64,000 nucleotides of DNA. It comes from Frankia sp. AiPa1 (GTDB lineage Bacteria; Actinomycetota; Actinomycetes; Frankiales; Frankiaceae). Position numbers and translations under genes: made by a program. Below the pieces are notes generated by a model. It was not told the DNA's origin. It made no database searches and saw only the letters and a program-made list of their open reading frames with translations. Positions 1 through 64,000 of this stretch are shown here, piece after piece (the first letter of the stretch is position 1; the number at the start of each line of letters is the position of its first letter). The DNA is taken from NCBI RefSeq assembly GCF_023243075.1, contig NZ_JALKFZ020000002.1, positions 62,001 to 126,000 on the forward strand. Direction: 5' to 3'.

Positions 1-261
1 CAGAACGAAGATCACCAGGAAGAGCACCAGATATCCGAGGTCAAGCTGGACACTACCCACCCTCAACGGGGGCAGGATACGCCGGATGAACCGTAACGGG
101 GGGTCAGTCACCGTGTACACGGACTCGAAGATCAACAACAGTGGCCCGGTCGGACGGAACGAGCGGTTGAGTACCACTACCAGGTCCGTGATCCATCTGG
201 CGATCAGAAACAGAAGGTAGACCAGCAGCAGCCACGAGAGCAGCTGTCCTAGCGTGCTGAT
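1..261 (-). CDS. yggT: YggT family membrane protein (partial, C-terminus outside window)
   Basis: The visible 87 residues are two hydrophobic segments separated by a short basic/aromatic loop (ARWITDLV, then TDPPLRFIRRILPP). This is the YggT family layout: a small integral membrane protein found after sepF in Gram-positive dcw clusters, with a poorly defined role in division or osmotic stress. It reads leftward, directly downstream of sepF. The start is odd. A Shine-Dalgarno-like GGAGAG (273-268) lies 6 nt before an ATC codon at 261-259, exactly where the family's initiating ATG is expected (next residues STLGQLL). No in-frame ATG, GTG or TTG is nearby upstream. Either ATC is the start or there is a base error. 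The 3' end lies outside the window. Confidence 0.85.
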   Translation of the reverse strand, partial: MSTLGQLLSWLLLVYLLFLIARWITDLVVVLNRSFRPTGPLLLIFESVYTVTDPPLRFIRRILPPLRVGSVQLDLGYLVLFLVIFVL

Positions 262-310
262 GGTGCCCTCTCCTGAAGACCGAGGGGACGCGACCGGCTC
301 GCGAACCCCG

Positions 311-871
311 TCATGACTGGTTGTAGAACCCACCCTCGCGGATGCGTCGCTTGTCCGTCTCGGTGACCTCGACGTTGTACGGCGAGAGAAGGAAGACCTT
401 GTTGGTCACCTTCTCGAGGTCACCACGCAACCCGAAGATCAACCCTGCGGCGAAGTCGACCAGCCGTTTGGCATCGACATCGTCCATGTCGGTGAGGTTC
501 ATGATGACGGGGGTGCCGTCTCTGAACTCCTCACCGATCTGGCGAGCCTCATTGTAGCTACGTGGCTGGAGCGTCGTGATCCGGTAGGGGTGGGGCTCCT
601 CAACGGGGGCCACCCGGCGCACCGGCACCGGGCCGGCCGGGCGCAGCGGCTCGACCGGTGGACGTCGCGGCATGGCGACTGGCTCCTCCCGTGCGTCGAT
701 CCGACGGACCGAACGATCCATCGGAACCGGATCATGCACCATGCGCCGGTCGTCGTGACGGCGATCATCATGATCGACCGCACGACCGTCGTCGTCATAG
801 TCGTCATCGAGATAGTCGTCGTCCTCCTCGGCCAGACCGAGGTAGACCATCGCCCTGCGCCCGAGCCCCAT
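311..871 (-). CDS. sepF: Cell division protein SepF
   Basis: SepF is a cytoplasmic membrane-binding protein that anchors FtsZ filaments at the septum; in actinobacteria, which lack FtsA, it is the main FtsZ tether. The 186-residue product begins with a short amphipathic membrane-targeting segment ([10 protein letters not shown]) followed by an Asp/Arg-rich linker of about 80 residues. It ends with the conserved SepF/DUF552 domain from about residue 100 ([47 protein letters not shown]). I chose ATG 871 because the longer reading frame enters yggS; ATG 850, directly before VYLGL, is an equally plausible start. It sits 10 nt after yggS in the run ftsZ-pgeF-yggS-sepF-yggT, standard for Gram-positive organisms. 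Confidence 0.95.
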
Positions 872-881
872 GGGCGCGACT

Positions 882-1754
882 CTAAGGGACACCAGGCCGT
901 TCACCGAACAAAGCGGTCCCGATCCGTAGGTGTGTCGCGCCCTCGGCAATCGCCGATTCAAGATCGGCTGACATGCCGGCGCTGACGACTGTGGCTCCAG
1001 GGTGGTCTGCGACCAGGCGTTCCGCGACCGTCCGCAGACGGGCGAACGCGCCACGTGGCGGCTCGCCACGTGGCGCAACCGCCATCACGCCCCGCAGTAT
1101 CAGTCCGGGAGCCTTCGCGACGAGATCGGCAAGCTCGCCCAGACCGCCTGGATCGATGCCGCCCCGGCCCGAAGCGGCAACCCCACCCGGATCCGCCCCA
1201 CCGGACGCCCTCGAACGATCCAACGAGACCTGGAGGCAGACCGACAGCGGCCTGCCTCGTTCGACCGCGAGCCGGGACAGCACACCGACGAGGCCCGGCC
1301 GGTCCACCGACTGCACCCAGTCCGCCCAACGCAGAACGGAACGCGCCTTGTTGCGCTGAAGTTGACCGACGAAGTGCCACACCGGTCCGCCGTCGGCCCC
1401 GGCAACCTCCGCGAGCCCGGCCACGGCCGGGCCGGCGCCGTCGACCGCCTCGAACCCGCCTCTCGACCCCACGACGGGCTCCCCATCGGGCGAACACAGG
1501 GCACCCAGGAGCCGGTCCGTGACGAGACTCACCTTCGGTCCGGCCTCCTGCTCCCGGTTCTCGGCGAAATGCCGGAGTCCGAGGGTGTGCAGGATCACGG
1601 CGTCCTCCGCCGGATAGGTCTTGCTCACCGCGATGAGGGTCAGCTCCGACGGGCCACGCCCGGCAGCCCGGGCGGCGGCGGCGATGCGCTCACGTACGTC
1701 CGCGAGATGGCTGGCGAGATCCGCTCGGCGCCGCTCGTCAGCCACGCCCCTCAC
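882..1754 (-). CDS. yggS: YggS/PLPBP family pyridoxal-phosphate homeostasis protein
   Basis: This is a non-catalytic PLP-binding TIM-barrel protein thought to buffer cellular pyridoxal 5'-phosphate and so affect amino-acid metabolism. The PLP lysine is in LIAVSKTYP (about residue 45). Other family signatures are [22 protein letters not shown] and the C-terminal [22 protein letters not shown]. At 290 residues it is longer than the usual 220-240. The extra length is mainly an insertion of roughly 50 residues between the NREQE strand and [11 protein letters not shown], rich in Gly, Ala and Val. The GTG start overlaps the stop of pgeF by 4 nt, indicating translational coupling in the sepF operon. 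Confidence 0.93.
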
Positions 1755-2545
1755 GGTAGCCCATCCGTGACGGATTGTCCCATATCGTGATCCAAGCGGC
1801 CAGCATGCTCGGGCTGGTCGCCGCGATCATGATGATCACCGCGGTTGCCGGGGTCGGACGCGGCGGCGACCGGGGCAAGCCAGGCGAGCCCGGCGAAGCG
1901 GCCGGTCCGCCCGTCGCGACGGTACGAGTACAGGTCCGGGTCCTCGGCCGGACAGCGACCGGACACGGCGATGTTTGTCACACCCATCGTCGTGAGCTGG
2001 CCGACAATGCCGGCCCGCAGGTCGATCGCGGCGCTGCCGCGCCGGGTACGGCCGGCGCTGCCGGGCACCTGCCGCCCGACCTCGGTGCGCAGCTCGGCGG
2101 GCACCTCATAACAGCCCGCGCATACGCATGGGCCGATGGTGACGGCGAGCTGGGCGGGCCGGGTACCGAGATCGGCGAGAGCCTCGACGGTCGCGGCGAT
2201 GACCCCCTGCGCCATGCCCACCCGGCCGGCATGGGCGACCCCCACCGCACCCACAGCCTCGAACAACACCGGCGCGCAGTCGGCCACCATCACCGCCAGT
2301 GCCAGGCCCGGCGTGTCGGTGACCAGCGCGTCTGCCTCCGGCGGCGGCCCGGGCTCGCGGGCCAGCGCGACGTGACGTCCGTGCACCTGACGCATGTACC
2401 GCACCGGCAGCCCCACCCGCGCGGCCAGCCGGGCCCGGTTCGCGGCCACCGCGCCGTCGTCGTCCCCCACATGATCACCGAGGTTGAGCCCGCCGAAGGG
2501 CGGCTCACTGACCCCGCCCGCCCGGGAGGTGACGAGAACCGGCAT
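1751..2545 (-). CDS. pgeF: Peptidoglycan editing factor PgeF / multicopper polyphenol oxidase-like (YlmD/YfiH)
   Basis: The 264-residue protein belongs to the YfiH/YlmD laccase-domain family. In E. coli, PgeF removes wrongly incorporated L-Ser from peptidoglycan precursors; other members act as purine nucleoside enzymes or phenol oxidases, so the substrate here is open. Seen in the sequence: N-terminal SRAGGVSEPPFGGLNLGDHVGD, metal-site histidine in MRQVHGRHV, VMVADCAPVLF, and GPCVCAGCYEVP. The usual HAGWRG motif reads HAGRVG, so the tryptophan is replaced, a small departure near the active site. The gene lies between ftsZ (23 nt gap) and yggS (4-nt overlap), the normal location in actinobacteria. 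Confidence 0.9.
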   Translation of the reverse strand: MPVLVTSRAGGVSEPPFGGLNLGDHVGDDDGAVAANRARLAARVGLPVRYMRQVHGRHVALAREPGPPPEADALVTDTPGLALAVMVADCAPVLFEAVGAVGVAHAGRVGMAQGVIAATVEALADLGTRPAQLAVTIGPCVCAGCYEVPAELRTEVGRQVPGSAGRTRRGSAAIDLRAGIVGQLTTMGVTNIAVSGRCPAEDPDLYSYRRDGRTGRFAGLAWLAPVAAASDPGNRGDHHDRGDQPEHAGRLDHDMGQSVTDGLP

Positions 2546-2568
2546 CCTCGGATTCTCCCCTGGCCCGG

Positions 2569-4110
2569 CTATTTGAGGAAGTCCGGCACGTCCAGCTCGT
2601 CGTCGTCGGCGGCCTGGCGCACGGGCCGGCGCGGCGGGTAGGTCGGCCGAGGGCCGCTCGCGCGCGGCGGCTCGGCCCGGTGCTGGACCGCGCCGTAGCC
2701 ATGGTCCGCGTTCGACGGTTCCGGAGCCAGCTCGCGGGCCGGCGGAGCGATCCGGGACTCAACCGTGGGGATCACCGTCGAGTCACCCTGGCTCACGCCC
2801 GCCCGCGGCGCCGGCGGATCCGGCAGGGATTCGGGGTGGTAGTGGCCGACGTTCGACGGGCTGATCGGCGCTGGCGGCGTCTGCAGGTAACTCGGGGTGA
2901 CCGGGGCGGCCTGCGCCTGGACCGGAGCCGGCGCCACCGGAGCCGGCTGCGCGGGCGGCGCCTGCGTGGGGGCCGCGGTGACGGTTCGCGCAGGTGTGCT
3001 GGCGATCGTCGGGAGCGGCGGAAGGATCGTCGTCGACGGACCACCCGCACCCACGGCGCCGGTGACCGGTCCCGCCGCCCCGCCAGCGCCCGCGCTGCCG
3101 GCCGGGGTGGGCGGCGCGGGCGGGCGACGTGGCGTGGCGTTCAGCGTGCGCGTGCGGCGGTCCTGCACGGTGTCGAAGCCGGCGGCGATGACCGTCACCC
3201 GCACCTCGTCACCGAGCGCGTCGTCGATCACCGCGCCGAAGATGATGTTCGCCTCCGGATGCGCCGCGTCAGCGACCAGCTCAGCGGCGGCGTTGATCTC
3301 GAACAGACCGAGATCCGAACCACCGGAGATATTCAACAGGACGCCCTGAGCGCCGTCCATGCTCGCCTCGAGCAGCGGCGAGGCGATGGCCTGCTCGGCG
3401 GCCACCGTGGCCCGGTCGTCGCCACGGGCCCGGCCGATACCCATCAGGGCACTGCCGGCGTGCGACATGACCGTCTTGACGTCGGCGAAGTCGAGGTTGA
3501 TCAGACCGGGGGTGGTGATCAGGTCGGTGATGCCCTGGACACCGGACAGCAGCACCTGGTCCGCGCTACGGAACGCGTCCAGCACGCTGATGTCCCGGTC
3601 GGTCATCGCCAGCAGGCGATCGTTCGGGATGACGATGAGGGTGTCGACTTCGTTGCGCAACGTGTCGATGCCCGTGTCGGCCTGGGTCGCCCGGCGCCGG
3701 CCCTCGAAGGTGAACGGCCGGGTGACGACACCGATGGTGAGCGCGCCCAGGGAGCGCGCCACGTTCGCCACCACGGGCGCGCCGCCGGTACCGGTACCGC
3801 CGCCCTCCCCCGCGGTCACGAAGACCATGTCGGCCCCCTTGAGGACCTCCTCGATCTCCTCGCGGTGGTCCTCGGCGGCCTGGCGGCCCACCTCCGGGTC
3901 GGCCCCGGCCCCAAGGCCACGGGTCAGCTCACGGCCGACGTCCAGCTTGACGTCGGCATCGCTCATCAGCAGGGCCTGGGCGTCGGTGTTGATGGCGATG
4001 AACTCGACGCCCTTGAGACCGACTTCGATCATCCGGTTGACGGCGTTGACACCACCACCACCGATCCCGACGACCTTGATGACCGCGAGATAGTTCTGGG
4101 GGGCAGCCAT
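2569..4110 (-). CDS. ftsZ: Cell division GTPase FtsZ
   Basis: FtsZ is the tubulin homologue that forms the Z-ring. The 513-residue product starts at ATG 4110 (GAGGACC upstream), giving the usual actinobacterial start [15 protein letters not shown]. The GTP-binding loop GGGTGTG is at about 103-109, and the T7 loop region [11 protein letters not shown] is present. The globular domain ends near residue 320 (IAAGFD). A long Pro/Ala-rich linker of about 170 residues follows, then the C-terminal peptide [12 protein letters not shown] that binds SepF. The linker is longer than in most actinobacteria. The reading frame is open to 4230, but that extension does not look like FtsZ. Immediately upstream lies a divergent murC, where a co-directional ftsQ would be expected. 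Confidence 0.98.
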
Positions 4111-4577
4111 GCGGTGTCGGTCCTCCAGCGGCGTCGGTGGTCGGACGGGGGGTTGCCCCGCCCCTGCAGCACCGCGGGACGACACTGCCGCGCGGCGAGC
4201 GGGGGAAACAGCCAGAGTCTCAACCTTCACCGTCAGCTAGACGGTTACAGTTATGTCAACTTCCGACTGTGAATCGGACAGTAGGCACGGCTTCGGCGGG
4301 GGTCAAGGACGCTGTCGGCGCGTCACCCCGCTTCGTGTCCCAGCTCTCCCCCACAATCCCGACTCGCCCCCGCCCCCGCGCCGCCCCCGCATCGCCGAAT
4401 ACTGGCATCCGGACGCCCTGGACCGCTGGCACCACCGTGCTCACCCAGGTCGCCCAGCCGGGCTCACCCACGCCGTCCGACGGGGCACCCGACGAGATCC
4501 GGGAGCCGCCGCGGGCACCGCGGGACGCGGTCACGGGGCGACAGCGGGTCGCGAGCCGAGGATGATGTACTGCCCCT
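4111..4577. other. Divergent ftsZ-murC intergenic region (467 bp); no ftsQ
   Basis: Both flanking genes read outward. No frame encodes a POTRA/FtsQ-like protein. A short AT-richer patch at about 4225-4280 is the likely promoter zone; the rest (4280-4577) is C-rich with nothing further recognisable. Confidence 0.7.
4229..4259 (-). promoter_or_regulatory. Possible ftsZ promoter with inverted repeat
   Basis: Read leftward, a perfect TTGACA (4259-4254) is followed by the inverted repeat ACCGTC-agcta-GACGGT (4245-4229), which covers the expected -10 zone. No good TANNNT hexamer stands at 16-18 nt, so the -10 is unproven. The repeat could be a repressor or activator site. It lies about 120-150 nt before the ftsZ start. 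Confidence 0.35.
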
Positions 4578-6224
4578 GTGACCCGTGAGCGCACCCAGCA
4601 CGTCCACTTTCTCGGGATCGGCGGCGCCGGGCTGTCGCCGTTGGCCCAGATCCATCTCGCCGGCGGCGGCGTCGTCAGTGGCAGCGACGCGCAGGACTCC
4701 CCCCGCGTCGCGAGCTTGCGCGCCCGGGGGGTTCCGGTCCGGGTGGGGCCATCGGCCGGCCCGGCCGAGCTCGCCGCCGAGCTCGCCGGAGTGGACGTCG
4801 TCGTGGCCTCCAGCGCGCTCCCCGAGGACCATCCCGAGATCGTGGCCGCCCGGGCCCTCGGCCTGCCCGTGCGCCGCCGCGCCGAGTGGCTGCCCGAGCT
4901 CACCGACGGATACCGGCTGGTGGCGGTGGCCGGCTCGCACGGGAAGTCGACCACGTCCGCGATGCTCGCCCTGGTGCTGCGGGCCGCCGGACTGGACCCG
5001 ACCGCGGTCATCGGCGCGGAGGTCTCCCAGCTCGGCGGCAACGCGCTCGCCGGCACGGGAGACGTCTTCGTCCTGGAGTCGGACGAGTACGGCGGGGCCT
5101 TCGCCGGCCTCGCGCCCGCCCTCGCCGTCATCACCAACGTCGAGTGGGAGCATCCCGACATCTTCCGGGACGAGGCGGCCGTGCGCGCCGCCTTCACCGC
5201 CTTCGCCCGACGGATCCGCCCCGGCGGTCGACTCGTCGTGTGCGGGGACGATCCCGGCGTGGCCGCCGTCCTCGCTGCCCTGCGCTCCTCGGGCGACCTC
5301 GAGGCGTCGCGCCCGGCCGGGGTGACGGTGGCCGGATCGGCCGGGCCGGACGGCGTCACCGTGGTGGACTACGGCTTCGGCACCGAGCGGCTGTGGCGAG
5401 CCGTGGACGTCGTCCCCGCCGCCGGGGACGACACCGCGCGGGCGGTCGTACTGCGGGCCGGTGCGGAGGTCGGACGCCTCGCCCTGGCCGTCCCGGGGCG
5501 ACACTCGATGCTCAACGCGCTCGCCGCGCTCGCGACCGCCACCGAGCTGGGCGTCCCGCCCGCGCAATCCCTGGCGACCCTCGCGACCTATACCGGAGCC
5601 GCCCGCCGCTTCGAGTTCGTCGGCTTCTGGCAGTCCACCGCTGGGATCGACCGCCCTCTGAGCGGCCACACGCCGATGGACCAAGCCCTCGCGGACGGTG
5701 CTCTCGCGGACGGTGCTCTCGCGGACGCGGTGGCGGTCCCGCCGACCGCGGCCGACCCGGACGGCACGCACAGCCTTGAGATCATCGACGACTACGCGCA
5801 CCATCCGACCGAGATTCGGCTGACCCTCGCGGCGGCCCGCACGCGGGCCCGGGGCCGCCAGGTGTGGGCTGTCCTGCAGCCACACACCTACAGCCGTTTC
5901 GCGGCGATGCTCGACGGTTTCGCCGCCGCGTTCCCGGACGCCGACCGCGTCTACGTGACCGACATCTACGCCGCCCGCGAGACCGACGATCTCGGCCGCC
6001 ATCCCGCTGACCTGGTGGAACGCATCGCCGCCGCCCAGGCGTACTACGTGCCCTGGCCAGCGCTGATCGACCGGCTCAGCGCGGACGTACGCGCCTGGCT
6101 CGACGATTTCGGCGAGGATGCCGCCGAGTCCCACGGCGTTCTGCTGCTGACCCTGGGCGCCGGGACGATCACGACTGTCGGCCCCCAGCTACTGGCCTCG
6201 CTGCGCGCGCCACTGCCCGCCTGA
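4578..6224 (+). CDS. murC: UDP-N-acetylmuramate-L-alanine ligase MurC (atypical, inverted)
   Basis: MurC adds L-Ala to UDP-MurNAc using ATP, the first peptide-stem step of peptidoglycan synthesis. Seen: N-terminal UDP-binding motif HFLGIGGAGLSPLAQ, P-loop GSHGKSTT (about 119-126; most actinobacterial MurC have GTHGKTTT), ESDEYGGAF, NVEWEHPDIF, DDYAHHPTEI and LQPHTYSRF. The EYGGAF/NVEWEHPDIF block resembles, from memory, Chloroflexi-type or Mpl-like ligases rather than the actinobacterial EADESDGSF/NVEADHLDN form. At 548 residues it is about 60-80 longer than usual, partly from a 15-bp tandem repeat (5688-5729). Start is GTG 4578. It is transcribed opposite to the rest of the dcw cluster. Xenologous replacement of the native murC is my inference. 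Confidence 0.88.
   Translation: MTRERTQHVHFLGIGGAGLSPLAQIHLAGGGVVSGSDAQDSPRVASLRARGVPVRVGPSAGPAELAAELAGVDVVVASSALPEDHPEIVAARALGLPVRRRAEWLPELTDGYRLVAVAGSHGKSTTSAMLALVLRAAGLDPTAVIGAEVSQLGGNALAGTGDVFVLESDEYGGAFAGLAPALAVITNVEWEHPDIFRDEAAVRAAFTAFARRIRPGGRLVVCGDDPGVAAVLAALRSSGDLEASRPAGVTVAGSAGPDGVTVVDYGFGTERLWRAVDVVPAAGDDTARAVVLRAGAEVGRLALAVPGRHSMLNALAALATATELGVPPAQSLATLATYTGAARRFEFVGFWQSTAGIDRPLSGHTPMDQALADGALADGALADAVAVPPTAADPDGTHSLEIIDDYAHHPTEIRLTLAAARTRARGRQVWAVLQPHTYSRFAAMLDGFAAAFPDADRVYVTDIYAARETDDLGRHPADLVERIAAAQAYYVPWPALIDRLSADVRAWLDDFGEDAAESHGVLLLTLGAGTITTVGPQLLASLRAPLPA
5688..5729 (+). repeat. 15-bp in-frame tandem repeat in murC
   Basis: The unit CTCGCGGACGGTGCT starts at 5688, 5703 and 5718 (last copy partial) and encodes repeated LADGA. 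It falls between the central ATPase domain and the DDYAHHPTEI motif, in a likely surface loop. Confidence 0.9.
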
Positions 6225-6236
6225 TTGCACTCGACG

Positions 6237-6252
6237 CGTCAGCCGGCTGACG
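6237..6252 (+). terminator. Perfect palindrome after murC
   Basis: CGTCAGCCGGCTGACG is fully self-complementary and starts 13 nt after the murC stop. It can form a GC-rich hairpin, but no T-tract follows, so termination is only inferred. Confidence 0.35.
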
Positions 6253-6350
6253 TGATCCTGCTCGCCGTCACGCGGAGTGAATGGTTGACTGCCGCAACAC
6301 GCCCACCGTCGGCTCCGGCCGGCGGCGACCGGTGAGGATGGATCGAGACG

Positions 6351-6920
6351 ATGCCCGACGCGCAGCCCGCCACGCAGGATCCCCGCAGTCCCGGCTTCGA
6401 CCTCCGGGCCGTCAACCAGACCGTGATCACCGAATATCGGGCGACCGGCGGTGTCCTCGAGAAGACGCTGCCTGGTTCCCGCCTCGTGCTCCTGACGACG
6501 ACCGGACGACGAACCGGCCGGGAGCACACCACCCCGCTGGGCTACGTCACCGACCCGCTGGGCGCCCCCACCGACCCACTGGGCCAGGCCGCTGACCCGC
6601 TGGGCCAGGCCGCCGAGTCGTGGGACGCCGGCCGACCCGCGGGGGCGGGCTCGCCGGGTGGGCGCCCCGACCGCCTGGTCGTGTTCGCCTCGAACATGGC
6701 CGCACCGCGGCATCCGGACTGGTATCTCAACCTGACGGCGAACCCGAAGGTCGTCGTCGAGCTCGGCCGGGAGCGGGTCGAGGCGGAGGCCGTCACCGCC
6801 GTCGGAGCCGAACGCGACCGGCTGCACGCGGCGCTGGCCGAGACCATGCCCGGCATCCGTGGACACCAGGAACAGGTCGAACGAGAGATCCCGGTGGTCG
6901 TCCTCGCGCTGCTCGGATGA
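6351..6920 (+). CDS. Deazaflavin (F420)-dependent nitroreductase family protein (DUF385/Ddn-like)
   Basis: The 189-residue product has the features of the Ddn/DUF385 split-barrel family, whose members bind coenzyme F420 and reduce quinones, nitro compounds or other substrates: LPGSRLVLLTTTGRRTGREHTTPLGYV, then DRLVVFASNMAAPRHPDWYLNL and NPKVVVELG. The natural substrate cannot be told. Between the GRRTG block and the VVFAS strand is a roughly 40-residue insert containing three tandem DPLG-type heptads (21-bp units, 6552-6614). It follows murC by 126 nt on the same strand and converges on murG. It is not a normal dcw gene and probably arrived with, or next to, the inverted murC. Confidence 0.85.
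   Translation: MPDAQPATQDPRSPGFDLRAVNQTVITEYRATGGVLEKTLPGSRLVLLTTTGRRTGREHTTPLGYVTDPLGAPTDPLGQAADPLGQAAESWDAGRPAGAGSPGGRPDRLVVFASNMAAPRHPDWYLNLTANPKVVVELGRERVEAEAVTAVGAERDRLHAALAETMPGIRGHQEQVEREIPVVVLALLG
6552..6614 (+). repeat. 21-bp in-frame tandem repeat in the DUF385 gene
   Basis: Three copies of a GACCCGCTGGGC-starting 21-bp unit begin at 6552, 6573 and 6594, encoding DPLGAPT, DPLGQAA and DPLGQAA. Copies 2 and 3 differ at only two positions, suggesting recent expansion. Confidence 0.9.
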
Positions 6921-6945
6921 TGGGTGGCCGGGCTCGGCGGAGGAA

Positions 6946-8076
6946 TCAGGATGCGGCGTGTCGGGGACGGGAATGGCGCCGGCTCGCGGCAGCGGCGCGG
7001 ATCAGCTCGACGATGGCCGCCGCGGCCCGCGGGTGGCCGGTGCCGGCGCAGGCCGCCGACATCTTGGCCAGGCTCTCCGCCGAGGTCAGCACCGGCAGCG
7101 CGTGGGTGAGCAGCCAGTCGGCGGACAGATCGGCGTCCTCGACCAGCAGGCCGCCCCCGGCCTCCACGGTGGGCAGGGCGTTGCGGCGCTGCTCACCGTT
7201 GCCGATCGGAAGCGGCACGTAGGCCGCGGGCAGGCCCACCGCGGCAAGCTCCGCGCAGGTCATCGCGCCCGCGCGGCAAAGCGTGAGATCGGCGGCGACG
7301 TAGGCCGACGGGATGTGGTCGAGATACCGGCGCAGCTCATAGGGAGCTGGCAGGCCACGGGGCAGCGCCGCGGCGACCTCGTCGTAGTTCTTGGGGCCGG
7401 TGGCGTGCAGCACCTGGACGCCGGCGGTGGCCAGCGGGCGCGCAGCCGCGATCATCACCTGGTTGAGGCTGCGCGCCCCCTGCGAGCCGCCGAACACGAG
7501 CAGGGTCGGGCGGTGCGGGTCGAGGTGGTAGCCGGCCCGGGCGGCACGCGCCGCGGCTGGGGAGCGGTCCAGGGTGAGGATCTCCGCGCGCAGCGGGATA
7601 CCGGTGAGGGTCCCCCCGCGCAGCGCGGTACCCGGATAGGAGGTGGCGACGAACGGGGTGAACCGGGCGCCGAGCCGGTTCGCCAGACCTGGCAGCGGGT
7701 TCGCCTCATGCACGACGATCGGGATGCCACGGCGACGGGCCGCCAGGTACGCCGGCACCGAGACGTAGCCGCCAAAGCCGACCACGACGTCGGCCCGCAC
7801 CTCGTCCAGGGTCGCGCCGGCCTGGCGGATCGCGTCCCGCAGCCGGCCGGGCAGCCGCAGCAGATCGGGCCCGGGGCGCCGGGGCATCGGTACCTTCGGC
7901 ACGGTTGCCAGCTCGTACCCGCGCGCGGGTACGAGGCGCGCCTCAACTCCGGCGGTCGTGCCCAACAAGGTCAGCCGAAGCCGCGGATCGGTGGCCCGCA
8001 GGGCATCCGCCACGGCAAGGGCGGGTTCGACATGGCCGGCTGTCCCGCCGCCGGCGAGCACCACGCTTCGCAACAT
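6946..8076 (-). CDS. murG: UDP-GlcNAc:undecaprenyl-PP-MurNAc-pentapeptide GlcNAc transferase MurG
   Basis: MurG converts lipid I to lipid II at the inner face of the membrane (GT28, GT-B fold). The 376-residue protein shows the N-terminal loop [15 protein letters not shown] (about 7-21; GGGTAGH instead of the common GGGTGGH), [39 protein letters not shown] in the C-domain and [24 protein letters not shown]. The C-terminal 20 or so residues are basic and variable. It starts 3 nt after ftsW in the leftward dcw operon and is the last co-directional gene before the inverted murC block. Confidence 0.97.
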
Positions 8077-8079
8077 CGG

Positions 8080-9930
8080 TCAAGACGATGACACATCGCG
8101 GCGGGGCCGCACGATGCCGGTCCCGCCGGCCCGTCCGCCAGCGCCGGATGATATGTCGCCGGCACGGCCCGACCGACCCGAACCGGTCGAAGCTCGTCCG
8201 CCTCGCTCCCGGCCGCCTGTCTCCCGGCGGCTTGCCTTCTGGTTGCCGGCCTTCCGGCTGCCGGCCTTCCGGCTGCCTCCCGCCTGGCCGTTTCCCGCTC
8301 GGCCGCCACGTTCCCGGTCGCCGCTTCCACGGCCCGCGTGGCCGGCGCCGCCGCGCTCGCCCGAGCGCCCGGCTGTGCGCCCGGCCGATCCGGACCGCTT
8401 TGCCGGCCCGTCGACGGGTGTGCGGGCCAACGTGTCTCCGCCGCGCGGGTCGCCGCCGCGCCGCCCAGCCGCGCGGGGCGTCCTGCTGGCGGTCCCGCGC
8501 GGCTCGCCGGCCCGTTCCCGGCCTCGCCCACGGGTGGAGGAACCCGCGGCGGGGACGTCGATCCGGGCGCCCTCGACGCTCACCAGGCCGAGCACGGGCC
8601 GGCGCGAACGTCCGCGAAGCAGCCACCGTCGTGTCCGCAGCCGGATCGGCACCGCCCGCGCCGCCCGGCGCTCCTCGGCTCGGCGTCGCAGGTACTCGGC
8701 GGCGGCCGGTTCGGAGCGGGCGAAGGCGAGCAGCATGCCGAGGGCGACCAGGGTGGGCAGCAGCGACGACCCGCCGAAGGACACCAGCGGCAGCGTCACC
8801 CCGGTGATCGGCAGCAGGCCGGCGACCGCGCCCATGTTCACGACCGCCTGAATGATGATCCAGGCGGTGACCCCGGCGGCGGCGAGCCGGACGAACAGAT
8901 CGTCGGCGCGGTGGGCGATGCGCAGCCCGGCGTAGCCGAGCACGCCGAACAACACGACCACGACCAGGCTGCCGACCAGGCCCAGCTCCTCACCGATGAT
9001 CGCCAGGATGAAGTCGGTGTGCACCGCGGGCAGCAGGCTGGGCCACTTCTCCCGGGATGCGCCCAGCCCCTCCCCCCACCAGCCACCGGTCGCCAGCGCG
9101 TAGATGCCCTGGACGGACTGGTAGCCGTCGCCGCTCGCGTCGGCGAACGGGTCGGTGAACGACAGCAGCCGGCGCATCCGGTAGGGCTCGAGTACCGCGA
9201 GCATCGTCGCGCCGAAGATGATGGCCAGGAGCATGGCGCCGTAGAATCGTTTCGGGGTGCCGATCACCCACAGGATGGTCAGCGGGACCACCGTCACGCA
9301 GATCGCCCCGCCGAGGTCCGGCTCGAGCAGGATCAACAGGTCGATGAACAGGAACATCGGGACCAGCGGGACGAGCAGGTGCTTGGCCTCCGAGAGCCGG
9401 CGGCGCTTGCGCACCAGCAGATCCGCGCACCACAGCACCAGAGCGATCTTCACCAGTTCGCTGGGCTGGACGGTGATCGGCCCGACCACGATCCACTGCC
9501 GGGCCCCGCCGCGCACGCTGCCGATGCCCGGGACCAGCACCACCAGCAGCAGGAAGATCGTTGTTCCGAGCAGCGGGTAGGCCACCCTCCGGAACACCCG
9601 CACCGGCATCCGGCTCGCCACCACGGCGATCGGTACGCCGATACCCACCCAGATCGCCTGCCGGATGAACAACGTGTACGACGAGCCGGAGTCGGCGTAG
9701 GAACGCACGCTGGACGCCGAGAGCACCATCACCAGGCCGAGCAGCAGCAGCAGGCCGACCGAGGACAGCAACAGGTAGTAGGACGCCAACGGCCGGTCCA
9801 GCAACGCGACCCGGGTCGTCGCCCCCGGGGCCGGCTCCGCCTCGTCCCACCCGTCCACGCCCACGGCGGCGGCCCGTGCCCCCGAGCGACCCCGCGCCCC
9901 AGACCGGTCGTTCGGCCCCGACCCCGCCAC
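8080..9930 (-). CDS. ftsW: Septal peptidoglycan polymerase FtsW (SEDS family) with long basic tail
   Basis: FtsW polymerises lipid II at the septum together with FtsI. The SEDS core spans about residues 50-420 with around ten membrane segments. Motifs include LASYYLLLSSVGLLLLLGLVM, RQWIVVGPITVQPSELVKIALVLW, LVPLVPMFLFIDLLILLEPDLGGA, HTDFILAIIGEELGL and LPLVSFGGSS. After residue about 420 comes a roughly 195-residue cytoplasmic tail, very rich in Arg, Gly and Ala, with tandem GSRKA units; FtsW is usually near 400-480 residues in all. The tail is low complexity and probably variable between strains. GTG start, 3 nt after murD, directly ahead of murG. Confidence 0.95.
   Translation of the reverse strand: MAGSGPNDRSGARGRSGARAAAVGVDGWDEAEPAPGATTRVALLDRPLASYYLLLSSVGLLLLLGLVMVLSASSVRSYADSGSSYTLFIRQAIWVGIGVPIAVVASRMPVRVFRRVAYPLLGTTIFLLLVVLVPGIGSVRGGARQWIVVGPITVQPSELVKIALVLWCADLLVRKRRRLSEAKHLLVPLVPMFLFIDLLILLEPDLGGAICVTVVPLTILWVIGTPKRFYGAMLLAIIFGATMLAVLEPYRMRRLLSFTDPFADASGDGYQSVQGIYALATGGWWGEGLGASREKWPSLLPAVHTDFILAIIGEELGLVGSLVVVVLFGVLGYAGLRIAHRADDLFVRLAAAGVTAWIIIQAVVNMGAVAGLLPITGVTLPLVSFGGSSLLPTLVALGMLLAFARSEPAAAEYLRRRAEERRAARAVPIRLRTRRWLLRGRSRRPVLGLVSVEGARIDVPAAGSSTRGRGRERAGEPRGTASRTPRAAGRRGGDPRGGDTLARTPVDGPAKRSGSAGRTAGRSGERGGAGHAGRGSGDRERGGRAGNGQAGGSRKAGSRKAGNQKASRRETGGRERGGRASTGSGRSGRAGDISSGAGGRAGGTGIVRPRRDVSSS
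8241..8280 (-). repeat. 15-bp tandem repeat in the FtsW tail
   Basis: On the + strand, GGTTGCCGGCCTTCC at 8241-8255 is followed by a near-identical copy at 8256-8270 and a degraded third. In ftsW it encodes repeated GSRKA/GNQKA in the C-terminal tail. Confidence 0.85.
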
Positions 9931-9933
9931 GCC

Positions 9934-11376
9934 TCACCCCTCTCGCGCGCGCACCGCCTGCGCGAACTGGTCACCGCGGGCCGCGTAGTCCCGGAACATG
10001 TCCATCGACGCCGCGGCCGGTGCGAGGAGCACCGTGTCGCCCTCCCGCGCGAGCGCTGCCGCAGCCTTCACCGCATCGTCCATGCCGGCGGCCCGTTCGA
10101 GCGGGACATCGGGGGCGTGTCGGGCCAGAGCGGTGGCGATCTCGTCGGCGCAGGTACCGATCAGGACAACGCCACGCAGCACGCCACGGGCCTCGCGGAC
10201 CAGCTCATCGAAGCGTAGGCCCTTGTTCAGGCCGCCGGCGATCCACACCACGGAGGGGTAGCCCGCCAGCGACGCGGCGGCCGCGTGCGGATTCGTCGCC
10301 TTGCTGTCGTCCACCCACCGGACACCCTCGATGCAGGCCACCTCGGCGTTGCGGTGCGCGCCGGCTCGGAACCCGGCGAGCGCCGCGCCGATCGCGTCGG
10401 GCGCGACGCCCCGCGCCCGGGCGAGCGCGGCCGCGGCCAACGCGTTGGAGATCATGTGCGGCCCGGAGACCCGCAGGTCCCGCACGGCGACGATCCGTCC
10501 ACCGCCGAAGGCGTGATCCACCAGATAGCCGCCCGCCACGGTCACCCCCACCGCGGGCAGGTCCCGGCCATCCCGCCGACCGGGACCGGAGCCCAGGTCA
10601 GTGCCCGAATCCGGACAGGCGGCTGGGTCGCGGCCGAACAGGACGCGGCGGCCGGGTGCCGCGGCGAGCAGGCGCAGACTCGCCGGATCGTCGGCGTTAC
10701 CGACGGCGATCGTCGCCGCGTCCGGCCAGATCCGCGCCTTCGCCGCGGCGTAGGCGTCGGCGCCGCCATGCCAGTCGAGATGGTCCGGGGCCACGTTGAG
10801 CACCGCCGCGGCCAGCGGAACGAGTCGCTCGGTGTAGTGCAGCTGGAAGCTGGACAACTCGACGGCGAGCGCCTCATAGGGCGGTTCGGCCCCGACGGCC
10901 TCGACGATCGGCGTGCCGATGTTGCCGGCCGTGGTGGCGCGCAGCCCACCGGCGGTGAGGATGGCACCGAGCATCTCGGTGGTGGTGGTCTTGCCGTTCG
11001 TGCCGGTGATCGCCAGCCAGTCGACCGTGCCCCGCCAGCGCCAGGCGAGCTCCACCTCACCCCAGACGGGTGTCCCCGCGGCGGCCGAGGCGATGATCAG
11101 CGGCGCGGTCGGGGGCACACCCGGCGAGGTGACGACGAGCGACGCGCCATCCGGGCCCGCGGGCAGTCCCCCGAGGTCCACCGTGGCGCCGAGCTTTCGC
11201 AGCTGGACGGCGGCCGTGCGCTGTCGTTCCCCGTCCCCCGCGTCAACGACACGGACCCGCGCTCCGCGGGCCAGCAGTGCGCGTGCGGCCGCCGCGCCGG
11301 ACACTGCGACCCCCACGACCAGCACCGGCCGGCCGTCCCAGCCCCCCCGGCCGTCCGCCGGGCTGCGTTCTCCCAC
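9934..11376 (-). CDS. murD: UDP-N-acetylmuramoyl-L-alanine-D-glutamate ligase MurD
   Basis: MurD adds D-Glu to UDP-MurNAc-L-Ala. The 480-residue product has the Rossmann start RPVLVVGVAVSGAAAARAL, P-loop GTNGKTTTTEM (about 125), NVAPDHLDWH and SKATNPHAA. I chose GTG 11376 because GGAGGTGA stands 5 nt upstream. The frame is open to an ATG at 11442 with no ribosome-binding site and a repetitive GMVDAGMVDA start. It follows mraY by about 90 nt and precedes ftsW by 3 nt. Confidence 0.95.
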   Translation of the reverse strand: MGERSPADGRGGWDGRPVLVVGVAVSGAAAARALLARGARVRVVDAGDGERQRTAAVQLRKLGATVDLGGLPAGPDGASLVVTSPGVPPTAPLIIASAAAGTPVWGEVELAWRWRGTVDWLAITGTNGKTTTTEMLGAILTAGGLRATTAGNIGTPIVEAVGAEPPYEALAVELSSFQLHYTERLVPLAAAVLNVAPDHLDWHGGADAYAAAKARIWPDAATIAVGNADDPASLRLLAAAPGRRVLFGRDPAACPDSGTDLGSGPGRRDGRDLPAVGVTVAGGYLVDHAFGGGRIVAVRDLRVSGPHMISNALAAAALARARGVAPDAIGAALAGFRAGAHRNAEVACIEGVRWVDDSKATNPHAAAASLAGYPSVVWIAGGLNKGLRFDELVREARGVLRGVVLIGTCADEIATALARHAPDVPLERAAGMDDAVKAAAALAREGDTVLLAPAAASMDMFRDYAARGDQFAQAVRAREG

Positions 11377-11467
11377 GCCGTTCACCTCCAGACCTGACCT
11401 GGCGTCCACCATGCCGGCGTCCACCATGCCGGCGATCGCCATGCCAGCGGCGGCAGTGCGGCGGGCA

Positions 11468-12535
11468 CTAGTTTCCGCCGTGGCTCAGGAACTCGGCGTA
11501 GAACAGGCCGAGTCCGAACGCCACCGCGAGGCCGGAGACGATCCAGAATCGGATGATCACTGTCGTCTCGGGCCATTCGGCGAGTTCGAAGTGGTGGTGG
11601 ATCGGCGCCATGTTGAACACGCGCCGCTTCGTCGCTTTGAAGAACGCCACCTGGATCAGGACCGACAGGGTCTCGATGACAAACAGGCCACCGAGGACGA
11701 CCAGCAGCAGCTCGGTGCGGCTGACGATGGCGATGCTGGCGAACGCGCCGCCGAGAGCGAGCGAACCGGTGTCCCCCATGAAGATCTTCGCGGGACTCGC
11801 GTTCCACCACAGGAAGCCAAAACATGCCCCCATCGCCGCCGCCGCCACCAGCGCCACGTCGAGCGGGTCACGCACCAGGTAGCAGCCCGACTGGTCGCCC
11901 GACAGGCCGCACTGGTTGCCGAACTGCCAGAACGAGATGACGACGTACGCGCCGAACACCATCGCCGAGGTGCCGGCGGCCAGGCCGTCCAGGCCGTCGG
12001 TGAGGTTCACCGCGTTGGAGGTGGCCGCGATGATGATCCACGCCAGCAGCGGGAACCCGAAGATCCCGACGGTGAACGTCGTGTCCCGCACGATCGAGAT
12101 GTAGGTGGAACCGGGCAGCAGGCCGTGGTTGTTCTTGAACCGCACTGCCAGCAGGCCGAACGCGAGCGCGACCGCGGCCTGGCCGGTGAACTTCATCCGG
12201 GCGGTCAGACCCAGGCTGCGCTGCTTACGGATCTTGATGTAGTCGTCCAGGAAGCCCACCAGGCCGAGCCCCGCCATCACCAACAGCACGAGCAGACCGG
12301 ACGCCGTGAAGCCGATTCCGGTCACCAGGTGCGCGAAGAAGTAACCCACCAGCGTCGCGACGATGATCACGGTCCCGCCCATGGTGGGCGTACCGCGCTT
12401 GGTCAGGTGACTGGACGGTCCGTCCTCGCGGATCTCCTGCCCGTAGCCCTGCCGCCGGAACAACCGGATCACCCAGGGTGTACCCAGCAACGACACGATC
12501 AGCGCGACCAGTGCCGCGATCAGGACGCCCCTCAC
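11468..12535 (-). CDS. mraY: Phospho-N-acetylmuramoyl-pentapeptide transferase MraY
   Basis: MraY transfers phospho-MurNAc-pentapeptide to undecaprenyl phosphate, forming lipid I in the membrane. The 355-residue polytopic protein (about ten segments) keeps all key motifs: [25 protein letters not shown] with the catalytic-site Asp pair, [13 protein letters not shown], the magnesium-site motif [12 protein letters not shown], and the cytoplasmic histidine motif HHHFE. Length is normal. GTG start 49 nt after murF in the leftward operon. Confidence 0.97.
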
Positions 12536-12584
12536 CCGGACGTCCTGCCCGCAGATCCACGTCGATGCCGCCAGCCGTCCGTCG

Positions 12585-14141
12585 TCATATCCCCTCGATC
12601 TCTGCGCCGATCTGCCTACCGGCTCCGCTGCCGGCCTGCCTACCGCCTCCGCTGCCGGTCTCCGGACCGGCCGTGCCGTCGTCCTCCGGGCCGAACGCCG
12701 CGACCAGCGCCTGCGCGACCCGCTCCAGGCCGTGCGACCGGCTCGCCTTCACCAGCACCACATCGCCGGCCTGGGCCTGCGCGACCACCGCCGCCACCGC
12801 CGCGTCGGCATCGGCGACCCAGCTCGACCCAACGTTGCGGCTGTCCTGGCCCCGACCAGCAGAGCCGGCGGCGCCGCCGGGCACCTCACCGGCCGCCCGC
12901 AACGCCGTCTGCGCGGCCAGGTGCACACGCCGGGCCGGCGGGCCGACCGCCACGAGCCGGTCGATGCCGAGCGCCACGGCCAACCGGCCGAGGCGGTCGT
13001 GCGCGTCGTGCGCGTCGACGCCGAGCTCACCCATCCCGCCGAGGACGGCGAAGGCGCGCGCGGTCCCGCGCATCCCGACCAGGGTGCGCAGCGCCGCGCG
13101 CATCGACTCCGGATTCGCGTTGTAGGCGTCGTTGACGACGATGACCCCGGCCTGGGTCCGGGTGACCTCCATCCGCCACCGACTGCGCGCGCGGGCCGCG
13201 GTGAGCGTCGCCGCCGCTCTCGCCGGAGGCAGCCCGAGCCGCAGGGCGACCGCGGCCGCGGCCAAGGCGTTGGGCACCTGGTGCGCGCCGACGAGCCCCA
13301 GCGTGACCGGATGCCGCTCACCCGCGGCGACCAGTGTGAACGACGCCCGTCCCGCCTCGTCCACCCGCACATCCGCCGCCCGCACATCCGCCGTCCGCGG
13401 GTCCGGGCGGTCGGCGAGACCGAAAGTGATCACCTCGACGCCGGGGCGGACCCGGGCGACCATCCCGGTGACCAGCGGGTCGTCGGCGTTGAGGATCACA
13501 GCGTCGGTCGCGCTCTCGGCCAGTTCGCCCTTGGCTCGGGCGATCCCGGCCCGGCCGTCGGCGTACTCGCCGACGTGCGCGCTGCCCACGTTCAGGATCG
13601 CGGCGACGGCCGGTCGGGCCACCGCGCACAGCGCCGCGATATGGCCAAGGCCTCGCGCACCCATCTCCAGCACGACGAAGGCGGTGTCGGCCTCGGTGCG
13701 CAGCAGGGTCAGCGGCAGGCCGATCTCGTTGTTGAAGGAGCCCGGTGGCCACACCGTCGGGCCGAGCGCGCCGAGCAGGTCGGCGAGGAGGTCCTTCGTC
13801 GTGGTCTTGCCGGCCGAACCGGTGACGGCGACGACAGTCGCCGCGGCCCGGTCGCGCACCGTCGCCGCCAGCGCCGCCAGCGCCGCCAGCGGGTCGGTGA
13901 CGAGCACCGACGGGACGCCGACCGGCCGGGTGGCGAGCACCGCGGGAGCACCTGCGGCGAGCGCCGCGGCGGCGAAGTCATGCCCGTCCGCCCGGGCGCC
14001 CGGGATCGCGACGAACAGCGTCCCGGGGCCGACCTGCCGCGAGTCGACCGTCACCGCGCACACCAGTGCCGCCGGGTCCGCTCCGGCCGCAAGCCGTCCG
14101 CCGGTGGCCGCGGCCACCTCGGCCAGCGTCAGCGGGATCAT
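12585..14141 (-). CDS. murF: UDP-MurNAc-tripeptide-D-alanyl-D-alanine ligase MurF
   Basis: MurF adds D-Ala-D-Ala to complete the pentapeptide precursor. The 518-residue product begins [17 protein letters not shown] and has the ATP loop [12 protein letters not shown] (about 107-117), [22 protein letters not shown] and [13 protein letters not shown]. Its ATG overlaps the murE stop by 4 nt, so the two are coupled. Length is slightly above the usual 450-480; the extra residues are at the Gly-rich C-terminus, where [15 protein letters not shown] is low complexity. Confidence 0.97.
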
Positions 14142-15877
14142 CCGCCCGCCGCCTCGCCCCGCGTCCCGCGGCCGTCCCGGGAGTCCAGGGCCGCGCGCAG
14201 CACCAGCCGGTCGTCGAACGGCGTGATCACGCCAGCCTGCTCCTGGCCGGGCTCGTGGCCCTTGCCGGCGACGATGACGGCGTCCTGCGGGCCGGCCGCC
14301 GCCACCGCCGCCGCGATCGCGCCGGCCCGGTCCGGCTCCACCAGGACCCGTCCGGTCTGGCGCAGCGGGGCCGGGACGCCGGCAAGCATCTGCGCGAGGA
14401 TCTCGCCCGGGTCCTCGGAACGCGGGTTGTCACTGGTGAGGATCGCGAGGTCGGCAAGGGTGGCGGCCGCCGCGCCCATCAGCGGGCGCTTGCCGCGGTC
14501 ACGGTCACCGCCGCAGCCGAGTACGACGATGACCTGGCCCTTCACCAGCGGACGGACGGTCTCGAGCAGAGTCGTCACCGCGTCCGGGGTGTGCGCGAAG
14601 TCGACCAGGGCGAGGAACGGCTGCCCGGCGTCGACCCGCTCCATCCGACCGGGCACGCCCGCGAGCGCGCCGATCCCGGCGGCGGCGCGGGCCGGGTCGA
14701 TGCCGATGGCCACGAGCAGCGCCAGGGCGCCGAGCGCGTTGGCGACGTTGAACCGGCCGGGCAACGGCACCGACAGGGGCACCCGCAGGCCGTCCGGGCC
14801 GCGGGCGACGAGCTCGGAGCCGAGGGGGCCGGCGGCGAGCTCACCGGCCGTCCAGTCCGCCGGGCCGTCGACGGCGAAGGTGACCGCGTCCGGTCGGCGG
14901 GCGGCCAGCCTGCGCCCCCAGGAGTCGGCGACGCCGATCACGGCCACCCGCGCCCGTCCCGGCGTGAACAGGCTCGCCTTGGCCTCGAAGTAGTCCTCCA
15001 TCGTGGGATGGAAGTCCAGATGGTCCTGGCTGAGGTTGGTGAACAGCGCACCGGCGACGTGCAGGGCGTCCGCGCGGTGTTGGGCCAACGCGTGGCTGGA
15101 GATCTCCATGGCGGCCGCGTCGACACCGCGCTCCAGCATCAGCGCCAGCAGGGCCTGCAGGTCGCTGGCCTCCGGGGTGGTGTGGGAGCTGGCGAGCCGT
15201 TCCCCGGCGACGCGGGTCTCCACCGTGCCGATGAGACCCGTCGTGTGGCCGGCGGCACGCAGGCCCGCCTCGAGCAGGAACGCGGTCGTCGTCTTGCCGT
15301 TGGTGCCGGTGACGCCGAGCAGGCACAGCCGGGACGACGGGTCGCCGTACACCTGGGCGGCCACCGCCGCGAGATCACGCCGCGGGTCCGCGCTGACCAG
15401 CACCGGCGCCGGTGCCGACATCCCGCCGAGGTTCCGCGGAACACCATGATCGCCATCGCCATCGCCCGATCCGCCGGTCTCGGCTGCCGCGGCTGCCGCG
15501 GCTGCCGCGGCGACCAGACGGGCTCCGGCGGAGTCGGTCAGCACGGCCACCGCGCCGGCGGCGAGCGCGGACGCGGTGAAGCGGGCTCCGTGCACATGCG
15601 CGCCGGGCAGGGCCGCGTACAGGTCCCCCGGGCGAATCTGGCGGGAGTCATGGGTGACGCCGCGCACGACCACGCCCGCCTCGGATGCCCCGCCCGCCTC
15701 GGATGCCCCGCCCGCCTCAGCCGCCCCGCCCGCCACGGGTGCGACCGACGACGTGGTGGACGTGGTGGTGAGGGCCGCGCGCAGGTCAGCCAGAACGCAC
15801 GGTGGCGTGGCGGCCGGTCGGGGTGCCGGAGGGGTCACGCTGACGACCTTAGTGGGAGCAAGCACGGCCATCGGCAC
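14138..15877 (-). CDS. murE: UDP-MurNAc-tripeptide synthetase MurE (meso-DAP-adding)
   Basis: MurE adds the third residue of the stem peptide. The 579-residue protein has GVTHDSRQIRPGDLYAALPG, the P-loop VTGTNGKTTTAF (about 189-200), NLSQDHLDFHPTMEDYF and SDNPRSEDP near residue 490. The DNPR motif is the known marker for meso-diaminopimelate, so the wall is probably DAP-type. Two low-complexity inserts enlarge the N-terminal domain: repeated GGASEA (18-bp units, 15674-15727) and an alanine run of ten or more, encoded by a 9-bp repeat near 15482-15510. The stop overlaps murF by 4 nt; ftsI lies 92 nt upstream. Confidence 0.97.
   Translation of the reverse strand: MPMAVLAPTKVVSVTPPAPRPAATPPCVLADLRAALTTTSTTSSVAPVAGGAAEAGGASEAGGASEAGVVVRGVTHDSRQIRPGDLYAALPGAHVHGARFTASALAAGAVAVLTDSAGARLVAAAAAAAAAAETGGSGDGDGDHGVPRNLGGMSAPAPVLVSADPRRDLAAVAAQVYGDPSSRLCLLGVTGTNGKTTTAFLLEAGLRAAGHTTGLIGTVETRVAGERLASSHTTPEASDLQALLALMLERGVDAAAMEISSHALAQHRADALHVAGALFTNLSQDHLDFHPTMEDYFEAKASLFTPGRARVAVIGVADSWGRRLAARRPDAVTFAVDGPADWTAGELAAGPLGSELVARGPDGLRVPLSVPLPGRFNVANALGALALLVAIGIDPARAAAGIGALAGVPGRMERVDAGQPFLALVDFAHTPDAVTTLLETVRPLVKGQVIVVLGCGGDRDRGKRPLMGAAAATLADLAILTSDNPRSEDPGEILAQMLAGVPAPLRQTGRVLVEPDRAGAIAAAVAAAGPQDAVIVAGKGHEPGQEQAGVITPFDDRLVLRAALDSRDGRGTRGEAAGG
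15674..15727 (-). repeat. 18-bp tandem repeat in murE
   Basis: Three consecutive 18-bp units beginning GCCCGCCTCGGATGCC on the + strand start at 15674, 15692 and 15710 (the third diverged). They encode GGASEA-type hexads in the N-terminal domain of MurE, close to the UDP-binding region. Confidence 0.85.
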
Positions 15878-15969
15878 GGGCGCCCGGGCATCGGGGTGGT
15901 CCCGCGACGGACCGGCGGTGCGCCGTGCCCGCGTCGCCGGCCAGGTGTGGACAGGTCCGGCATCGGCGG

Positions 15970-18135
15970 CTACTTGTCGAGGCTGAGCACGAGCGGCGTG
16001 GGTTTCGTCGTCGGCTGGGGCACGCCGAGGGTGGTCAGGGCGAAACTCATCACCTTCTGGAACACCGGCGCCGCGACCTGGCCGCCGAAGTACCCGTTCT
16101 TCGGGTTGTCCAGCACCGCCTCGACCACGACCTGCGGGTTGTCTGCCGGAGCGAACCCGATAAACGACGACGTGTACCCCTGGTAGCCGCCATGCACCGG
16201 ATCGGGCCGGTAGGCGGTCCCCGTCTTACCAGCCACCCGGTAGCCGGGGACCTGGGCGAGTGGGGCGGTGCCCTCGCTGGTCGCGACCGCCTCGAGCATC
16301 GCGGTCAGCGTCGAGGCGGTCTGCGCGCTGACCACCCGCTGGCCGCTCGGGTGGGGCGTGGCGGTGACCGTCCCGTCCGGTCCGGTGATGGCCTCGACGA
16401 GGCGCGGGGTGACGCGCACCCCGCCGTTGGCGATGGTGGCGTACACCGAGGCCATCTGCAGCGCCGTCGCCGACATGCCCTGGCCGTAGGCGATCGTCGC
16501 CGCCTGGCTGCCCGACCAGTCCTTCGATGGTGGCAGCAGGCCGACGCCCTCGCCGGGGAAGTTCAGCCCGGTCCTCGTGCCCAGGCCGAAGGCTCGCAGC
16601 GCCTTCTCGAGCCCGCTTCGGCCGACCTGGTCGGCGATCTCCACCGTCCCGATGTTGCTCGACCGGGCCAGCACTCCCGCCGTCGTCAGGTGCTCGACGC
16701 CATGGGCCTCGGAGTCGACGATGCGGACGCCGCCACGCACGATCGACGACGGGACGGTGATCGGCGTCTCATCCGTGATCAGTCCGCGGTCAAGCGCGGC
16801 GGCTATCGTGATCACCTTGTTGACGCTGCCGGGTTCGTAGGCGTCCTGGGTCGCGCGGTTGCCGAGCGCGTCGGTGTCCTTCGCGGTGATGTGGTTCGGG
16901 TCGAAGGTGGGCGCGTCCGCCATCGCCAGGATGTCGCCGGTGCGCGGGTTCATCACGACGACGGTTCCCCCGTCAGCCTCGGACGACCGGACCGCGTCGG
17001 CGATGGCGTTCTGGGCGTTCCACTGGATGTCGCGGTCGAGGGTGAGCCGCAGCGCCGAGCCCGGCACCGGGTTGATCTGCTTGGTCTTCCCGGAGGGGAT
17101 CTCGATACCCTCCGGGGTGGCCAGCAGTTGGCGCTTCCCATCGGTGCCGCGGAGCAGGCCGTCGTACTCGAGCTCCAGCCCGCCGCCGCCGCCGAGCATG
17201 TCGCCCTCGCCGCGGCGCATGAACCCGACGACGCTCGCCGCCAGCGACCCGCCCGGATAGGTGCGCCCGCGTTCCTCGGTGATGCCGATGCCGCGCAGCC
17301 CCAGCCTGGTGACCTTGTCGCCGACGTCCGGGGTGAGCCGCCGGGCCAGGTAGACGAACTTGATGTTCTTGGCCGGGTCGACGGTCATCAGCTTCACCAG
17401 CGTGTCAGCGCTCTCACCGAGCAGCGGCGCGAGCCTGACGGCGGTGGCGCCCGCGTTCTTGATGTTCGAGGGGTTGGCGTAGACGGCGCGCAGGTCGACG
17501 TGCTGGGCAAGGGTGTGCCCGGTGCGGTCGGTGATGGCGCCCCGGGCCGCCGGCAGCACGATCGTGCGCAGCCGCTGCGCCTCGGCCTGGGCGGCGTACT
17601 TCGATGCCGAGATCCCCTGCAGCTGGGTGAGGCGCAGACCGAGGATGGCGAGCAGCCCGACCATCAGCACGACGGTCACCCGCACCCGCCGGCGCGGGCT
17701 GCCCAGCCGGTAGGTCCGCGGCGTACCGCGGCGCGGTGGAGGCCGCCGGCCGCCGGATCCCCCTCCCGCCTGACGGCCCCCCGAGCCACGCGTGCCGGCG
17801 GTGCGGGCTTTGGACGGGCCACGCGCACCGCCGCGGGACGGACGGCGCGCGGTCCCGCTCCGAGCGCCGGCCGGCCGCGGAGTCGCCCGCGAGGGCCGGC
17901 GCCCCACGTCCGCGTCCCGGCTGGCACGCCGGTCCGACTGGTGATCATCCGGCCGGTCGACGTCCGGATAGTCCTCGTACCGCTCGTCGTCGTGGTACCG
18001 GTCGTCGTCGTACCGATCGACATCACGCCGATCGACATCGCGGCGCCGCCGGCCTCCCCGGGATGATGCCGGCGGCGTCACCAGGTGCAGCCGGCCATGC
18101 CCTCGTCGCGACGGACCGGACCGCGTGGAACTCAC
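15970..18135 (-). CDS. ftsI: Septal transpeptidase FtsI (class B penicillin-binding protein)
   Basis: FtsI cross-links septal peptidoglycan as partner of FtsW. The 721-residue protein has an unusually long cytoplasmic N-terminus (about 150 residues, rich in Arg, Asp and Gly, including repeated DVDR). One membrane anchor follows (about 152-172), then the PBP dimerisation domain, then the transpeptidase domain with catalytic SVNK (Ser437), SSN (492-494) and KTGT (637-640). The sequence ends LVLSLDK. The start overlaps the ftsL stop by 4 nt. The N-terminal charge pattern is probably a disordered interaction region. Confidence 0.97.
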   Translation of the reverse strand: MSSTRSGPSRRGHGRLHLVTPPASSRGGRRRRDVDRRDVDRYDDDRYHDDERYEDYPDVDRPDDHQSDRRASRDADVGRRPSRATPRPAGARSGTARRPSRGGARGPSKARTAGTRGSGGRQAGGGSGGRRPPPRRGTPRTYRLGSPRRRVRVTVVLMVGLLAILGLRLTQLQGISASKYAAQAEAQRLRTIVLPAARGAITDRTGHTLAQHVDLRAVYANPSNIKNAGATAVRLAPLLGESADTLVKLMTVDPAKNIKFVYLARRLTPDVGDKVTRLGLRGIGITEERGRTYPGGSLAASVVGFMRRGEGDMLGGGGGLELEYDGLLRGTDGKRQLLATPEGIEIPSGKTKQINPVPGSALRLTLDRDIQWNAQNAIADAVRSSEADGGTVVVMNPRTGDILAMADAPTFDPNHITAKDTDALGNRATQDAYEPGSVNKVITIAAALDRGLITDETPITVPSSIVRGGVRIVDSEAHGVEHLTTAGVLARSSNIGTVEIADQVGRSGLEKALRAFGLGTRTGLNFPGEGVGLLPPSKDWSGSQAATIAYGQGMSATALQMASVYATIANGGVRVTPRLVEAITGPDGTVTATPHPSGQRVVSAQTASTLTAMLEAVATSEGTAPLAQVPGYRVAGKTGTAYRPDPVHGGYQGYTSSFIGFAPADNPQVVVEAVLDNPKNGYFGGQVAAPVFQKVMSFALTTLGVPQPTTKPTPLVLSLDK

Positions 18136-18965
18136 CGCCCGGTTTCACCCTGCCCGGTTCCCGTGCCCAGCCCTGCGGCACCGGCACCGGCACCGGCACC
18201 GGCGACCGTCCCTGTACCGGGCTCGGCAGCAGCGCCGATGGCAGATCCGGCGCCGGTGGCCGAGGTACTGCCCCCAGCGCTCGACGGGCCGGAGCCCGCC
18301 GGCGCGGGGCTCGCCTGCTGGCCGCCCGGAGCCGGGACGATCACGAGCACGGAGCCGCTGTCCGGTTCCCGGGACAGGACCCGGGCGCCGGGCGGCAGCG
18401 GTTCGCCCGAGGCGAGGTACCGGGGAACACCACCGGGCACCATGCCGTCCTTGGCGGCCTGGGCGGCCAGCGCCGCCGGGTCGGAGAGCTGGTCGGCCTG
18501 GACCGCCAGGGACTGCTGGGCGTCAGCCAGCGCCGTCGCCCGGTTACGCAACTTGGTCTCCTGGAAGGAACCCTCCATGAGCGCCAGGTTGAGCAGCAGC
18601 AGACCGAGCAGCCCGGCCCCGAGCAGGACGAGCAGGAGCACGACGAACGGTCCCTTACGGGCACCCGGCGGCGCCTGGCGGACCACCGTGAGCCGTACTC
18701 GCCCGGCCGCGCGCCGTGGCGCCGGCTCAAGGACGGGCGCGGTCGCCGCGGCCGTGCGGGCCGGCGCCGAGGTACGAGCCGAGGCAGAGGTACGGGCCGA
18801 GGTACGGGCCGAGGCAGCTGCGCCGCCCGGCGAGGCCGGACGGGCACCAGAGGCCGGACGGGCCGGAGAGGAGGAGGTACGGGTCGCGGGCGCCGAACGG
18901 GTCGAGGCGGCCCGGCCGGCGGCGGTGCGCTCGTCCCGGGAAAGCGGCTGCGCGGGAGCGGTCAC
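18132..18965 (-). CDS. ftsL: FtsL-like division protein
   Basis: FtsL is a bitopic scaffold of the FtsQLB complex and activates FtsWI. The 277-residue product has an N-terminal disordered region of about 100 residues with repeated SARTSA motifs. One membrane segment follows (about 106-129), then a coiled-coil ([27 protein letters not shown]) and the FtsL/DivIC-like [17 protein letters not shown] long Ala/Gly/Ser-rich C-terminal tail follows. It lies between rsmH and ftsI with 4-nt overlaps on both sides, the canonical ftsL position. Both flanking tails make it longer than typical FtsL (100-200 residues). Confidence 0.88.
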
Positions 18966-19945
18966 GATACACCTCCGGTGGTGGGCCGGGCGGAGCCCGG
19001 GTTCGGTGCGATGCGTTCGGCGGCCCGCAGTCGGACGGAGGCCGCCCGCGGGTTGTCGGCCTTCTCCGCCTCGCTCGCGGGCTCGGCGCCGCGGGTCAGC
19101 CAGCGCAGCCGGGGCGCGGCGCCGGCCGGGATGACGGGCATCTCCGGCGGCACCAGCACCTGGGCGTAGGGCGCCAGCCGCTGCTTGACGATCCGGTCCT
19201 CCAGGGAGTGGTAGGACAGGACGACGAGGCGCCCACCGACGCCGAGTGCGTCGAACGCGGCGGGCACCGCCCGGGCGAGCACGTCCAGCTCGGTGTTGAC
19301 CTCGATGCGCAGCGCCTGGAAGGTGCGCTTGGCGGGGTTGCCGCCGCTACGCCGCGCGGGCGCGGGAATCGCGTCGCGGACCAGCTCGACGAGGCGCGCC
19401 GAGGTGGTGAACGGCGCGTCCGTCCGAGCCCGCACGATCGAGTCCGCGATGCGCCGGGCGAACCGCTCCTCGCCGTAGTGGCGCAGGATCCGGGTAAGCC
19501 CCGCCGCGTCGTAGGTGTTGAGGATGTCCGCGGCCGTCTGTCCGCCACCCGTGCCCCCGTCCATCCGCATGTCCAGCGGTGCGTCCCGGGAGTAGGCGAA
19601 GCCCCGCTCGTCCGTGTCGAGCTGCAACGAGGACACGCCTAGGTCGAACAGCACGCCCTGCACCGTGGGCCGACCCAGGCGCGCGAGGACCTCGTCGATC
19701 TCGTCGTAGACGGCGTGGACGAGGTGGAACCGCCCGGGCGCGAGGACGCGCAGGCGCCGCTCACTGTGCGCGAGTGCCTCGGGGTCCCGGTCCAGACCGA
19801 TCACCTCGAGCTCGGGGAACCGGTCGAGCATCGCGGCGGTATGCCCACCGAGCCCCACCGTCGCGTCCACCACCACCGACCCCGGCATGGTCAGGGCCGA
19901 GGCCAGCAGGTCGAGGACACGGTCGGTCAGCACCGGCGTGTGCAT
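18962..19945 (-). CDS. rsmH: 16S rRNA (cytosine-1402-N4)-methyltransferase RsmH (MraW)
   Basis: RsmH methylates C1402 of 16S rRNA using SAM, tuning start-codon selection. The 327-residue protein begins [14 protein letters not shown] and has the SAM motif [55 protein letters not shown] and the [11 protein letters not shown] block. The end, with [29 protein letters not shown], is typical. Its stop overlaps the ftsL start by 4 nt. It is separated from mraZ by 330 nt containing a strong hairpin, so expression relative to mraZ may be set there. Confidence 0.97.
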
Positions 19946-19991
19946 CGCGTTCAGTGCCGGGCCTCCTCGACCGCTCGTGGACCTCGTCTAC

Positions 19992-20019
19992 CAGGCCGGT
20001 GCCTGCCAGGCATGGCCTG
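19992..20019. repeat. Long hairpin in the mraZ-rsmH intergenic region
   Basis: The 19946-20275 gap has no convincing gene. It contains a nested inverted repeat: CAGGCC (19992-19997) pairs with GGCCTG (20014-20019) and TGCCTG (20000-20005) with CAGGCA (20007-20012), with only 1-2 unpaired bases between the two stems. No T-tract follows. It could attenuate or process the mraZ-rsmH transcript. Confidence 0.5.
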
Positions 20020-20275
20020 TCCGCGGGCACGGCCTCCCTGGAGGGGTGTCTTCTAGATGTGCGTGACGGGCTCGTCGCAGTGCGGCGACGCACCCGGGCG
20101 CGGCGCACGGGCACCACAGGCGGCGGACCGGTGACCCCCGACAGCGGCAGCGCTGCCCGGCGCCGACGACCACACCCGCCACACGCCGGCCGCCGGGGAA
20201 GGGGTGGCCGGTGCACGCGGACACGGTGCGGGCGCAGGTGGCCTGCGGCACGCGGATCGCGAGGTCCGGGGCGAC

Positions 20276-20707
20276 TCAGATCACTCCGGGCAGGACCTCC
20301 TCGGACAGCTCGGCGAAGGACTCTTCCTGGCTTTCCAGGTAGGCGGCCCAACGTTCGGCGGCCCAGACCTCGACGCGAGTGTTCGCCCCGTTCACGACGC
20401 ACTCGCGGGCAAGCCCCGCGTAGGCGCGCAGCGGGGCGGGGATGGTGATCCGCCCCTGCTTGTCCGGCGCGTCATCGGCGGCCGACGAGAAGAAGATCCG
20501 GCTGTAGTCACGCAGCGCCTTGGCGGTGGCCGGAGCCGTACGCAGGGACTCGCTGATCCGGGTGAACTCCGCGATCGGGAAGACGTACAGGCAGCGCTCC
20601 TGCCCCTTGGTGATCACAAGTCCCCCCTCCAACTCGTCCCGGAACTTCGCGGGCAGGGTCAGCCGCCCCTTGTCGTCGAGCCGTGGCGTGTGACTGCCGA
20701 GGAACAC
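20276..20707 (-). CDS. mraZ: Transcriptional regulator MraZ
   Basis: MraZ is a DNA-binding repressor of the dcw cluster. The 143-residue protein starts [14 protein letters not shown] and carries two SpoVT-AbrB half-domains, seen as [14 protein letters not shown] and [13 protein letters not shown], each followed by the family's conserved Tyr/Phe-rich strand ([22 protein letters not shown]). Length is normal. It starts at GTG 20707 with a GGAGG-like sequence upstream. It is the first gene of the leftward dcw operon and probably binds the four GTGG repeats at 20781-20820. Confidence 0.97.
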
Positions 20708-20780
20708 GGCGCCCTCGGCCTCCCCGCCACTACCCGGGAGGAGGGCGCCTGGTCACCCAGGACGGCCACCCGAGTGCCGA

Positions 20781-20820
20781 TGCCCCCCACTACGCACCAC
20801 TCTACTCCACTCCCCCCCAC
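20781..20820 (-). promoter_or_regulatory. Candidate MraZ operator: four GTGG repeats, 10-bp period
   Basis: On the minus strand the 40 bp divide into four 10-mers, each starting GTGG: GTGGGGGGGA, GTGGAGTAGA, GTGGTGCGTA, GTGGGGGGCA. MraZ of E. coli is known to bind TGGGN repeats spaced 5 nt apart, also a 10-bp period. The array is 74-113 nt upstream of mraZ, between it and the likely promoter. Confidence 0.65.
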
Positions 20821-20899
20821 CCAACACCCCCTCGACACCCCGCCCCAACCCTCCAGGAACACTCCATCAGCGGGCGGCCGCTATGCCCTGTTACGGGGT

Positions 20900-20927
20900 G
20901 GTATAAACCGCGAAAAACCGGCGGTAA
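20900..20927 (-). promoter_or_regulatory. Possible mraZ/dcw promoter
   Basis: Read leftward, TTACCG (20927-20922) and TATACC (20905-20900) are separated by 16 nt in a locally AT-richer patch, a fair match to a housekeeping actinobacterial promoter. Transcription would begin near 20890, upstream of the GTGG array. The -35 match is weak. Confidence 0.4.
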
Positions 20928-21352
20928 ACCCCCCTACCTGCAACGGCGTTGTCGACTGGTTCGCACGTCGGTGGAACGGCCCCGGCCCGGGCGGGCGACC
21001 CTCACCCGGGGGTCCGCCCGGACCTCGGCGCCGGCCGGACGACCCCGTATCGCCGGCTTGTCATCAGTCCGTTACCTATCCGATCAGGAAGGAGAATCCC
21101 GACCACCGGCGCCTGTGGGGCCCCCGCGGATGTCACACTCGGAAGGAACGGGCTCCGCCGGAACCGGCCGCGCACCGCCCGGCGTCGGTCGCCCGTCCGC
21201 GCGCGGTCGGCTGCCGAGCGCGCCGCCGTCACGACACCCGGACGACCTGGGCACCCGAACGACCTGTGCGCTCAAAGGATCTGGGACTTGGACGACTCGG
21301 GCACTCGAATGACCTGGCATCCGTAGGACACGCTCCCGAAGGGGGGAAACTG
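20928..21352. other. Divergent mraZ-moxR spacer
   Basis: This gene-free stretch carries the promoter side of the moxR operon. Its only clear structure is a degenerate 17-bp tandem repeat at 21234-21317. The open frames crossing it lack coding character. Confidence 0.6.
21234..21317 (+). repeat. Degenerate 17-bp tandem array upstream of moxR
   Basis: Five units of 16-17 bp are recognisable. The best are ACACCCGGACGACCTGG (21234), GCACCCGAACGACCTGT (21251) and GCACTCGAATGACCTGG (21301); two weaker copies lie between. The array ends about 36 nt before the moxR start. Confidence 0.65.
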
Positions 21353-22381
21353 GTGGTGACCGACCCTGGTCTGCGTCACTGGCGCGACCCGGTGACCGAC
21401 ATCGGTCATCTCGCCGACGTCGCCGGGCGCGTGCGCGCCTCGGTCGAGACCGTCATCGACGGCAAGGGCGAGGCGATCACCACCGCGCTCGTCGTGCTGC
21501 TCGCCGAGGGCCACCTCCTCATCGAGGACGTGCCCGGCGTCGGCAAGACGATGCTGGCCAAGGCGCTGGCCCGTTCGATCGACGCACGGGTGCGGCGGAT
21601 CCAGTTCACCCCCGACCTGCTGCCCAGCGACGTCACCGGCGTGAGCGTCTACAACCAGGGCACCCGGGACTTCGAGTTCCGCCCCGGCCCGGTCTTCGCG
21701 AACATCGTCGTCGGCGACGAGATCAACCGCGCCGAGCCCAAGGCACAGTCCGCCCTGCTGGAATGCATGGAGGAGCACCAGGTCACCGTCGATGGCATCA
21801 CCTACCGGCTGGAGTCGCCGTTCATGGTGATCGCGACCCAGAACCCGGTGGAGATGGAGGGCACCCGCGCACTGCCCGAGGCCCAGCGGGACCGGTTCAC
21901 CGCCCGGATCTCGATGGGCTACCCGTCACCCGCGGCCGAGATGGCGATGCTCGACTCCCACGGCCGCGCCAACCCGCTCGCCGGCGTCTCGCCGGTCACC
22001 GACGCCGCCGAGGTCGCCCGCCTCATCTCCCTGGTGCGCACGGTGCACGTCTCCCCCGAGGTCCGCCAGTACATCGTCGATCTCGTCGGCGGCACCCGCA
22101 CGCATCCCGACGTGGCGCTGGGCGCATCCCCGCGCGCGGCGCTGCATCTCATCCGATCCGCGCGGGCGCGGGCGGCGCTGGAAGAGCGGGCCTTCGTGCT
22201 GCCCGACGACGTCCAGGCCATGGCCATCCCGGTGCTGGCCCACCGGTTGCTCGCCCATCCGGAGATCCTGCTCTCCGGCGAGCCGGCGACGGACATCTGC
22301 ACCCGTGTCCTGGCCGACATCCTGGATCGGGTGCCCCTTGTGCGGCCCGGCGGGGCACGCCCGCCGCGGCACGGCCGTTAG
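21353..22381 (+). CDS. MoxR-family AAA+ ATPase
   Basis: MoxR ATPases are chaperone-like AAA+ proteins that act with DUF58 and VWA/transglutaminase partners. The 342-residue protein has Walker A DVPGVGKTMLAKA, Walker B VVGDEINRAEPKAQSALLE, sensor ATQNPVEMEGT and the arginine-finger region ALPEAQRDRFTARI. I chose GTG 21353 (a second GTG follows at 21356) because a purine-rich GGGGGGAAA lies just before it; the open frame extends upstream without family similarity. It leads a rightward operon with DUF58 (8 nt gap) and a transglutaminase-like gene, the usual actinobacterial trio upstream of mraZ. Confidence 0.93.
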   Translation: MVTDPGLRHWRDPVTDIGHLADVAGRVRASVETVIDGKGEAITTALVVLLAEGHLLIEDVPGVGKTMLAKALARSIDARVRRIQFTPDLLPSDVTGVSVYNQGTRDFEFRPGPVFANIVVGDEINRAEPKAQSALLECMEEHQVTVDGITYRLESPFMVIATQNPVEMEGTRALPEAQRDRFTARISMGYPSPAAEMAMLDSHGRANPLAGVSPVTDAAEVARLISLVRTVHVSPEVRQYIVDLVGGTRTHPDVALGASPRAALHLIRSARARAALEERAFVLPDDVQAMAIPVLAHRLLAHPEILLSGEPATDICTRVLADILDRVPLVRPGGARPPRHGR

Positions 22382-22389
22382 AGCTCCGG

Positions 22390-23832
22390 GTGCGGGACTT
22401 CGTCGCGGCGCTGCGTGGCCTGACCATCCGGGGGCGTTCGTTCCTTGCGGCCGGGGCGGCCTGCATCGTGTCCGCGGTTCTGCTCGGAGAGCAGGACCTG
22501 CTCCGCATCGGCATCCTGCTGGCGAGCCTCCCGCTGGCCGCGGCCGCGGTCGTCTCCCGTACCCGCTACCGGTTGTCGTGCACCCGGCGGCTCGAGCCAC
22601 GCCGCGTCACCGTCGGCGACCGGGTGGCCGTACGAATCCAGATGGAGAACGTCAGCCGCTCGCCCTCCTCGGTCCTGCTCGTCGAGGACACCGCCGGTTC
22701 CGGGCTCGGCGGCGGAGCCCGATTCGTTCTCGACCGGGTCGAGCCCGGCGGTCGGCGTGACCTTTCCTATGCGCTGCGGGCGGCGGCGCGGGGGCGGTAC
22801 CAGATCGGCCCGATGGCGATCCGCCTCGGCGACCCGTTCGGCCTGTGCGAGCTCTCGCGCAGTTTCCGCAGCCTTGACGAGCTCGTCGTGGCCCCGGCGA
22901 TCGAGCGGCTCCCGTCAGCTCGGCCGCACGGGTTCGCCAGCCAGCACGCCGAACAGCGCCGTACCAGCGGCCCTGCCGGCGACGACGAGTCCACCACCCG
23001 CCCGTATCGCTCGGGCGACGACCTGCGCAAGGTGCACTGGAAGACGACGGCGCGCTCCGGCGAGCTGATGGTCCGCCGGGAGGAGCACCCGCACACCAGC
23101 GCCGCCACGATCCTGCTCGACACCCGGGCCCGAGCCTGGCCCGGCGCCGCCGACTCGGATGCCTTCGAGTGGGCGGTCAGCGCGGTGGGCGGAATCGGCC
23201 TGCACCTGGCCCGCAGCGGAAACCGAGTCCGTCTGATCACCGACCGTGGCCCGGTCACCACCATCGCCGGGACGGCCGTGTCCGGGTTGCTCGACGAGCT
23301 GTCCACACTCACCCCCTCGAACGCCGAGTCCCTGCATCCCGCGCTCGCCGCGATGCGCCGCCCCGGCGCTGATCGGGGCGCGATGATTGTGGCGGTGCTG
23401 GGGCGAACCGAACCGGCTCTGGCCAAGGTCCTGTGCGGGCTGCGCCCTGCCGGGGCGCCGGCGATCGCCGTGCTGGTGGACGTGACCAGCTGGGATCCCG
23501 CGCAGGCTCCCGCGTCGGCCGAGGGCGAAGATGCCACCGTGCGGACCATGCTGTCGCGCGCCGGGTGGGCCGTGATCGTCGCGCCGCGCGGGGCGCGTCT
23601 GGCCGCGTTGTGGCCGGGTGGCGGCGGGTCGTCCGCGCGCGGCCGGGGCGGCGGCACGACCGGCACCAGAAACAGCGGCCGGGCAGCCTGGGGTCAGGCC
23701 GCGCGACCGGGTGCCGCGGCCGGCCTCGGCGTGGCACCCGAACCGCCCGGCCGGGCAGGTCCGGGCGGTCCCGGTTTCCCGGTCGGCCCCGACGGGCCGG
23801 CGATCCCGGCTGGATCCGGGGTCCAGCGGTGA
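22390..23832 (+). CDS. DUF58 domain protein
   Basis: The 480-residue protein has two N-terminal membrane segments (about 15-55), an Ig-like beta region, then the DUF58 core with its signature STTRPYRSGDDLRKVHWKTTARSGELMVRREE around residue 200. The core has a vWA-like fold. DUF58 proteins are conserved partners of MoxR ATPases, but the biochemical role is unknown. The C-terminal 80 residues are Gly/Pro-rich. The start GTG 22390 is chosen from the family N-terminus; the ribosome-binding site is weak. The stop overlaps the next start by 4 nt. Confidence 0.88.
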   Translation: MRDFVAALRGLTIRGRSFLAAGAACIVSAVLLGEQDLLRIGILLASLPLAAAAVVSRTRYRLSCTRRLEPRRVTVGDRVAVRIQMENVSRSPSSVLLVEDTAGSGLGGGARFVLDRVEPGGRRDLSYALRAAARGRYQIGPMAIRLGDPFGLCELSRSFRSLDELVVAPAIERLPSARPHGFASQHAEQRRTSGPAGDDESTTRPYRSGDDLRKVHWKTTARSGELMVRREEHPHTSAATILLDTRARAWPGAADSDAFEWAVSAVGGIGLHLARSGNRVRLITDRGPVTTIAGTAVSGLLDELSTLTPSNAESLHPALAAMRRPGADRGAMIVAVLGRTEPALAKVLCGLRPAGAPAIAVLVDVTSWDPAQAPASAEGEDATVRTMLSRAGWAVIVAPRGARLAALWPGGGGSSARGRGGGTTGTRNSGRAAWGQAARPGAAAGLGVAPEPPGRAGPGGPGFPVGPDGPAIPAGSGVQR

Positions 23833-26369
23833 ACACCCGCCTGATACCCACCGCGGTCAGCGCGGGAGCCTGCCTGCTGTCGACCAGCGCGCTGTCACGG
23901 CTGTTCGATGGGACCCGTTGGTGGCTGGTCCCGGTGGCGATCGCGGTGGTCGTCGCCGTGTCGACAGCGGCGGCGAGCCGGCTACTGCGGCTGCCGGTCG
24001 CGGCACGGTTGCTGGTGAGCCTCGCCGGCCTCGTCGTCACCGTGACCGCGCTGAGCGCCCGTGGCACGGCGGTGCTCGGGGTGATCCCGACCCCGCTGAC
24101 CGTGCGCACCCTTCGCGCGCTCATCAGCGACGGCGGCTCGGACATCTCCCGGCTGGCCACTCCGGTACCGCACCGGCCCGGCCTGGTGGTGCTTATCGTC
24201 GTCGGCGTCTACCTCACGACCATGCTCGTCGAGCTGATCGTGGTGACCCTGGAACGCCCAACGCTGGGCGGGCTGCCGCTACTGGCCCTGTATGCCGTGT
24301 CCGCCGCCATCCTGCCCGGCGGTGTCGGCGCCGTGCCGTTCCTGCTCGGCACGGTGAGCTTCGTCGGACTGCTGCTGCTCGACGGGCGACTGGCGGTCGG
24401 CCGGTGGGGGCGAACCGTGTCCGCCGGCGCGAGCGCCGAGCGGCGCGCCGGCGAGCCCTTCGGACCTCGGGCGGCCGTGACCGCGCTTGGGGTGTCCCTC
24501 GTCGCGTTGCTGGTCGCGTTTACGGTGCCTCTGGGGCTGCCGTCTCTCGACGGCGCCGGTCTGGTGTCCCGCAAAAGCGGCTACGGCGCCGGGGACGGGC
24601 CAAGCTCCGCCAGTGTCGTGCAGCCGATCGTGTCGGTCAGCCAGCAGCTGCACGCCGATGCCACTGTCCCATTGCTGCGGGTGACGACCAGCACCCCGCG
24701 TTACCTGCGTCTGACGGCGCTGGAGAACTTCGACGGCCAGCTGTTCACCCTGCGCGCGCTCAACGCCACCCGCGACGACCGGGTCAGCGAGGGCCTGCCG
24801 AAACCGCAGGTGGGCGGGCAGACCGCCACCACCAGCGCCGACATCTCGGTCGCCAGCCGGTTCAACGAGCTGTACCTGCCCGTTCCCGGCATCCCAACAA
24901 AGATCAAGGGCCTGGCCGGCGACTGGCGCCTCGCCAGCCCCACCGGAACGATCTTCTCTACTCGGACGTCGACGGCCGGTGCGAGCTACCAGGTCGAGGC
25001 GGTGATTCCGAACCCGACCCGGACCCAGCTGGAGTCGGCGACCGGCTCCGTCCCGGCGAGCCTGACGGTCGACACCGCGCTGCCGTCGGACCTCGACAAC
25101 CGGCTGCGTGGCCTGCTCGCCACCATCACCCAGGACGCCCGCACCACCTATGACAAGGTGTACGCGGTCCAGGAGTACCTGCGCAGCTCGGTGTTCACCT
25201 ACGACCTTCAGGGCGCGCCCACCACGCAGGAGGGAGCCCTCGCCAGGTTCCTGTTCGTGACGCACCGTGGCTACTGCGAGCAGTTCGCCTCGGCGATGAC
25301 CGTACTGGTGCGGATGCTGGGCGTACCCGCGCGGGTGGCGATCGGTTTCGTGCCAGGTGAACGGCAGCCCGACGGCAGCTACCTGGTCACCAACCGCCAG
25401 GCGCACGCCTGGCCCGAGGTCTGGTTCCCCACCCTGGGCTGGCTCGGATTCGAACCGACCCGCCGCGCCGACGGCGCGACCACCACCCCCACCTACGCCC
25501 CGGCCGGCGTCGCGGACCCGGATGGTTTGGGGCTCGCACCCGGGCCGCAGTCCCAGGTCGCACCCGAGCCCGAACCGACCACCGGCGCGCAGACAGATCC
25601 GACGCCGTCGCCGACCCCAACCGTCGGCGACGGCGCATCGGACACCCCGACGGGTGCCCCCATCGACGCCAGGGGCTCTGGCCTGCCCACGTGGACCCTC
25701 GCCCTGCTGGTCGCCGCGGCGCCGCTGCTGCTCCTGCTGAGCGTGCCGGCGCTGGTGCGCCTGCGGCGCCGGCGGGCCCGGCTGCGTCCCGGTCGGCATG
25801 CCGGTGGACCCGGCCCGGCCACGGATCCGGGCGGTTCCGTCGGCCAGGTGCACGATGCCTGGGCGGAGCTGCTGGACGTCGCTGCCGACCTGGGGATCAC
25901 GATCCGGCCCAGCGACTCCCCACGGGGCGGGATCACCCGGTTGGCCAGCTACCTGGATGCCGAGCCGGCCGAGCGCGGCCCGGTCGAACCCGCCTCACCG
26001 CTGCCGTCCGCCTACCCGCAGGCGCGCGAGGCGCTGGAGCGGCTCGCGGCGGCCGAGGAGCGAGCCCGCTATGCGCCCGCCGATCTCGCCGGGCCGCCAC
26101 CGCCCGCCGAGATCACGAAGGACGTCATGGTCGCGACGGAAACTCTGTGGTCGGTCGCCCCGCGTGGCCGGCGGATCATGGCACGTCTGGCGCCCCCGTC
26201 GGTACTGCGCGGCGGTCGCGACGGTGCGAGTCGCTTCCGACGCTCACCCCAGGTCACCGAGGACTCTGGCCACGCCAGCGCCGATCAGGCGGATCCCACC
26301 GGCGCCCGGGCCCCGGACCGCACGGACACCGAAACCGGGTCGCAACCGGTCGTCACCAACTGCCGCTGA
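23829..26369 (+). CDS. TgpA-like membrane transglutaminase/protease homologue (DUF3488-transglutaminase)
   Basis: The 846-residue protein has about six N-terminal membrane segments (roughly residues 5-235) and an external transglutaminase-like domain. Cys483 in GYCEQFA and His526 in AHAWPEVW are present. The third triad position, usually Asp, is Glu542 in FEPT. A further membrane segment (WTLALLVAAAPLLLLLSVPALV) and a cytoplasmic DUF4129-like tail follow. TgpA-type proteins act outside the membrane on unknown substrates, perhaps wall or membrane proteins. GTG start overlaps the DUF58 stop (GTGA), completing the MoxR-DUF58-TgpA operon. Confidence 0.9.
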   Translation: MNTRLIPTAVSAGACLLSTSALSRLFDGTRWWLVPVAIAVVVAVSTAAASRLLRLPVAARLLVSLAGLVVTVTALSARGTAVLGVIPTPLTVRTLRALISDGGSDISRLATPVPHRPGLVVLIVVGVYLTTMLVELIVVTLERPTLGGLPLLALYAVSAAILPGGVGAVPFLLGTVSFVGLLLLDGRLAVGRWGRTVSAGASAERRAGEPFGPRAAVTALGVSLVALLVAFTVPLGLPSLDGAGLVSRKSGYGAGDGPSSASVVQPIVSVSQQLHADATVPLLRVTTSTPRYLRLTALENFDGQLFTLRALNATRDDRVSEGLPKPQVGGQTATTSADISVASRFNELYLPVPGIPTKIKGLAGDWRLASPTGTIFSTRTSTAGASYQVEAVIPNPTRTQLESATGSVPASLTVDTALPSDLDNRLRGLLATITQDARTTYDKVYAVQEYLRSSVFTYDLQGAPTTQEGALARFLFVTHRGYCEQFASAMTVLVRMLGVPARVAIGFVPGERQPDGSYLVTNRQAHAWPEVWFPTLGWLGFEPTRRADGATTTPTYAPAGVADPDGLGLAPGPQSQVAPEPEPTTGAQTDPTPSPTPTVGDGASDTPTGAPIDARGSGLPTWTLALLVAAAPLLLLLSVPALVRLRRRRARLRPGRHAGGPGPATDPGGSVGQVHDAWAELLDVAADLGITIRPSDSPRGGITRLASYLDAEPAERGPVEPASPLPSAYPQAREALERLAAAEERARYAPADLAGPPPPAEITKDVMVATETLWSVAPRGRRIMARLAPPSVLRGGRDGASRFRRSPQVTEDSGHASADQADPTGARAPDRTDTETGSQPVVTNCR

Positions 26370-26414
26370 GAACTGGCGCCACGCAACGCCGGGCAGGTTC
26401 AGGGGCGGGCAGGT

Positions 26415-26825
26415 TCAGGGGCGGTCTTCCCAGCGGCGGCGCCAGCGCTCCTCCACCCGTTCCATGAACGACGCCCGGACCCGAGGACGGGACTTCCCGC
26501 CGCGGATTCGACCGGCCGGACGGCGCCCTCCCGTCTCCCGGCCGCTGATCCGCCGCAGGTCGGCGGCGCCGCGCAGGGCGGCCAAGAGCATCATCACGAA
26601 CCCGAGGATGCCCAGGATGACGGTGAGCGGCACCCGATTGAGCACGACGCCGACAACCAGAACCGCGAGCCCGAGCAGGAAGACGACCGCGCTACGACGC
26701 ACCCGGCGCAACAGGTAGGTGCGGGGGTCCGTCGACCGGACCGCGCTGGCGAACTTTGGATCATCCTCGACGAGAGCGCGCTCGATTTGCTCCAGAAGGC
26801 GCTGCTCGTTCTCCGAGAGCGGCAT
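26415..26825 (-). CDS. DUF3040 small membrane protein
   Basis: The 136-residue protein begins MPLSENEQRLLEQIERALVEDDPKFA, the signature of DUF3040, an actinobacteria-specific family of unknown function. Two adjacent membrane segments follow (about 45-62 and 66-84), then a strongly basic C-terminus. It starts at ATG 26825. It lies downstream of dinB on the same strand (154 nt gap). Function is unknown; the family often sits near dcw genes, mraZ and dinB. Confidence 0.92.
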   Translation of the reverse strand: MPLSENEQRLLEQIERALVEDDPKFASAVRSTDPRTYLLRRVRRSAVVFLLGLAVLVVGVVLNRVPLTVILGILGFVMMLLAALRGAADLRRISGRETGGRRPAGRIRGGKSRPRVRASFMERVEERWRRRWEDRP

Positions 26826-26979
26826 CGACGCTCCTCCCACGACCTCAGACCCGCGGGGACGGGCCCGCACAACCAAGAATAGGCGTGCCGCGACGACTGC
26901 GGTAGGCAACCCGTCATGACGGCCGGAACCGCGGCATTCCCTCTTCTCCCTACCGTGCCCGAAGCCGCGCCGTTCATAC

Positions 26980-28266
26980 TTACGCCCCTCCACTGGAAGC
27001 ACCGAACCCGCCCGTACGGTGCGAACCGGATCCACCTGGGGTCCGCAGCAGGGAGGCCGGGCCGACGGCGTCCATCCCGAACCGCGAACGGGCTCGGTCG
27101 GTGACCCGATCCAGCTCCGCCCATCCGGCGGGCCGTTCGCCGAGCAGGAGCTGACGCCCGGAGCTCTCGGCCTCCACGAGGCTGCCGGCGCGGATGCCCA
27201 GCAGTCGCACGGCCGGAATTCCCGAGCCCTGTAGGCCGAGCTCCGTGACAAGGTCGAGGGCGGTGCTGTGGACCGTCCGGGTCACATCGGTCGCCTCGTG
27301 CAGGGTCCGTGATCGGGTGATGGTGCGGAAGTCGGCATAGCGGACCTTGACGGCGAGTGTCCGGGCCCGGCGTCGCCGCTGGCGTAGCTGCCCGGCCACC
27401 CGCCCGGACAGGAGCAGGAGCTCGCGGGCGAGCATCGCGGCATCGCTGCTGTCGGCGGCGAAGGTCCGCTCGGCGCCGATCGTCACATCAGTGCGCTCCG
27501 GCTCCACTCGCCGCGGGTCGACTCCCCAGGACAACCGGTGCAGGTGGGTGCCCACGGCATCGCCGAGGGACCGGCGCAACGTGTCGAGCGATGTCCCCGC
27601 GATGTCCCCGATCGTGCGCAGCCCGAGCCGAGCGAGCGTCGCCTCGGCCCGCGGCCCGACTCCCCACAACGCCCCGGTCGGCAGCGGGTGCAGGAAGGAG
27701 AGAACCTGCTCCGGGGCGATGACAGCAAGCCCGTCGGGCTTGCACCGGGTCGACGCGATCTTGGCGACGAACATCGTCGGAGCGACACCGACCGAGCAGG
27801 TCAGGCCCTGTTCGGTCGCGACCCGGCGGCGAATGGCCGCGGCGATGTCGGGGGCGGAGCCGAACAGGCCACGGGCACCGGCCACGTCCAGAAAGGCCTC
27901 GTCCACGGACAGCGGCGCGACCAGCGGAGTGAACTCGCGGAAGACTCGCATGATCTCCCTGGACGCGGCCCGGTAGGCATGGTGATCGGGTGGGACGACC
28001 ACCGCCGTCGGGCACAGCCGCCGGGCCTGGCCCATCGGCATGGCGCTGCGCACGCCGTAGGCGCGTGCCTCGTAGGTCGCGGATAGGACGACGCCACGCC
28101 CGCCACCCGCCACGACCATCGGCCGGCCCCGCAGCTCCGGCCGGCGCCGCAGCTCGACAGACGCGAAGAACGCGTCCATGTCGACGTGCAGAACCGTGCT
28201 GTCGACCTGCGCAACCGGGCTCTCGCCCGATACCGGGGGTGTGCCCCGGCCCGCGGCGGCGACCAT
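26980..28266 (-). CDS. dinB: DNA polymerase IV (DinB, Y-family)
   Basis: Pol IV is a translesion polymerase. The 428-residue protein shows the catalytic motifs HVDMDAFFASVE and LSVDEAFLDV, YEARAYGVRSAMP, SVGVAPTMFVAKIAS, the helix-hairpin region LWGVGPRAEATLARLGLRTIGDIA, and a little-finger domain to about residue 370. No C-terminal beta-clamp motif is obvious; the tail is Gly/Ser-rich. The start overlaps the methyltransferase stop by 1 nt (TGATG), so the two are coupled. No LexA box was seen directly upstream, unlike the imuA' cassette nearby. Confidence 0.95.
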   Translation of the reverse strand: MVAAAGRGTPPVSGESPVAQVDSTVLHVDMDAFFASVELRRRPELRGRPMVVAGGGRGVVLSATYEARAYGVRSAMPMGQARRLCPTAVVVPPDHHAYRAASREIMRVFREFTPLVAPLSVDEAFLDVAGARGLFGSAPDIAAAIRRRVATEQGLTCSVGVAPTMFVAKIASTRCKPDGLAVIAPEQVLSFLHPLPTGALWGVGPRAEATLARLGLRTIGDIAGTSLDTLRRSLGDAVGTHLHRLSWGVDPRRVEPERTDVTIGAERTFAADSSDAAMLARELLLLSGRVAGQLRQRRRRARTLAVKVRYADFRTITRSRTLHEATDVTRTVHSTALDLVTELGLQGSGIPAVRLLGIRAGSLVEAESSGRQLLLGERPAGWAELDRVTDRARSRFGMDAVGPASLLRTPGGSGSHRTGGFGASSGGA

Positions 28267-29267
28267 CAGGAGGCACCCGTCCCGCCGGTCGGCACTGCTC
28301 GCTCCGCCTCGACGTCCGCGAACGTGTCTTTGCGGCGGTGGGTGCCTTTGTGGCTGTGGGTGGAGGTGTCTCCTGGGCGGCGGGCCAGCACGTGCAGCTG
28401 GGCGCCGAAATTCCGGTACGGCTCATGCCCGGCGGCCGCGAGCTCCAGTCGTCGTAGACTCTCGGCCACGCGAGGATCGGCCAGCCGCTCGCCGGGCACC
28501 AGATCGGCGAAGATCCGCACGCCGTGCACGTCGAGAACCTCCCCTCCGGCCGTCTGGACGAGCGCGATGGCCTCGGCCACGCAGAACCGCCGCGCCGGTC
28601 GGGGCACGCGCGGCATTTCGCCGCCGAACACGGCGAGCGCCTCGTCCAGCCGCCCGGCCACGGCGCGGTGCAGCACCGCGCCAGCCCGTCCGGCGACAAG
28701 CAGGCTGAGCGCCCCACCTGGTCGCAGCACCCGCAGCGCCTGCGCCAGCGCGGCGGACGGGTCGTCCACGACATCGAGGACCGAGTGGCACAGCAGCAGG
28801 TCGACTCGGCCGTCCCCAACGAGGGTACGCAGATCACCGAGATCCCCCTGGACCGCGGTGATCCGATCGCCGAGGCCGCGTTCGTCCGCCCGCCGGCGCA
28901 GGGCGGCGAGTGCGTCGGGGGAGGGATCGACGACGGTTACCGGATAGCCGGCTGCCGCGATCGGCACAGCGAACCCGCCGCTTCCGCCACCGGCGTCCAC
29001 GACCAGCGGCACGGACATGCCCACCCGGTCCCCACCCTGCCCACCACGATCTTCACTGCGATTCCCGGCGCCGAGTCCGCCACCGGCCGCTCGGCCCGCG
29101 CCCACGCCGTCCGCCAGCAGCGCCCACACCCCGGACCAGATCGCCGCCTGCCGCACATCGACACCTCCGGCAGAACCAGCGGCGACGCCGGCAGCCTCGG
29201 CTCGACCGGCGGAACTGCCCACGGGGGCGCCGCACTCTCGGGCTGGATCGGCCGGATATCCGCTCAC
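28266..29267 (-). CDS. SAM-dependent methyltransferase (class I)
   Basis: The 333-residue protein carries a class I SAM fold: motif I VVDAGGGSGGFAVPIAA, acidic VTVVDPSPDALAAL, AVQGDLGDL, then LLLCHSVLDVVDDP and VLRPGGALSLLVAGRAG. The substrate is unknown. Related actinobacterial genes sit just before dinB, as here. GTG 29267 is chosen for its GGGGAG ribosome-binding site 7 nt upstream and because RQAAIWSGVWALL, a normal family N-terminal helix, is then included. About 40 residues before motif I are Gly/Ala-rich. The stop overlaps dinB. Confidence 0.85.
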   Translation of the reverse strand: MSGYPADPARECGAPVGSSAGRAEAAGVAAGSAGGVDVRQAAIWSGVWALLADGVGAGRAAGGGLGAGNRSEDRGGQGGDRVGMSVPLVVDAGGGSGGFAVPIAAAGYPVTVVDPSPDALAALRRRADERGLGDRITAVQGDLGDLRTLVGDGRVDLLLCHSVLDVVDDPSAALAQALRVLRPGGALSLLVAGRAGAVLHRAVAGRLDEALAVFGGEMPRVPRPARRFCVAEAIALVQTAGGEVLDVHGVRIFADLVPGERLADPRVAESLRRLELAAAGHEPYRNFGAQLHVLARRPGDTSTHSHKGTHRRKDTFADVEAERAVPTGGTGAS

Positions 29268-29377
29268 GTGTCGACTCCCCTGCCCCGCCGTTCCTCTGCC
29301 CGCCGCACTGCGGCCCACTCCGCTGTTGCCCGCCGCGCTGCGGCTCACTCCCGTGCAGCCCGCTGTGCCGGCGCGGC

Positions 29378-29521
29378 TCAGCGACCGGCGACGAGACCGA
29401 TCGCAAGACCGACCGCGAGCCCACCCAGTGTCAACCCGAACACGGACAGCGTCCAGGCATGGCGCGGCGCCCAGGCGCTCCGCAGCGCCGGTACGTCCCT
29501 GAGCACCTGCATGTCCCGCAT
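29378..29521 (-). CDS. 47-residue single-span membrane protein
   Basis: ATG 29521 is preceded by a very strong AGGGAGGGAG ribosome-binding sequence. The product starts MRDMQVLRDVPALRSAWAP and ends with one hydrophobic, glycine-zipper-like helix (FGLTLGGLAVGLAIGLVAGR). No function is known to me. It lies 90 nt downstream of dnaE2 and 110 nt upstream of the methyltransferase-dinB pair on the same strand, so it could head that operon. Confidence 0.65.
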   Translation of the reverse strand: MRDMQVLRDVPALRSAWAPRHAWTLSVFGLTLGGLAVGLAIGLVAGR

Positions 29522-29611
29522 CGACGATCTCCCTCCCTGCCACCAACAGCACCCGATCGCTGACTGATAGTGAACGATGGTGACACGAAGTACCGGTCAA
29601 CGGCATGTGGA

Positions 29612-32278
29612 TCATCTAAAGTCCCGGGACTGTCGGGGTGCCGCGACCGGCAACAACCACATCCGCTCGGCGATCACGTTGACCACTCCCGCGGCCCGTT
29701 CGACCCGCCCCCGCACGATGAGGGCCGTCGCCGTCCGTGCCACCGTGCGGTGCCGGGCCCACATACCGGGCGAGCAGATCACGTTCACCAGACCGGTCTC
29801 GTCCTCCAGGTTCACGAAGGTGGTCCCGGCCGCGGTCGCCGGGCGCTGCCGATGGGTGACGATCCCGGCGACGAGAACGCGCCGACCCGCGGTCACGCCC
29901 TGGGCCACGAGCCGTTCCCGCAGGAACCGGGTCGGATAACCCGCAACGGTGATCCCAGTCGCCCACAGGTCGGCCACCGACTCCTCGACCGCGCTCATCC
30001 CCGGCAGGTACGGCGCGACCGTGTGGACGTCGGCGCCGAAGACCATGTCGTCGAGACGGTCTGGCCGGGCCTGCGCCACCGCGCCCGCCGCCCACAGCGC
30101 CTCACGCCGGGCCAGCCCGAAGCAGGCGAACGCGCCGGCGGTGGCGAGCGCCTCGACCTGGTCGACGGTCACGCCGGTCCGGCGGACGAGATCCGCCATG
30201 TCCGTGTAGGGACCGTCCGCGCGGCGGAGCTCGACGATGCGCCGAGCCAGGTCCTCCCCCACCCGCCGGACCCCGGCGAGCCCGAGGCGGACCCGAGGCG
30301 GCACACCGACCAGGCTCGCCTGCGCCGCCGAGGCGTTGACGTCGGGTCGCAGGACCTCGACGCCATGCCGACGGGCGTCGGCGACGAGGCTTTGCGGCGA
30401 GTAGAAGCCCATCGGCTGCGCGTTCAGCAGCGCGGCGCAGAACACCGCCGGGTAGTAGAGCTTGATCCAGGAACTGGCATACACGAGCAGCGCGAAGCTC
30501 ACCGAGTGGCTCTCGGGAAACCCGAAGTTCGCGAAGGCGGACAGCTTCGTGTACAGGTCGTCGGCCAGCGCGCCGGTGATGCCGCTCGCCGCCATCCCGG
30601 CGTAGAGCCGGCCGCGCAGCCGCCCGACGCGCTCGGCGGACCGTTTGGATCCCATGGCCCGGCGCAGCTCGTCCGCCTCCGCCGGGGAGAACCCGGCGAT
30701 GTCGATCGCCATCTGCATCAACTGCTCCTGGAACAGGGGAACGCCCAGGGTCTTGGCCAGGCTGCGACGCAGCAGCGGATGTGGGTAGGTCACCTCCTCA
30801 GCCCCGTTACGCCGGCGGATATAGGGGTGCACCGAGCCGCCCTGGATCGGCCCCGGCCGGATCAGCGCCACCTCGATCACCAGGTCGTAGAACCGGCGGG
30901 GCCGCAGCCGGGGCAACGTCGCCATCTGCGCCCGGCTCTCCACCTGGAACACCCCGACGGAGTCGGCTGCGCAGAGCATGTCGTAGACTGCGGGGTCCTC
31001 CGGCGGGATCGAGGACAGGTCCAGGTCACGCCCGTGGTGGTCGCGGATGAGGTCGAACGCCTTGTGCAGCATCGCGAGCATGCCGAGGCCGAGCAGGTCG
31101 AACTTGACCAGGCCGGCGGCGGCACAGTCGTCCTTGTCCCACTGGATGACCGTCCGCCCGGGCATCCGGGCCCACTCGACCGGGACCACCTCCCCGACCG
31201 GCCGGTCGCAGATGACCATGCCACCGGAGTGGATGCCCAGGTGCCGGGGAAATCCCTGCAGCTGCTCGAAGAGCCGGGTGACCGCGGACGGGATGTCATG
31301 CTCCGGCCCGATGATCGACTGTCCGGGCACCGCGGTCTGGGTGGGCTGGGCGGGCAGGGCGGACCGGGTGGGCAGGGACCACCGGTCGAGCTGGCGGGAC
31401 CAGGCATCCTGTTGGCCCGGGGAGAATCCCAGCGCCCGGGCGACGTCCCGCACCGCCGACCGCCGCCGGTAGGTGATCACGTTGGCGACCTGCGCGGCCC
31501 GGGACCGCCCGTAGCGTCGATAGACGTACTGGATCACCTCCTCGCGCCGCCCGGACTCGATGTCCAGATCGATGTCGGGCGGCCCGTCCCGCTCGGGCGC
31601 GAGAAACCGCTCGAACAGCAGGCCGAAGGAGACCGCGTCCACCCCGGTGATGCCCAGGGCGTAGCAGACCGCCGAGTTCGCCGCCGATCCCCGCCCCTGG
31701 CAGAGGATCCGGTGCCGACGGCAGTACTCGACGATGTCGTGGACGATGAGGAAGTAGCCGGGGAAACCAAGCTGCTCGATCAGGGTCAGCTCGTGGGCGA
31801 GCTGGTCGTAGGCACCGGCGACCCGCTCCCGGCCGGCCGGGCCGTAGCGCCGCACCGCGCCCTGCATGGTCAGCAGCCGCAGCCAGCTGGCCTCGGTGTG
31901 CCCCGGCGGGACGGGGAAGTCGGGCAGCCGGGGCGCGACCAACTGCAGGTCGAAGGCGCACGCGGCACCGATGCGGGCGGCCTGCTCCACCGCGCCGGGG
32001 TAGCGGGCGAAGCGGGCGGCCATCTCAGCCCCGGAGCGCAGGTGCGCGGTTCCCGCCGCCGGCAGCCAGCCGTCCATCTCGTCCAGGCTGCGCCGGGCCC
32101 GGACCGCGGCCATCGTCGCGGCGAGCCGGGCCGCGCCGGGCACCGCATAGTGGACGTTGCCGGTCGCCACCAGGGGCAGCCCCGCGGCAAGCGCGAGCGC
32201 CGCGAGGGCATCGTTGCGATCCGTCTCGCCCGGATGGCCGTGGTCGGTGATCTCCACCGCCACGTTGCCCGGCGGCAA
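29612..32278 (-). CDS. dnaE2: Error-prone DNA polymerase DnaE2, N-terminally truncated (possible pseudogene)
   Basis: DnaE2 is the C-family polymerase of the SOS mutasome with ImuA' and ImuB. The 888-residue frame begins TTG, PPGNVAVEITDHGHP, which in the family is about 200 residues into the protein; the N-terminal PHP domain is missing. The rest is intact: HLRSGAEMAARFA, polymerase motif GRGSAANSAVCYALGI, metal-binding PDIDLDIE, IRPGPIQGGSVHPYIRRRNG, helix-hairpin-helix, and the C-terminal OB region. Family proteins are about 1,080-1,150 residues. Upstream, imuB codons run into this frame out of register. Any translation would have to start at TTG 32278 or GTG 32263. Whether the product is active is unknown. 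Confidence 0.85.
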   Translation of the reverse strand: MPPGNVAVEITDHGHPGETDRNDALAALALAAGLPLVATGNVHYAVPGAARLAATMAAVRARRSLDEMDGWLPAAGTAHLRSGAEMAARFARYPGAVEQAARIGAACAFDLQLVAPRLPDFPVPPGHTEASWLRLLTMQGAVRRYGPAGRERVAGAYDQLAHELTLIEQLGFPGYFLIVHDIVEYCRRHRILCQGRGSAANSAVCYALGITGVDAVSFGLLFERFLAPERDGPPDIDLDIESGRREEVIQYVYRRYGRSRAAQVANVITYRRRSAVRDVARALGFSPGQQDAWSRQLDRWSLPTRSALPAQPTQTAVPGQSIIGPEHDIPSAVTRLFEQLQGFPRHLGIHSGGMVICDRPVGEVVPVEWARMPGRTVIQWDKDDCAAAGLVKFDLLGLGMLAMLHKAFDLIRDHHGRDLDLSSIPPEDPAVYDMLCAADSVGVFQVESRAQMATLPRLRPRRFYDLVIEVALIRPGPIQGGSVHPYIRRRNGAEEVTYPHPLLRRSLAKTLGVPLFQEQLMQMAIDIAGFSPAEADELRRAMGSKRSAERVGRLRGRLYAGMAASGITGALADDLYTKLSAFANFGFPESHSVSFALLVYASSWIKLYYPAVFCAALLNAQPMGFYSPQSLVADARRHGVEVLRPDVNASAAQASLVGVPPRVRLGLAGVRRVGEDLARRIVELRRADGPYTDMADLVRRTGVTVDQVEALATAGAFACFGLARREALWAAGAVAQARPDRLDDMVFGADVHTVAPYLPGMSAVEESVADLWATGITVAGYPTRFLRERLVAQGVTAGRRVLVAGIVTHRQRPATAAGTTFVNLEDETGLVNVICSPGMWARHRTVARTATALIVRGRVERAAGVVNVIAERMWLLPVAAPRQSRDFR

Positions 32279-32363
32279 GCACCGCGGTGGGCAGGTCCTC
32301 CGTAGCGCCGGCGGCCAGGACCGGCCAGTCCGGGTAGTGCACGGCGAGCACGCGAACCGCCAC
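32268..32363 (-). pseudogene. imuB: imuB remnant (first 32 codons) fused out of frame to dnaE2
   Basis: GTG 32363, one base after the imuA' stop, begins MAVRVLAVHYPDWPVLAAG...TAVLAAG, the usual start of ImuB, the Y-family-like hub protein that joins DnaE2 to the beta clamp. After codon 32 the similarity stops and the DNA continues as dnaE2 in another frame. So a deletion removed most of imuB and the 5' part of dnaE2. Confidence 0.8.
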
Positions 32364-32364
32364 T

Positions 32365-33060
32365 TCAGGCCACCTCCATCGGACGCAGCCGCACCGCCGG
32401 CGGCGGGCCACCCACGGCCGGCTCACCATCGGCCGGCTCCCGGTCAGCCAGCAAGGCGTCGGACAGCCAGGCGCGGCGGGGCCGACGGGCCGCGCCCCGC
32501 CCGGACGCCTCCACCAGCAGGTCGCCCACCCGCACGTGACCGTGCCCGGCGCCGACGCCGTCCCAGCGCCGTTCGAGAGCTACCAGGCACAGATCGGCCC
32601 CCTCCCAGGCGCCCACGGCTACCAGGACCGCCCCGCGCTCGCGCGCCCGGGCCATCAGCCGCCGACCCGCCGACCCGGCCCGCGCCGGCGGGCGGACCAC
32701 CACGACATCCATGGCATCGAGCAGCGCGGCCACGACCACCGGCCAGCGCGGCCCCGGCGCCGGTACGAGGGCGAGCCGCTCCAGCACGATCCCCGTCTCA
32801 GCCGCCGCGAGCAGGCCGAGCTGGGCGAACCCCACCACCGCACACCAGGCACCAGCCTGGGAGGGAGCGCTCAGCAATGTCAGCACCAGCGAGGCGGAGC
32901 CGGTGACCGCGACGGTCGTCCCTCGGCGCAGCCCCGCCTCGGGCAGAATCGCGGCCAGGGCGGATGCCACCGGCACCAGACGCTCACCGGCATGGGCGGC
33001 CCGCCGCACGGGGCTGTGCGCGATCTCCTGCAGGGCGGCCAGCGCCGCCGGAGCAGCCAC
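32365..33060 (-). CDS. imuA: ImuA' mutasome accessory protein
   Basis: The 231-residue protein is a RecA-like fold of the actinobacterial ImuA' type, needed with ImuB and DnaE2 for damage-induced mutagenesis. Seen: LVPVASALAAILPEAGLRRGTTVAVTGSASLVLTLLSAP, GAWCAVVGFAQLGLLAAAETG, VVVAALLDAMDVVVVRPP and RERGAVLVAVGAWEGADLCL. The Walker A is not conserved, as is normal in this group. GTG start 7 nt after the HEPN gene; its stop is one base from the imuB start, so the operon HEPN-imuA'-imuB-dnaE2 was once intact. Confidence 0.88.
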   Translation of the reverse strand: MAAPAALAALQEIAHSPVRRAAHAGERLVPVASALAAILPEAGLRRGTTVAVTGSASLVLTLLSAPSQAGAWCAVVGFAQLGLLAAAETGIVLERLALVPAPGPRWPVVVAALLDAMDVVVVRPPARAGSAGRRLMARARERGAVLVAVGAWEGADLCLVALERRWDGVGAGHGHVRVGDLLVEASGRGAARRPRRAWLSDALLADREPADGEPAVGGPPPAVRLRPMEVA

Positions 33061-33066
33061 GCCGGC

Positions 33067-33690
33067 CTACCCCCGCCGCGCCGGCCGCACGGGCGCCATG
33101 GGCCCGCCGCCGGCCAGCGCTGGCTGGGACGGCAGCCCGAGCATGCTTTCCACAGCGCCGAGGAACAGATGGACCTGGCGGATCAGGTCGTCGGCCTCGC
33201 GGCGGCCCACCACGTTCAGCCCGGCCTCGGCGGCGGCCCGCCGCCCGGCGCCCGCCGCGAAGAAGTCCGCCCACTCGCCCAGCTCGGGAGCCACCCGAAC
33301 GAGCAGGCGCCAGGCACTCAACGGCCGGCCACGGCGGCCGGGCCGGGGCTGCGCCCGGTCGGCCAGCACCGCGGCCGCCGCCCGCAGCGCGGCGAGATGG
33401 GCCAGGGCGTAACGCTGCGGGATGCGGGTGGCGTACTCAGCCTCACCGAGACCTCGCCACGCCGCTGCGAGCAGCTCGTCCCGGGAGCGGCGCGGAAGCC
33501 CGGCGGCGGGCAGCAGGGCACGCCCCGGCGCCCCGGCACGCATACCCTCCCCCCGGGCGGACCCGACCGGCTGCCGGCCGGGTGCTCCGTCACCGGCCGC
33601 TCTGCGACCGGCTGCCCTGTGACCGGCCGCCCCGCCACCGACTGCACCGCCACCGACTGCACCGCCACCGAGTGACCTGTCAGGAGCCAT
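33067..33690 (-). CDS. SAV_6107-family HEPN domain protein
   Basis: The 207-residue product has an N-terminal Gly/Ala-rich repeat region (about 1-60) and a helical domain with LLAAAWRGLGEAEYATRIPQRYALAHLAALRAAAAVL and LVRVAPELGEWADFFAAGA. These match the SAV_6107 HEPN family, which sits beside imuA'/dnaE2 in many actinobacteria. HEPN domains are often nucleic-acid-binding or RNase modules, but the canonical RX4-6H motif is not evident here, and the role is unknown. ATG 33690 has GGGGAGGG upstream. A perfect LexA box stands 17 nt before the start, making it the first gene of an SOS operon. Confidence 0.82.
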   Translation of the reverse strand: MAPDRSLGGGAVGGGAVGGGAAGHRAAGRRAAGDGAPGRQPVGSARGEGMRAGAPGRALLPAAGLPRRSRDELLAAAWRGLGEAEYATRIPQRYALAHLAALRAAAAVLADRAQPRPGRRGRPLSAWRLLVRVAPELGEWADFFAAGAGRRAAAEAGLNVVGRREADDLIRQVHLFLGAVESMLGLPSQPALAGGGPMAPVRPARRG

Positions 33691-33706
33691 GACGCCCTCC
33701 CCGAAG

Positions 33707-33722
33707 TCGAACAAAGGTTCGA
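33707..33722 (-). promoter_or_regulatory. LexA (SOS) box
   Basis: TCGAACAAAGGTTCGA is a perfect palindromic match to the actinobacterial/Gram-positive SOS consensus TCGAAC-N4-GTTCGA. It lies 17-32 nt upstream of the HEPN start, placing HEPN, imuA' and truncated dnaE2 under LexA. Confidence 0.85.
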
Positions 33723-33755
33723 ATATCTGGAAGGTAGCTCGCTCCGGCCGACCCG

Positions 33756-34481
33756 TCAAACACCCAGGTGGCGATCGCCCGAGCGGGCATCGGCAGCCAA
33801 GGCGGGACGCAGTTCCAGCAGGCGCAGGAACCAGCCGAGCACCAGCAGCCCGAGCATGTCGGGCAACCAGCCCCGCCGCGGGTCCGGGAGATCCCCCCGA
33901 CAGGTATCCCCCGAACCCGCGCTCGGAGCCCGCCCCGGCCAGCGCGCGAACCGCGACGACACCGACAACAGCGGCCACGGGGGCAGCTGCGAGCGCGACG
34001 GCCGCCGTGGCGGCGGGTTGAACAGGTCGATGGCGGCGAAGACGAGCGCCGTCCCGTCCATGGCAAACCGGATGATGTTGGCATCCCGATGTCCCACCAG
34101 CCCGCTGTCGAAGGACCCGCGGGTCGGCTGGAGCCAGCGCAGCACCGTCCCGTCCGCCAGCCGCACCCGGCCGCCGACCCGCTGCCGGGCGAAGACCGCG
34201 ACCGGGATCCGTCCCATTGGCTCGACCAGGCGAACCCCCTGGCCGTCGAGGTCGAGCTCCAGCACGAACGGCCGCCCCGCCACCATCAGCTCGACCCGCT
34301 CCTGGGAGTCCCAGTCGGCAAGCACCCCGACCTCATCGGCCTCGACCCACACCTGCCGGACCGCCCCGCCGTGGCCGCCCGCGGCGTCCCGCAGGAACAG
34401 CTCGTGCGGCAGGCCGCCGGCCCGCCGGGGAAGCTCCCGCACCGGCTCGCGCTCCGGAGCTCTCGTCACTGCCGTGGTCAT
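33756..34481 (-). CDS. Hypothetical protein with C-terminal membrane segment
   Basis: I do not recognise this 241-residue protein. ATG 34481 has GGAGG 8 nt upstream. Residues 40-150 look like a beta-rich domain with alternating hydrophobic strands (RVELMVAGRPFVLELDLDGQGVRLVEP, PVAVFARQRVGGRVRLADGTVLRW, DANIIRFAMDGTALVFAAID). This could be a scramblase/LURP-one-like fold, but that is a guess. A Pro/Arg/Ser-rich spacer and a hydrophobic helix (DMLGLLVLGWFLRLLEL) follow. It lies downstream of, and divergent from, the AfsR-like regulator, with a SARP-type repeat in the shared spacer. Confidence 0.7.
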   Translation of the reverse strand: MTTAVTRAPEREPVRELPRRAGGLPHELFLRDAAGGHGGAVRQVWVEADEVGVLADWDSQERVELMVAGRPFVLELDLDGQGVRLVEPMGRIPVAVFARQRVGGRVRLADGTVLRWLQPTRGSFDSGLVGHRDANIIRFAMDGTALVFAAIDLFNPPPRRPSRSQLPPWPLLSVSSRFARWPGRAPSAGSGDTCRGDLPDPRRGWLPDMLGLLVLGWFLRLLELRPALAADARSGDRHLGV

Positions 34482-34891
34482 CCGTCCCACCTCCGCAGCA
34501 CCGACCGGCCGCCCGCCGGTCGTCCGTCGTCCTTGGTTTCTGTGTGCCGCCAGTGGACTCCCACGGGATCAACAGCCTGTCCCCCACACGTCAACCGCAT
34601 CCGTTGAGAATTCGTTGATCCGGTCGACCGCAGGCGCGCCGCGGGCCGCGGGCCAACGGCCGAAGGCCGGAAAATCCGTGGTCAGCGCACCGCGCCAGGC
34701 CAGAGCTGGCACCATCGCGACCCGGTCGCGCACGTGGGCGCGATGGCTCTGACGCGCAGGCGACACCGATCGGGTCGCATCGGTGGTTGCCGGGCCGTCC
34801 CCTCACGGAGCACTCTGCGGTGGACACTCATCGCTTGGCGTCGCGGGTGGCAGCCGGCGCGCGCGGCGAGCGGACCGGACGAGAGGATCCG
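34482..34891. other. Divergent spacer between hypothetical gene and AfsR-like regulator
   Basis: This 410-bp region holds a direct repeat of CGTTGA heptamers at 34602-34619. It also holds an outer inverted repeat GGATCAAC (34566-34573) / GTTGATCC (34614-34621), with a further GTCAAC at 34590. No gene is supported. Confidence 0.65.
34602..34619 (+). promoter_or_regulatory. SARP-type direct repeat upstream of the AfsR-like gene
   Basis: CGTTGAG (34602-34608), four bases, CGTTGAT (34613-34619): heptamers with an 11-bp period, the geometry known for SARP/AfsR and PhoP boxes. It is about 275 nt before the regulator start, so autoregulation is possible. Confidence 0.55.
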
Positions 34892-37800
34892 ATGCCCGAA
34901 CGCGACAGTCTGCAGTTCGCCATCCTCGGTCCGTTGGAGGTCACCGCGGCCGGAGTGCCGCTGGTGCTCGGCGGCACCCAGCGCAAGGTGCTGCTGACCG
35001 TGCTACTGCTCGAGGTCGGCCAGACCGTGCCGATCTACCGACTGCTGGAGGCGATCTGGCGGGACATGCCGCCGGACCGGGCGAAGGCCACGCTGCGCAC
35101 GCACATCAGCGAGCTGCGGCGTCGGATCGAGTCGGGCCCCGAGCCCCGCGTGCTGCAGCGCCGGGGCGAGGGCTATCTTCTCGACGTCCATCCCGAGCAG
35201 ATCGACGCGCACCGGGCCCGTCGCCTGCTCGCCCAGGGGCGCCGCGCGATGGAGGACGGCGACCCGGTCAGCGCGATCGCCCCGTTACAGGAGGCCCAGT
35301 CGCTGTGGCGCGGGCCGTCGCTCGCGGACGTGGCAGACCATCCGTTCGCCCACAGCTACGTCACCGCGCTCACCGAACTGCAGCTGGACGTGACGAAGAC
35401 CAGGCTCGCCGCCGATCTGGCCCTGGGCCGGCACCGGGAGGTTCTGGGCGAGCTGAAAATGCAGGTCGACCGGCATCCCACCGACGACGGACTGCGCCAC
35501 GAACTGGTCCTCGCCCTCTATCGCGAGGGCCGGGTCGACGAGGCGAACCGGGCCTGCCGGGAGGGTCTCGCGGCCCGGCACGAGCTGGGGCTGGAGTCGC
35601 CGATGCTGCGCCGGCTGCAGGAGGACGTGCTGCGGGCCGCGCCGTCGCTGGCCTGGACACCACCGCGGTCGCTGGAGCGGCGCACCACCGTGACACCGCC
35701 GACCGGCAGTGGTCATTCCCTGCCACCGGACGTCGAGGAGTACACCGGACGGGACACCCTCCAGGCCCGTACCCTGGCGCTGCTGACGGACGAGGCGGCG
35801 TTGGCCCGGGGCACCGTGGCCACCGCGTTCGCCGGCAAGGCCGGGACGGGCAAGACCGCCCTGGCCGTGCGGATCGCGCATCAGGTCCGGGCCGCCTTCA
35901 CCGACGTGCTGTACGTGGACCTGCGCGGCACCAGAGGCCCGCTGGAGCCGACCCGGGTGCTGACCCGGTTCGTCCAGGCGCTCGGGGTGAGCCGGGCGGC
36001 GGTGCCGGCCGACCCCGACGACCTGCACGAGATGTACCTGCAGCTGCTGTCCACCCGGCGGGCTCTGATCATCCTGGACAACGCGGCGAACGAGGCGCAG
36101 TTGCGCCCGCTGATGCCGTCAAGCCCGGGCTGCGCGGTACTCGTCACCAGCCGGACTCGCCTGCAGGGGCTCGCCATGCCGTGCTGGGTGGTGGACGTTC
36201 TCATCCCGGACGACGCGGTGGAGCTGCTGGAGAAGGTGGTCGGCGCGGCGCGGGTGGGCGCGGAGGAGAAGGCCGCCCGCGACATCGTCGGCCTGTGCGG
36301 CTACCTGCCGCTCGCGATCCAGATCGCCGGGCGCAAGCTCGCCGCCCACCCGCACTGGCGGCTGTCGCGGATCGTGACCCGCCTCGGGGTGGAACGCGAC
36401 CGACTGACCTGGCTGGAACTCGGCGACCTGGAGATCCGGGCCAGTTTCCGGCTGAGCTACGACGGCCGGCGGCCCGACGAGCAGCGCGCCTTCCGTCTGC
36501 TGTCCCTGCCCGCGGTCAACGACTTCACCGCCTGGGCCGCCGCCGCGGTGCTTGCCGTCGAGGTGGACGAGGCCGAGGACGTCCTGGACCGGCTCGCCGA
36601 CGCCCAGCTCCTGGAGCGGCGCGGCCTGGACCCGACCGGGACCGAGCGGTACGGCCTACACGAGCTGCTGCGCGTGTTCGCTCGGGAGCAGGAGACCGGC
36701 CCCGCGGACGACAGCCATAGCCAGCGGTCCGCGGACTGGCCCGACGAACGGACCGGGGACCGGCCCGAAAGTGGTGTCGCCGCCGATGTCGCCGAGCGCG
36801 GCTCCCGGGTCGCTGCCGCGGTGACGGATCGTCCGGGCACCCTGCCGGTGATGCTGTCGACCGAACACGCCGCGGCGCTCGGCCGGCTGCTGTACGCCTA
36901 TCTGGTGATGCTGCGCGCGGCGGTCGACACCTTCAGTCCCGGCGCGGCGCGGGCGGCCCTGCCCGCCGGGGACGCGCCGGCCCTGTTCGCCGAGCGCGGC
37001 GCGGCGCGCATCGGTGGCGCCGCGCTCGCCGAGCTGACGCGCCAGCCGCTGGGCTGGTTCGCCGCCGAGCGGTCGAACCTGCTCGCGCTGATGGAGCAGG
37101 CCTACGCAGGTGGCCTCGACCAGCCGACCTGGCTGCTCGCCGCCGAGGCGACCGACTTCTACCTGTTCGGGGCGCACTGGGCGGACTGGGCCCGCTCCCA
37201 CGAGCTGGGCCTGGCCGCGGCGCGCCGCGGCGGCCATCGTCGGGCCGAGGCGGAACTGCTGACCAACCTCGGCGAGCGGGAGATCACCCTGGCCTTCGAG
37301 GAGGCGTTCTGGCGCCTCGACGCCGCCGGTGGCGATCCCGGCGCGGAGCCGGCGGTGGCTGTCGACCGAGGTGCCGCCGACCGGCTGGCGCTGGCCATGG
37401 AGCGGTTCAGCCGAGCCCGCGAGATCCTTGCCGGCCTGGGTGACGATCTCGGGGAGGCCCGGGCCGTACGCGGGCTGGGCAGTGTCTGTCGCGGCAGAGG
37501 GGACCGGGCGCGCGCGGTGGAACACTTCGAGGCGGGACTGTCGACGATGCGCCGCACCGGCGCCCGTCGCGCCGAGGCGGAGACGCTGGTGAGCCTCGCC
37601 ATGGCTCATGGCGATCGCGGCGAGCTCGCCGACGCCATCACCTGTCTGACGATGAGTCTGTCGATCGCCCGGGAGCTGGCCAGCCGCCCGTTGCGGGCGC
37701 AGGCCCAGCGCCGCCTCGGCGACCTCTACCGCCACCAGCACCGGCCCGACCAGGCGCTGACCGCCTACAACGAGAGCCTGCCGATGCTCGCGGACCTGCC

Positions 37801-38902
37801 CGACCCGGTATGGGAGCCGCGCGTGCTGGTCCGCCGCGGCGACATCCTGGCGGAACTCGGCGACCAGCCCGCCGCGCGCCGGTCCTGGCAGCAGGGGGTC
37901 ACCCTGCTGCGCGAACGCGGATCCACCGAGCTCGCCGCCGCCGAGCGCCGGCTGTCCGCGCCGCTGACCACCGAAGCCACCCAGTTCACCGGCGGGCGGC
38001 TGCTCGGCGCGTTCGACCCGGCGGAGTTCACCGCCCGGGTGGCGAGCTCCCGGCGCAGTGTGCGGCTGTTGAACACCTGGACGGACCTGGCCCTCCCGCC
38101 GCACCGCGACGCCTTCGCCGACGCTCTCCTGCTCGCCGTCGAAGCCGGGGCGATCGTGCAGGTCCTGCTGCTCGATCCGGACGCGCCGGCCGCGGCGACG
38201 CGGGCCGCCGACCTCGCCCACCGGGTCGACGTCTCGGCGCTGATCCGGGCGAACCTGCTGGCCCTCGCCGAGCTGCGCGCCCGGCTCGATCCGGTGGGGC
38301 GGGCCCGCCTCGGCGTACGGCTCTATGCCGAGCAGCCCCTGGCCAGCTACCACCGCTGGGACACCGGAGCGCTGGTGTCGAGCTTCCCGATCGGGGTTTC
38401 CTCGGCCGCCACCACCCAACACGAGGCGACGATCTCCTCCACCCTCGTCCAGTTCGTCGAGCAGCACTTCGACCGGCTCTGGACCCCGCCCGGCAGCATG
38501 GCGCTGGACGACTATCTGCGCGTTCCACTGCGCGTCTCCCCGGCCGACGCGGACGTGCGCGAGGTGCGCGAGGTGCGCTGCGCGTACGTCCGCATGGACG
38601 GGGTCGCGTACCTGCACTGCGCCGACCTGCACGACCTGTTGCGCGGCGGACCCGATGGTCTCGTCGCCACCCTGCCCGCCGCCGGCGCGCATCCCCTGGG
38701 CGGCACCGGGCGCTGGCGCGTGGTGCCGCTGCGCGGCGAAAGCGGTGCCAGGCCGGCCGAGCGCGCCGGCGCGGACCCCCACCTGGGCACGGGACGCGAG
38801 ACGGCCGAGGCCGAGGGAGTCGAGGCGGTGGCCACGGCGTTCGCCCGCAAATACGGCACCGCCTTCGACGGTGTGGTGCGGCTGACCTCCATGGGGGGGT
38901 GA
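34892..38902 (+). CDS. AfsR/SARP-like large transcriptional regulator (DNA-binding, BTAD, NB-ARC, TPR, C-terminal PLD/DUF5919-like)
   Basis: The 1,336-residue protein starts with an OmpR-type winged helix (FAILGPLEVTAAG... RTHISELRRRIE..., 8-100), then a bacterial transcriptional activation domain (100-250). An NB-ARC ATPase follows with Walker A GKAGTGKT (315-322), LIILDNAANEAQLRPLMP and CGYLPLAIQIAG. TPR-like repeats come next (about 820-1020). AfsR-type proteins integrate signals to switch on secondary metabolism. The last 300 residues are unusual: SRRSVRLLNTWTDLALPPHRDAFADALLLAVEAG, IVQVLLLDPD and VQFVEQHFDRLW resemble the phospholipase-D-like DUF5919 region, without HKD residues. ATG 34892 has AGAGG upstream. 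It probably controls the neighbouring carotenoid/fusion genes, which carry CGTTGA repeats. Confidence 0.88.
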   Translation: MPERDSLQFAILGPLEVTAAGVPLVLGGTQRKVLLTVLLLEVGQTVPIYRLLEAIWRDMPPDRAKATLRTHISELRRRIESGPEPRVLQRRGEGYLLDVHPEQIDAHRARRLLAQGRRAMEDGDPVSAIAPLQEAQSLWRGPSLADVADHPFAHSYVTALTELQLDVTKTRLAADLALGRHREVLGELKMQVDRHPTDDGLRHELVLALYREGRVDEANRACREGLAARHELGLESPMLRRLQEDVLRAAPSLAWTPPRSLERRTTVTPPTGSGHSLPPDVEEYTGRDTLQARTLALLTDEAALARGTVATAFAGKAGTGKTALAVRIAHQVRAAFTDVLYVDLRGTRGPLEPTRVLTRFVQALGVSRAAVPADPDDLHEMYLQLLSTRRALIILDNAANEAQLRPLMPSSPGCAVLVTSRTRLQGLAMPCWVVDVLIPDDAVELLEKVVGAARVGAEEKAARDIVGLCGYLPLAIQIAGRKLAAHPHWRLSRIVTRLGVERDRLTWLELGDLEIRASFRLSYDGRRPDEQRAFRLLSLPAVNDFTAWAAAAVLAVEVDEAEDVLDRLADAQLLERRGLDPTGTERYGLHELLRVFAREQETGPADDSHSQRSADWPDERTGDRPESGVAADVAERGSRVAAAVTDRPGTLPVMLSTEHAAALGRLLYAYLVMLRAAVDTFSPGAARAALPAGDAPALFAERGAARIGGAALAELTRQPLGWFAAERSNLLALMEQAYAGGLDQPTWLLAAEATDFYLFGAHWADWARSHELGLAAARRGGHRRAEAELLTNLGEREITLAFEEAFWRLDAAGGDPGAEPAVAVDRGAADRLALAMERFSRAREILAGLGDDLGEARAVRGLGSVCRGRGDRARAVEHFEAGLSTMRRTGARRAEAETLVSLAMAHGDRGELADAITCLTMSLSIARELASRPLRAQAQRRLGDLYRHQHRPDQALTAYNESLPMLADLPDPVWEPRVLVRRGDILAELGDQPAARRSWQQGVTLLRERGSTELAAAERRLSAPLTTEATQFTGGRLLGAFDPAEFTARVASSRRSVRLLNTWTDLALPPHRDAFADALLLAVEAGAIVQVLLLDPDAPAAATRAADLAHRVDVSALIRANLLALAELRARLDPVGRARLGVRLYAEQPLASYHRWDTGALVSSFPIGVSSAATTQHEATISSTLVQFVEQHFDRLWTPPGSMALDDYLRVPLRVSPADADVREVREVRCAYVRMDGVAYLHCADLHDLLRGGPDGLVATLPAAGAHPLGGTGRWRVVPLRGESGARPAERAGADPHLGTGRETAEAEGVEAVATAFARKYGTAFDGVVRLTSMGG

Positions 38903-39034
38903 CCGGATGCGTGCGGAACCGGAGTTCATGAGGCGCGGGGGCCTGGACACAAGGGCCGCGGGGACGCGAGAACCGCGGGACGCGACAGCGACGGAGATGC
39001 CGATGAGAGGCATGCGGGCGGGCCGGGGACATCG

Positions 39035-39793
39035 ATGACGGGCCTGGCCGGTACGCCAGGGGCTGGCGCGCTGCTGGTGACCGTCGACTTCTGGCGGGTG
39101 CCCCGCCGCCGGGTCGGCCATGCCCTGGCCAGGGTCGCCGCCGATCGCTCGACGCTGCGTCACGTCAGTGGGCTGCGGTTCGCCAGACTGCTGGGCACGG
39201 GGTCGGCGAGCAGTCTCGGGATGCGCGGGGCCGACCCGTGCCAGTGGGCGATGGTGGCGGTCTGGGACACCCCGTCGGCGGCGCGCTCGTTCGAGCGCTC
39301 CGCGCCGATCCGGGCCTGGGCGGCGCTCGCCGAGGAACGCTGGCGCATCGACCTGCACCCGCTGTCGTCGCGCGGACGCTGGTCGCGCCGTGAGCCGTTC
39401 GGCGACCCGGCCGCCGCCCACGGCCCCGGCGCCCCCGACGACGCCCAGATCGCGGTGATCACCCGCGCTCGGCTCGCCGCCCGGCACACCCTCACCTTCC
39501 GGCGGGCCGTGCCGGCGGTGGTGGCCGACCTCGCCCAGGCCGACGGGCTGCTGTTCTCCGCCGGCATCGGGGAGGCACCGGTGGGCCTGACGGGGACGTT
39601 CAGTCTGTGGCGGGATGTCAGCTCGCTGCGCCGGTTCGCCTACGGCCGACCGGCCCACGCCGAGGTCGTCCGGCGCACCCCGGAGGTCGGCTGGTACAGC
39701 GAGGAGCTGTTCGCCCGGTTCGCCGTGCTCGCCTCCCGGGGCACGCTCGGGGGACGCGACCCGTTGCTGCACCTGGCCCCGACCCCAGGTTGA
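39035..39793 (+). CDS. crtA: Spheroidene monooxygenase-like carotenoid ketolase (CrtA family)
   Basis: CrtA is a heme-dependent oxygenase that adds a 2-keto group to acyclic carotenoids such as spheroidene. The 252-residue protein matches family landmarks: LRHVSGLRFARLLGTG, WAMVAVWDTPSAARSF, WRIDLHPLSSRGRWSRREPFG, IAVITRARL, GLLFSAGIGEAPVGLTGTFSLWRD, and RRFAYGRPAHAEVVRRTPEVGWYSEELFARF. Length is normal. The ribosome-binding site is weak. It follows the AfsR-like regulator on the same strand. Its stop overlaps a GGTTGAC/CGTTGAA direct repeat that belongs to the control region of the next gene. Confidence 0.82.
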   Translation: MTGLAGTPGAGALLVTVDFWRVPRRRVGHALARVAADRSTLRHVSGLRFARLLGTGSASSLGMRGADPCQWAMVAVWDTPSAARSFERSAPIRAWAALAEERWRIDLHPLSSRGRWSRREPFGDPAAAHGPGAPDDAQIAVITRARLAARHTLTFRRAVPAVVADLAQADGLLFSAGIGEAPVGLTGTFSLWRDVSSLRRFAYGRPAHAEVVRRTPEVGWYSEELFARFAVLASRGTLGGRDPLLHLAPTPG

Positions 39794-39805
39794 CGGTCCG
39801 TTGAA
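39788..39805 (+). promoter_or_regulatory. SARP-type direct repeat (distal) upstream of the fusion gene
   Basis: GGTTGAC (39788-39794), four bases, CGTTGAA (39799-39805): an 11-bp period, overlapping the crtA stop codon. Confidence 0.5.
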
Positions 39806-39848
39806 GATCCGCGAGCCGGCGGCGCCGGCCCGCCCGCGGAGCGTGCGC

Positions 39849-39866
39849 CGTTGACGTTCCGTTGAC
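39849..39866 (+). promoter_or_regulatory. SARP-type direct repeat (proximal) upstream of the fusion gene
   Basis: Two identical CGTTGAC heptamers (39849-39855 and 39860-39866) have an 11-bp period, followed by a degenerate third (GTTCGGC, 39871). The site is about 120 nt before the start of the fusion gene. Confidence 0.6.
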
Positions 39867-39984
39867 CGCGGTTCGGCACCGTGGACGGGTCCGACGGCCA
39901 CCGGGCCCAGGTACCCGCGTGCCGCCGCTGCACCCCCGTGCCGCGCCGCGCACGCCCCCGACGAACCGGGATGAAGCGACCCGC

Positions 39985-42774
39985 ATGCCCACGTCTCGTG
40001 ATCAGGTACGTGCAGCCACAGCCGCGTCCGCGACGGCACCGCCTTCCTCCGACCGCCGACGGGTCCTGGTCGCCACCCCGACGAGCGCACGGGTCGCGGG
40101 CCTGCTGGCCGCCGCGCCGGCCGTGACGCTGCGCCCCGCCCTCGCCGCCAGCCCGACGGATCTCGCCGACACGCTCGTCGCGCTGCGTCCGCACACGCTC
40201 GTCGTCGGCGCGAACACGGTGGACGCCACCGCGCTGTCCCGCTGGGCGATGGCGGTCCGCCGCACGGACGACCCGCGTCCGCTGCTGCTGGTGCGTCGCG
40301 GCACCTCCCTGGCCGCCGTCGATCTGGCCGCCGCGGCCCAGCTCCGCATCTGCGTGCGCAACACCGCCGAGGTCAACGCCCGGCATGTCGCGCGGTTCGT
40401 CCATGAGCGGTTGTTCCCCGGGACGGCCGAGGCTCCCCCCGCCGGGACCGCCAGGACCGCCGGGGCCGCCGGGCGGGGCCGGGTGCCCGCGACGGGCGGG
40501 ATGCTGGGCCTGCTGGGCGCGGGAAACATCAACGGCCGGGTGGCCCGGGCCGGGGTGGCACGCGGATATGACCTGATGGTGTGTGCGCCGTCCCTGACGG
40601 GCGATCCATCCGGGGCGGGGGCCTGGGCCCGACGGCACCGGCTGCCCGCCGACCGGGTCCGGGTCGCGGCGTCCGTCGAGGACCTGTTCGAGGCGGCGGA
40701 CGCCGTCAGCATCGCCGTGCCGCTCACCGACTCCGGGGAGTGGGCGAGCGCCGGCCTGCTCGACGCGGCCCGCCTGAAGCTGTTCGGCGGGAACCGATTG
40801 GTCTGTGTCAGCGAGCCCGAGGTGTGCACGGCGCAGGCTCTGCTGGACGCCTACGACCGGCGCGACCTCACCGTGGTGCTGGACAATGCTCCCCGCCTGC
40901 TCGCGCCGGTGCGCACGCTGCTCGCAACCCGCGTCGAGGCCGACGGCGGGATCCCGCGCACCGGGTTCACCCTGTGCTCCGCGGCAATGCGCTCCCCCGC
41001 CTGCGAGGACGATCTCGACCAGGCCGTGCTCACCGTCGTCGGCCGGGCCGATCTGGACGACCTGACCGGAACCGACCTGTTCCCAGCACTGCCCCCGGCG
41101 TCCGCCGTCCCGATCATCGGCATCGCCTCCGGTCCGGCCAGGGTCGGGCCTGCCCGGGAGCCGGCACCGTCGCCTCGGCCCGGGCACGGCCAGCAACCCG
41201 CGCCTGGCCTGGAACATGGGCACAGCCAGGAACACGGGTACGACGTGGTGGTCGTCGGCGGCGGGATCGTCGGGCTGATCACCGCCCTGCTGCTGCACAC
41301 TCGAGGACACCGGCGGATCCTCGTCCTCGACGCCGCCCCGGAGGACCGCGCCGATCCCGCCGCCCAGGGCACGACGTTCGGCGGGGCCAACGCCCGCCAC
41401 CTGTCCGCGACCGAGACGCTGCCGCATGCCGACCCGGACCGGGTGGACGTCCTTGAGCGGTCGCCGGCCCGGCGCGGCTGGGCGCTGCGGGATCCGGGGA
41501 CGCTGGACCCGGTCGAGTCCGCGTGGGCTCAGGCGTTCGCCCGTCGCGCCGACCAGCCTGGCCTGCGCGCCACCGCCGAGGACCTGGTGATCGCTCTCAA
41601 CCGCCTCGGCCTGCGTGGCTGGTCCCAGCTGTTCACCGCCCCGGCCACCCCGCCCCGCACCCCTGCCGCCAGCACCACCGCCGCGGGCACCCGCTGGACC
41701 GCGGGCCTGCGCCGGGATACCCGGCTCACCCGGGTCTATCTGGGCGCGGCCGAGCTCGACGCGGGTGAGCGCCTGCAGCGTCGCGCGGGTGGCGTCGTCA
41801 CGCGACTGGCACCCGGGGCGCTCGCCCAGGACTGGCCGGCCCTTGGCCACACCGTCCCGTTGCCTGGCAGCACGCGCGCCGTCGCGGGGGCAGTCGAGGT
41901 GGATGGCTACGCCGTCAACATCCACGACCTCGCCCGCGCGCTGGCCGGGCGCCTCGCCCAGCTCGGCGTCGAGGTCCGCGCGGGCTGCCGGGTGGTCCGG
42001 CTCGGCCCGTCCGACCCCGGCCCCGCCGACCCCGCCAGCCCGGCCAGCCCGGCCAGCCCGGCCAGCGCCGGCAGCCCCCCCCGCCCGGACGGCGGGGTGC
42101 GGCTCGAGCTGGCCGACGGTCGGGCGGTGCGCGCAGGACGCACCGTCATCACCGTGGGTGGGCGAGACCTTTACCAGCTACTCGGACCCGACTGGCCCGG
42201 CGCCGGTGCCGTGACCGCCATGCTCGGCCTGTCCCTGACCCTGCCCAACCCCGGGCTGCGGCGGGCGGTGAAGATCCACGCTGGTGAGCCGCTCGGCGTC
42301 ATGAACGTGACGCTTTCCGCCGATGGGCAGCTCATCCACGTCAGCGCGGGGTTCGGCTACCTGGGTCTGGCACGCCAGGACGCCGCCGCGGCCGGCATCG
42401 CCGAGCTGCGCGACATCGTCCTGCGGGCAACCGTAGGCCTCTTTCCCACCCTGCGCCGCGCGGCCGGCGGACATGACGAGCACGGCGCCCATGGCATCCA
42501 CCCCGAGGGCGTCGACGCCGTGCGGGAAATCCGGATCTGTGAGCGTCCGGCGACCCCGGACGGGCTACCCCTGGTCACTCCACTTCCCGGCCACGCCGGT
42601 CGGGTGGTGATCGCGACAGGAACCAACGCGGGCGGCACGGTTCAGGCGCCGGCGGTCGCGCTGCTGGCGGCTGACCTGCTGGAGGGCGCTTCCCGCTGCG
42701 CCGGGGTGGCCCTGCTCGGGGACCGGATCGGCCTACCACCGATACCGACGAAATCACCCTGCGCGACAGACTGA
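39985..42774 (+). CDS. Two-domain fusion: D-2-hydroxyacid-dehydrogenase-like plus FAD-dependent D-amino-acid-oxidase-like protein
   Basis: The 929-residue protein joins two oxidoreductase folds. Residues 20-370 look like a D-2-hydroxyacid dehydrogenase: LRPHTLVVGANTVDATAL, then the Rossmann motif LGLLGAGNINGRV (about 175). However, the catalytic Arg motif is replaced by VCVSEPEV and no catalytic His is obvious, so this half may be non-catalytic or have another chemistry. After a Pro/Gly/His linker, residues 419 on form a DAO-type FAD domain: YDVVVVGGGIVGLITALLLH, VDGYAVNIHDLARALAGRLAQLGVEV, TVGGRDLY and a C-terminal RPATPDGLPLVTPLPG...GTNAGGTVQAPA. A 9-bp repeat encodes ASPASPASPAS at about 42035-42070. 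Substrate unknown. Start is ATG 39985. Confidence 0.75.
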   Translation: MPTSRDQVRAATAASATAPPSSDRRRVLVATPTSARVAGLLAAAPAVTLRPALAASPTDLADTLVALRPHTLVVGANTVDATALSRWAMAVRRTDDPRPLLLVRRGTSLAAVDLAAAAQLRICVRNTAEVNARHVARFVHERLFPGTAEAPPAGTARTAGAAGRGRVPATGGMLGLLGAGNINGRVARAGVARGYDLMVCAPSLTGDPSGAGAWARRHRLPADRVRVAASVEDLFEAADAVSIAVPLTDSGEWASAGLLDAARLKLFGGNRLVCVSEPEVCTAQALLDAYDRRDLTVVLDNAPRLLAPVRTLLATRVEADGGIPRTGFTLCSAAMRSPACEDDLDQAVLTVVGRADLDDLTGTDLFPALPPASAVPIIGIASGPARVGPAREPAPSPRPGHGQQPAPGLEHGHSQEHGYDVVVVGGGIVGLITALLLHTRGHRRILVLDAAPEDRADPAAQGTTFGGANARHLSATETLPHADPDRVDVLERSPARRGWALRDPGTLDPVESAWAQAFARRADQPGLRATAEDLVIALNRLGLRGWSQLFTAPATPPRTPAASTTAAGTRWTAGLRRDTRLTRVYLGAAELDAGERLQRRAGGVVTRLAPGALAQDWPALGHTVPLPGSTRAVAGAVEVDGYAVNIHDLARALAGRLAQLGVEVRAGCRVVRLGPSDPGPADPASPASPASPASAGSPPRPDGGVRLELADGRAVRAGRTVITVGGRDLYQLLGPDWPGAGAVTAMLGLSLTLPNPGLRRAVKIHAGEPLGVMNVTLSADGQLIHVSAGFGYLGLARQDAAAAGIAELRDIVLRATVGLFPTLRRAAGGHDEHGAHGIHPEGVDAVREIRICERPATPDGLPLVTPLPGHAGRVVIATGTNAGGTVQAPAVALLAADLLEGASRCAGVALLGDRIGLPPIPTKSPCATD

Positions 42775-42947
42775 CGACGTTACGTATCAGGCACTCCTGT
42801 CGCCCAGCGCATCCGCCGACGGTCGAGTTATCGTCAGGCGATGTGAGGATGCGCTCTGGCCGGTTGGCTCGCCGAAACCGCGCGAAGGGCCCGCACGGCG
42901 CCGCGGGACGCGAGCAGGTGGCGGGGCGCGGACAGGAGGCGACGCCG

Positions 42948-43583
42948 GTGACCGACGTGGACGTCAGCGTGGTCCGGTGGTCGCCGAGCCATATGCGCGC
43001 CCGGCTCGACGACGTCATCGGGGTGTACAAGGCAGCCTTCCTCGACTTCCACGAGGCCGACCCGGTCCGGGCCGCCCGGGACCGGGCCCACCACGCCCGC
43101 CGGCATTTCGACCGGCCCGACCTGCTCGCCGTCGCCGCCGTCACCGGGGACGACACCCTTGTCGGCATCACCTATGCCCTGCCCGGGCGGCCCGGCCAGT
43201 GGTGGCATGACGTGGTCGTCGACGCGCTCACGGCCATCTCGCCGCCGTCCGCCCAGCACTGGCTGGACGACTGTCTGGAGGTCGTCGAGCTGCACGTGCT
43301 GCCCGCCTACCAGGGCCGCTCCCTTGGCCGTCGGCTCCTGCGCGAGCTGCTGCACGAGACGCCTTACCGCACCGCGGCCCTGTCCGCCCTCGAACCGCGC
43401 GGCAGCCGTGCCCGCCGGCTGTACGAGAGCGAGGGCTTCGTCCCGCTGCTGAGCGACTTCCGTTTCCCCGGCACCATGATCCCGTATGCCGTCCTCGGCA
43501 AGGAACTGCCGGGCCCCGTGCCGCAGGACACCTCCGGTGACGAGCACGCCCCGGGAACCGGCCAGCCGACGCCCGTGCGCTGA
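42948..43583 (+). CDS. GNAT-family N-acetyltransferase
   Basis: The 211-residue protein has the GNAT fold: an acceptor-side N-terminus, LVGITYALP, ELHVLPAYQGRSLGRRLLRELL (acetyl-CoA loop QGRSLGRR) and ARRLYESEGFVPLLSDFRFPG. The substrate is unknown. GTG 42948 is chosen because AGGAGG lies 8 nt upstream; the frame is open upstream to 42843 without a ribosome-binding site. It overlaps cruF by 1 nt and so heads the cruF-glycosyltransferase-crtD run. The 173 nt before it contain no recognised site. Confidence 0.88.
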   Translation: MTDVDVSVVRWSPSHMRARLDDVIGVYKAAFLDFHEADPVRAARDRAHHARRHFDRPDLLAVAAVTGDDTLVGITYALPGRPGQWWHDVVVDALTAISPPSAQHWLDDCLEVVELHVLPAYQGRSLGRRLLRELLHETPYRTAALSALEPRGSRARRLYESEGFVPLLSDFRFPGTMIPYAVLGKELPGPVPQDTSGDEHAPGTGQPTPVR

Positions 43584-44512
43584 TGTCCGCGCGCCCGGTG
43601 TCCACGGCGGCATGGGCGAGTCGGCCGCAGGGACGGGACAGGCCGGGCAAACCCCCCGTCCGTCGCGTGCCGACGGGGTCGTGGCCGTCCCGGCCGTGGC
43701 AGTCTGACGAGCCGCCGCGCCGCCGCGTTCCCGGCTGGGTCTGGCTGCCGGCGGGGGCCACGGTCGCCACGCAGATCGCCTACCCGCTGGTCGGGCAGCG
43801 AGCCCTCGGCGCGGTCACAGTCGCCGTTGTGGTGCTGTTCTTCCTCACCTCCATCGCACACGCCACGACCACCCGTGGCCCACGCTGGGCGAGCGGCTAC
43901 CTGGTCGTGACCGTGGGCGGCGGCCTGGCCGCCGAGACCCTCGGCGTCCACACCGGCGTGCCGTTCGGCGAGTACAGCTACGGCACCTCGCTCGGGCCGC
44001 GGGTCTTCGGCGTCGCCGCGGTCGTTCCGCTGGCCTGGGCGATGATGGCCTATCCCGCCTATGTCCTGGTCCGCCGCCACCAGCGGATCCCCAACCGGGC
44101 CGCGTTCCTCGGCGGGTTGATCCTCGCCACCTGGGACCTGTTCCTCGACCCGCAGATGGTCAAGGCCGGCCACTGGGCCTGGCGGCCCGGCGGCGGGCCG
44201 GCGATCAACGGCATTCCCGTCTCGAACTTCCTGGGCTGGCTGCTGGTGGGCACGGTGATGACCGGCGCGCTGATCGCCCTGCCCGATCCTGGCCGCTGTG
44301 CCCGGCGGGATGACCGTATCCCCTTGGCCCTGTTGCTCTGGACCTATCTGTCGTCGGTGCTGGCGCACCTCGTCTTCTTCGCCCGTCCAGGCGTCGCGGC
44401 GGTCGGCGGCCCCGCGATGGGCGCGGCTCTCCTGCTCTCGTCGCGCCGCTGGAACCGCGATGTTCCCGGCGGCGCCGACGCGCCCTCGCCGCACGACCGG
44501 CAGGATCCGTAG
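43583..44512 (+). CDS. cruF: CruF-type carotenoid 1',2'-hydratase (DUF422)
   Basis: CruF hydrates the psi end of carotenoids, giving a 1'-OH that can be glycosylated. The 309-residue membrane protein has a basic N-terminus of about 50 residues and around seven helices. Family blocks are AAETLGVHTGVPFGEYSYGTSLGPRVFGVAAVVPLAWAMM, ATWDLFLDPQMVKAGHW and GIPVSNFLGWLLVG. The ATG overlaps the GNAT stop and the stop overlaps the glycosyltransferase start, each by 1 nt, so the three are tightly coupled. Confidence 0.88.
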   Translation: MSARPVSTAAWASRPQGRDRPGKPPVRRVPTGSWPSRPWQSDEPPRRRVPGWVWLPAGATVATQIAYPLVGQRALGAVTVAVVVLFFLTSIAHATTTRGPRWASGYLVVTVGGGLAAETLGVHTGVPFGEYSYGTSLGPRVFGVAAVVPLAWAMMAYPAYVLVRRHQRIPNRAAFLGGLILATWDLFLDPQMVKAGHWAWRPGGGPAINGIPVSNFLGWLLVGTVMTGALIALPDPGRCARRDDRIPLALLLWTYLSSVLAHLVFFARPGVAAVGGPAMGAALLLSSRRWNRDVPGGADAPSPHDRQDP

Positions 44513-45693
44513 TGCGCTGGGCGGCAGCCAGCTCGACCATCGTCCGGTCCGCCGCGGTCGCCTCGGTGGGCATCGCCGTGCACACGGCGCTCAACGCCCG
44601 ACTGCTGCGGGTCGCCCCGCCTGCCTCGACGATCACCGAGCTCGTCTCGGTGATCCTTCCGGTCCGGGACGAGGCGGCGCGGCTGGGCCCCTGCCTCGAT
44701 GCCCTGCTCGCCGTCACCCACCTGCCCCGCCTGGAGATCATCGCCTACGACGACGAGTCCACCGACGGAACCGACCGTCTGCTCGCCGCCTGGGCCCGCG
44801 ACGACCCGCGGGTCACCGTCGTGCGCGGCGGACCACCGCCATCGGGCTGGCTCGGCAAGCCCCACGCCTGCGCCCAGGCCGCCGCCGTCGCCGCCGGAAG
44901 CGTGCTCGTCTTCCTCGACGCCGACGTGACCCTCGCCCCGCAGGGAATCGCCCGGGCCATCCTGCTGCTGCGCGCCAGCGGCCTCGACCTGATCTCGCCG
45001 TATCCGCGCCAGGAAGCGTCGGGCCTCGCCGAACGGCTCATCCAGCCGTTGTTGTCCTGGCTCTGGCTCGCCCTGCTTCCGCTGCGCCTCGCCGAACGCA
45101 GCCCACGCCCGTCCCTGTCGGCCGCCGGCGGGCAGTTTCTGTGTGTCGACGCGGCCGCCTATCGCCGGGCCGGGGGGCACGCCGCCGTCCACGACCAGAT
45201 CATCGAGGACGTCGCTCTGCTACGCGCGGTCAAGCGCGCCGGCGGCCGAGGCGTCGTCGTCGATGGCACCGACCTGGCCTCGAACCGGATGTACGACGGC
45301 TGGCCGTCGCTGCGCGACGGCTACGCCAAGTCACTTGCCGCCGCCGGCGGCAGCCCCGCGGCCAGCGCTGCCCAGATCGGCCTGCTGAGCTGGTTGTACG
45401 TGCTGCCCGCGATCGCCGCCCTGCGCGGGCGCCCCGCCGCGGTCGTCGGCTGCCTCGCGGGCGTCGCCAGCCGGACGATCGCCGCGCACCGCACCAGCGG
45501 CCGTCGCTGGCCCGACCCGCTCACCCATCCCGCCTCGATCAGCCTGCTCGGCTATCTCACCGCGCTGTCCTGGTGGCGCCGCCGCAGCGGCCGGGCCACC
45601 TGGAAAGGCCGCCGCGTCACCTTTCCTTCGCCAGCGGGCGGGGTGGACCGCGGCGCACCGACGGTCCGCGGGCACGACGCGGCGGGGTCGTAG
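44512..45693 (+). CDS. CruG-like carotenoid glycosyltransferase (GT2 family)
   Basis: The 393-residue GT-A enzyme has VSVILPVRDEAARLGPCLDALL, AYDDESTDGTD, the donor-site FLDADVTL, and GGQFLCVDAAAYRRAGGHAAV...IIEDVALLRAVKRAG with the ED acid pair, followed by two or three C-terminal membrane helices. It resembles CruG/CrtQ-type carotenoid glycosyltransferases acting on 1'- or 2'-hydroxyl groups. Position directly after cruF supports glycosylation of the CruF product; the sugar is unknown. GTG start. Confidence 0.82.
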   Translation: MRWAAASSTIVRSAAVASVGIAVHTALNARLLRVAPPASTITELVSVILPVRDEAARLGPCLDALLAVTHLPRLEIIAYDDESTDGTDRLLAAWARDDPRVTVVRGGPPPSGWLGKPHACAQAAAVAAGSVLVFLDADVTLAPQGIARAILLLRASGLDLISPYPRQEASGLAERLIQPLLSWLWLALLPLRLAERSPRPSLSAAGGQFLCVDAAAYRRAGGHAAVHDQIIEDVALLRAVKRAGGRGVVVDGTDLASNRMYDGWPSLRDGYAKSLAAAGGSPAASAAQIGLLSWLYVLPAIAALRGRPAAVVGCLAGVASRTIAAHRTSGRRWPDPLTHPASISLLGYLTALSWWRRRSGRATWKGRRVTFPSPAGGVDRGAPTVRGHDAAGS

Positions 45694-45703
45694 AGTCGGC
45701 GGC

Positions 45704-47449
45704 ATGGCCCGCGTGGTGGTGATCGGTGCCGGCGTGGGTGGGCTGGCGGCGGCGGCCCGGCTCGCCGCCCTCGGCCACGATGTCACCGTCTGCGAGCAGT
45801 CCACGACGACCGGCGGGAAGCTCGGCTGGTATGAGCGGGACGGGTACGGCTTCGACACCGGCCCGTCCCTGCTCACCCTGCCACAGGTGTTCGAGGACCT
45901 GTTCACCGCGACCGGCGGCCCATCCGGCTCAATCGGCGCACTGCGCCGATTGGACCCGATCGCCTCCTACCGGTTCGCCGACGGCACCACACTCGCCGCA
46001 CACGCCGACGACCAGGCGTTCATCGCCGAGCTCGATGCCCGGCTCGGGGCGCCGGCCGGGGCGGACTGGCAACGTCTGGCGAGCAGGGCGGCCAGGGTGT
46101 TCGAGGCGGCGGAGCGGCCCATCCTGGCAAGCCCCGTACGGGCCGCCAGTCTTGCCCGGCTGGCCTGGGCGGCTCCTGGCGACATCCCGGCGATAGCCCC
46201 GGGGCGCAGCCTGCGGGCGCTCGGCCATGCGACGGTCCGGGACCCGCGCCTGCGGCAGATGATCGACCGGTACGCCACCTACTCCGGCTCGGACCCGCGG
46301 CGGGCGCCGGCGGCGTTGGTGTCGGTCGTGCACGCCGAGCGCCACTTCGGCGGCTGGTACCTGCCGGGCGGGCTGCGCCGGCTCGGGGCGGCGATCGAGG
46401 CGCGGGCGCGGCGGTGCGGCTCCCGGATCCTGCTCGGCACCCGGGTGCGTTCGGTGACCTGCACCCCGGGCGGCCGCGTCGACGGGGTTCGGCTGGCGGA
46501 CGGGATCCGGCTGCCAGCCGACGTCGTCGTCGCGAACGTCGACGCCGCGGCGCTCTACGGCAGGATGCTCCCCGAAGGCCTCGGCCGCGCCGGCCGGCGC
46601 CGGGCGGCGCGGGAGCCCCGGTCGATGTCCGGGTTCGTGCTGCTACTCGCCCTGTCCCAGCTGCCGCCCCCCGGCCCCCGGTTCGCGCGGACGCCGCGGT
46701 TCCCGCGAACACCGCACTTCCCGCCGACACCGCAACTCCCGCCAACACCGCAGCTCCCGCCAACACCGCAACTCCCGCCGACACCAGAGTTCCCGCCGAC
46801 ACCGGGCCTATCGAGAACACCGGGCCTCACGCAGCACACGGTGACGTTCCCCGCGGACTACGACGACGAGTTCGACGCGATCTTCTCCGGGCGTCTCGCC
46901 GCCGACCCGGCGATCTACATCAGTGCCCCACCCGACCCGGCCTGCGCTCCCCCGGACGGCGAGGCCTGGTTCGTCCTGGTCAACGCCCCACCCCACCGGC
47001 CCCGGACAGACGGGCCGGCAGCGACAGCGCGGTGGCGAGACGGGCATCAGATGGGCGGCCTCGGGGCGGACCACGCCACGCCACACCATCGGGGCCCGCG
47101 GGTCGGCCCACGGGCCGCGCCGGGACTGGACTGGGACCGGCCGGGACTCGCCGACGGGTACGCCCGGCACGTGCTGGATCTGCTTGCCGCCCGCGGATTC
47201 GACGTGCGGGGACGGCTGCGCTGGTACGAGACGATCACCCCGGCCGATCTGGAGCGGCGCACCGGGGCTGTCGGCGGGTCGATCTACGGCCCGGCGTCGC
47301 ACGGCGCGCGTTCGGCGTTTCTCCGACCTCCGAACGCCACCAGCGTGCCCGGTCTGTTCCACGTCGGCGGCTCGGCGCATCCCGGCGGTGGGCTACCGCT
47401 CGTGGTGCTGTCCGCGGCGATCGTCGCCGACCTCGTCGGCCCCGCCTGA
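45704..47449 (+). CDS. crtD: CrtD/CrtI-family carotenoid desaturase
   Basis: The 581-residue FAD enzyme begins VVVIGAGVGGLAAAARLAALGHDVTVCEQ and has TTGGKLGWYERDGYGFDTGPSLLTLP near the N-terminus. Its C-terminal FAD motif is VPGLFHVGGSAHPGGGLPLVVLSAAIVADLV. Compared with crtI at 52984 it looks like the hydroxyneurosporene/1-hydroxy-carotenoid 3,4-desaturase (CrtD) group, and its place after cruF and the glycosyltransferase fits this. A stretch of eight hexads of the type PPTPQL (46688-46831) interrupts the middle of the protein, making it longer than the usual 490-520. GTP-rich spacing of 10 nt from the upstream gene suggests one operon. Confidence 0.85.
   Translation: MARVVVIGAGVGGLAAAARLAALGHDVTVCEQSTTTGGKLGWYERDGYGFDTGPSLLTLPQVFEDLFTATGGPSGSIGALRRLDPIASYRFADGTTLAAHADDQAFIAELDARLGAPAGADWQRLASRAARVFEAAERPILASPVRAASLARLAWAAPGDIPAIAPGRSLRALGHATVRDPRLRQMIDRYATYSGSDPRRAPAALVSVVHAERHFGGWYLPGGLRRLGAAIEARARRCGSRILLGTRVRSVTCTPGGRVDGVRLADGIRLPADVVVANVDAAALYGRMLPEGLGRAGRRRAAREPRSMSGFVLLLALSQLPPPGPRFARTPRFPRTPHFPPTPQLPPTPQLPPTPQLPPTPEFPPTPGLSRTPGLTQHTVTFPADYDDEFDAIFSGRLAADPAIYISAPPDPACAPPDGEAWFVLVNAPPHRPRTDGPAATARWRDGHQMGGLGADHATPHHRGPRVGPRAAPGLDWDRPGLADGYARHVLDLLAARGFDVRGRLRWYETITPADLERRTGAVGGSIYGPASHGARSAFLRPPNATSVPGLFHVGGSAHPGGGLPLVVLSAAIVADLVGPA
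46688..46831 (+). repeat. 18-bp tandem repeat (eight units) in crtD
   Basis: Eight 18-bp units encode RTPRFP, RTPHFP, PTPQLP (three times), PTPEFP, PTPGLS and RTPGLT. The central units are nearly identical at DNA level, so copy number is likely to vary. The insert is in a loop after the substrate/FAD middle region. Confidence 0.92.
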
Positions 47450-47567
47450 GGATCCCCGCGGGCCGACGAGACCCGGATCTCGAGCCTCCGGCCACCCGCC
47501 GCACCCGCACCCGCACCCGCACGGTCCGAACCAGGTGTCCGGACCGTGCGGGTCAGGGCCGTCGGAA

Positions 47568-48182
47568 CTACAGGCCGGCGCGCACCAGGGCGACGGAGAT
47601 GACGTTGGACACGTAGCGACCGCCCTTGGTGTCCTTGGGCGCGGTCAGCCGCGGGCCGTCGGCGGCCAGGGACTTGCCGTCCTCGGTGACCGCCAGCAGG
47701 CTCTCCGTGTTCGCGTAGCCGGGGTCGATCTCGGGCCAGGACACGACCGACTCGTAGTTGTCACTGGCGTGGACGACCACCGCGTAGCGCAGCGAGTCGT
47801 TCTTCACGTCGGCGCGGAACGACGGCTTCGCCGCCTGCAGGACGTCGTAGAGCAGCGGGCCCGTGTAGGTGTGGGTCTGCTTGCCGGCGCCGCTCTGGAA
47901 GGTGACGGTCTGGGTGTGCTGCGGGTACCTGGTGGCGAGGGCCCTGACATCGAGCAGGACCGGATGCGCGATGCGCCCGAGCAGCAGCACCTTGCCGGTC
48001 GGGATCTTGCCGGACTTGGCCAGGGCAGCCGCGTCCGTTCCCGAGGACGCGGGTACCGGGGTGGGCACGGCGGCCTGCGCGCGCCAGGTGGGCAGCAGGC
48101 TGAGGGTGACAGCGGCGGCAAGCGCGAGAATCGCGACGGCCAGCCGCGGCAGCGACATTCTGCGGACGATCTGCGACAGCAT
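47568..48182 (-). CDS. Secreted protein with SUOX/molybdopterin-binding-like fold
   Basis: The 204-residue product has a signal peptide (LAVAILALAAAVTLSLLPTWRAQA, cleavage about residue 38). The domain resembles the oxidoreductase molybdopterin-binding fold: GKVLLLGRIAHPVLLDVRALAT, HTYTGPLLYDVLQAA, LRYAVVVHASDNYESVVSWPEIDPGYAN and VSNVISVALV. The cysteine that binds molybdenum in true sulfite-oxidase enzymes is absent, so it is probably a non-enzymatic relative; role unknown. ATG 48182 is used; ATG 48158 is possible. Its upstream region is markedly AT-richer and has a perfect inverted repeat. Confidence 0.78.
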   Translation of the reverse strand: MLSQIVRRMSLPRLAVAILALAAAVTLSLLPTWRAQAAVPTPVPASSGTDAAALAKSGKIPTGKVLLLGRIAHPVLLDVRALATRYPQHTQTVTFQSGAGKQTHTYTGPLLYDVLQAAKPSFRADVKNDSLRYAVVVHASDNYESVVSWPEIDPGYANTESLLAVTEDGKSLAADGPRLTAPKDTKGGRYVSNVISVALVRAGL

Positions 48183-48529
48183 CTTTTCAGCAAATCCTTC
48201 ATGGCGGCGTGGGCAGCTCGGCGCCGAGCGCCTGGCCACGGCCATGGGCGCTCGACGAAACGAGGGTACGGCCGGATCGTAGCAATACATCCGCAAATTC
48301 GGCAGTGGACCAGAAAAATATCCGTAGATACGGATCCAAGAATCCGCGACCCGGGGTGACGGAGCCAAACGCTCAGTACACAAATCAAGATCGCCCAGAT
48401 GAAGTCGCGGGCACACTTCGGGTAACCGTCGAACGACGGTCGGAGAAGGAATGTCCGGCGCGGGAACCCACGCCCGCACGGGTGCTTGCCGGTGCCGATC
48501 TCCGCGGCGGCTGCCTGGGTCGGCCGCGC
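48183..48529. other. AT-richer regulatory spacer upstream of the secreted SUOX-like gene
   Basis: This 347-bp gap includes the least GC-rich stretch of the neighbourhood (about 48255-48410). It holds the perfect inverted repeat at 48319-48334 and a second looser one, CGGAT (48273-48277) / ATCCG (48289-48293). No gene is supported. Confidence 0.6.
48319..48334. promoter_or_regulatory. Perfect inverted repeat, candidate operator
   Basis: ATCCGTAGATACGGAT has 7-bp perfect arms around GA. It lies 137-152 nt upstream of the secreted SUOX-like gene in an AT-rich context, as expected for a dimeric regulator site. The regulator is unknown. Confidence 0.45.
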
Positions 48530-49288
48530 CTATCGCTCGGCCGGACCCGCGGCGGACGTGTCCGGGGACGGCTCGATCGCGGGCGACTCGCCTGGGGACG
48601 GCACGCTCGGTGGCGGTGAACCGACGAGGGTCCGACGAACTGTGCTGCCGAGCTGCCCGCAGCCGACCGCGCACACCGCGACCGTCCCGGCGGCGGCGAT
48701 GACGGCGGCGACGCTCGCGAGCCCGGGCAGGAGACCAGCGCCCACGACGCCGACCCCGGTCAGGATCATCCGGGTGGGGCGCTCCCCCACCGTCACGACA
48801 CCGATCTCGCCGAACCCGGCGCCGGCGGCCCGTGCCCGGGTGTACTCCAGCAGCCCGAGCAGGCACCCAGCCGCGACCAGCAGCCCTCCGGGAGCGCCCA
48901 GACACCACAACGCCACCAGGCACAGCACGTCACCGCATCGGTCTGCGACCGAGTCCAGCACATACCCCCAGGCGGTGGCGCGGTTGGTCAGCACCGCCAC
49001 CGCCCCGTCGACGCTGTCCGCCACCCCGCCGAGGGCCAGCGCGGCCAGACCCAGCAGCGGCCAGCGTCCGCCCGCGGCGGCGGCGGGCACCACCAGGGCG
49101 GTGAGCAGGACGCCCGCCACGGTCACCGCCGACGGCGACACCCGCCGGGCCGCCAGCGGACGCGCGACCCGGTACACGAGGGTGAGGAACGCCCGGACCA
49201 GCCACAGCCCCGAGCGGGGGTCGTACCCGCCGTGCAGCCGCGACCAGCGGGCCAGGTAGCTGTCCCGGTCCGGGATGAGCATCGACAC
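48530..49288 (-). CDS. CDP-alcohol phosphatidyltransferase family membrane protein
   Basis: The 252-residue protein has about six membrane helices and the CDP-alcohol motif region DSVDGAVAVLTNRATAWGYVLDSVADRCGD. All acidic positions of D-x2-DG-x2-AR-x8-G-x3-D-x3-D are kept, but the AR position is altered (the Arg is replaced). Members make phospholipids such as phosphatidylglycerol-phosphate or phosphatidylinositol-phosphate; the alcohol used here cannot be told. GTG 49288 (ATG 49282 also possible) gives the start SMLIPDRDSYLARWSRLHGGYDPRSGLWL. Confidence 0.85.
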   Translation of the reverse strand: MSMLIPDRDSYLARWSRLHGGYDPRSGLWLVRAFLTLVYRVARPLAARRVSPSAVTVAGVLLTALVVPAAAAGGRWPLLGLAALALGGVADSVDGAVAVLTNRATAWGYVLDSVADRCGDVLCLVALWCLGAPGGLLVAAGCLLGLLEYTRARAAGAGFGEIGVVTVGERPTRMILTGVGVVGAGLLPGLASVAAVIAAAGTVAVCAVGCGQLGSTVRRTLVGSPPPSVPSPGESPAIEPSPDTSAAGPAER

Positions 49289-49553
49289 GCCCCCATCGTG
49301 CCGGGAACCGGGCCGGAACACGCCTGGGCAACGCACCCACCGGGCGTACGGCACCGGTCAGGACGGCCAAGGCGCACCGAGCCGGCGGATCCACCCCTAT
49401 GGCGGGCAGACCGCGGGGGAAATCCGAGCAGACCGTGGGGAGACCGCCGGGTGCGGGCTCCCCCGGGACGGATCAGCCGCCGGGACAGAGCCGCTGCGCT
49501 ACCGGACAGGGCCACAGCCGGAACGTAGAGTCGCCGAGAGGCGGAGAGGTGAC

Positions 49554-49850
49554 GTGAGCGAGCAGGTAAGCGGTGTGGTCGAGAGGATCGAGGACCTCGA
49601 CGCGGCGGCGGTCTTCGCGTCCCACCGGGATCAGGTGATCCTCGCCGTACGCATCACCCCGGTGTTCAACACGCTCGATCTGGGGCTGGTCGCCGACGTG
49701 ATCGACGCTGCCAACCGAGCCGGATTCGCGCTGGTGCGGGAGCGCTCGTTCCGCGACGAGTGGTTGCTATGCGTGTTCGACGCCTACGACACGACCCCGC
49801 CGGCATCGCCACCGGCCCCGCCGGCGCCCGTCCCCGCCGCATCATCCTGA
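49554..49850 (+). CDS. Small hypothetical protein (98 residues)
   Basis: I do not recognise it. GTG 49554 has GGAGAGG a few bases upstream. The product contains an alpha/beta core (VFASHRDQVILAVRITPVFNTLDLGLVADVIDAANRAGFALVRERSFRDEWLLCVFDAYD) and ends in a Pro/Ala tail. No cysteine pairs, signal or membrane segment are seen. It reads away from the CDP-alcohol transferase and towards metF. The 265-nt spacer before it (49289-49553) holds no recognised site. Confidence 0.65.
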   Translation: MSEQVSGVVERIEDLDAAAVFASHRDQVILAVRITPVFNTLDLGLVADVIDAANRAGFALVRERSFRDEWLLCVFDAYDTTPPASPPAPPAPVPAASS

Positions 49851-49934
49851 CGGCCGACGGCCGACGGCAGCCGAGACGCCGGCACCGAAGCCGACCGTCG
49901 CCCACGCCCGCCGCGTCGCGCTGACCGCGTGGGG

Positions 49935-50831
49935 CTACCGGACGGCCTGGAAGATCTCCCGGGTGGCGCTGGAGCGGTTGAGGGTGATGAAGTGCAGGCC
50001 AGGCGCCCCACCGTCGAGCAGGCGGCGGGACAGGTCGGTCGCCACCTCGATCCCGACCGCGCGCACCGCGGCCGGGTCGTCCGCGACCGCGTGCAACCGG
50101 GCGACGAGGTCGGCCGGGAGGCCGGCGCCGGACAGCTTCGCCATCCGGACGACCTGCGACACGTTCGTGACCGGCATGATCCCCGGGATGATCGGCTTGG
50201 AGCAGCCGAGCGCCCGGACCCGGTCGACCAGACGGAAATAGTCGTCGGCGCCGAAGAAGAACTGGGTGATGGCGTAGTCGGCGCCCGCGTCGAACTTGCC
50301 GACCAGGTAGCGGGCGTCGGCGTCCAGGTCCGGCGAGCGGGGGTGCTTGTCCGGGAAGGCCGCGACCCCGACGCAGAAGTCCCCGACCGAACGGACCAGG
50401 CGCACCAACTCGTCGGCGTGCTCCAGTCCCTGCGGATGCGCCGTCCAGACTCCCTGCGGGTCGCCCGGCGGGTCGCCACGCAGCGCCACCACGTTGCGCA
50501 CCCCGGCGCCGGCATAGTTGCCGATCACCTGGCGGAGCTCGGCGATCGAGTGGTTGACGGCGGTGAGATGAGCGATCGGGGTGAGGGTGGTCTCACTCGC
50601 GATCCGCTCGGTCACCCGGATCGTGCCCTCGCGGGTGGAGCCGCCAGCACCGTAGGTCACCGACACGAACGAGGGACGCAGCGCCTCGATCTGCCGCAGC
50701 GCCGTCCACAGGTGGCGCTCACCGTCGGCGGTCCGGGGCGGGAAGAACTCGAACGAGAAGGACGGCTCGCCACTCGCGAGGAACTCGGCCATCGTCGTCG
50801 GTCTCGCGCTCACACTCCGAACCGCCGTCAT
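49935..50831 (-). CDS. metF: 5,10-methylenetetrahydrofolate reductase MetF
   Basis: MetF reduces methylene-THF to methyl-THF for methionine synthesis, using FAD. The 298-residue TIM-barrel protein shows PSFSFEFFPPRTADGE, FVSVTYGAGGSTREGT, HLTAVNHS, VVALRGDPPG, DADARYLVGKFDAGADYAITQFFFGADDYF and GIMPVTN. Length is normal. The start is ATG 50831, without a clear ribosome-binding site. It is followed upstream by the DUF4097-like gene on the same strand (82 nt gap). Confidence 0.96.
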   Translation of the reverse strand: MTAVRSVSARPTTMAEFLASGEPSFSFEFFPPRTADGERHLWTALRQIEALRPSFVSVTYGAGGSTREGTIRVTERIASETTLTPIAHLTAVNHSIAELRQVIGNYAGAGVRNVVALRGDPPGDPQGVWTAHPQGLEHADELVRLVRSVGDFCVGVAAFPDKHPRSPDLDADARYLVGKFDAGADYAITQFFFGADDYFRLVDRVRALGCSKPIIPGIMPVTNVSQVVRMAKLSGAGLPADLVARLHAVADDPAAVRAVGIEVATDLSRRLLDGGAPGLHFITLNRSSATREIFQAVR

Positions 50832-50913
50832 GGCAAGAGGGTAACCCGGTAAGGACCACAGTCGGCGACACCCCCCGGATTTCCGCGCCATCGCAGGGAC
50901 CCAGGCCGAGCCG

Positions 50914-51699
50914 TCAGATCGGCAGTGGGCCGAGCGGCGCGGTGATCCCGAGCTGGACCTGACCGGAGACGGTGCGGGCGACCACCCGTCGCTCGGCCCC
51001 GGGCACCGAGGCGAGATCCAGCTGGACGCCACGCGGATCGCCGGCCTCCACCGACACGTCGTACTCCGCGTCCGGCAGCATCACCGTCACCAGCCCGGAC
51101 TCGCTCTGGGCATGCACACCGGCCGGCGGGCAGGCGAAGTGCAGACTCACGTCGCCGTTCTGGCTGCGGGCGGCCACTGACGCGGCGGCGGTCCCTGACG
51201 CGGCGGTCGGTACCGCGGCTGGTACGGACGTCGCCGCCGCGACGGGCCCCGCCGCGTCGGGCCCCGTCGCGGACAGGGCGCCAAGTTCCCGGCCGGCGAT
51301 CGTGCCGTCCCGGGTGACCAGTGAGAGCTCCCCGGCGGCACCCCACAGGGTGATCTCGCCGGTGAGGACCTCGGCGCGCACCCGGGTGCCGACTGGCACC
51401 GCAAGCCTGACCCGCACCTCGCTGTACCGGCCGTCGATGCGAAGCAACGAACCCAAGGTCGTCACCCTAGGTGACGACCTGCCAGGTCGGCGGCGGACGG
51501 TGAGCTCGACGCGGACGTCGCCGCGGTCGCGGTCGGCCACCTCAACCCGACCAACAGCAACCCTCACCTCGATTGCGTCGATACCGTCAACGGTGTGGAC
51601 GAGTTCGGCAGGCGGCAGCCGCAACAGGGACAGACCGCCCAGCGCGGCGGCCAGCAGTACGACGGCGATCACCACGACGAGGGTGTCGAGCACGGGCAC
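50914..51699 (-). CDS. Membrane-anchored DUF4097-like beta-solenoid protein
   Basis: The 261-residue product starts with one membrane anchor (LVVVIAVVLLAAALGGLSLL). A repetitive beta domain follows: IEVRVAVGRVEVADRDRGDVRVELTV, VRVRLAVPVGTRVRAEVLTGEITLWGAAGELSLVTRDGTIAG, SQNGDVSLHFACPP and ARTVSGQVQLG. This matches the DUF4097/adhesin-like family of unknown function. A roughly 45-residue Ala/Pro-rich insert breaks the middle. GTG 51699 (or 51693) gives a start only 23 nt from the divergent crtE start, so the two promoters must overlap coding sequence or the transcripts are leaderless. Confidence 0.72.
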   Translation of the reverse strand: MPVLDTLVVVIAVVLLAAALGGLSLLRLPPAELVHTVDGIDAIEVRVAVGRVEVADRDRGDVRVELTVRRRPGRSSPRVTTLGSLLRIDGRYSEVRVRLAVPVGTRVRAEVLTGEITLWGAAGELSLVTRDGTIAGRELGALSATGPDAAGPVAAATSVPAAVPTAASGTAAASVAARSQNGDVSLHFACPPAGVHAQSESGLVTVMLPDAEYDVSVEAGDPRGVQLDLASVPGAERRVVARTVSGQVQLGITAPLGPLPI

Positions 51700-51722
51700 A
51701 CCGCACGGTACCCCGGGTGTCG

Positions 51723-52874
51723 ATGACGGATGTCCGCCCGCGCGTGTCCGCCGTACTGCGCCGGTTCGCGGGCGACCGGACCCTGGCCCTGCTCGGCATC
51801 GACCCAGGCCTCGCCCCCTTCCTCGAGGTCGCCGAACAGGTGCTGCTCGGGGGCGGCAAGCTGCTGCGCCCAGCGTTCTGCTACTGGGGCTGGCGCGGCA
51901 CGGGGCGGCCCGACTGCCCCGAGATTGTGACGGCCGCCGCCTCCCTGGAGGTGCTACATGCCTGCGCACTGGTGCACGACGATCTGATGGACGGTTCGAG
52001 CCTGCGCCGGGGACAGGCCAGCGCCCACCGTCAGCTCGCGGCGCTGCATCGCACCCGCGCACTGCCGGGGGGCCGGGCACTGCCCGGAGACGACGAGCGG
52101 TTCGGGCAGTCGGCCGCGATCCTGCTCGGCGACCTCTTCCTGTGCTGGGCGGATGACCTGCTGATGGCCAGCGGCCTGGACCCGGCGGCGTACACCCGGG
52201 CCTGGCCGACCTACTCGACGATGCGCGCGGAGCTCGTCGCTGGTCAGTACCTCGACCTCGCCAGCCATCCGCTGGACGTCGGCGATGAGGCGGCGACAGC
52301 GCCGGCTTCAGGGACAGCGCCGACTTCAGGGACAGCGCCGACTTCAGGGACAGCGCCGGCTTCGGAGACGGCATCGGTACGGATCGCCCGGATCGCGCGT
52401 TACAAGACCGCCGGCTACACGGTGATCCGCCCCCTGCAGCTCGGCGCGCTGCTCGCCGGTGCGCCGCCGGAGCTGCTGGCGGCCTATGCGGCCTTCGGCG
52501 GGCCGCTCGGGGAGGCCTTCCAGCTGCGGGACGACATCCTCGACCTGTTCGGCGACCCGGCGGTGACCGGTAAACCCGCCGGGGAGGACCTGCGCAATGG
52601 CCGGCCTAACGCCCTGGTCGACCTCGCCGTGCGCCACGCTGGCGGGCAGGATGCGGCCGGGCTGCGCACCGTGCTCGACCAGCGGGACGGGCCGGTGGCG
52701 CTCGAGTCGGCCCGGGCATTCGTCACGGCCAGTGGTGCACTCGAGCTGGCCGAGGAACGGATCACGGCCCGAGCCGCCGAGGCGCTGGCCGCGCTGCACG
52801 GCGCCGGGCTGGACGCCGCGACCGTGGCCGCGCTCACCCAGCTCGCGAACGCGGCCACCCGCCGAGCACAGTGA
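51723..52874 (+). CDS. crtE: Geranylgeranyl/polyprenyl diphosphate synthase (CrtE-like)
   Basis: The 383-residue trans-prenyltransferase supplies the C20 precursor for carotenoids. First Asp-rich motif LVHDDLMDGSSLRRG, KLLRPAFCYWG, GQSAAILLGDLFL and second Asp-rich region FQLRDDILDLFGDPAVTGKPAGEDLRNGRPN are present. An 18-bp repeat (52299-52370) inserts about 25 residues between helices in the middle. Start is ATG 51723 (GTG 51717 possible). It is followed by crtI at 109 nt on the same strand. Confidence 0.9.
   Translation: MTDVRPRVSAVLRRFAGDRTLALLGIDPGLAPFLEVAEQVLLGGGKLLRPAFCYWGWRGTGRPDCPEIVTAAASLEVLHACALVHDDLMDGSSLRRGQASAHRQLAALHRTRALPGGRALPGDDERFGQSAAILLGDLFLCWADDLLMASGLDPAAYTRAWPTYSTMRAELVAGQYLDLASHPLDVGDEAATAPASGTAPTSGTAPTSGTAPASETASVRIARIARYKTAGYTVIRPLQLGALLAGAPPELLAAYAAFGGPLGEAFQLRDDILDLFGDPAVTGKPAGEDLRNGRPNALVDLAVRHAGGQDAAGLRTVLDQRDGPVALESARAFVTASGALELAEERITARAAEALAALHGAGLDAATVAALTQLANAATRRAQ
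52299..52370 (+). repeat. 18-bp tandem repeat (four units) in crtE
   Basis: Units GCGCCGACTTCAGGGACA and close variants start at 52299, 52317, 52335 and 52353, encoding APTSGT-type hexads between the GQYLDLASHPLDVGDEA and ARIARYKTAGYT helices. Confidence 0.92.
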
Positions 52875-52983
52875 GCGCGGCACCGCGAGCGGGCGGACAG
52901 CAGACTGACCCTGCGAATCCGGCGGCACGCCGCGGCGGACACAGGCGCAAGCCCGACCTCACCGGCGGGCGGAAGGCGGGCTG

Positions 52984-54495
52984 ATGCACACGGTGCAGGG
53001 GCCGACGGACCACGTCGTCATCGTCGGTGCGGGTCTGGGCGGCCTGTCCGCCGCGCTGCGGCTGGCCGGCGCCGGACGGCAGGTGACCGTGCTCGAGCGG
53101 GCCGCGGTCCCCGGCGGCCGGGCCGGGCAGCTCACCCTGGGCGGCTACCGGTTCGACACCGGCCCAACCGTGCTGACCATGCCCGAGCTGCTCGCCGACG
53201 CGCTGGACTGTGTGGGCGAGAACCTGGACGACTGGCTGACCCTCACCCGGCTGGACCCGATGTACCGGGCTTTCTTCGCCGACGGTTCGTCGCTGGACGT
53301 GCGGGCCGACCCAGCCGACACCGCGGCCGCGATCCGGCAGCTGTGCGGGCCGGCGGAGGCGGCGGGCTTCGAGCGGTTCGTCCGGCTGGTCACCGCGATG
53401 TTCCGGGTACAGTTCGCCCATTTCATCGACGCGCAGGTCGACTCGCCGCTGACGCTCGCCCGTCCGGCCCTGGCCCGCCTTGCCGCGCTCGGTGGTTTCC
53501 GCCGGCTCTCCGGCGTCGTCGGCCGGCACCTGCGCGACGATCGGACGCGGCGGCTGTTCTCCTTCCAGGCGATGTACGCCGGCCTCGCCCCGCACGACGC
53601 GTTGGCGCTCTACGCCGTCATCTCCTACATGGACTGCGTCGCGGGGGTGTACCACCCGGACGGGGGGATGCACACGGTCGCCGAGGCGCTCGCCGGGGCC
53701 GCGGCGAAACACGGTGTCACCCTGCGCTACGACACGACGGTCACCCGGGTGGAGCTGCGCGGCGAACGGGCCGTGGCGGTACACACCGCGGCCGGCGAGC
53801 GGATTCCCGCCGACGCGGTGGTACTCAACCCGGACCTGCCGATCGCCTACGCCGACCTGCTGCCGTCCGCTGCCGCGCCCGGCCGGCTGCGGCGGCTGCG
53901 CTATTCCCCGTCCTGCTGTCTGCTGCTCGCGGGCGCCCGTGCGGACTACCCGCACACCGCCCACCACACCATCCACTTCGGCCAGGCCTGGCGGCGGACC
54001 TTCCAGGAGATCATCGACCGGGGGGAGCTGATGAGTGACCCGTCGTTCCTGGTCAGCACGCCCTCGCGCAGCGACCCGACCTTGGCGCCCACCGGCGGGC
54101 ACGCCTACTACGTGCTGTTTCCCACCCCTAACCTCACCGCCGGGCTGGACTGGTCGGTGCTCGGCCCCCGCTACCGGGACGAGATCGTCGCCACCTGCGA
54201 ACGGCGGGGCTATCCCGGCCTCGGCGCGGCGATCGAGGTGGAGCAGGTGACCACCCCGGCGGACTGGCGGGCCCGTGGCATGGCGGCGGGCGCACCGTTC
54301 GCCGCCGCCCACACGCTCACCCAGACCGGCCCGTTCCGCCCTGGCAACCTCGCCCCGGGTCTGGCCAATGTGGTGTTCACCGGCAGCGGCACCCGCCCCG
54401 GAGTCGGGGTGCCGATGGTGCTCGTCTCCGGCCGGCTGGCCGCCGAGCGGATCCTCGGCCCCGATCCGGGCTACCGCTCCCGCGCGCTGCGCTGA
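52984..54495 (+). CDS. crtI: Phytoene desaturase CrtI
   Basis: CrtI converts phytoene to lycopene or neurosporene by sequential dehydrogenation with FAD. The 503-residue protein has VVIVGAGLGGLSAALRLAGAGRQVTVLERAAVPGGRAG and GYRFDTGPTVLTMPELL at the N-terminus. SFQAMYAGLAPHDALALYAVISYMD and YHPDGGMHTVAEAL follow, and the C-terminal FAD motif is NVVFTGSGTRPGVGVPMVLVSGRLAAERI. Length is normal and there is no insert. It lies between crtE and a MoxR operon on the same strand. Confidence 0.95.
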   Translation: MHTVQGPTDHVVIVGAGLGGLSAALRLAGAGRQVTVLERAAVPGGRAGQLTLGGYRFDTGPTVLTMPELLADALDCVGENLDDWLTLTRLDPMYRAFFADGSSLDVRADPADTAAAIRQLCGPAEAAGFERFVRLVTAMFRVQFAHFIDAQVDSPLTLARPALARLAALGGFRRLSGVVGRHLRDDRTRRLFSFQAMYAGLAPHDALALYAVISYMDCVAGVYHPDGGMHTVAEALAGAAAKHGVTLRYDTTVTRVELRGERAVAVHTAAGERIPADAVVLNPDLPIAYADLLPSAAAPGRLRRLRYSPSCCLLLAGARADYPHTAHHTIHFGQAWRRTFQEIIDRGELMSDPSFLVSTPSRSDPTLAPTGGHAYYVLFPTPNLTAGLDWSVLGPRYRDEIVATCERRGYPGLGAAIEVEQVTTPADWRARGMAAGAPFAAAHTLTQTGPFRPGNLAPGLANVVFTGSGTRPGVGVPMVLVSGRLAAERILGPDPGYRSRALR

Positions 54496-54528
54496 GCGTC
54501 GGCCCGGATCGGCCGGCTCGGCACGCGT

Positions 54529-54540
54529 TGTTCCTGAACA
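54529..54540. promoter_or_regulatory. Inverted repeat before the second moxR
   Basis: TGTTCCTGAACA is a perfect 5-bp-arm inverted repeat, followed by another GAACA at 54550. It lies about 80-90 nt upstream of the second moxR gene. The arrangement GTTC-N2-GAAC is the opposite orientation to a LexA box. Regulator unknown. Confidence 0.35.
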
Positions 54541-54621
54541 GGGGCTTAGAACACCCTTGGAACCGGACCGTGCCGACTCCCTTGGTCCCCGGATTCGCGA
54601 CGGGGCTGAAAGAATACCGGC

Positions 54622-55731
54622 ATGGACGAAGGGCGTAGCCCGGCCGGCCTCGCGGCGCCGGACACCACCACGGACGCGGCGCTGCTCGAACGCGCCCTGT
54701 TCGAGATCAAGAAAGTGATCGTCGGACAGGACCGAATGGTCGAGCGCATGCTCGTCGCGCTGCTCGCCCGGGGGCACTGTCTGCTCGAGGGCGTGCCCGG
54801 CGTGGCGAAGACGCTGGCCGTGCAGACCCTGGCGACGGTCGTGGGCGGCTCATTCGTCCGCATCCAGTTCACCAACGACCTCGTCCCGTCCGACATCGTC
54901 GGCGCGCGGATCTACCGGGCCACGAGCGAGGCGTTCGACGTCGAGCTCGGCCCGGTGTTCGCGAACTTCGTGCTCGCCGACGAGATCAACCGGGCGCCCG
55001 CCAAGGTGCAGTCGGCGCTACTGGAGATCATGTCGGAGAAGCAGGTCTCGCTCGGCGGGGCCACCCACCCGCTGCCGAAGCCATTCCTGGTGCTGGCCAC
55101 CCAGAACCCGATCGAGTCCGAAGGCGTCTACCCGCTGCCCGAGGCCCAGCGCGACCGGTTCCTGATGAAGGTCACCGTGCCGTACCCGAGCCCGGCCGAG
55201 GAGCTGGAGATCGTGCGGCGGATGGGCGTGCGCCCGCCGGTGCCCGAGCAGGTGCTGGACCCGGCGAAGCTCCTGCGGCTGCAGGAGCGGGCGGACAATG
55301 TCTTCGTGCACCACGCCATCCTCGAGTTCGCCGTGAACCTCGTGCTCGCCACCCGCGCGCCGGAACAGGCCGGCCTGCCGGAGCTGCGCGGCCATCTCGC
55401 CTACGGCGCCTCCCCCCGGGCCTCCCTGGGCCTGATCGCCGCCGCCCGGGCGCTCGGCCTGCTCCGCGGACGGGACTACGTGGTCCCGGACGACGTCGTC
55501 GCCGTCGCCCTGGATGTGCTGCCGCACCGCCTGGTGCTGTCCTATGAGGCACTCGCCGAGGGGCTCTCCGCCGACGCCATCGCGGCGCGCATCCTCGAGT
55601 CCGTTGCCCCGCCACAGGTCGCGCCCCGCCAACAGGCCCTCTACCAGCCCGGCCCGGTCGGCCCGACCGGGCCGCACACCGGTGTCTGGGGTACCAATCC
55701 CCGCTCGGGCTTCCCGGAATACCTCGCATGA
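54622..55731 (+). CDS. MoxR-family AAA+ ATPase (second copy)
   Basis: The 369-residue protein has Walker A GVPGVAKTLAVQTLA, Walker B VLADEINRAPAKVQSALLE, ATQNPIESEGVYPLPEAQRDRFLMKV and a C-terminal lid domain. It belongs to the MoxR group, chaperone-like ATPases acting with DUF58 and VWA proteins. It is only moderately similar to the copy at 21353 and has a different partner set. Its stop overlaps DUF58 (ATGA). It sits 126 nt after crtI and before crtB. Confidence 0.93.
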   Translation: MDEGRSPAGLAAPDTTTDAALLERALFEIKKVIVGQDRMVERMLVALLARGHCLLEGVPGVAKTLAVQTLATVVGGSFVRIQFTNDLVPSDIVGARIYRATSEAFDVELGPVFANFVLADEINRAPAKVQSALLEIMSEKQVSLGGATHPLPKPFLVLATQNPIESEGVYPLPEAQRDRFLMKVTVPYPSPAEELEIVRRMGVRPPVPEQVLDPAKLLRLQERADNVFVHHAILEFAVNLVLATRAPEQAGLPELRGHLAYGASPRASLGLIAAARALGLLRGRDYVVPDDVVAVALDVLPHRLVLSYEALAEGLSADAIAARILESVAPPQVAPRQQALYQPGPVGPTGPHTGVWGTNPRSGFPEYLA

Positions 55732-56723
55732 GCCCGGACACCGCCGCGGCCGGCACCGCTGCGGCCGGCACCGACCCGGCGGTCGAGCGCACCCTGCGCC
55801 GGCTCGAGCTCACCGTGCTGCGCCGGCTGGACGGCATGCTGCTCGGCGATCACCTTGGCCTGCTGCCCGGCCACGGCACCGAGAAGGCGGAAAGCCGCGA
55901 GTACACCGTCGGCGACGACGTGCGCCGGATGGACTGGGCGGTCACCGCCCGCACCACCGTCCCGCACGTCCACGACCTCATCGCCGACCGTGAACTGGAG
56001 ACCTGGGCTCTGGTCGACCTCACCGCGAGCAGCGAGTTCGGCAGCGGTGAACTGGACAAGCGCGACCTGGCGATCGCCGCGACCGCTGCCATCGGTTTTC
56101 TCACCGCTCGCACCGGCAACCGGATGGGCGCGATCGCGCTCACCCAGGCCGGGATGAGAACCTACCCCGCGCGCCCGGGCCGGGCCGGCCTGCGAGCGTT
56201 GCTGCACGCCCTGCTCACCACTCCCCGCAGCGCCCACGATCGGCCGCCGCGGCGCCCGGAGCCCGCCGCGGCCACCGATCTCGCTACCGCCGTGGCGGCC
56301 CTGATGCGCCCACCGCGGCGCCGCGGCCTCGCGGTGGTCATCTCCGACTTCCAGTCCACCGACCTCGGCTGGGAACGCCCCCTGCGGGCGCTGGGCGCCC
56401 GCCACCAGCTGCTCGCCGTCGAGGTGCTCGACCCGCTGGAGCTCGCGCTGCCGGCCGTCGGTCTGCTGCCCGTCGTCGACGCGGAGACCGGCGCGCTGCT
56501 GGAGGTGCCAACCTCCTCGCGACGTCTGCGGGAACGCTACGCGGCGGCCGCCGCGGCGCACCGTGGCGAGGTCGCGCACACCCTGCGCCGGGTCGGCGCC
56601 GGCCATCTCGTGCTGCGCACCGACTCCGACTGGCTGGTCGACATAGCCCGCTTCGCCGCGGCGAACCGCCGAGGCCGCGGCGCCGCCCGCCGTCCCCCGC
56701 TGGCCACGACGGGCCGCCGGTGA
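55728..56723 (+). CDS. DUF58 domain protein (second copy)
   Basis: The 331-residue protein has the DUF58 core with its signature ESREYTVGDDVRRMDWAVTARTTVPHV at about residues 50-80. There are no membrane segments, unlike the copy at 22390. It is of the short soluble type normally paired with a BatA-like VWA protein. The function is not established; MoxR/DUF58/VWA sets are thought to act in protein or complex maturation. The ATG overlaps the moxR stop and its own stop overlaps the VWA start, 4 nt each. Confidence 0.9.
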   Translation: MSPDTAAAGTAAAGTDPAVERTLRRLELTVLRRLDGMLLGDHLGLLPGHGTEKAESREYTVGDDVRRMDWAVTARTTVPHVHDLIADRELETWALVDLTASSEFGSGELDKRDLAIAATAAIGFLTARTGNRMGAIALTQAGMRTYPARPGRAGLRALLHALLTTPRSAHDRPPRRPEPAAATDLATAVAALMRPPRRRGLAVVISDFQSTDLGWERPLRALGARHQLLAVEVLDPLELALPAVGLLPVVDAETGALLEVPTSSRRLRERYAAAAAAHRGEVAHTLRRVGAGHLVLRTDSDWLVDIARFAAANRRGRGAARRPPLATTGRR

Positions 56724-57679
56724 GTTTTCTCGCCGGCCACTGGCTGTGGCTCTACCTTCTGCTCGCGGCGCTGATCGCCGCGTACATCGCGGTGTCCCTG
56801 CGCCGCCGGGTCTACGCCGCCCGGCTGTCGTCGACGTCCGTGCTCGCCTCGGTCCTGCCGCGCCGGCCCGCCTGGTGGCGCCGGCACGTGCCCGCCGCCC
56901 TGCTGTTGTTCACCCTGGCCGGGCTGGTGTTCTCACTGGCTCGTCCGGCCCGCGCCGAACGGGTCCCCCGGGAACGCGCGACGATCATGTTGGCGATCGA
57001 CGTGTCCAACTCGATGGCGGCCACCGACATCACGCCCACCCGGCTGGAGGCGGCCAAGCAGGGCGCCGAGGCCTTCGTCGACCAGCTCCCGCCGCGGATC
57101 AACCTGGGCCTGGTCTCCTTCGCGGGCAGCGCCGCCGTGCTGGTGCCGGCCTCCACCGACCGGGAGTCGGTCCGCGCGGGCATCCGCGGGCTGCAACTGG
57201 GCCCCGCCACCGCGATCGGCGAGGGCATCTTCGCCTGCCTGCAGGGCATCACCACCGCGGGCAAGCGGCTGTCCGAAGGCGGGCAGAGCGCCCCACCCGC
57301 CGCGATCGTGCTGCTCTCCGATGGCGAGACCACCCGCGGCCGGCCGAACTCCCAGGCCATCGACGCGGCCCGACAGGCCCACGTGCCAGTGGACACCATC
57401 GCCTACGGCACCGCCGGCGGCACGTTGGACGTCGGCGGCCAGGAGGTGCCCGTCCCGGTCAACGAGGAGGCGCTGCACGACATCGCCGACCAGACCGCCG
57501 GCTCCTACCACCGGGCCGCCAGCGGCGACGAGCTGCGCTCGGTCTACCGGGGGCTCGGCAGCTCCATCGGCTACCGAACCGAGTACCGGGAGATCACCAC
57601 CTGGTTCCTGGGCCTGTCTCTGGCCCTGGGTTTCGCCGCCGCGGCCGCCTCGCTCGCCTTCACCTCCCGGCTGCCGTGA
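56720..57679 (+). CDS. VWA-domain membrane protein (BatA-like)
   Basis: The 319-residue protein has N-terminal membrane segments (about 7-25 and 55-75), a von Willebrand A domain with an intact MIDAS start AIDVSNSMAATD (about residues 93-104) and VLLSDGETTRG, then a C-terminal membrane helix (LGLSLALGFAAAAASLAFTSRL). The domain layout is that of BatA, extracytoplasmic VWA anchored at both ends. It completes the MoxR-DUF58-VWA operon and is followed by crtB after 40 nt. Confidence 0.92.
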   Translation: MSFLAGHWLWLYLLLAALIAAYIAVSLRRRVYAARLSSTSVLASVLPRRPAWWRRHVPAALLLFTLAGLVFSLARPARAERVPRERATIMLAIDVSNSMAATDITPTRLEAAKQGAEAFVDQLPPRINLGLVSFAGSAAVLVPASTDRESVRAGIRGLQLGPATAIGEGIFACLQGITTAGKRLSEGGQSAPPAAIVLLSDGETTRGRPNSQAIDAARQAHVPVDTIAYGTAGGTLDVGGQEVPVPVNEEALHDIADQTAGSYHRAASGDELRSVYRGLGSSIGYRTEYREITTWFLGLSLALGFAAAAASLAFTSRLP

Positions 57680-57719
57680 GCACTCGCCCATCGGCGACGG
57701 CCCAGCACGGTCGCCGGTC

Positions 57720-58727
57720 GTGAGGGAACTCGACGCCGCCGGCATCACCGAACCGTGTCTGCGGGCGTCCTACGTCCGGGCCCGGGAGCTGCACGCCGCG
57801 AACGGCCGCACCTACTTCCTCGCGACGCTGCTGCTCCCCCCGTGGAAACGTCCGCACGTGAACGCCCTGTACGGCTTCGCCCGGTACGCCGACGACCTCG
57901 TCGACGACCTCGACGCGCGGCTCAGCGACTCCGAGCGGGCCGCGGCGTTACGGGCCTGGGCCGAGCGCTTCCTCACCGCGCTGCGGACCGGCACGCCAGC
58001 CGACGACAGCCAGCCCCCCACCGGCGAGGTGTCGGTGCTTCCCGCGACGATCCACACTATCCGTCGGTTCGCGCTCGACCCGGAGCACTTCGCGTCGTTC
58101 CTCGCGTCCATGGCGATGGACCTGACCGTCACCGAGTACGCGACCTGGCAGGATCTGCTCGGCTACATGCACGGTTCGGCCGCCGTCATCGGCCTGCAGA
58201 TGGTGCCGCTGCTCGAACCGATCGACGACAGCGCGCTGCCCTACGCCCGTGACCTCGGCCTCGCGTTCCAGCTGGCGAACTTCATCCGCGACGTCGGCGA
58301 GGACCTGCGCCGCGGCCGGGTGTACCTGCCGGCGGAGTCCTTGGACCTGTTCGGCGTCACCCGCGAGCGTCTGGCCGCCGGCGTCGTGGACGGCCCGGTG
58401 CGGCGCCTGCTCGCCTTCGAGATCAGCCGCGCCCGGGAGCTGTTCCGCTGCGCGGAGCCCGGCATCCGGCTGCTGCACCCGACCTCACGCGACTGCGTCC
58501 GCACCGCGTTCGTGCTTTACCGCGCCATCCTCGACGAGGTGGAACGGGCCGACTACCAGGTGCTGGACCGACGCGTCTCGGTCGCGACCCGCCGCCGGCT
58601 GGCGGTGGCCGGGCCGGCGCTCCTGCGGGCCCGCCAGGCCCGCCGCCGCGACCATGCCACCACCGACGCCCGTGCCGTCAGCGGCGGCCGGGCCGGCGCT
58701 CAGAGGAGCTCGCGCCCACCCAGGTAG
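57720..58727 (+). CDS. crtB: Phytoene synthase CrtB
   Basis: CrtB condenses two geranylgeranyl diphosphates to phytoene. The 335-residue protein has YFLATLLLPPWKRPHVNALYGFARYADDLVDD (first Asp-rich motif) and AFQLANFIRDVGEDLRRGRVYLP (second Asp-rich motif) plus the conserved YMHGSAAVIGLQM helix. GTG 57720 is the first start giving a family-like N-terminus; no strong ribosome-binding site is seen. It is separated from crtE-crtI by the MoxR-DUF58-VWA operon. Its 3' end overlaps convergent serS by 28 nt. Confidence 0.93.
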   Translation: MRELDAAGITEPCLRASYVRARELHAANGRTYFLATLLLPPWKRPHVNALYGFARYADDLVDDLDARLSDSERAAALRAWAERFLTALRTGTPADDSQPPTGEVSVLPATIHTIRRFALDPEHFASFLASMAMDLTVTEYATWQDLLGYMHGSAAVIGLQMVPLLEPIDDSALPYARDLGLAFQLANFIRDVGEDLRRGRVYLPAESLDLFGVTRERLAAGVVDGPVRRLLAFEISRARELFRCAEPGIRLLHPTSRDCVRTAFVLYRAILDEVERADYQVLDRRVSVATRRRLAVAGPALLRARQARRRDHATTDARAVSGGRAGAQRSSRPPR

Positions 58728-59962
58728 GGGCGCAGCACCTCGGGCACCCGCAGCCGCGCGTCGGCGGTCTGGTGGTTCTCCAGCAACGCCGCGAGCAGCC
58801 GCGGGGTGGCCACCGCGGTGTTGTTCAGCGTGTGGGCGAAGTGGATGGTGCCGTCCGGGTCGCGGTAGCGCAGGTTCGCCCGGCGGGCCTGCCAGTCATG
58901 CAGCGTCGAGCAGCTGTGCGTCTCGCGGTAGCGGCCCAGCGACGGGAACCAGGTGTTGATGTCGTTCATCCGGAACTTGCCGACGCCCATGTCGCCGGTG
59001 GCGCATTCGACCACCTCGTAGCTCAGGCCGAGGTCGGTCAGGATGCGCTCGGCGGTGGCCAGCAGCTCCGCGTGCCAGCGGGCCGACTCGGCCTCGTCGG
59101 CGGCGCACAGCACGAACTGCTCGACCTTCTCGAACTGGTGCACCCGCAGCAGGCCACGCACGTCCCGGCTGGCGCTGCCGATCTCCCGGCGGAAGCTCGG
59201 CGCGATCCCGGCGTAGCGCAGCGGCAGCCGGGCCGCGTCGAGGATCTCGCCCGCGTGCAGGCCGACGAGGGCGACTTCCGCCGTACCGGCGAGGAACAGA
59301 TCGTCCGCGGGGATCTCGTAGATCTCCTCGCGGCCCTTCGGCAGCATCCCGGTTCCGACCAGCGGCTCCTCGCGGACCAGCGCCGGCACCGCGATCGGGG
59401 TGAACTCCCGCCCCCGCAACAGGTCCAGTGCGTAGGAGTGCACCGCCCGCTCGAGCAGCACCAGGTCACCGACGAGGGCGTAGGCCCGCTCGCCGGCGAC
59501 CCGGCGGGCGCGGGCGAACTCGGCCCAGCCACGCCGCTCGGCGAGCTCGACGTGGTCCAGTGGGGTGAAGTCGAACTGCGGCGGCGCGCCGACGGTGCGC
59601 AGCACCACGTTCGCCGACTCGTCCGGGCCGATCGGCGCCCCCGACCAGGGGATGTTCGGCACCTGCAGCATCAGCTCGGCGAGGCGGGCGCCGGTGCGCG
59701 CGAGGTGCTCGCGGTTCTGGGTGAGCTGGCGGTCGAACGCCTCCTGCTCGGCGCGCAGTTCCGCACGACGCGCCTCGTCGGCCTTCGCGAACTGCTTCGA
59801 GCGGCTGCGCCGCTGCGCCTGCGCCTGGTCGACCTCGAACTGGAGCTTGCGGTTCTCCTGGTCGAGCTGGAGCAGTTCGTCGACATCCAGGTCGACACCC
59901 TTGGCCACGACCGCGTCCCGGACGGCCTGCGGGTTGTCCCGGATGAATCGCTTGTCGAGCAT
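58700..59962 (-). CDS. serS: Seryl-tRNA synthetase (atypical)
   Basis: SerRS charges tRNA-Ser. The 420-residue class II enzyme has the long N-terminal coiled-coil arm (about 30-105), GTGMLPKGREEIYEI, TAEVALVGLHAGEIL, motif 2 APSFRREIGSASRDVRGLLRVHQFEKVEQF and motif 3 region LNNTAVATPRLLAALLENHQ. The start MLDKRFIRDNPQAVRDAVV and the LNNTA (usually LNGTA/LNGS) motif do not look like the typical actinobacterial SerRS, from memory. It could be a transferred or second copy. ATG 59962. It converges on and overlaps crtB. Confidence 0.92.
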   Translation of the reverse strand: MLDKRFIRDNPQAVRDAVVAKGVDLDVDELLQLDQENRKLQFEVDQAQAQRRSRSKQFAKADEARRAELRAEQEAFDRQLTQNREHLARTGARLAELMLQVPNIPWSGAPIGPDESANVVLRTVGAPPQFDFTPLDHVELAERRGWAEFARARRVAGERAYALVGDLVLLERAVHSYALDLLRGREFTPIAVPALVREEPLVGTGMLPKGREEIYEIPADDLFLAGTAEVALVGLHAGEILDAARLPLRYAGIAPSFRREIGSASRDVRGLLRVHQFEKVEQFVLCAADEAESARWHAELLATAERILTDLGLSYEVVECATGDMGVGKFRMNDINTWFPSLGRYRETHSCSTLHDWQARRANLRYRDPDGTIHFAHTLNNTAVATPRLLAALLENHQTADARLRVPEVLRPYLGGRELL

Positions 59963-60240
59963 GTGTCGCGTCAGCCCCTGAGTGGATCCGCACAGTGGCG
60001 GTGCCGCATCGCACCCCCCGGGCAACGCTATCAGTCGCCCGCTGGGCACAGCCGGCGCACAGGCGCCGCCGGCATGCTGATCCGGGGTGCCTCACCCTGG
60101 CCAACACGGAACAACAGTTACCGTGTGGAACGGTTGCGGTGCCGGTGCCCGACAGGGCGTGCGGGCGCGACGGTTGCGGACCGTCACGCCAGGAACCGCC
60201 ACTCGAGAAGATGTCGAGGAGACGAGGAGGAGCGGCGACG

Positions 60241-61104
60241 GTGGCCACCAGTTCAAAGGATCGACGCCAGCGCGAGCTAGCCGAGGCCAGGGCCGCCCGG
60301 CAGGCCCAGCGGCGCCGGGACACTCAGCGCCGGCGCCAGCAGCGGCTGGCCATCGTGGCCGGCTTCGTCGTGGTCGTCGTCGCCGCGTCGGCGATCGCCG
60401 CGATCCTGCTCACCGGCCAGGACCACGACGACGACCAGAGCACCGCCACGGCGGACGCAGGTGCCACCGCGAGCGCTCCGGCGGCCGCGGCGGCCCCGGC
60501 GACCAGCAAGGTCGGCGCGTGCGTGTACACCTCCAACGGCGATTCCCCGGCCCGCAACGCCACCCTGCCGAAGGCCGCCGGCACCGTCGACACCTCCCCC
60601 GCCACCATGGTGATCAACACCAGTGCGGGCACGATGACCGCGACCCTGGATCCCGCCAAGGCTCCCTGCACGGTGCACGCGCTGCTTACCCTCGCCGACG
60701 CGAAGTACTTCGACGACACCGCCTGCCATCGGGAGACCGCCGGGCAGGCAGGCGGCATCTTCGTCCTGCAGTGCGGCGACCCGACCGGCTCCGGCTCCGG
60801 CAGCCCAGGCTACGGGTACGCGAACGAGAACACCTCCGGCGTCACCTACGACCGCGGGGTGCTCGCGATGGCGCACAGCTCCGAGCCGAACAGCAACGGC
60901 AGCCAGTTCTTCATCAACTACGCCAACCCGACGAAGGACGGCGCGGCGGCCCTGGCCGGCGGCTACACCGTCTTCGGCAGGATCACGCAGGGCCTGGACG
61001 TGCTGGACAAGCTCACCAGTCCCGGCGTCGAGGGCGGCGGGTCGGACGGCGCCCCGACCAGCAAGGCGAAGATCACCTCGATCACCGTCTCGCAGGGCGG
61101 CTGA
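60241..61104 (+). CDS. Membrane-anchored cyclophilin-type peptidyl-prolyl isomerase
   Basis: The 287-residue protein begins with a charged cytoplasmic stretch (about 1-35), one membrane anchor (IVAGFVVVVVAASAIAAILL), an Ala/Thr spacer and an external cyclophilin domain. The domain has MVINTSAGTMTATLDPAKAPCTVHALLTLA, FDDTACHRET and SNGSQFFINYANP. Cyclophilins catalyse proline isomerisation; this form would work outside the membrane. GTG 60241 follows GAGGAG. In the 278-nt spacer before it, ACGGTTGCGG occurs twice 40 bp apart (60130 and 60170), possibly a regulator site. Confidence 0.92.
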   Translation: MATSSKDRRQRELAEARAARQAQRRRDTQRRRQQRLAIVAGFVVVVVAASAIAAILLTGQDHDDDQSTATADAGATASAPAAAAAPATSKVGACVYTSNGDSPARNATLPKAAGTVDTSPATMVINTSAGTMTATLDPAKAPCTVHALLTLADAKYFDDTACHRETAGQAGGIFVLQCGDPTGSGSGSPGYGYANENTSGVTYDRGVLAMAHSSEPNSNGSQFFINYANPTKDGAAALAGGYTVFGRITQGLDVLDKLTSPGVEGGGSDGAPTSKAKITSITVSQGG

Positions 61105-61124
61105 CGCCCTGGGCCGGCCCGGCT

Positions 61125-61167
61125 GACCTTCTCGTGGCACACCCCCGCGGGAAGGTCGGCCCGCGGG
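61125..61167. terminator. Hairpin region between convergent cyclophilin and helicase genes
   Basis: GACCTTC (61125-61131) pairs with GAAGGTC (61151-61157). Two copies of the palindrome CCCGCGGG occur at 61144-61151 and 61160-61167. Position between two convergent stops suggests bidirectional termination; there is no T-tract. Confidence 0.45.
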
Positions 61168-61179
61168 TAAGCCCTAGCC

Positions 61180-62994
61180 CTAGCCGGCCCAGCGGCGGAT
61201 CGTGTCGATCCGGGCCTGGAGCTGGGCGGCGGTGGCCTGGCCGCTCGGCGGGCCCCCGCAGGAACGCCGCAGCTCGGCGTGGATCATCCCGTGCGGCTTG
61301 CCGGTGCGGTGGAAGTGCGCGCCGACCAACCGGTTGAGCTCCTTGCGCAGCTCACCGATGATCTCGTGCTTCGGCCTCGACGCCGCGGCCTCGTCGGCAT
61401 CACCGGCCGCGTCGCCGGCGGTGCCGGTACGGGCGGCGGGCACAGTCGGCGGCTGCGGAGCGCCCTTCGCCGCCTCCTTGCGCGCGGCGGCCTGCTGGGC
61501 GGCCTGGCGCTGGCGCAGCAGGACGGCCACCTGATCGGGTTCCAGCAGGCCAGGCAGCCCGAGGAAGTCCTCCTCCTCGACCGAGCCGACCGCGGCCGGA
61601 GTGCCGAACTCGCCACCATCGAAGATCACTCGGTCCAGGTGGGCCGACGAGCCGAGCGCGGTGAACAGCGTGTCCGGCTGGTCGGGGGCGTCCCGGCGCC
61701 GGTTCGCCTCGCGCAGCGCCTCGTCGTCGAAGGCGTCCGGGTCGCGCGGGGACTTCTCCAGCGCGTGGTCGCGCTGGACCTCCATCTCCCCGGCGAGGGC
61801 CAGCAGGGACGGCACGCTCGGCAGGAACACCGACGCCGTCTCACCCCGCCCGCGACCCCGCACGAACCGCCCGACGGCCTGGGCGAAGAACAGCGGCGTC
61901 GACGCCGAGGTGGCGTATACCCCGACGGCGAGGCGCGGCACGTCGACGCCCTCGCTGACCATCCGCACTGCCACCATCCAGCGGTCGGCGGAACGCCGGA
62001 AGTTCTCGATCTTCGATGACGCCGTCGGGTCGTCGGAGAGGATGACCGTCGGCGAGGCTCCGGTGATCCGGGCCAGGATGCCCGCGTAGGCCCGGGCCGT
62101 CGCGTGATCGGTGGCGATGACCAGGCCACCGGCATCGGGCATGCCACCGGCGCGCACCTGGGACAGCCGGGTGTCGGCGGCGGCGAGAACGGCCGGCATC
62201 CAGTCGCCGCGCGGGTCGAGTGCCGTGCGCCAGGCGGCGGCGGTCTGCTCGCCGGTCAGCGGCTCACCGAGGCGGGCGGACAGCTCCGCGCCGGCGCTGG
62301 TCCGCCAGGACATCTCGCCCGAGTAGGCCAGGAACAGCACCGGGCGCACGACGCCGTCCCGCAGGGCGTCGGCGTACCCGTAGGACGAGTCCGCGACGCT
62401 GCGCAGCACGCCGTCGGTCCCGGGCAGATAGGTGACGAACGGGATGGGGTTGACGTCCGAGCGGAAGGGCGTCCCGGTCAGGGCGAGCCGGCGCGCGGCC
62501 GGGGCGAACGCCTCCCGGACCGCCTCCCCCCAGGACAGCGCGTCCCCGGCGTGGTGGACCTCGTCGAGGACGATGAGCGTGCGCCGCGCGCCGGTGCGGG
62601 CCCGGTGCAGCGCCGGATGGGCCGCGACCTGCGCGTAGGTCACCGCGACACCCGTGTAGTCGGACGAGGTCGCGCCGGCGGCGTTGCGGAAGTCCGGGTC
62701 GAGGTCGATGCCGACCTCGCTGGCGGCCGCCGCCCACTGCCGTTTGAGGTGCTCGGTGGGAGCGACGACGGTGATCCGACTGATCTCGCCGGACGCGAGC
62801 AGATCGGCGGCGATCTGCAGGGCGAAGGTCGTCTTGCCCGCGCCCGGGGTCGCCACGGCGAGGAAGTCCCGGGCACCCGACGCCGTGCGGGAACGGTAGA
62901 TCTCCAGAGCCGCCCGCTGCCAGGCCCGCAGCGGCCGCGGGGGGGCGCCGGATCCGGGCGGTCGAGGTCGACGGTCGAGGGGTCCGGCTCTCAC
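61180..62994 (-). CDS. SF2 DEAD/DEAH-box helicase
   Basis: The 604-residue protein has a superfamily 2 core: RAWQRAALEIY (Q-like), Walker A ATPGAGKTTFALQ (about 47-59), VVAPTEHLKRQW, DEVH box VLDEVHHAGD, LALTGTPFRS, VRMVSEGVDVPRLAVGVYAT and motif VI FFAQAVGRFVRGRGRGE. A C-terminal Ala/Gln-rich region and a small helical domain (HEIIGELRKELNRLVGAHFHRTGKPHGMIHAELRRSCGG) follow. This architecture is common in actinobacteria; the precise substrate is not known. GTG start. Confidence 0.9.
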   Translation of the reverse strand: MRAGPLDRRPRPPGSGAPPRPLRAWQRAALEIYRSRTASGARDFLAVATPGAGKTTFALQIAADLLASGEISRITVVAPTEHLKRQWAAAASEVGIDLDPDFRNAAGATSSDYTGVAVTYAQVAAHPALHRARTGARRTLIVLDEVHHAGDALSWGEAVREAFAPAARRLALTGTPFRSDVNPIPFVTYLPGTDGVLRSVADSSYGYADALRDGVVRPVLFLAYSGEMSWRTSAGAELSARLGEPLTGEQTAAAWRTALDPRGDWMPAVLAAADTRLSQVRAGGMPDAGGLVIATDHATARAYAGILARITGASPTVILSDDPTASSKIENFRRSADRWMVAVRMVSEGVDVPRLAVGVYATSASTPLFFAQAVGRFVRGRGRGETASVFLPSVPSLLALAGEMEVQRDHALEKSPRDPDAFDDEALREANRRRDAPDQPDTLFTALGSSAHLDRVIFDGGEFGTPAAVGSVEEEDFLGLPGLLEPDQVAVLLRQRQAAQQAAARKEAAKGAPQPPTVPAARTGTAGDAAGDADEAAASRPKHEIIGELRKELNRLVGAHFHRTGKPHGMIHAELRRSCGGPPSGQATAAQLQARIDTIRRWAG

Positions 62995-63412
62995 CCCCTC
63001 ACTCTAGAAGGCCGGGCCCTCGCGGGCGAAGGCGACGCCCGGAGACAGCGAGGGCGGCGCCGTCGAGATGGCGATCGCGATGACGGCGATGACGATGGCC
63101 GACGCCCGGCCGCGGCGGGGGCGGCTGGGCCGGTGCGGTAGAACCTTTCTGGGAGGTGTCCTTCTCCCAAGAGATCTCCTTCTCCTGGAGACCCTCTTCC
63201 TGGAGATCCCCGCGCACTCCTCGGTGGATGCCCAGCCGCTGAGCCGGGTAGCCGGCCTCATCGGGTGCCAACCGGGGGAACGCGGACCATCCGCGGACCA
63301 AAGAGACCACATTTTTCCGCCACTGGTCCCGGACGGACCACGGACGGTATGACCGGCATATCTCACTGAGGGTTAAGCTCCAGGAGTCAACCGATTGACT
63401 TCGGAGGCCCCC
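62995..63412. other. Divergent spacer between helicase and XRE regulator
   Basis: This 418-bp gene-free region is rich in nested inverted repeats at 63150-63208. These are TGGGAG (63150-63155)/CTCCCA (63164-63169); GATCTCC (63173-63179)/GGAGATC (63202-63208); and TCTCCTGGAGA (63181-63191). Further right, GCGGACC-type repeats occur near 63290-63345. A promoter for the XRE gene likely lies near 63350-63400. Confidence 0.55.
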
Positions 63413-64000
63413 ATGCAGCTCACGACCGGTCCTTCGGCAGCGGCCCGGACCCCCGCGGCCGGCTCGTCCCCTGAGGACACCACGCGGCCTGGCCGCGGGC
63501 CGGTGACCCGCACGCCGAACGTCCGGTTGCGCCTGAGCCGGGAGGAGCGAGGCTGGTCGCAGGAGCGACTCGCCACCGAGATCCGCCGCTTCTCCGTGGT
63601 GCACGAAGGCCGCGAGGCCGGGGTGACCGGAAACATGATCTGTAAGTGGGAGAAGGGGGACAAGAAACCCAGCCTCCGCTATCAGCGACTGCTTCGCGCC
63701 CTATTCGGCCGGTCGTCGGTGGAACTGGGATTCGTTGACGACGAGGCGGTACCCGCCGTCGGCGCAATGCGGGCGGACGCAATGCGGGTGGAAATGGGCC
63801 GTCCGGCCGGGCCCGCGGCGACGGGCACCCTCGGCGTCGTGCACCCGGTCGCGGGCGCCGTCTCCGGCGCGGCCGCGCTGCTGTCCGGCTCGGGCAACGT
63901 GATTGATCCCAACGGCCTGCCCGTGGAGCGCCGCGACGTGCTGCGCCTGCTCGCCGCCGCGGGCGGGGTGGCGGTCGTCCCGCTGGGCGTCGGCGCCGAC
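63413..64000 (+). CDS. XRE-family helix-turn-helix regulator (partial, C-terminus outside window)
   Basis: ATG 63413 has GGAGG a few bases upstream. After a disordered stretch of about 35 residues comes an HTH (LRLSREERGWSQERLATEIRRFS), then GNMICKWEKGDKKPSLRYQRLLRALFG. This is the layout of the actinobacterial XRE regulators that carry a long, often TPR-containing, C-terminal sensor region. The visible 196 residues end inside a Gly/Ala/Val-rich segment (VLRLLAAAGGVAVVPLGVGAD). Target genes are unknown; the inverted repeats just upstream may be its own site. Confidence 0.85.
   Translation, partial: MQLTTGPSAAARTPAAGSSPEDTTRPGRGPVTRTPNVRLRLSREERGWSQERLATEIRRFSVVHEGREAGVTGNMICKWEKGDKKPSLRYQRLLRALFGRSSVELGFVDDEAVPAVGAMRADAMRVEMGRPAGPAATGTLGVVHPVAGAVSGAAALLSGSGNVIDPNGLPVERRDVLRLLAAAGGVAVVPLGVGAD

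Follow-up and report, generated by a model that had tools for sequence, protein, structure and literature searches.

In Frankia sp. AiPa1 (G000), one recent deletion of about 2.1-2.2 kb appears to have broken the SOS cassette imuA'-imuB-dnaE2; the mutasome is most likely dead, and the remaining dnaE2 sequence is best read as an undecayed pseudogene, a reading to which we assign a probability of roughly 0.85. The locus lies in the window, by which is meant the whole stretch of 64,000 nucleotides that was analysed (C121:62001-126000, from a contig of 257,512 bases), and the genome is a draft assembly of 6,978,179 bases in 198 contigs with a completeness of 88.51%. The comparison covered 13 genomes of the genus, a wider set of 35 Frankiaceae and, for the junction itself, the four relatives in which the whole of imuB is present (G001, G007, G008 and G012). 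The comparison of DnaE2 outside the family covers the best 80 loci among the matches listed, which come from other actinobacteria and related records and include no Frankiaceae. A literature search, which was weak on subscription journals, returned no paper that deals with mutasome loss in Frankia, with a scar fusing imuB to dnaE2 or with a HEPN gene associated with LexA and imuA.

The genes of the locus are encoded on the minus strand in the order SOS box, HEPN_SAV_6107, imuA', 32 codons of imuB, dnaE2 remnant and, further on, dinB. A pattern scan located a perfect SOS (LexA) box, TCGAAC-CTTT-GTTCGA, at positions 33707-33722 upstream of the operon, the first gene of which (33067-33690, the start codon being our own choice) encodes HEPN_SAV_6107, as recognized by Pfam PF18726 with an E-value of 6.9e-33 on the longer open reading frame 33067-33978. 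The following gene, imuA' (32365-33060), is present and open over 231 aa, scoring 170.5 bits against NCBIfam NF058630 (E-value 2.1e-50, cut-off 65 bits); its stop codon is TGA 32367-32365, and imuB begins with GTG at 32363. Only codons 1-32 of imuB are left (32268-32363, as delimited by alignment to the four intact relatives). The dnaE2 remnant (29612-32266) comprises 884 codons and a stop, starts at about residue 223 of the full protein and matches NF004225 over positions 164-1047 of 1047 with 1322.6 bits. It has no start codon of its own, and the open reading frame counted from TTG 32278 amounts to 888 aa. The polymerase core is retained, with matches to PF07733, PF17657, PF14579 and PF01336 (palm, fingers, HhH and OB). 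The dinB gene (26980-28266, 428 aa; PF00817 at 27751-28185, E-value 1.5e-55) is intact and located ~1.3 kb downstream of dnaE2.

The first-pass annotation proposed that a deletion had fused imuB to dnaE2, leaving 32 imuB codons followed by dnaE2 in a shifted frame, and the alignment to the four intact relatives confirms both points. Codons 1-32 of imuB in the window align with codons 1-32 in each relative, and dnaE2 sequence resumes at AAC 32266, which corresponds to residue ~216-225 of the relatives' protein and corrects the initial estimate of about 200. In a register-fixed comparison the best-fitting breakpoint places the last base of the imuB side at 32267-32271, varying with the relative, and a couple of bases at most are common to both sides. 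The two points joined at this junction are separated by 2,173 nt in G001, 2,107 nt in G007, 2,170 nt in G008 and 2,173 nt in G012, genomes in which imuB has 522-544 codons and overlaps the start of dnaE2. As the dnaE2 frame is +1 relative to the imuB frame, no simple fusion protein is expected. Read from its GTG, the imuB frame (32025-32363) now encodes 32 ImuB residues and 80 out-of-frame residues and ends in a stop at 32025; the list of open reading frames gives the same frame from an upstream ATG. The frame of dnaE2 extends without a stop as far upstream as ~32422. The longest exact repeats between the imuB and dnaE2 sides, measured in the four relatives, are 11-13 nt and lie away from the breakpoint; repeats of this length, none of them at the breakpoint, fit an illegitimate deletion and not the collapse of a long repeat. 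As a separate observation, dnaE2 of G012 shifts frame near residue 796 (numbering of the window protein), by the C-terminus, representing either a sequencing error or a second incipient decay.

The initial claim that nearly all of ImuB had been lost is borne out by the 32 remaining codons, and ImuB in the window lacks the Y-family fold as well as the clamp motif. The ImuB proteins of the relatives carry QLGLWG within the part that is deleted here; this sequence is similar to QLPLWG, the clamp motif given for mycobacteria in PMC10421592. The PHP domain of DnaE2, which had been described as removed, is mostly but not wholly gone. The remnant is devoid of ~222 N-terminal residues, including the start, and PF02811 (PHP) has no match in it but is found in G008 and G001; however, about ten residues of the Pfam PHP match and the end of the structural PHP domain are kept (the Pfam match in G008 DnaE2 covers residues 60-232 and the cut falls near 223, or near Taq residue 176 in the alignment to Taq Pol III alpha). 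In the AlphaFold model presented in the accessible portion of PMC12926913, the main DnaE2-ImuB contact is formed by PHP and the C-terminal barrel of ImuB, and the deletion, as mapped on this modelled interface, would take the ImuB side wholly and the DnaE2 side mostly. According to the sections available of PMC10421592, all three mutasome proteins are individually needed in mycobacteria, as is the contact between ImuB and the clamp.

It is likely that the ancestor possessed the standard actinobacterial SOS cassette, HEPN - imuA' - imuB - dnaE2, and that a single, presumably illegitimate deletion occurred within the last small part of the history of the lineage, joining imuB codon 32 out of frame to dnaE2 codon ~223. 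ImuB, the clamp-binding hub, would have disappeared in this event together with the start of DnaE2 and most of its PHP domain, the main contact of the ImuB C-terminus in the published model, and it is because of these losses that the mutasome is considered most likely to have lost its function. DNA damage followed by LexA release should still yield HEPN and ImuA', and the open dnaE2 would be a pseudogene too young to have accumulated further damage.

Substitution patterns in the surviving part of dnaE2 agree with a recent event. With G001, G007, G002 and G006 as outgroups, the dN/dS of the remnant on the G000 branch was 0.112, 0.123, 0.123 and 0.131, respectively, and that on the branch of the intact sister G008 was 0.135, 0.127, 0.127 and 0.121. 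No relaxed selection on the remnant was detected in these comparisons, the bootstrap intervals of the G000-G008 difference all spanning zero with upper limits of 0.049-0.089. The figures are restricted to these four outgroups, as the rpoB tree does not support G012 as a genuine outgroup and its dnaE2 row is limited to the beginning of the gene, and G009 was excluded because it is cut by a contig end. The estimates for imuA' and HEPN were too noisy to use; for instance, the imuA' value of the G000 branch was above that of the sister with G012 and below it with the other three outgroups. The lack of relaxed selection implies either a young deletion or a remnant under constraint, and the absence of a second disabling change, combined with the low dN/dS, is also expected of a constrained remnant; a young cut is nevertheless far likelier. 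Under neutral evolution of the remnant after the cut, the upper limits translate into a post-deletion share of the branch of at most about 6-10%. The earlier description of the loss as recent holds insofar as amino-acid replacements are not in excess in the remaining dnaE2.

A constrained remnant would imply a truncated DnaE2, produced by initiation within the gene (at TTG 32278 or GTG 32263) or through a +1 frameshift from imuB, that works without ImuB, either alone or with ImuA'. The remnant is indeed open over 888 codons with its core domains and evolves no faster than dnaE2 of the intact sister, and the DnaE2B and DnaE2X polymerases have been described, in the available text of PMC12926913, from genomes without imuA and imuB. 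However, any deletion of recent date should leave a low dN/dS, most of the PHP domain, which belongs to the polymerase fold, has gone, and the possible starts are not preceded by a well-spaced Shine-Dalgarno-like site, a GGAGGA ending 17 nt before the TTG. The first-pass annotation had named a conserved short dnaE2 with imuB encoded elsewhere as the case that would speak against its interpretation. Among the best 80 loci listed, the DnaE2 N-terminus (from residue <=60) is present in 73, and in the other seven the match starts no more than 75 nt from the end of a contig. The short form is thus not seen at any locus long enough to show it, and a conserved short DnaE2 was accordingly rejected. 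An ImuB match was identified in 50 of these loci and ImuA' in 40, all 40 with ImuB, many loci being too short upstream to tell. Given also the mycobacterial need for all three proteins, the suggestion of a truncated polymerase working with ImuA' is unsupported, and a functional remnant of any kind seems quite improbable.

That the strain has an intact cassette hidden by an assembly error or collapse is unlikely as well. The genome is an incomplete draft in many contigs, and in two draft relatives, G002 and G009, contigs break off within or close to the region, which hints that it may be difficult to assemble. Against this, the exact repeats seen in the four relatives are located off the breakpoint and too short for a usual collapse, although the sequence lost from G000 itself may have differed, and the missing stretch was not found on another G000 contig. 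With side-to-side repeats of at most 13 nt, a repeat-driven collapse is not supported. The idea that another contig carries a second ImuB or the detached N-terminus of dnaE2 was likewise rejected, none being found in G000. The single Y-family match to PF00817 in this genome (88.5% complete) is dinB, and the same search recovers ImuB in G001, G002, G007, G008 and G012. The ImuB of G008, a query that had no control of its own, gave nothing in G000 at E <= 10, and the DnaE2 N-terminus retrieved nothing beyond DnaE1 (31% identity) and other PHP proteins, the latter over short stretches. At this completeness ImuB may still lie on an unassembled stretch. A further scenario, in which the neighbouring DinB has replaced ImuB as the Y-family partner of the remaining DnaE2, is hardly credible. 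An intact dinB is close at hand, and pairings of DnaE2 with PolY have been proposed for other DnaE2 groups in the part of PMC12926913 that is accessible; yet dinB occupies the same place in relatives with an intact imuB, hence its presence is no response to the loss, and most of the DnaE2 region that meets the ImuB C-terminus in the published model has been deleted. DinB was thus rejected as a substitute. The nearest relatives, G008 and G012, keep imuB; a DinB match is absent in G008, and only a piece of one is present in G012. Judged from these sequences, the neighbourhood appears to lose different translesion polymerases in different lineages.

The preferred reading, a young deletion and a dead mutasome, has parallels among related species, which have lost the cassette independently both in the genus and in the family. 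The flanks are joined and the cassette is gone in G004 and G005. Within the 13-genome set of the genus, only DnaE1-like matches and no dnaE2 match beyond those occur in G003, G004, G005 and G010, and G011 has pieces of dnaE2 directly after HEPN; in the wider family, such pieces follow HEPN directly in G016 and G017 as well. ImuA' above the cut-off was identified in 18 of the 35 Frankiaceae, with G006 and G009 unscorable for its loss as their contigs stop near the cassette locus. In the rpoB tree, G000 is the neighbour of G008 plus G012 (support 96), and G004 groups with G010 (support 99); if the cassette is ancestral, this topology gives four to five losses in the genus, several of its forks being weak (support 40-52). 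In the poorly resolved DnaE1 tree, a very long branch separates the DnaE1-like proteins of G003 (with two near-equal places) and G012 from those of the remaining 11 genomes, which may reflect replacement, a second type or, in G012, contamination.

The first-pass annotation listed the LexA box among the well-kept parts. The box is perfect, but it heads the HEPN gene and is not directly upstream of imuA'; it may also drive imuA' and dnaE2. As a sign of a kept mutasome it fails, as it precedes HEPN and is kept in genomes without imuA'. HEPN_SAV_6107 is present in 32 of the 35 Frankiaceae, the three genomes without it (G006, G009 and G010) being fragmented drafts, and a perfect TCGAAC-N4-GTTCGA occurs upstream on the same strand at all 30 Frankiaceae loci examined, at a distance of 68-370 nt in 28 of them and of 639 nt (G015) and 723 nt (G013) in the other two. 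Thirteen of these 30 boxed loci belong to genomes without imuA' over the cut-off. The box is therefore kept with HEPN irrespective of the mutasome and constitutes weak evidence for mutasome function. Outside the family, HEPN precedes imuA' in nine of the best 80 loci, each from a record named as Micromonosporaceae; seven of the nine have an upstream box with one mismatch. A HEPN survey describes the SAV_6107 family as actinobacterial and without a conserved catalytic motif, and the available part of it notes no association (PMC3710099). It is conceivable, though we hold it with slightly less than even confidence, that the lasting SOS output of the locus in Frankiaceae is HEPN_SAV_6107, acting in the response to damage independently of the mutasome, and that the mutasome genes are dispensable cargo that has been repeatedly lost. 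At G013:C115:4755-7979 and G015:C156:27-918, HEPN is followed directly by a C-family polymerase match with only 36% and 43% identity to DnaE2, respectively; judging from these two loci, other DnaE genes may also accompany HEPN.

Compared with known systems, the locus is closest to the mycobacterial ImuA'-ImuB-DnaE2 mutasome (with an ImuA' of the Rv3395c type; ImuA2-ImuB2-DnaE2A in the portion of PMC12926913 available), whose gene order is found in G001, G007, G008 and G012. The window shares with it the ImuA' model NF058630, the DnaE2 model NF004225 and the SOS box, and differs in the reduction of ImuB to 32 codons, in the absence of ~222 N-terminal DnaE2 residues and in the HEPN gene before imuA'. 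The DnaE2 of the window is 89-91% identical to a cassette DnaE2 of a sister species, and its assignment to DnaE2A is inferred from its genomic partners. The DnaE2B and DnaE2X groups likewise comprise a DnaE2 without ImuB, but they keep other partners, as far as the accessible sections of PMC12926913 describe them, whereas the window keeps imuA'. As in other Frankiaceae, where the cassette has been lost altogether or persists as dnaE2 relics, related genomes differ by cassette loss; in contrast to those cases, the cut in the window is unusually clean, with imuA' and 80% of dnaE2 still open.

The locus is a real but fairly ordinary case of gene decay, in which the loss of an SOS mutagenesis cassette has been caught soon after the break and the cut mapped to a few bases. 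Together with an intact sister, G000 forms a strain pair that represents a natural knockout for the costs and benefits of damage-induced mutagenesis in a lineage of soil bacteria and plant symbionts. If the proposed reading of HEPN is true, the window would be a snapshot of mutasome loss just after the event. The SOS-boxed HEPN gene, which persists where the mutasome is lost, suggests that an SOS gene has so far escaped study.
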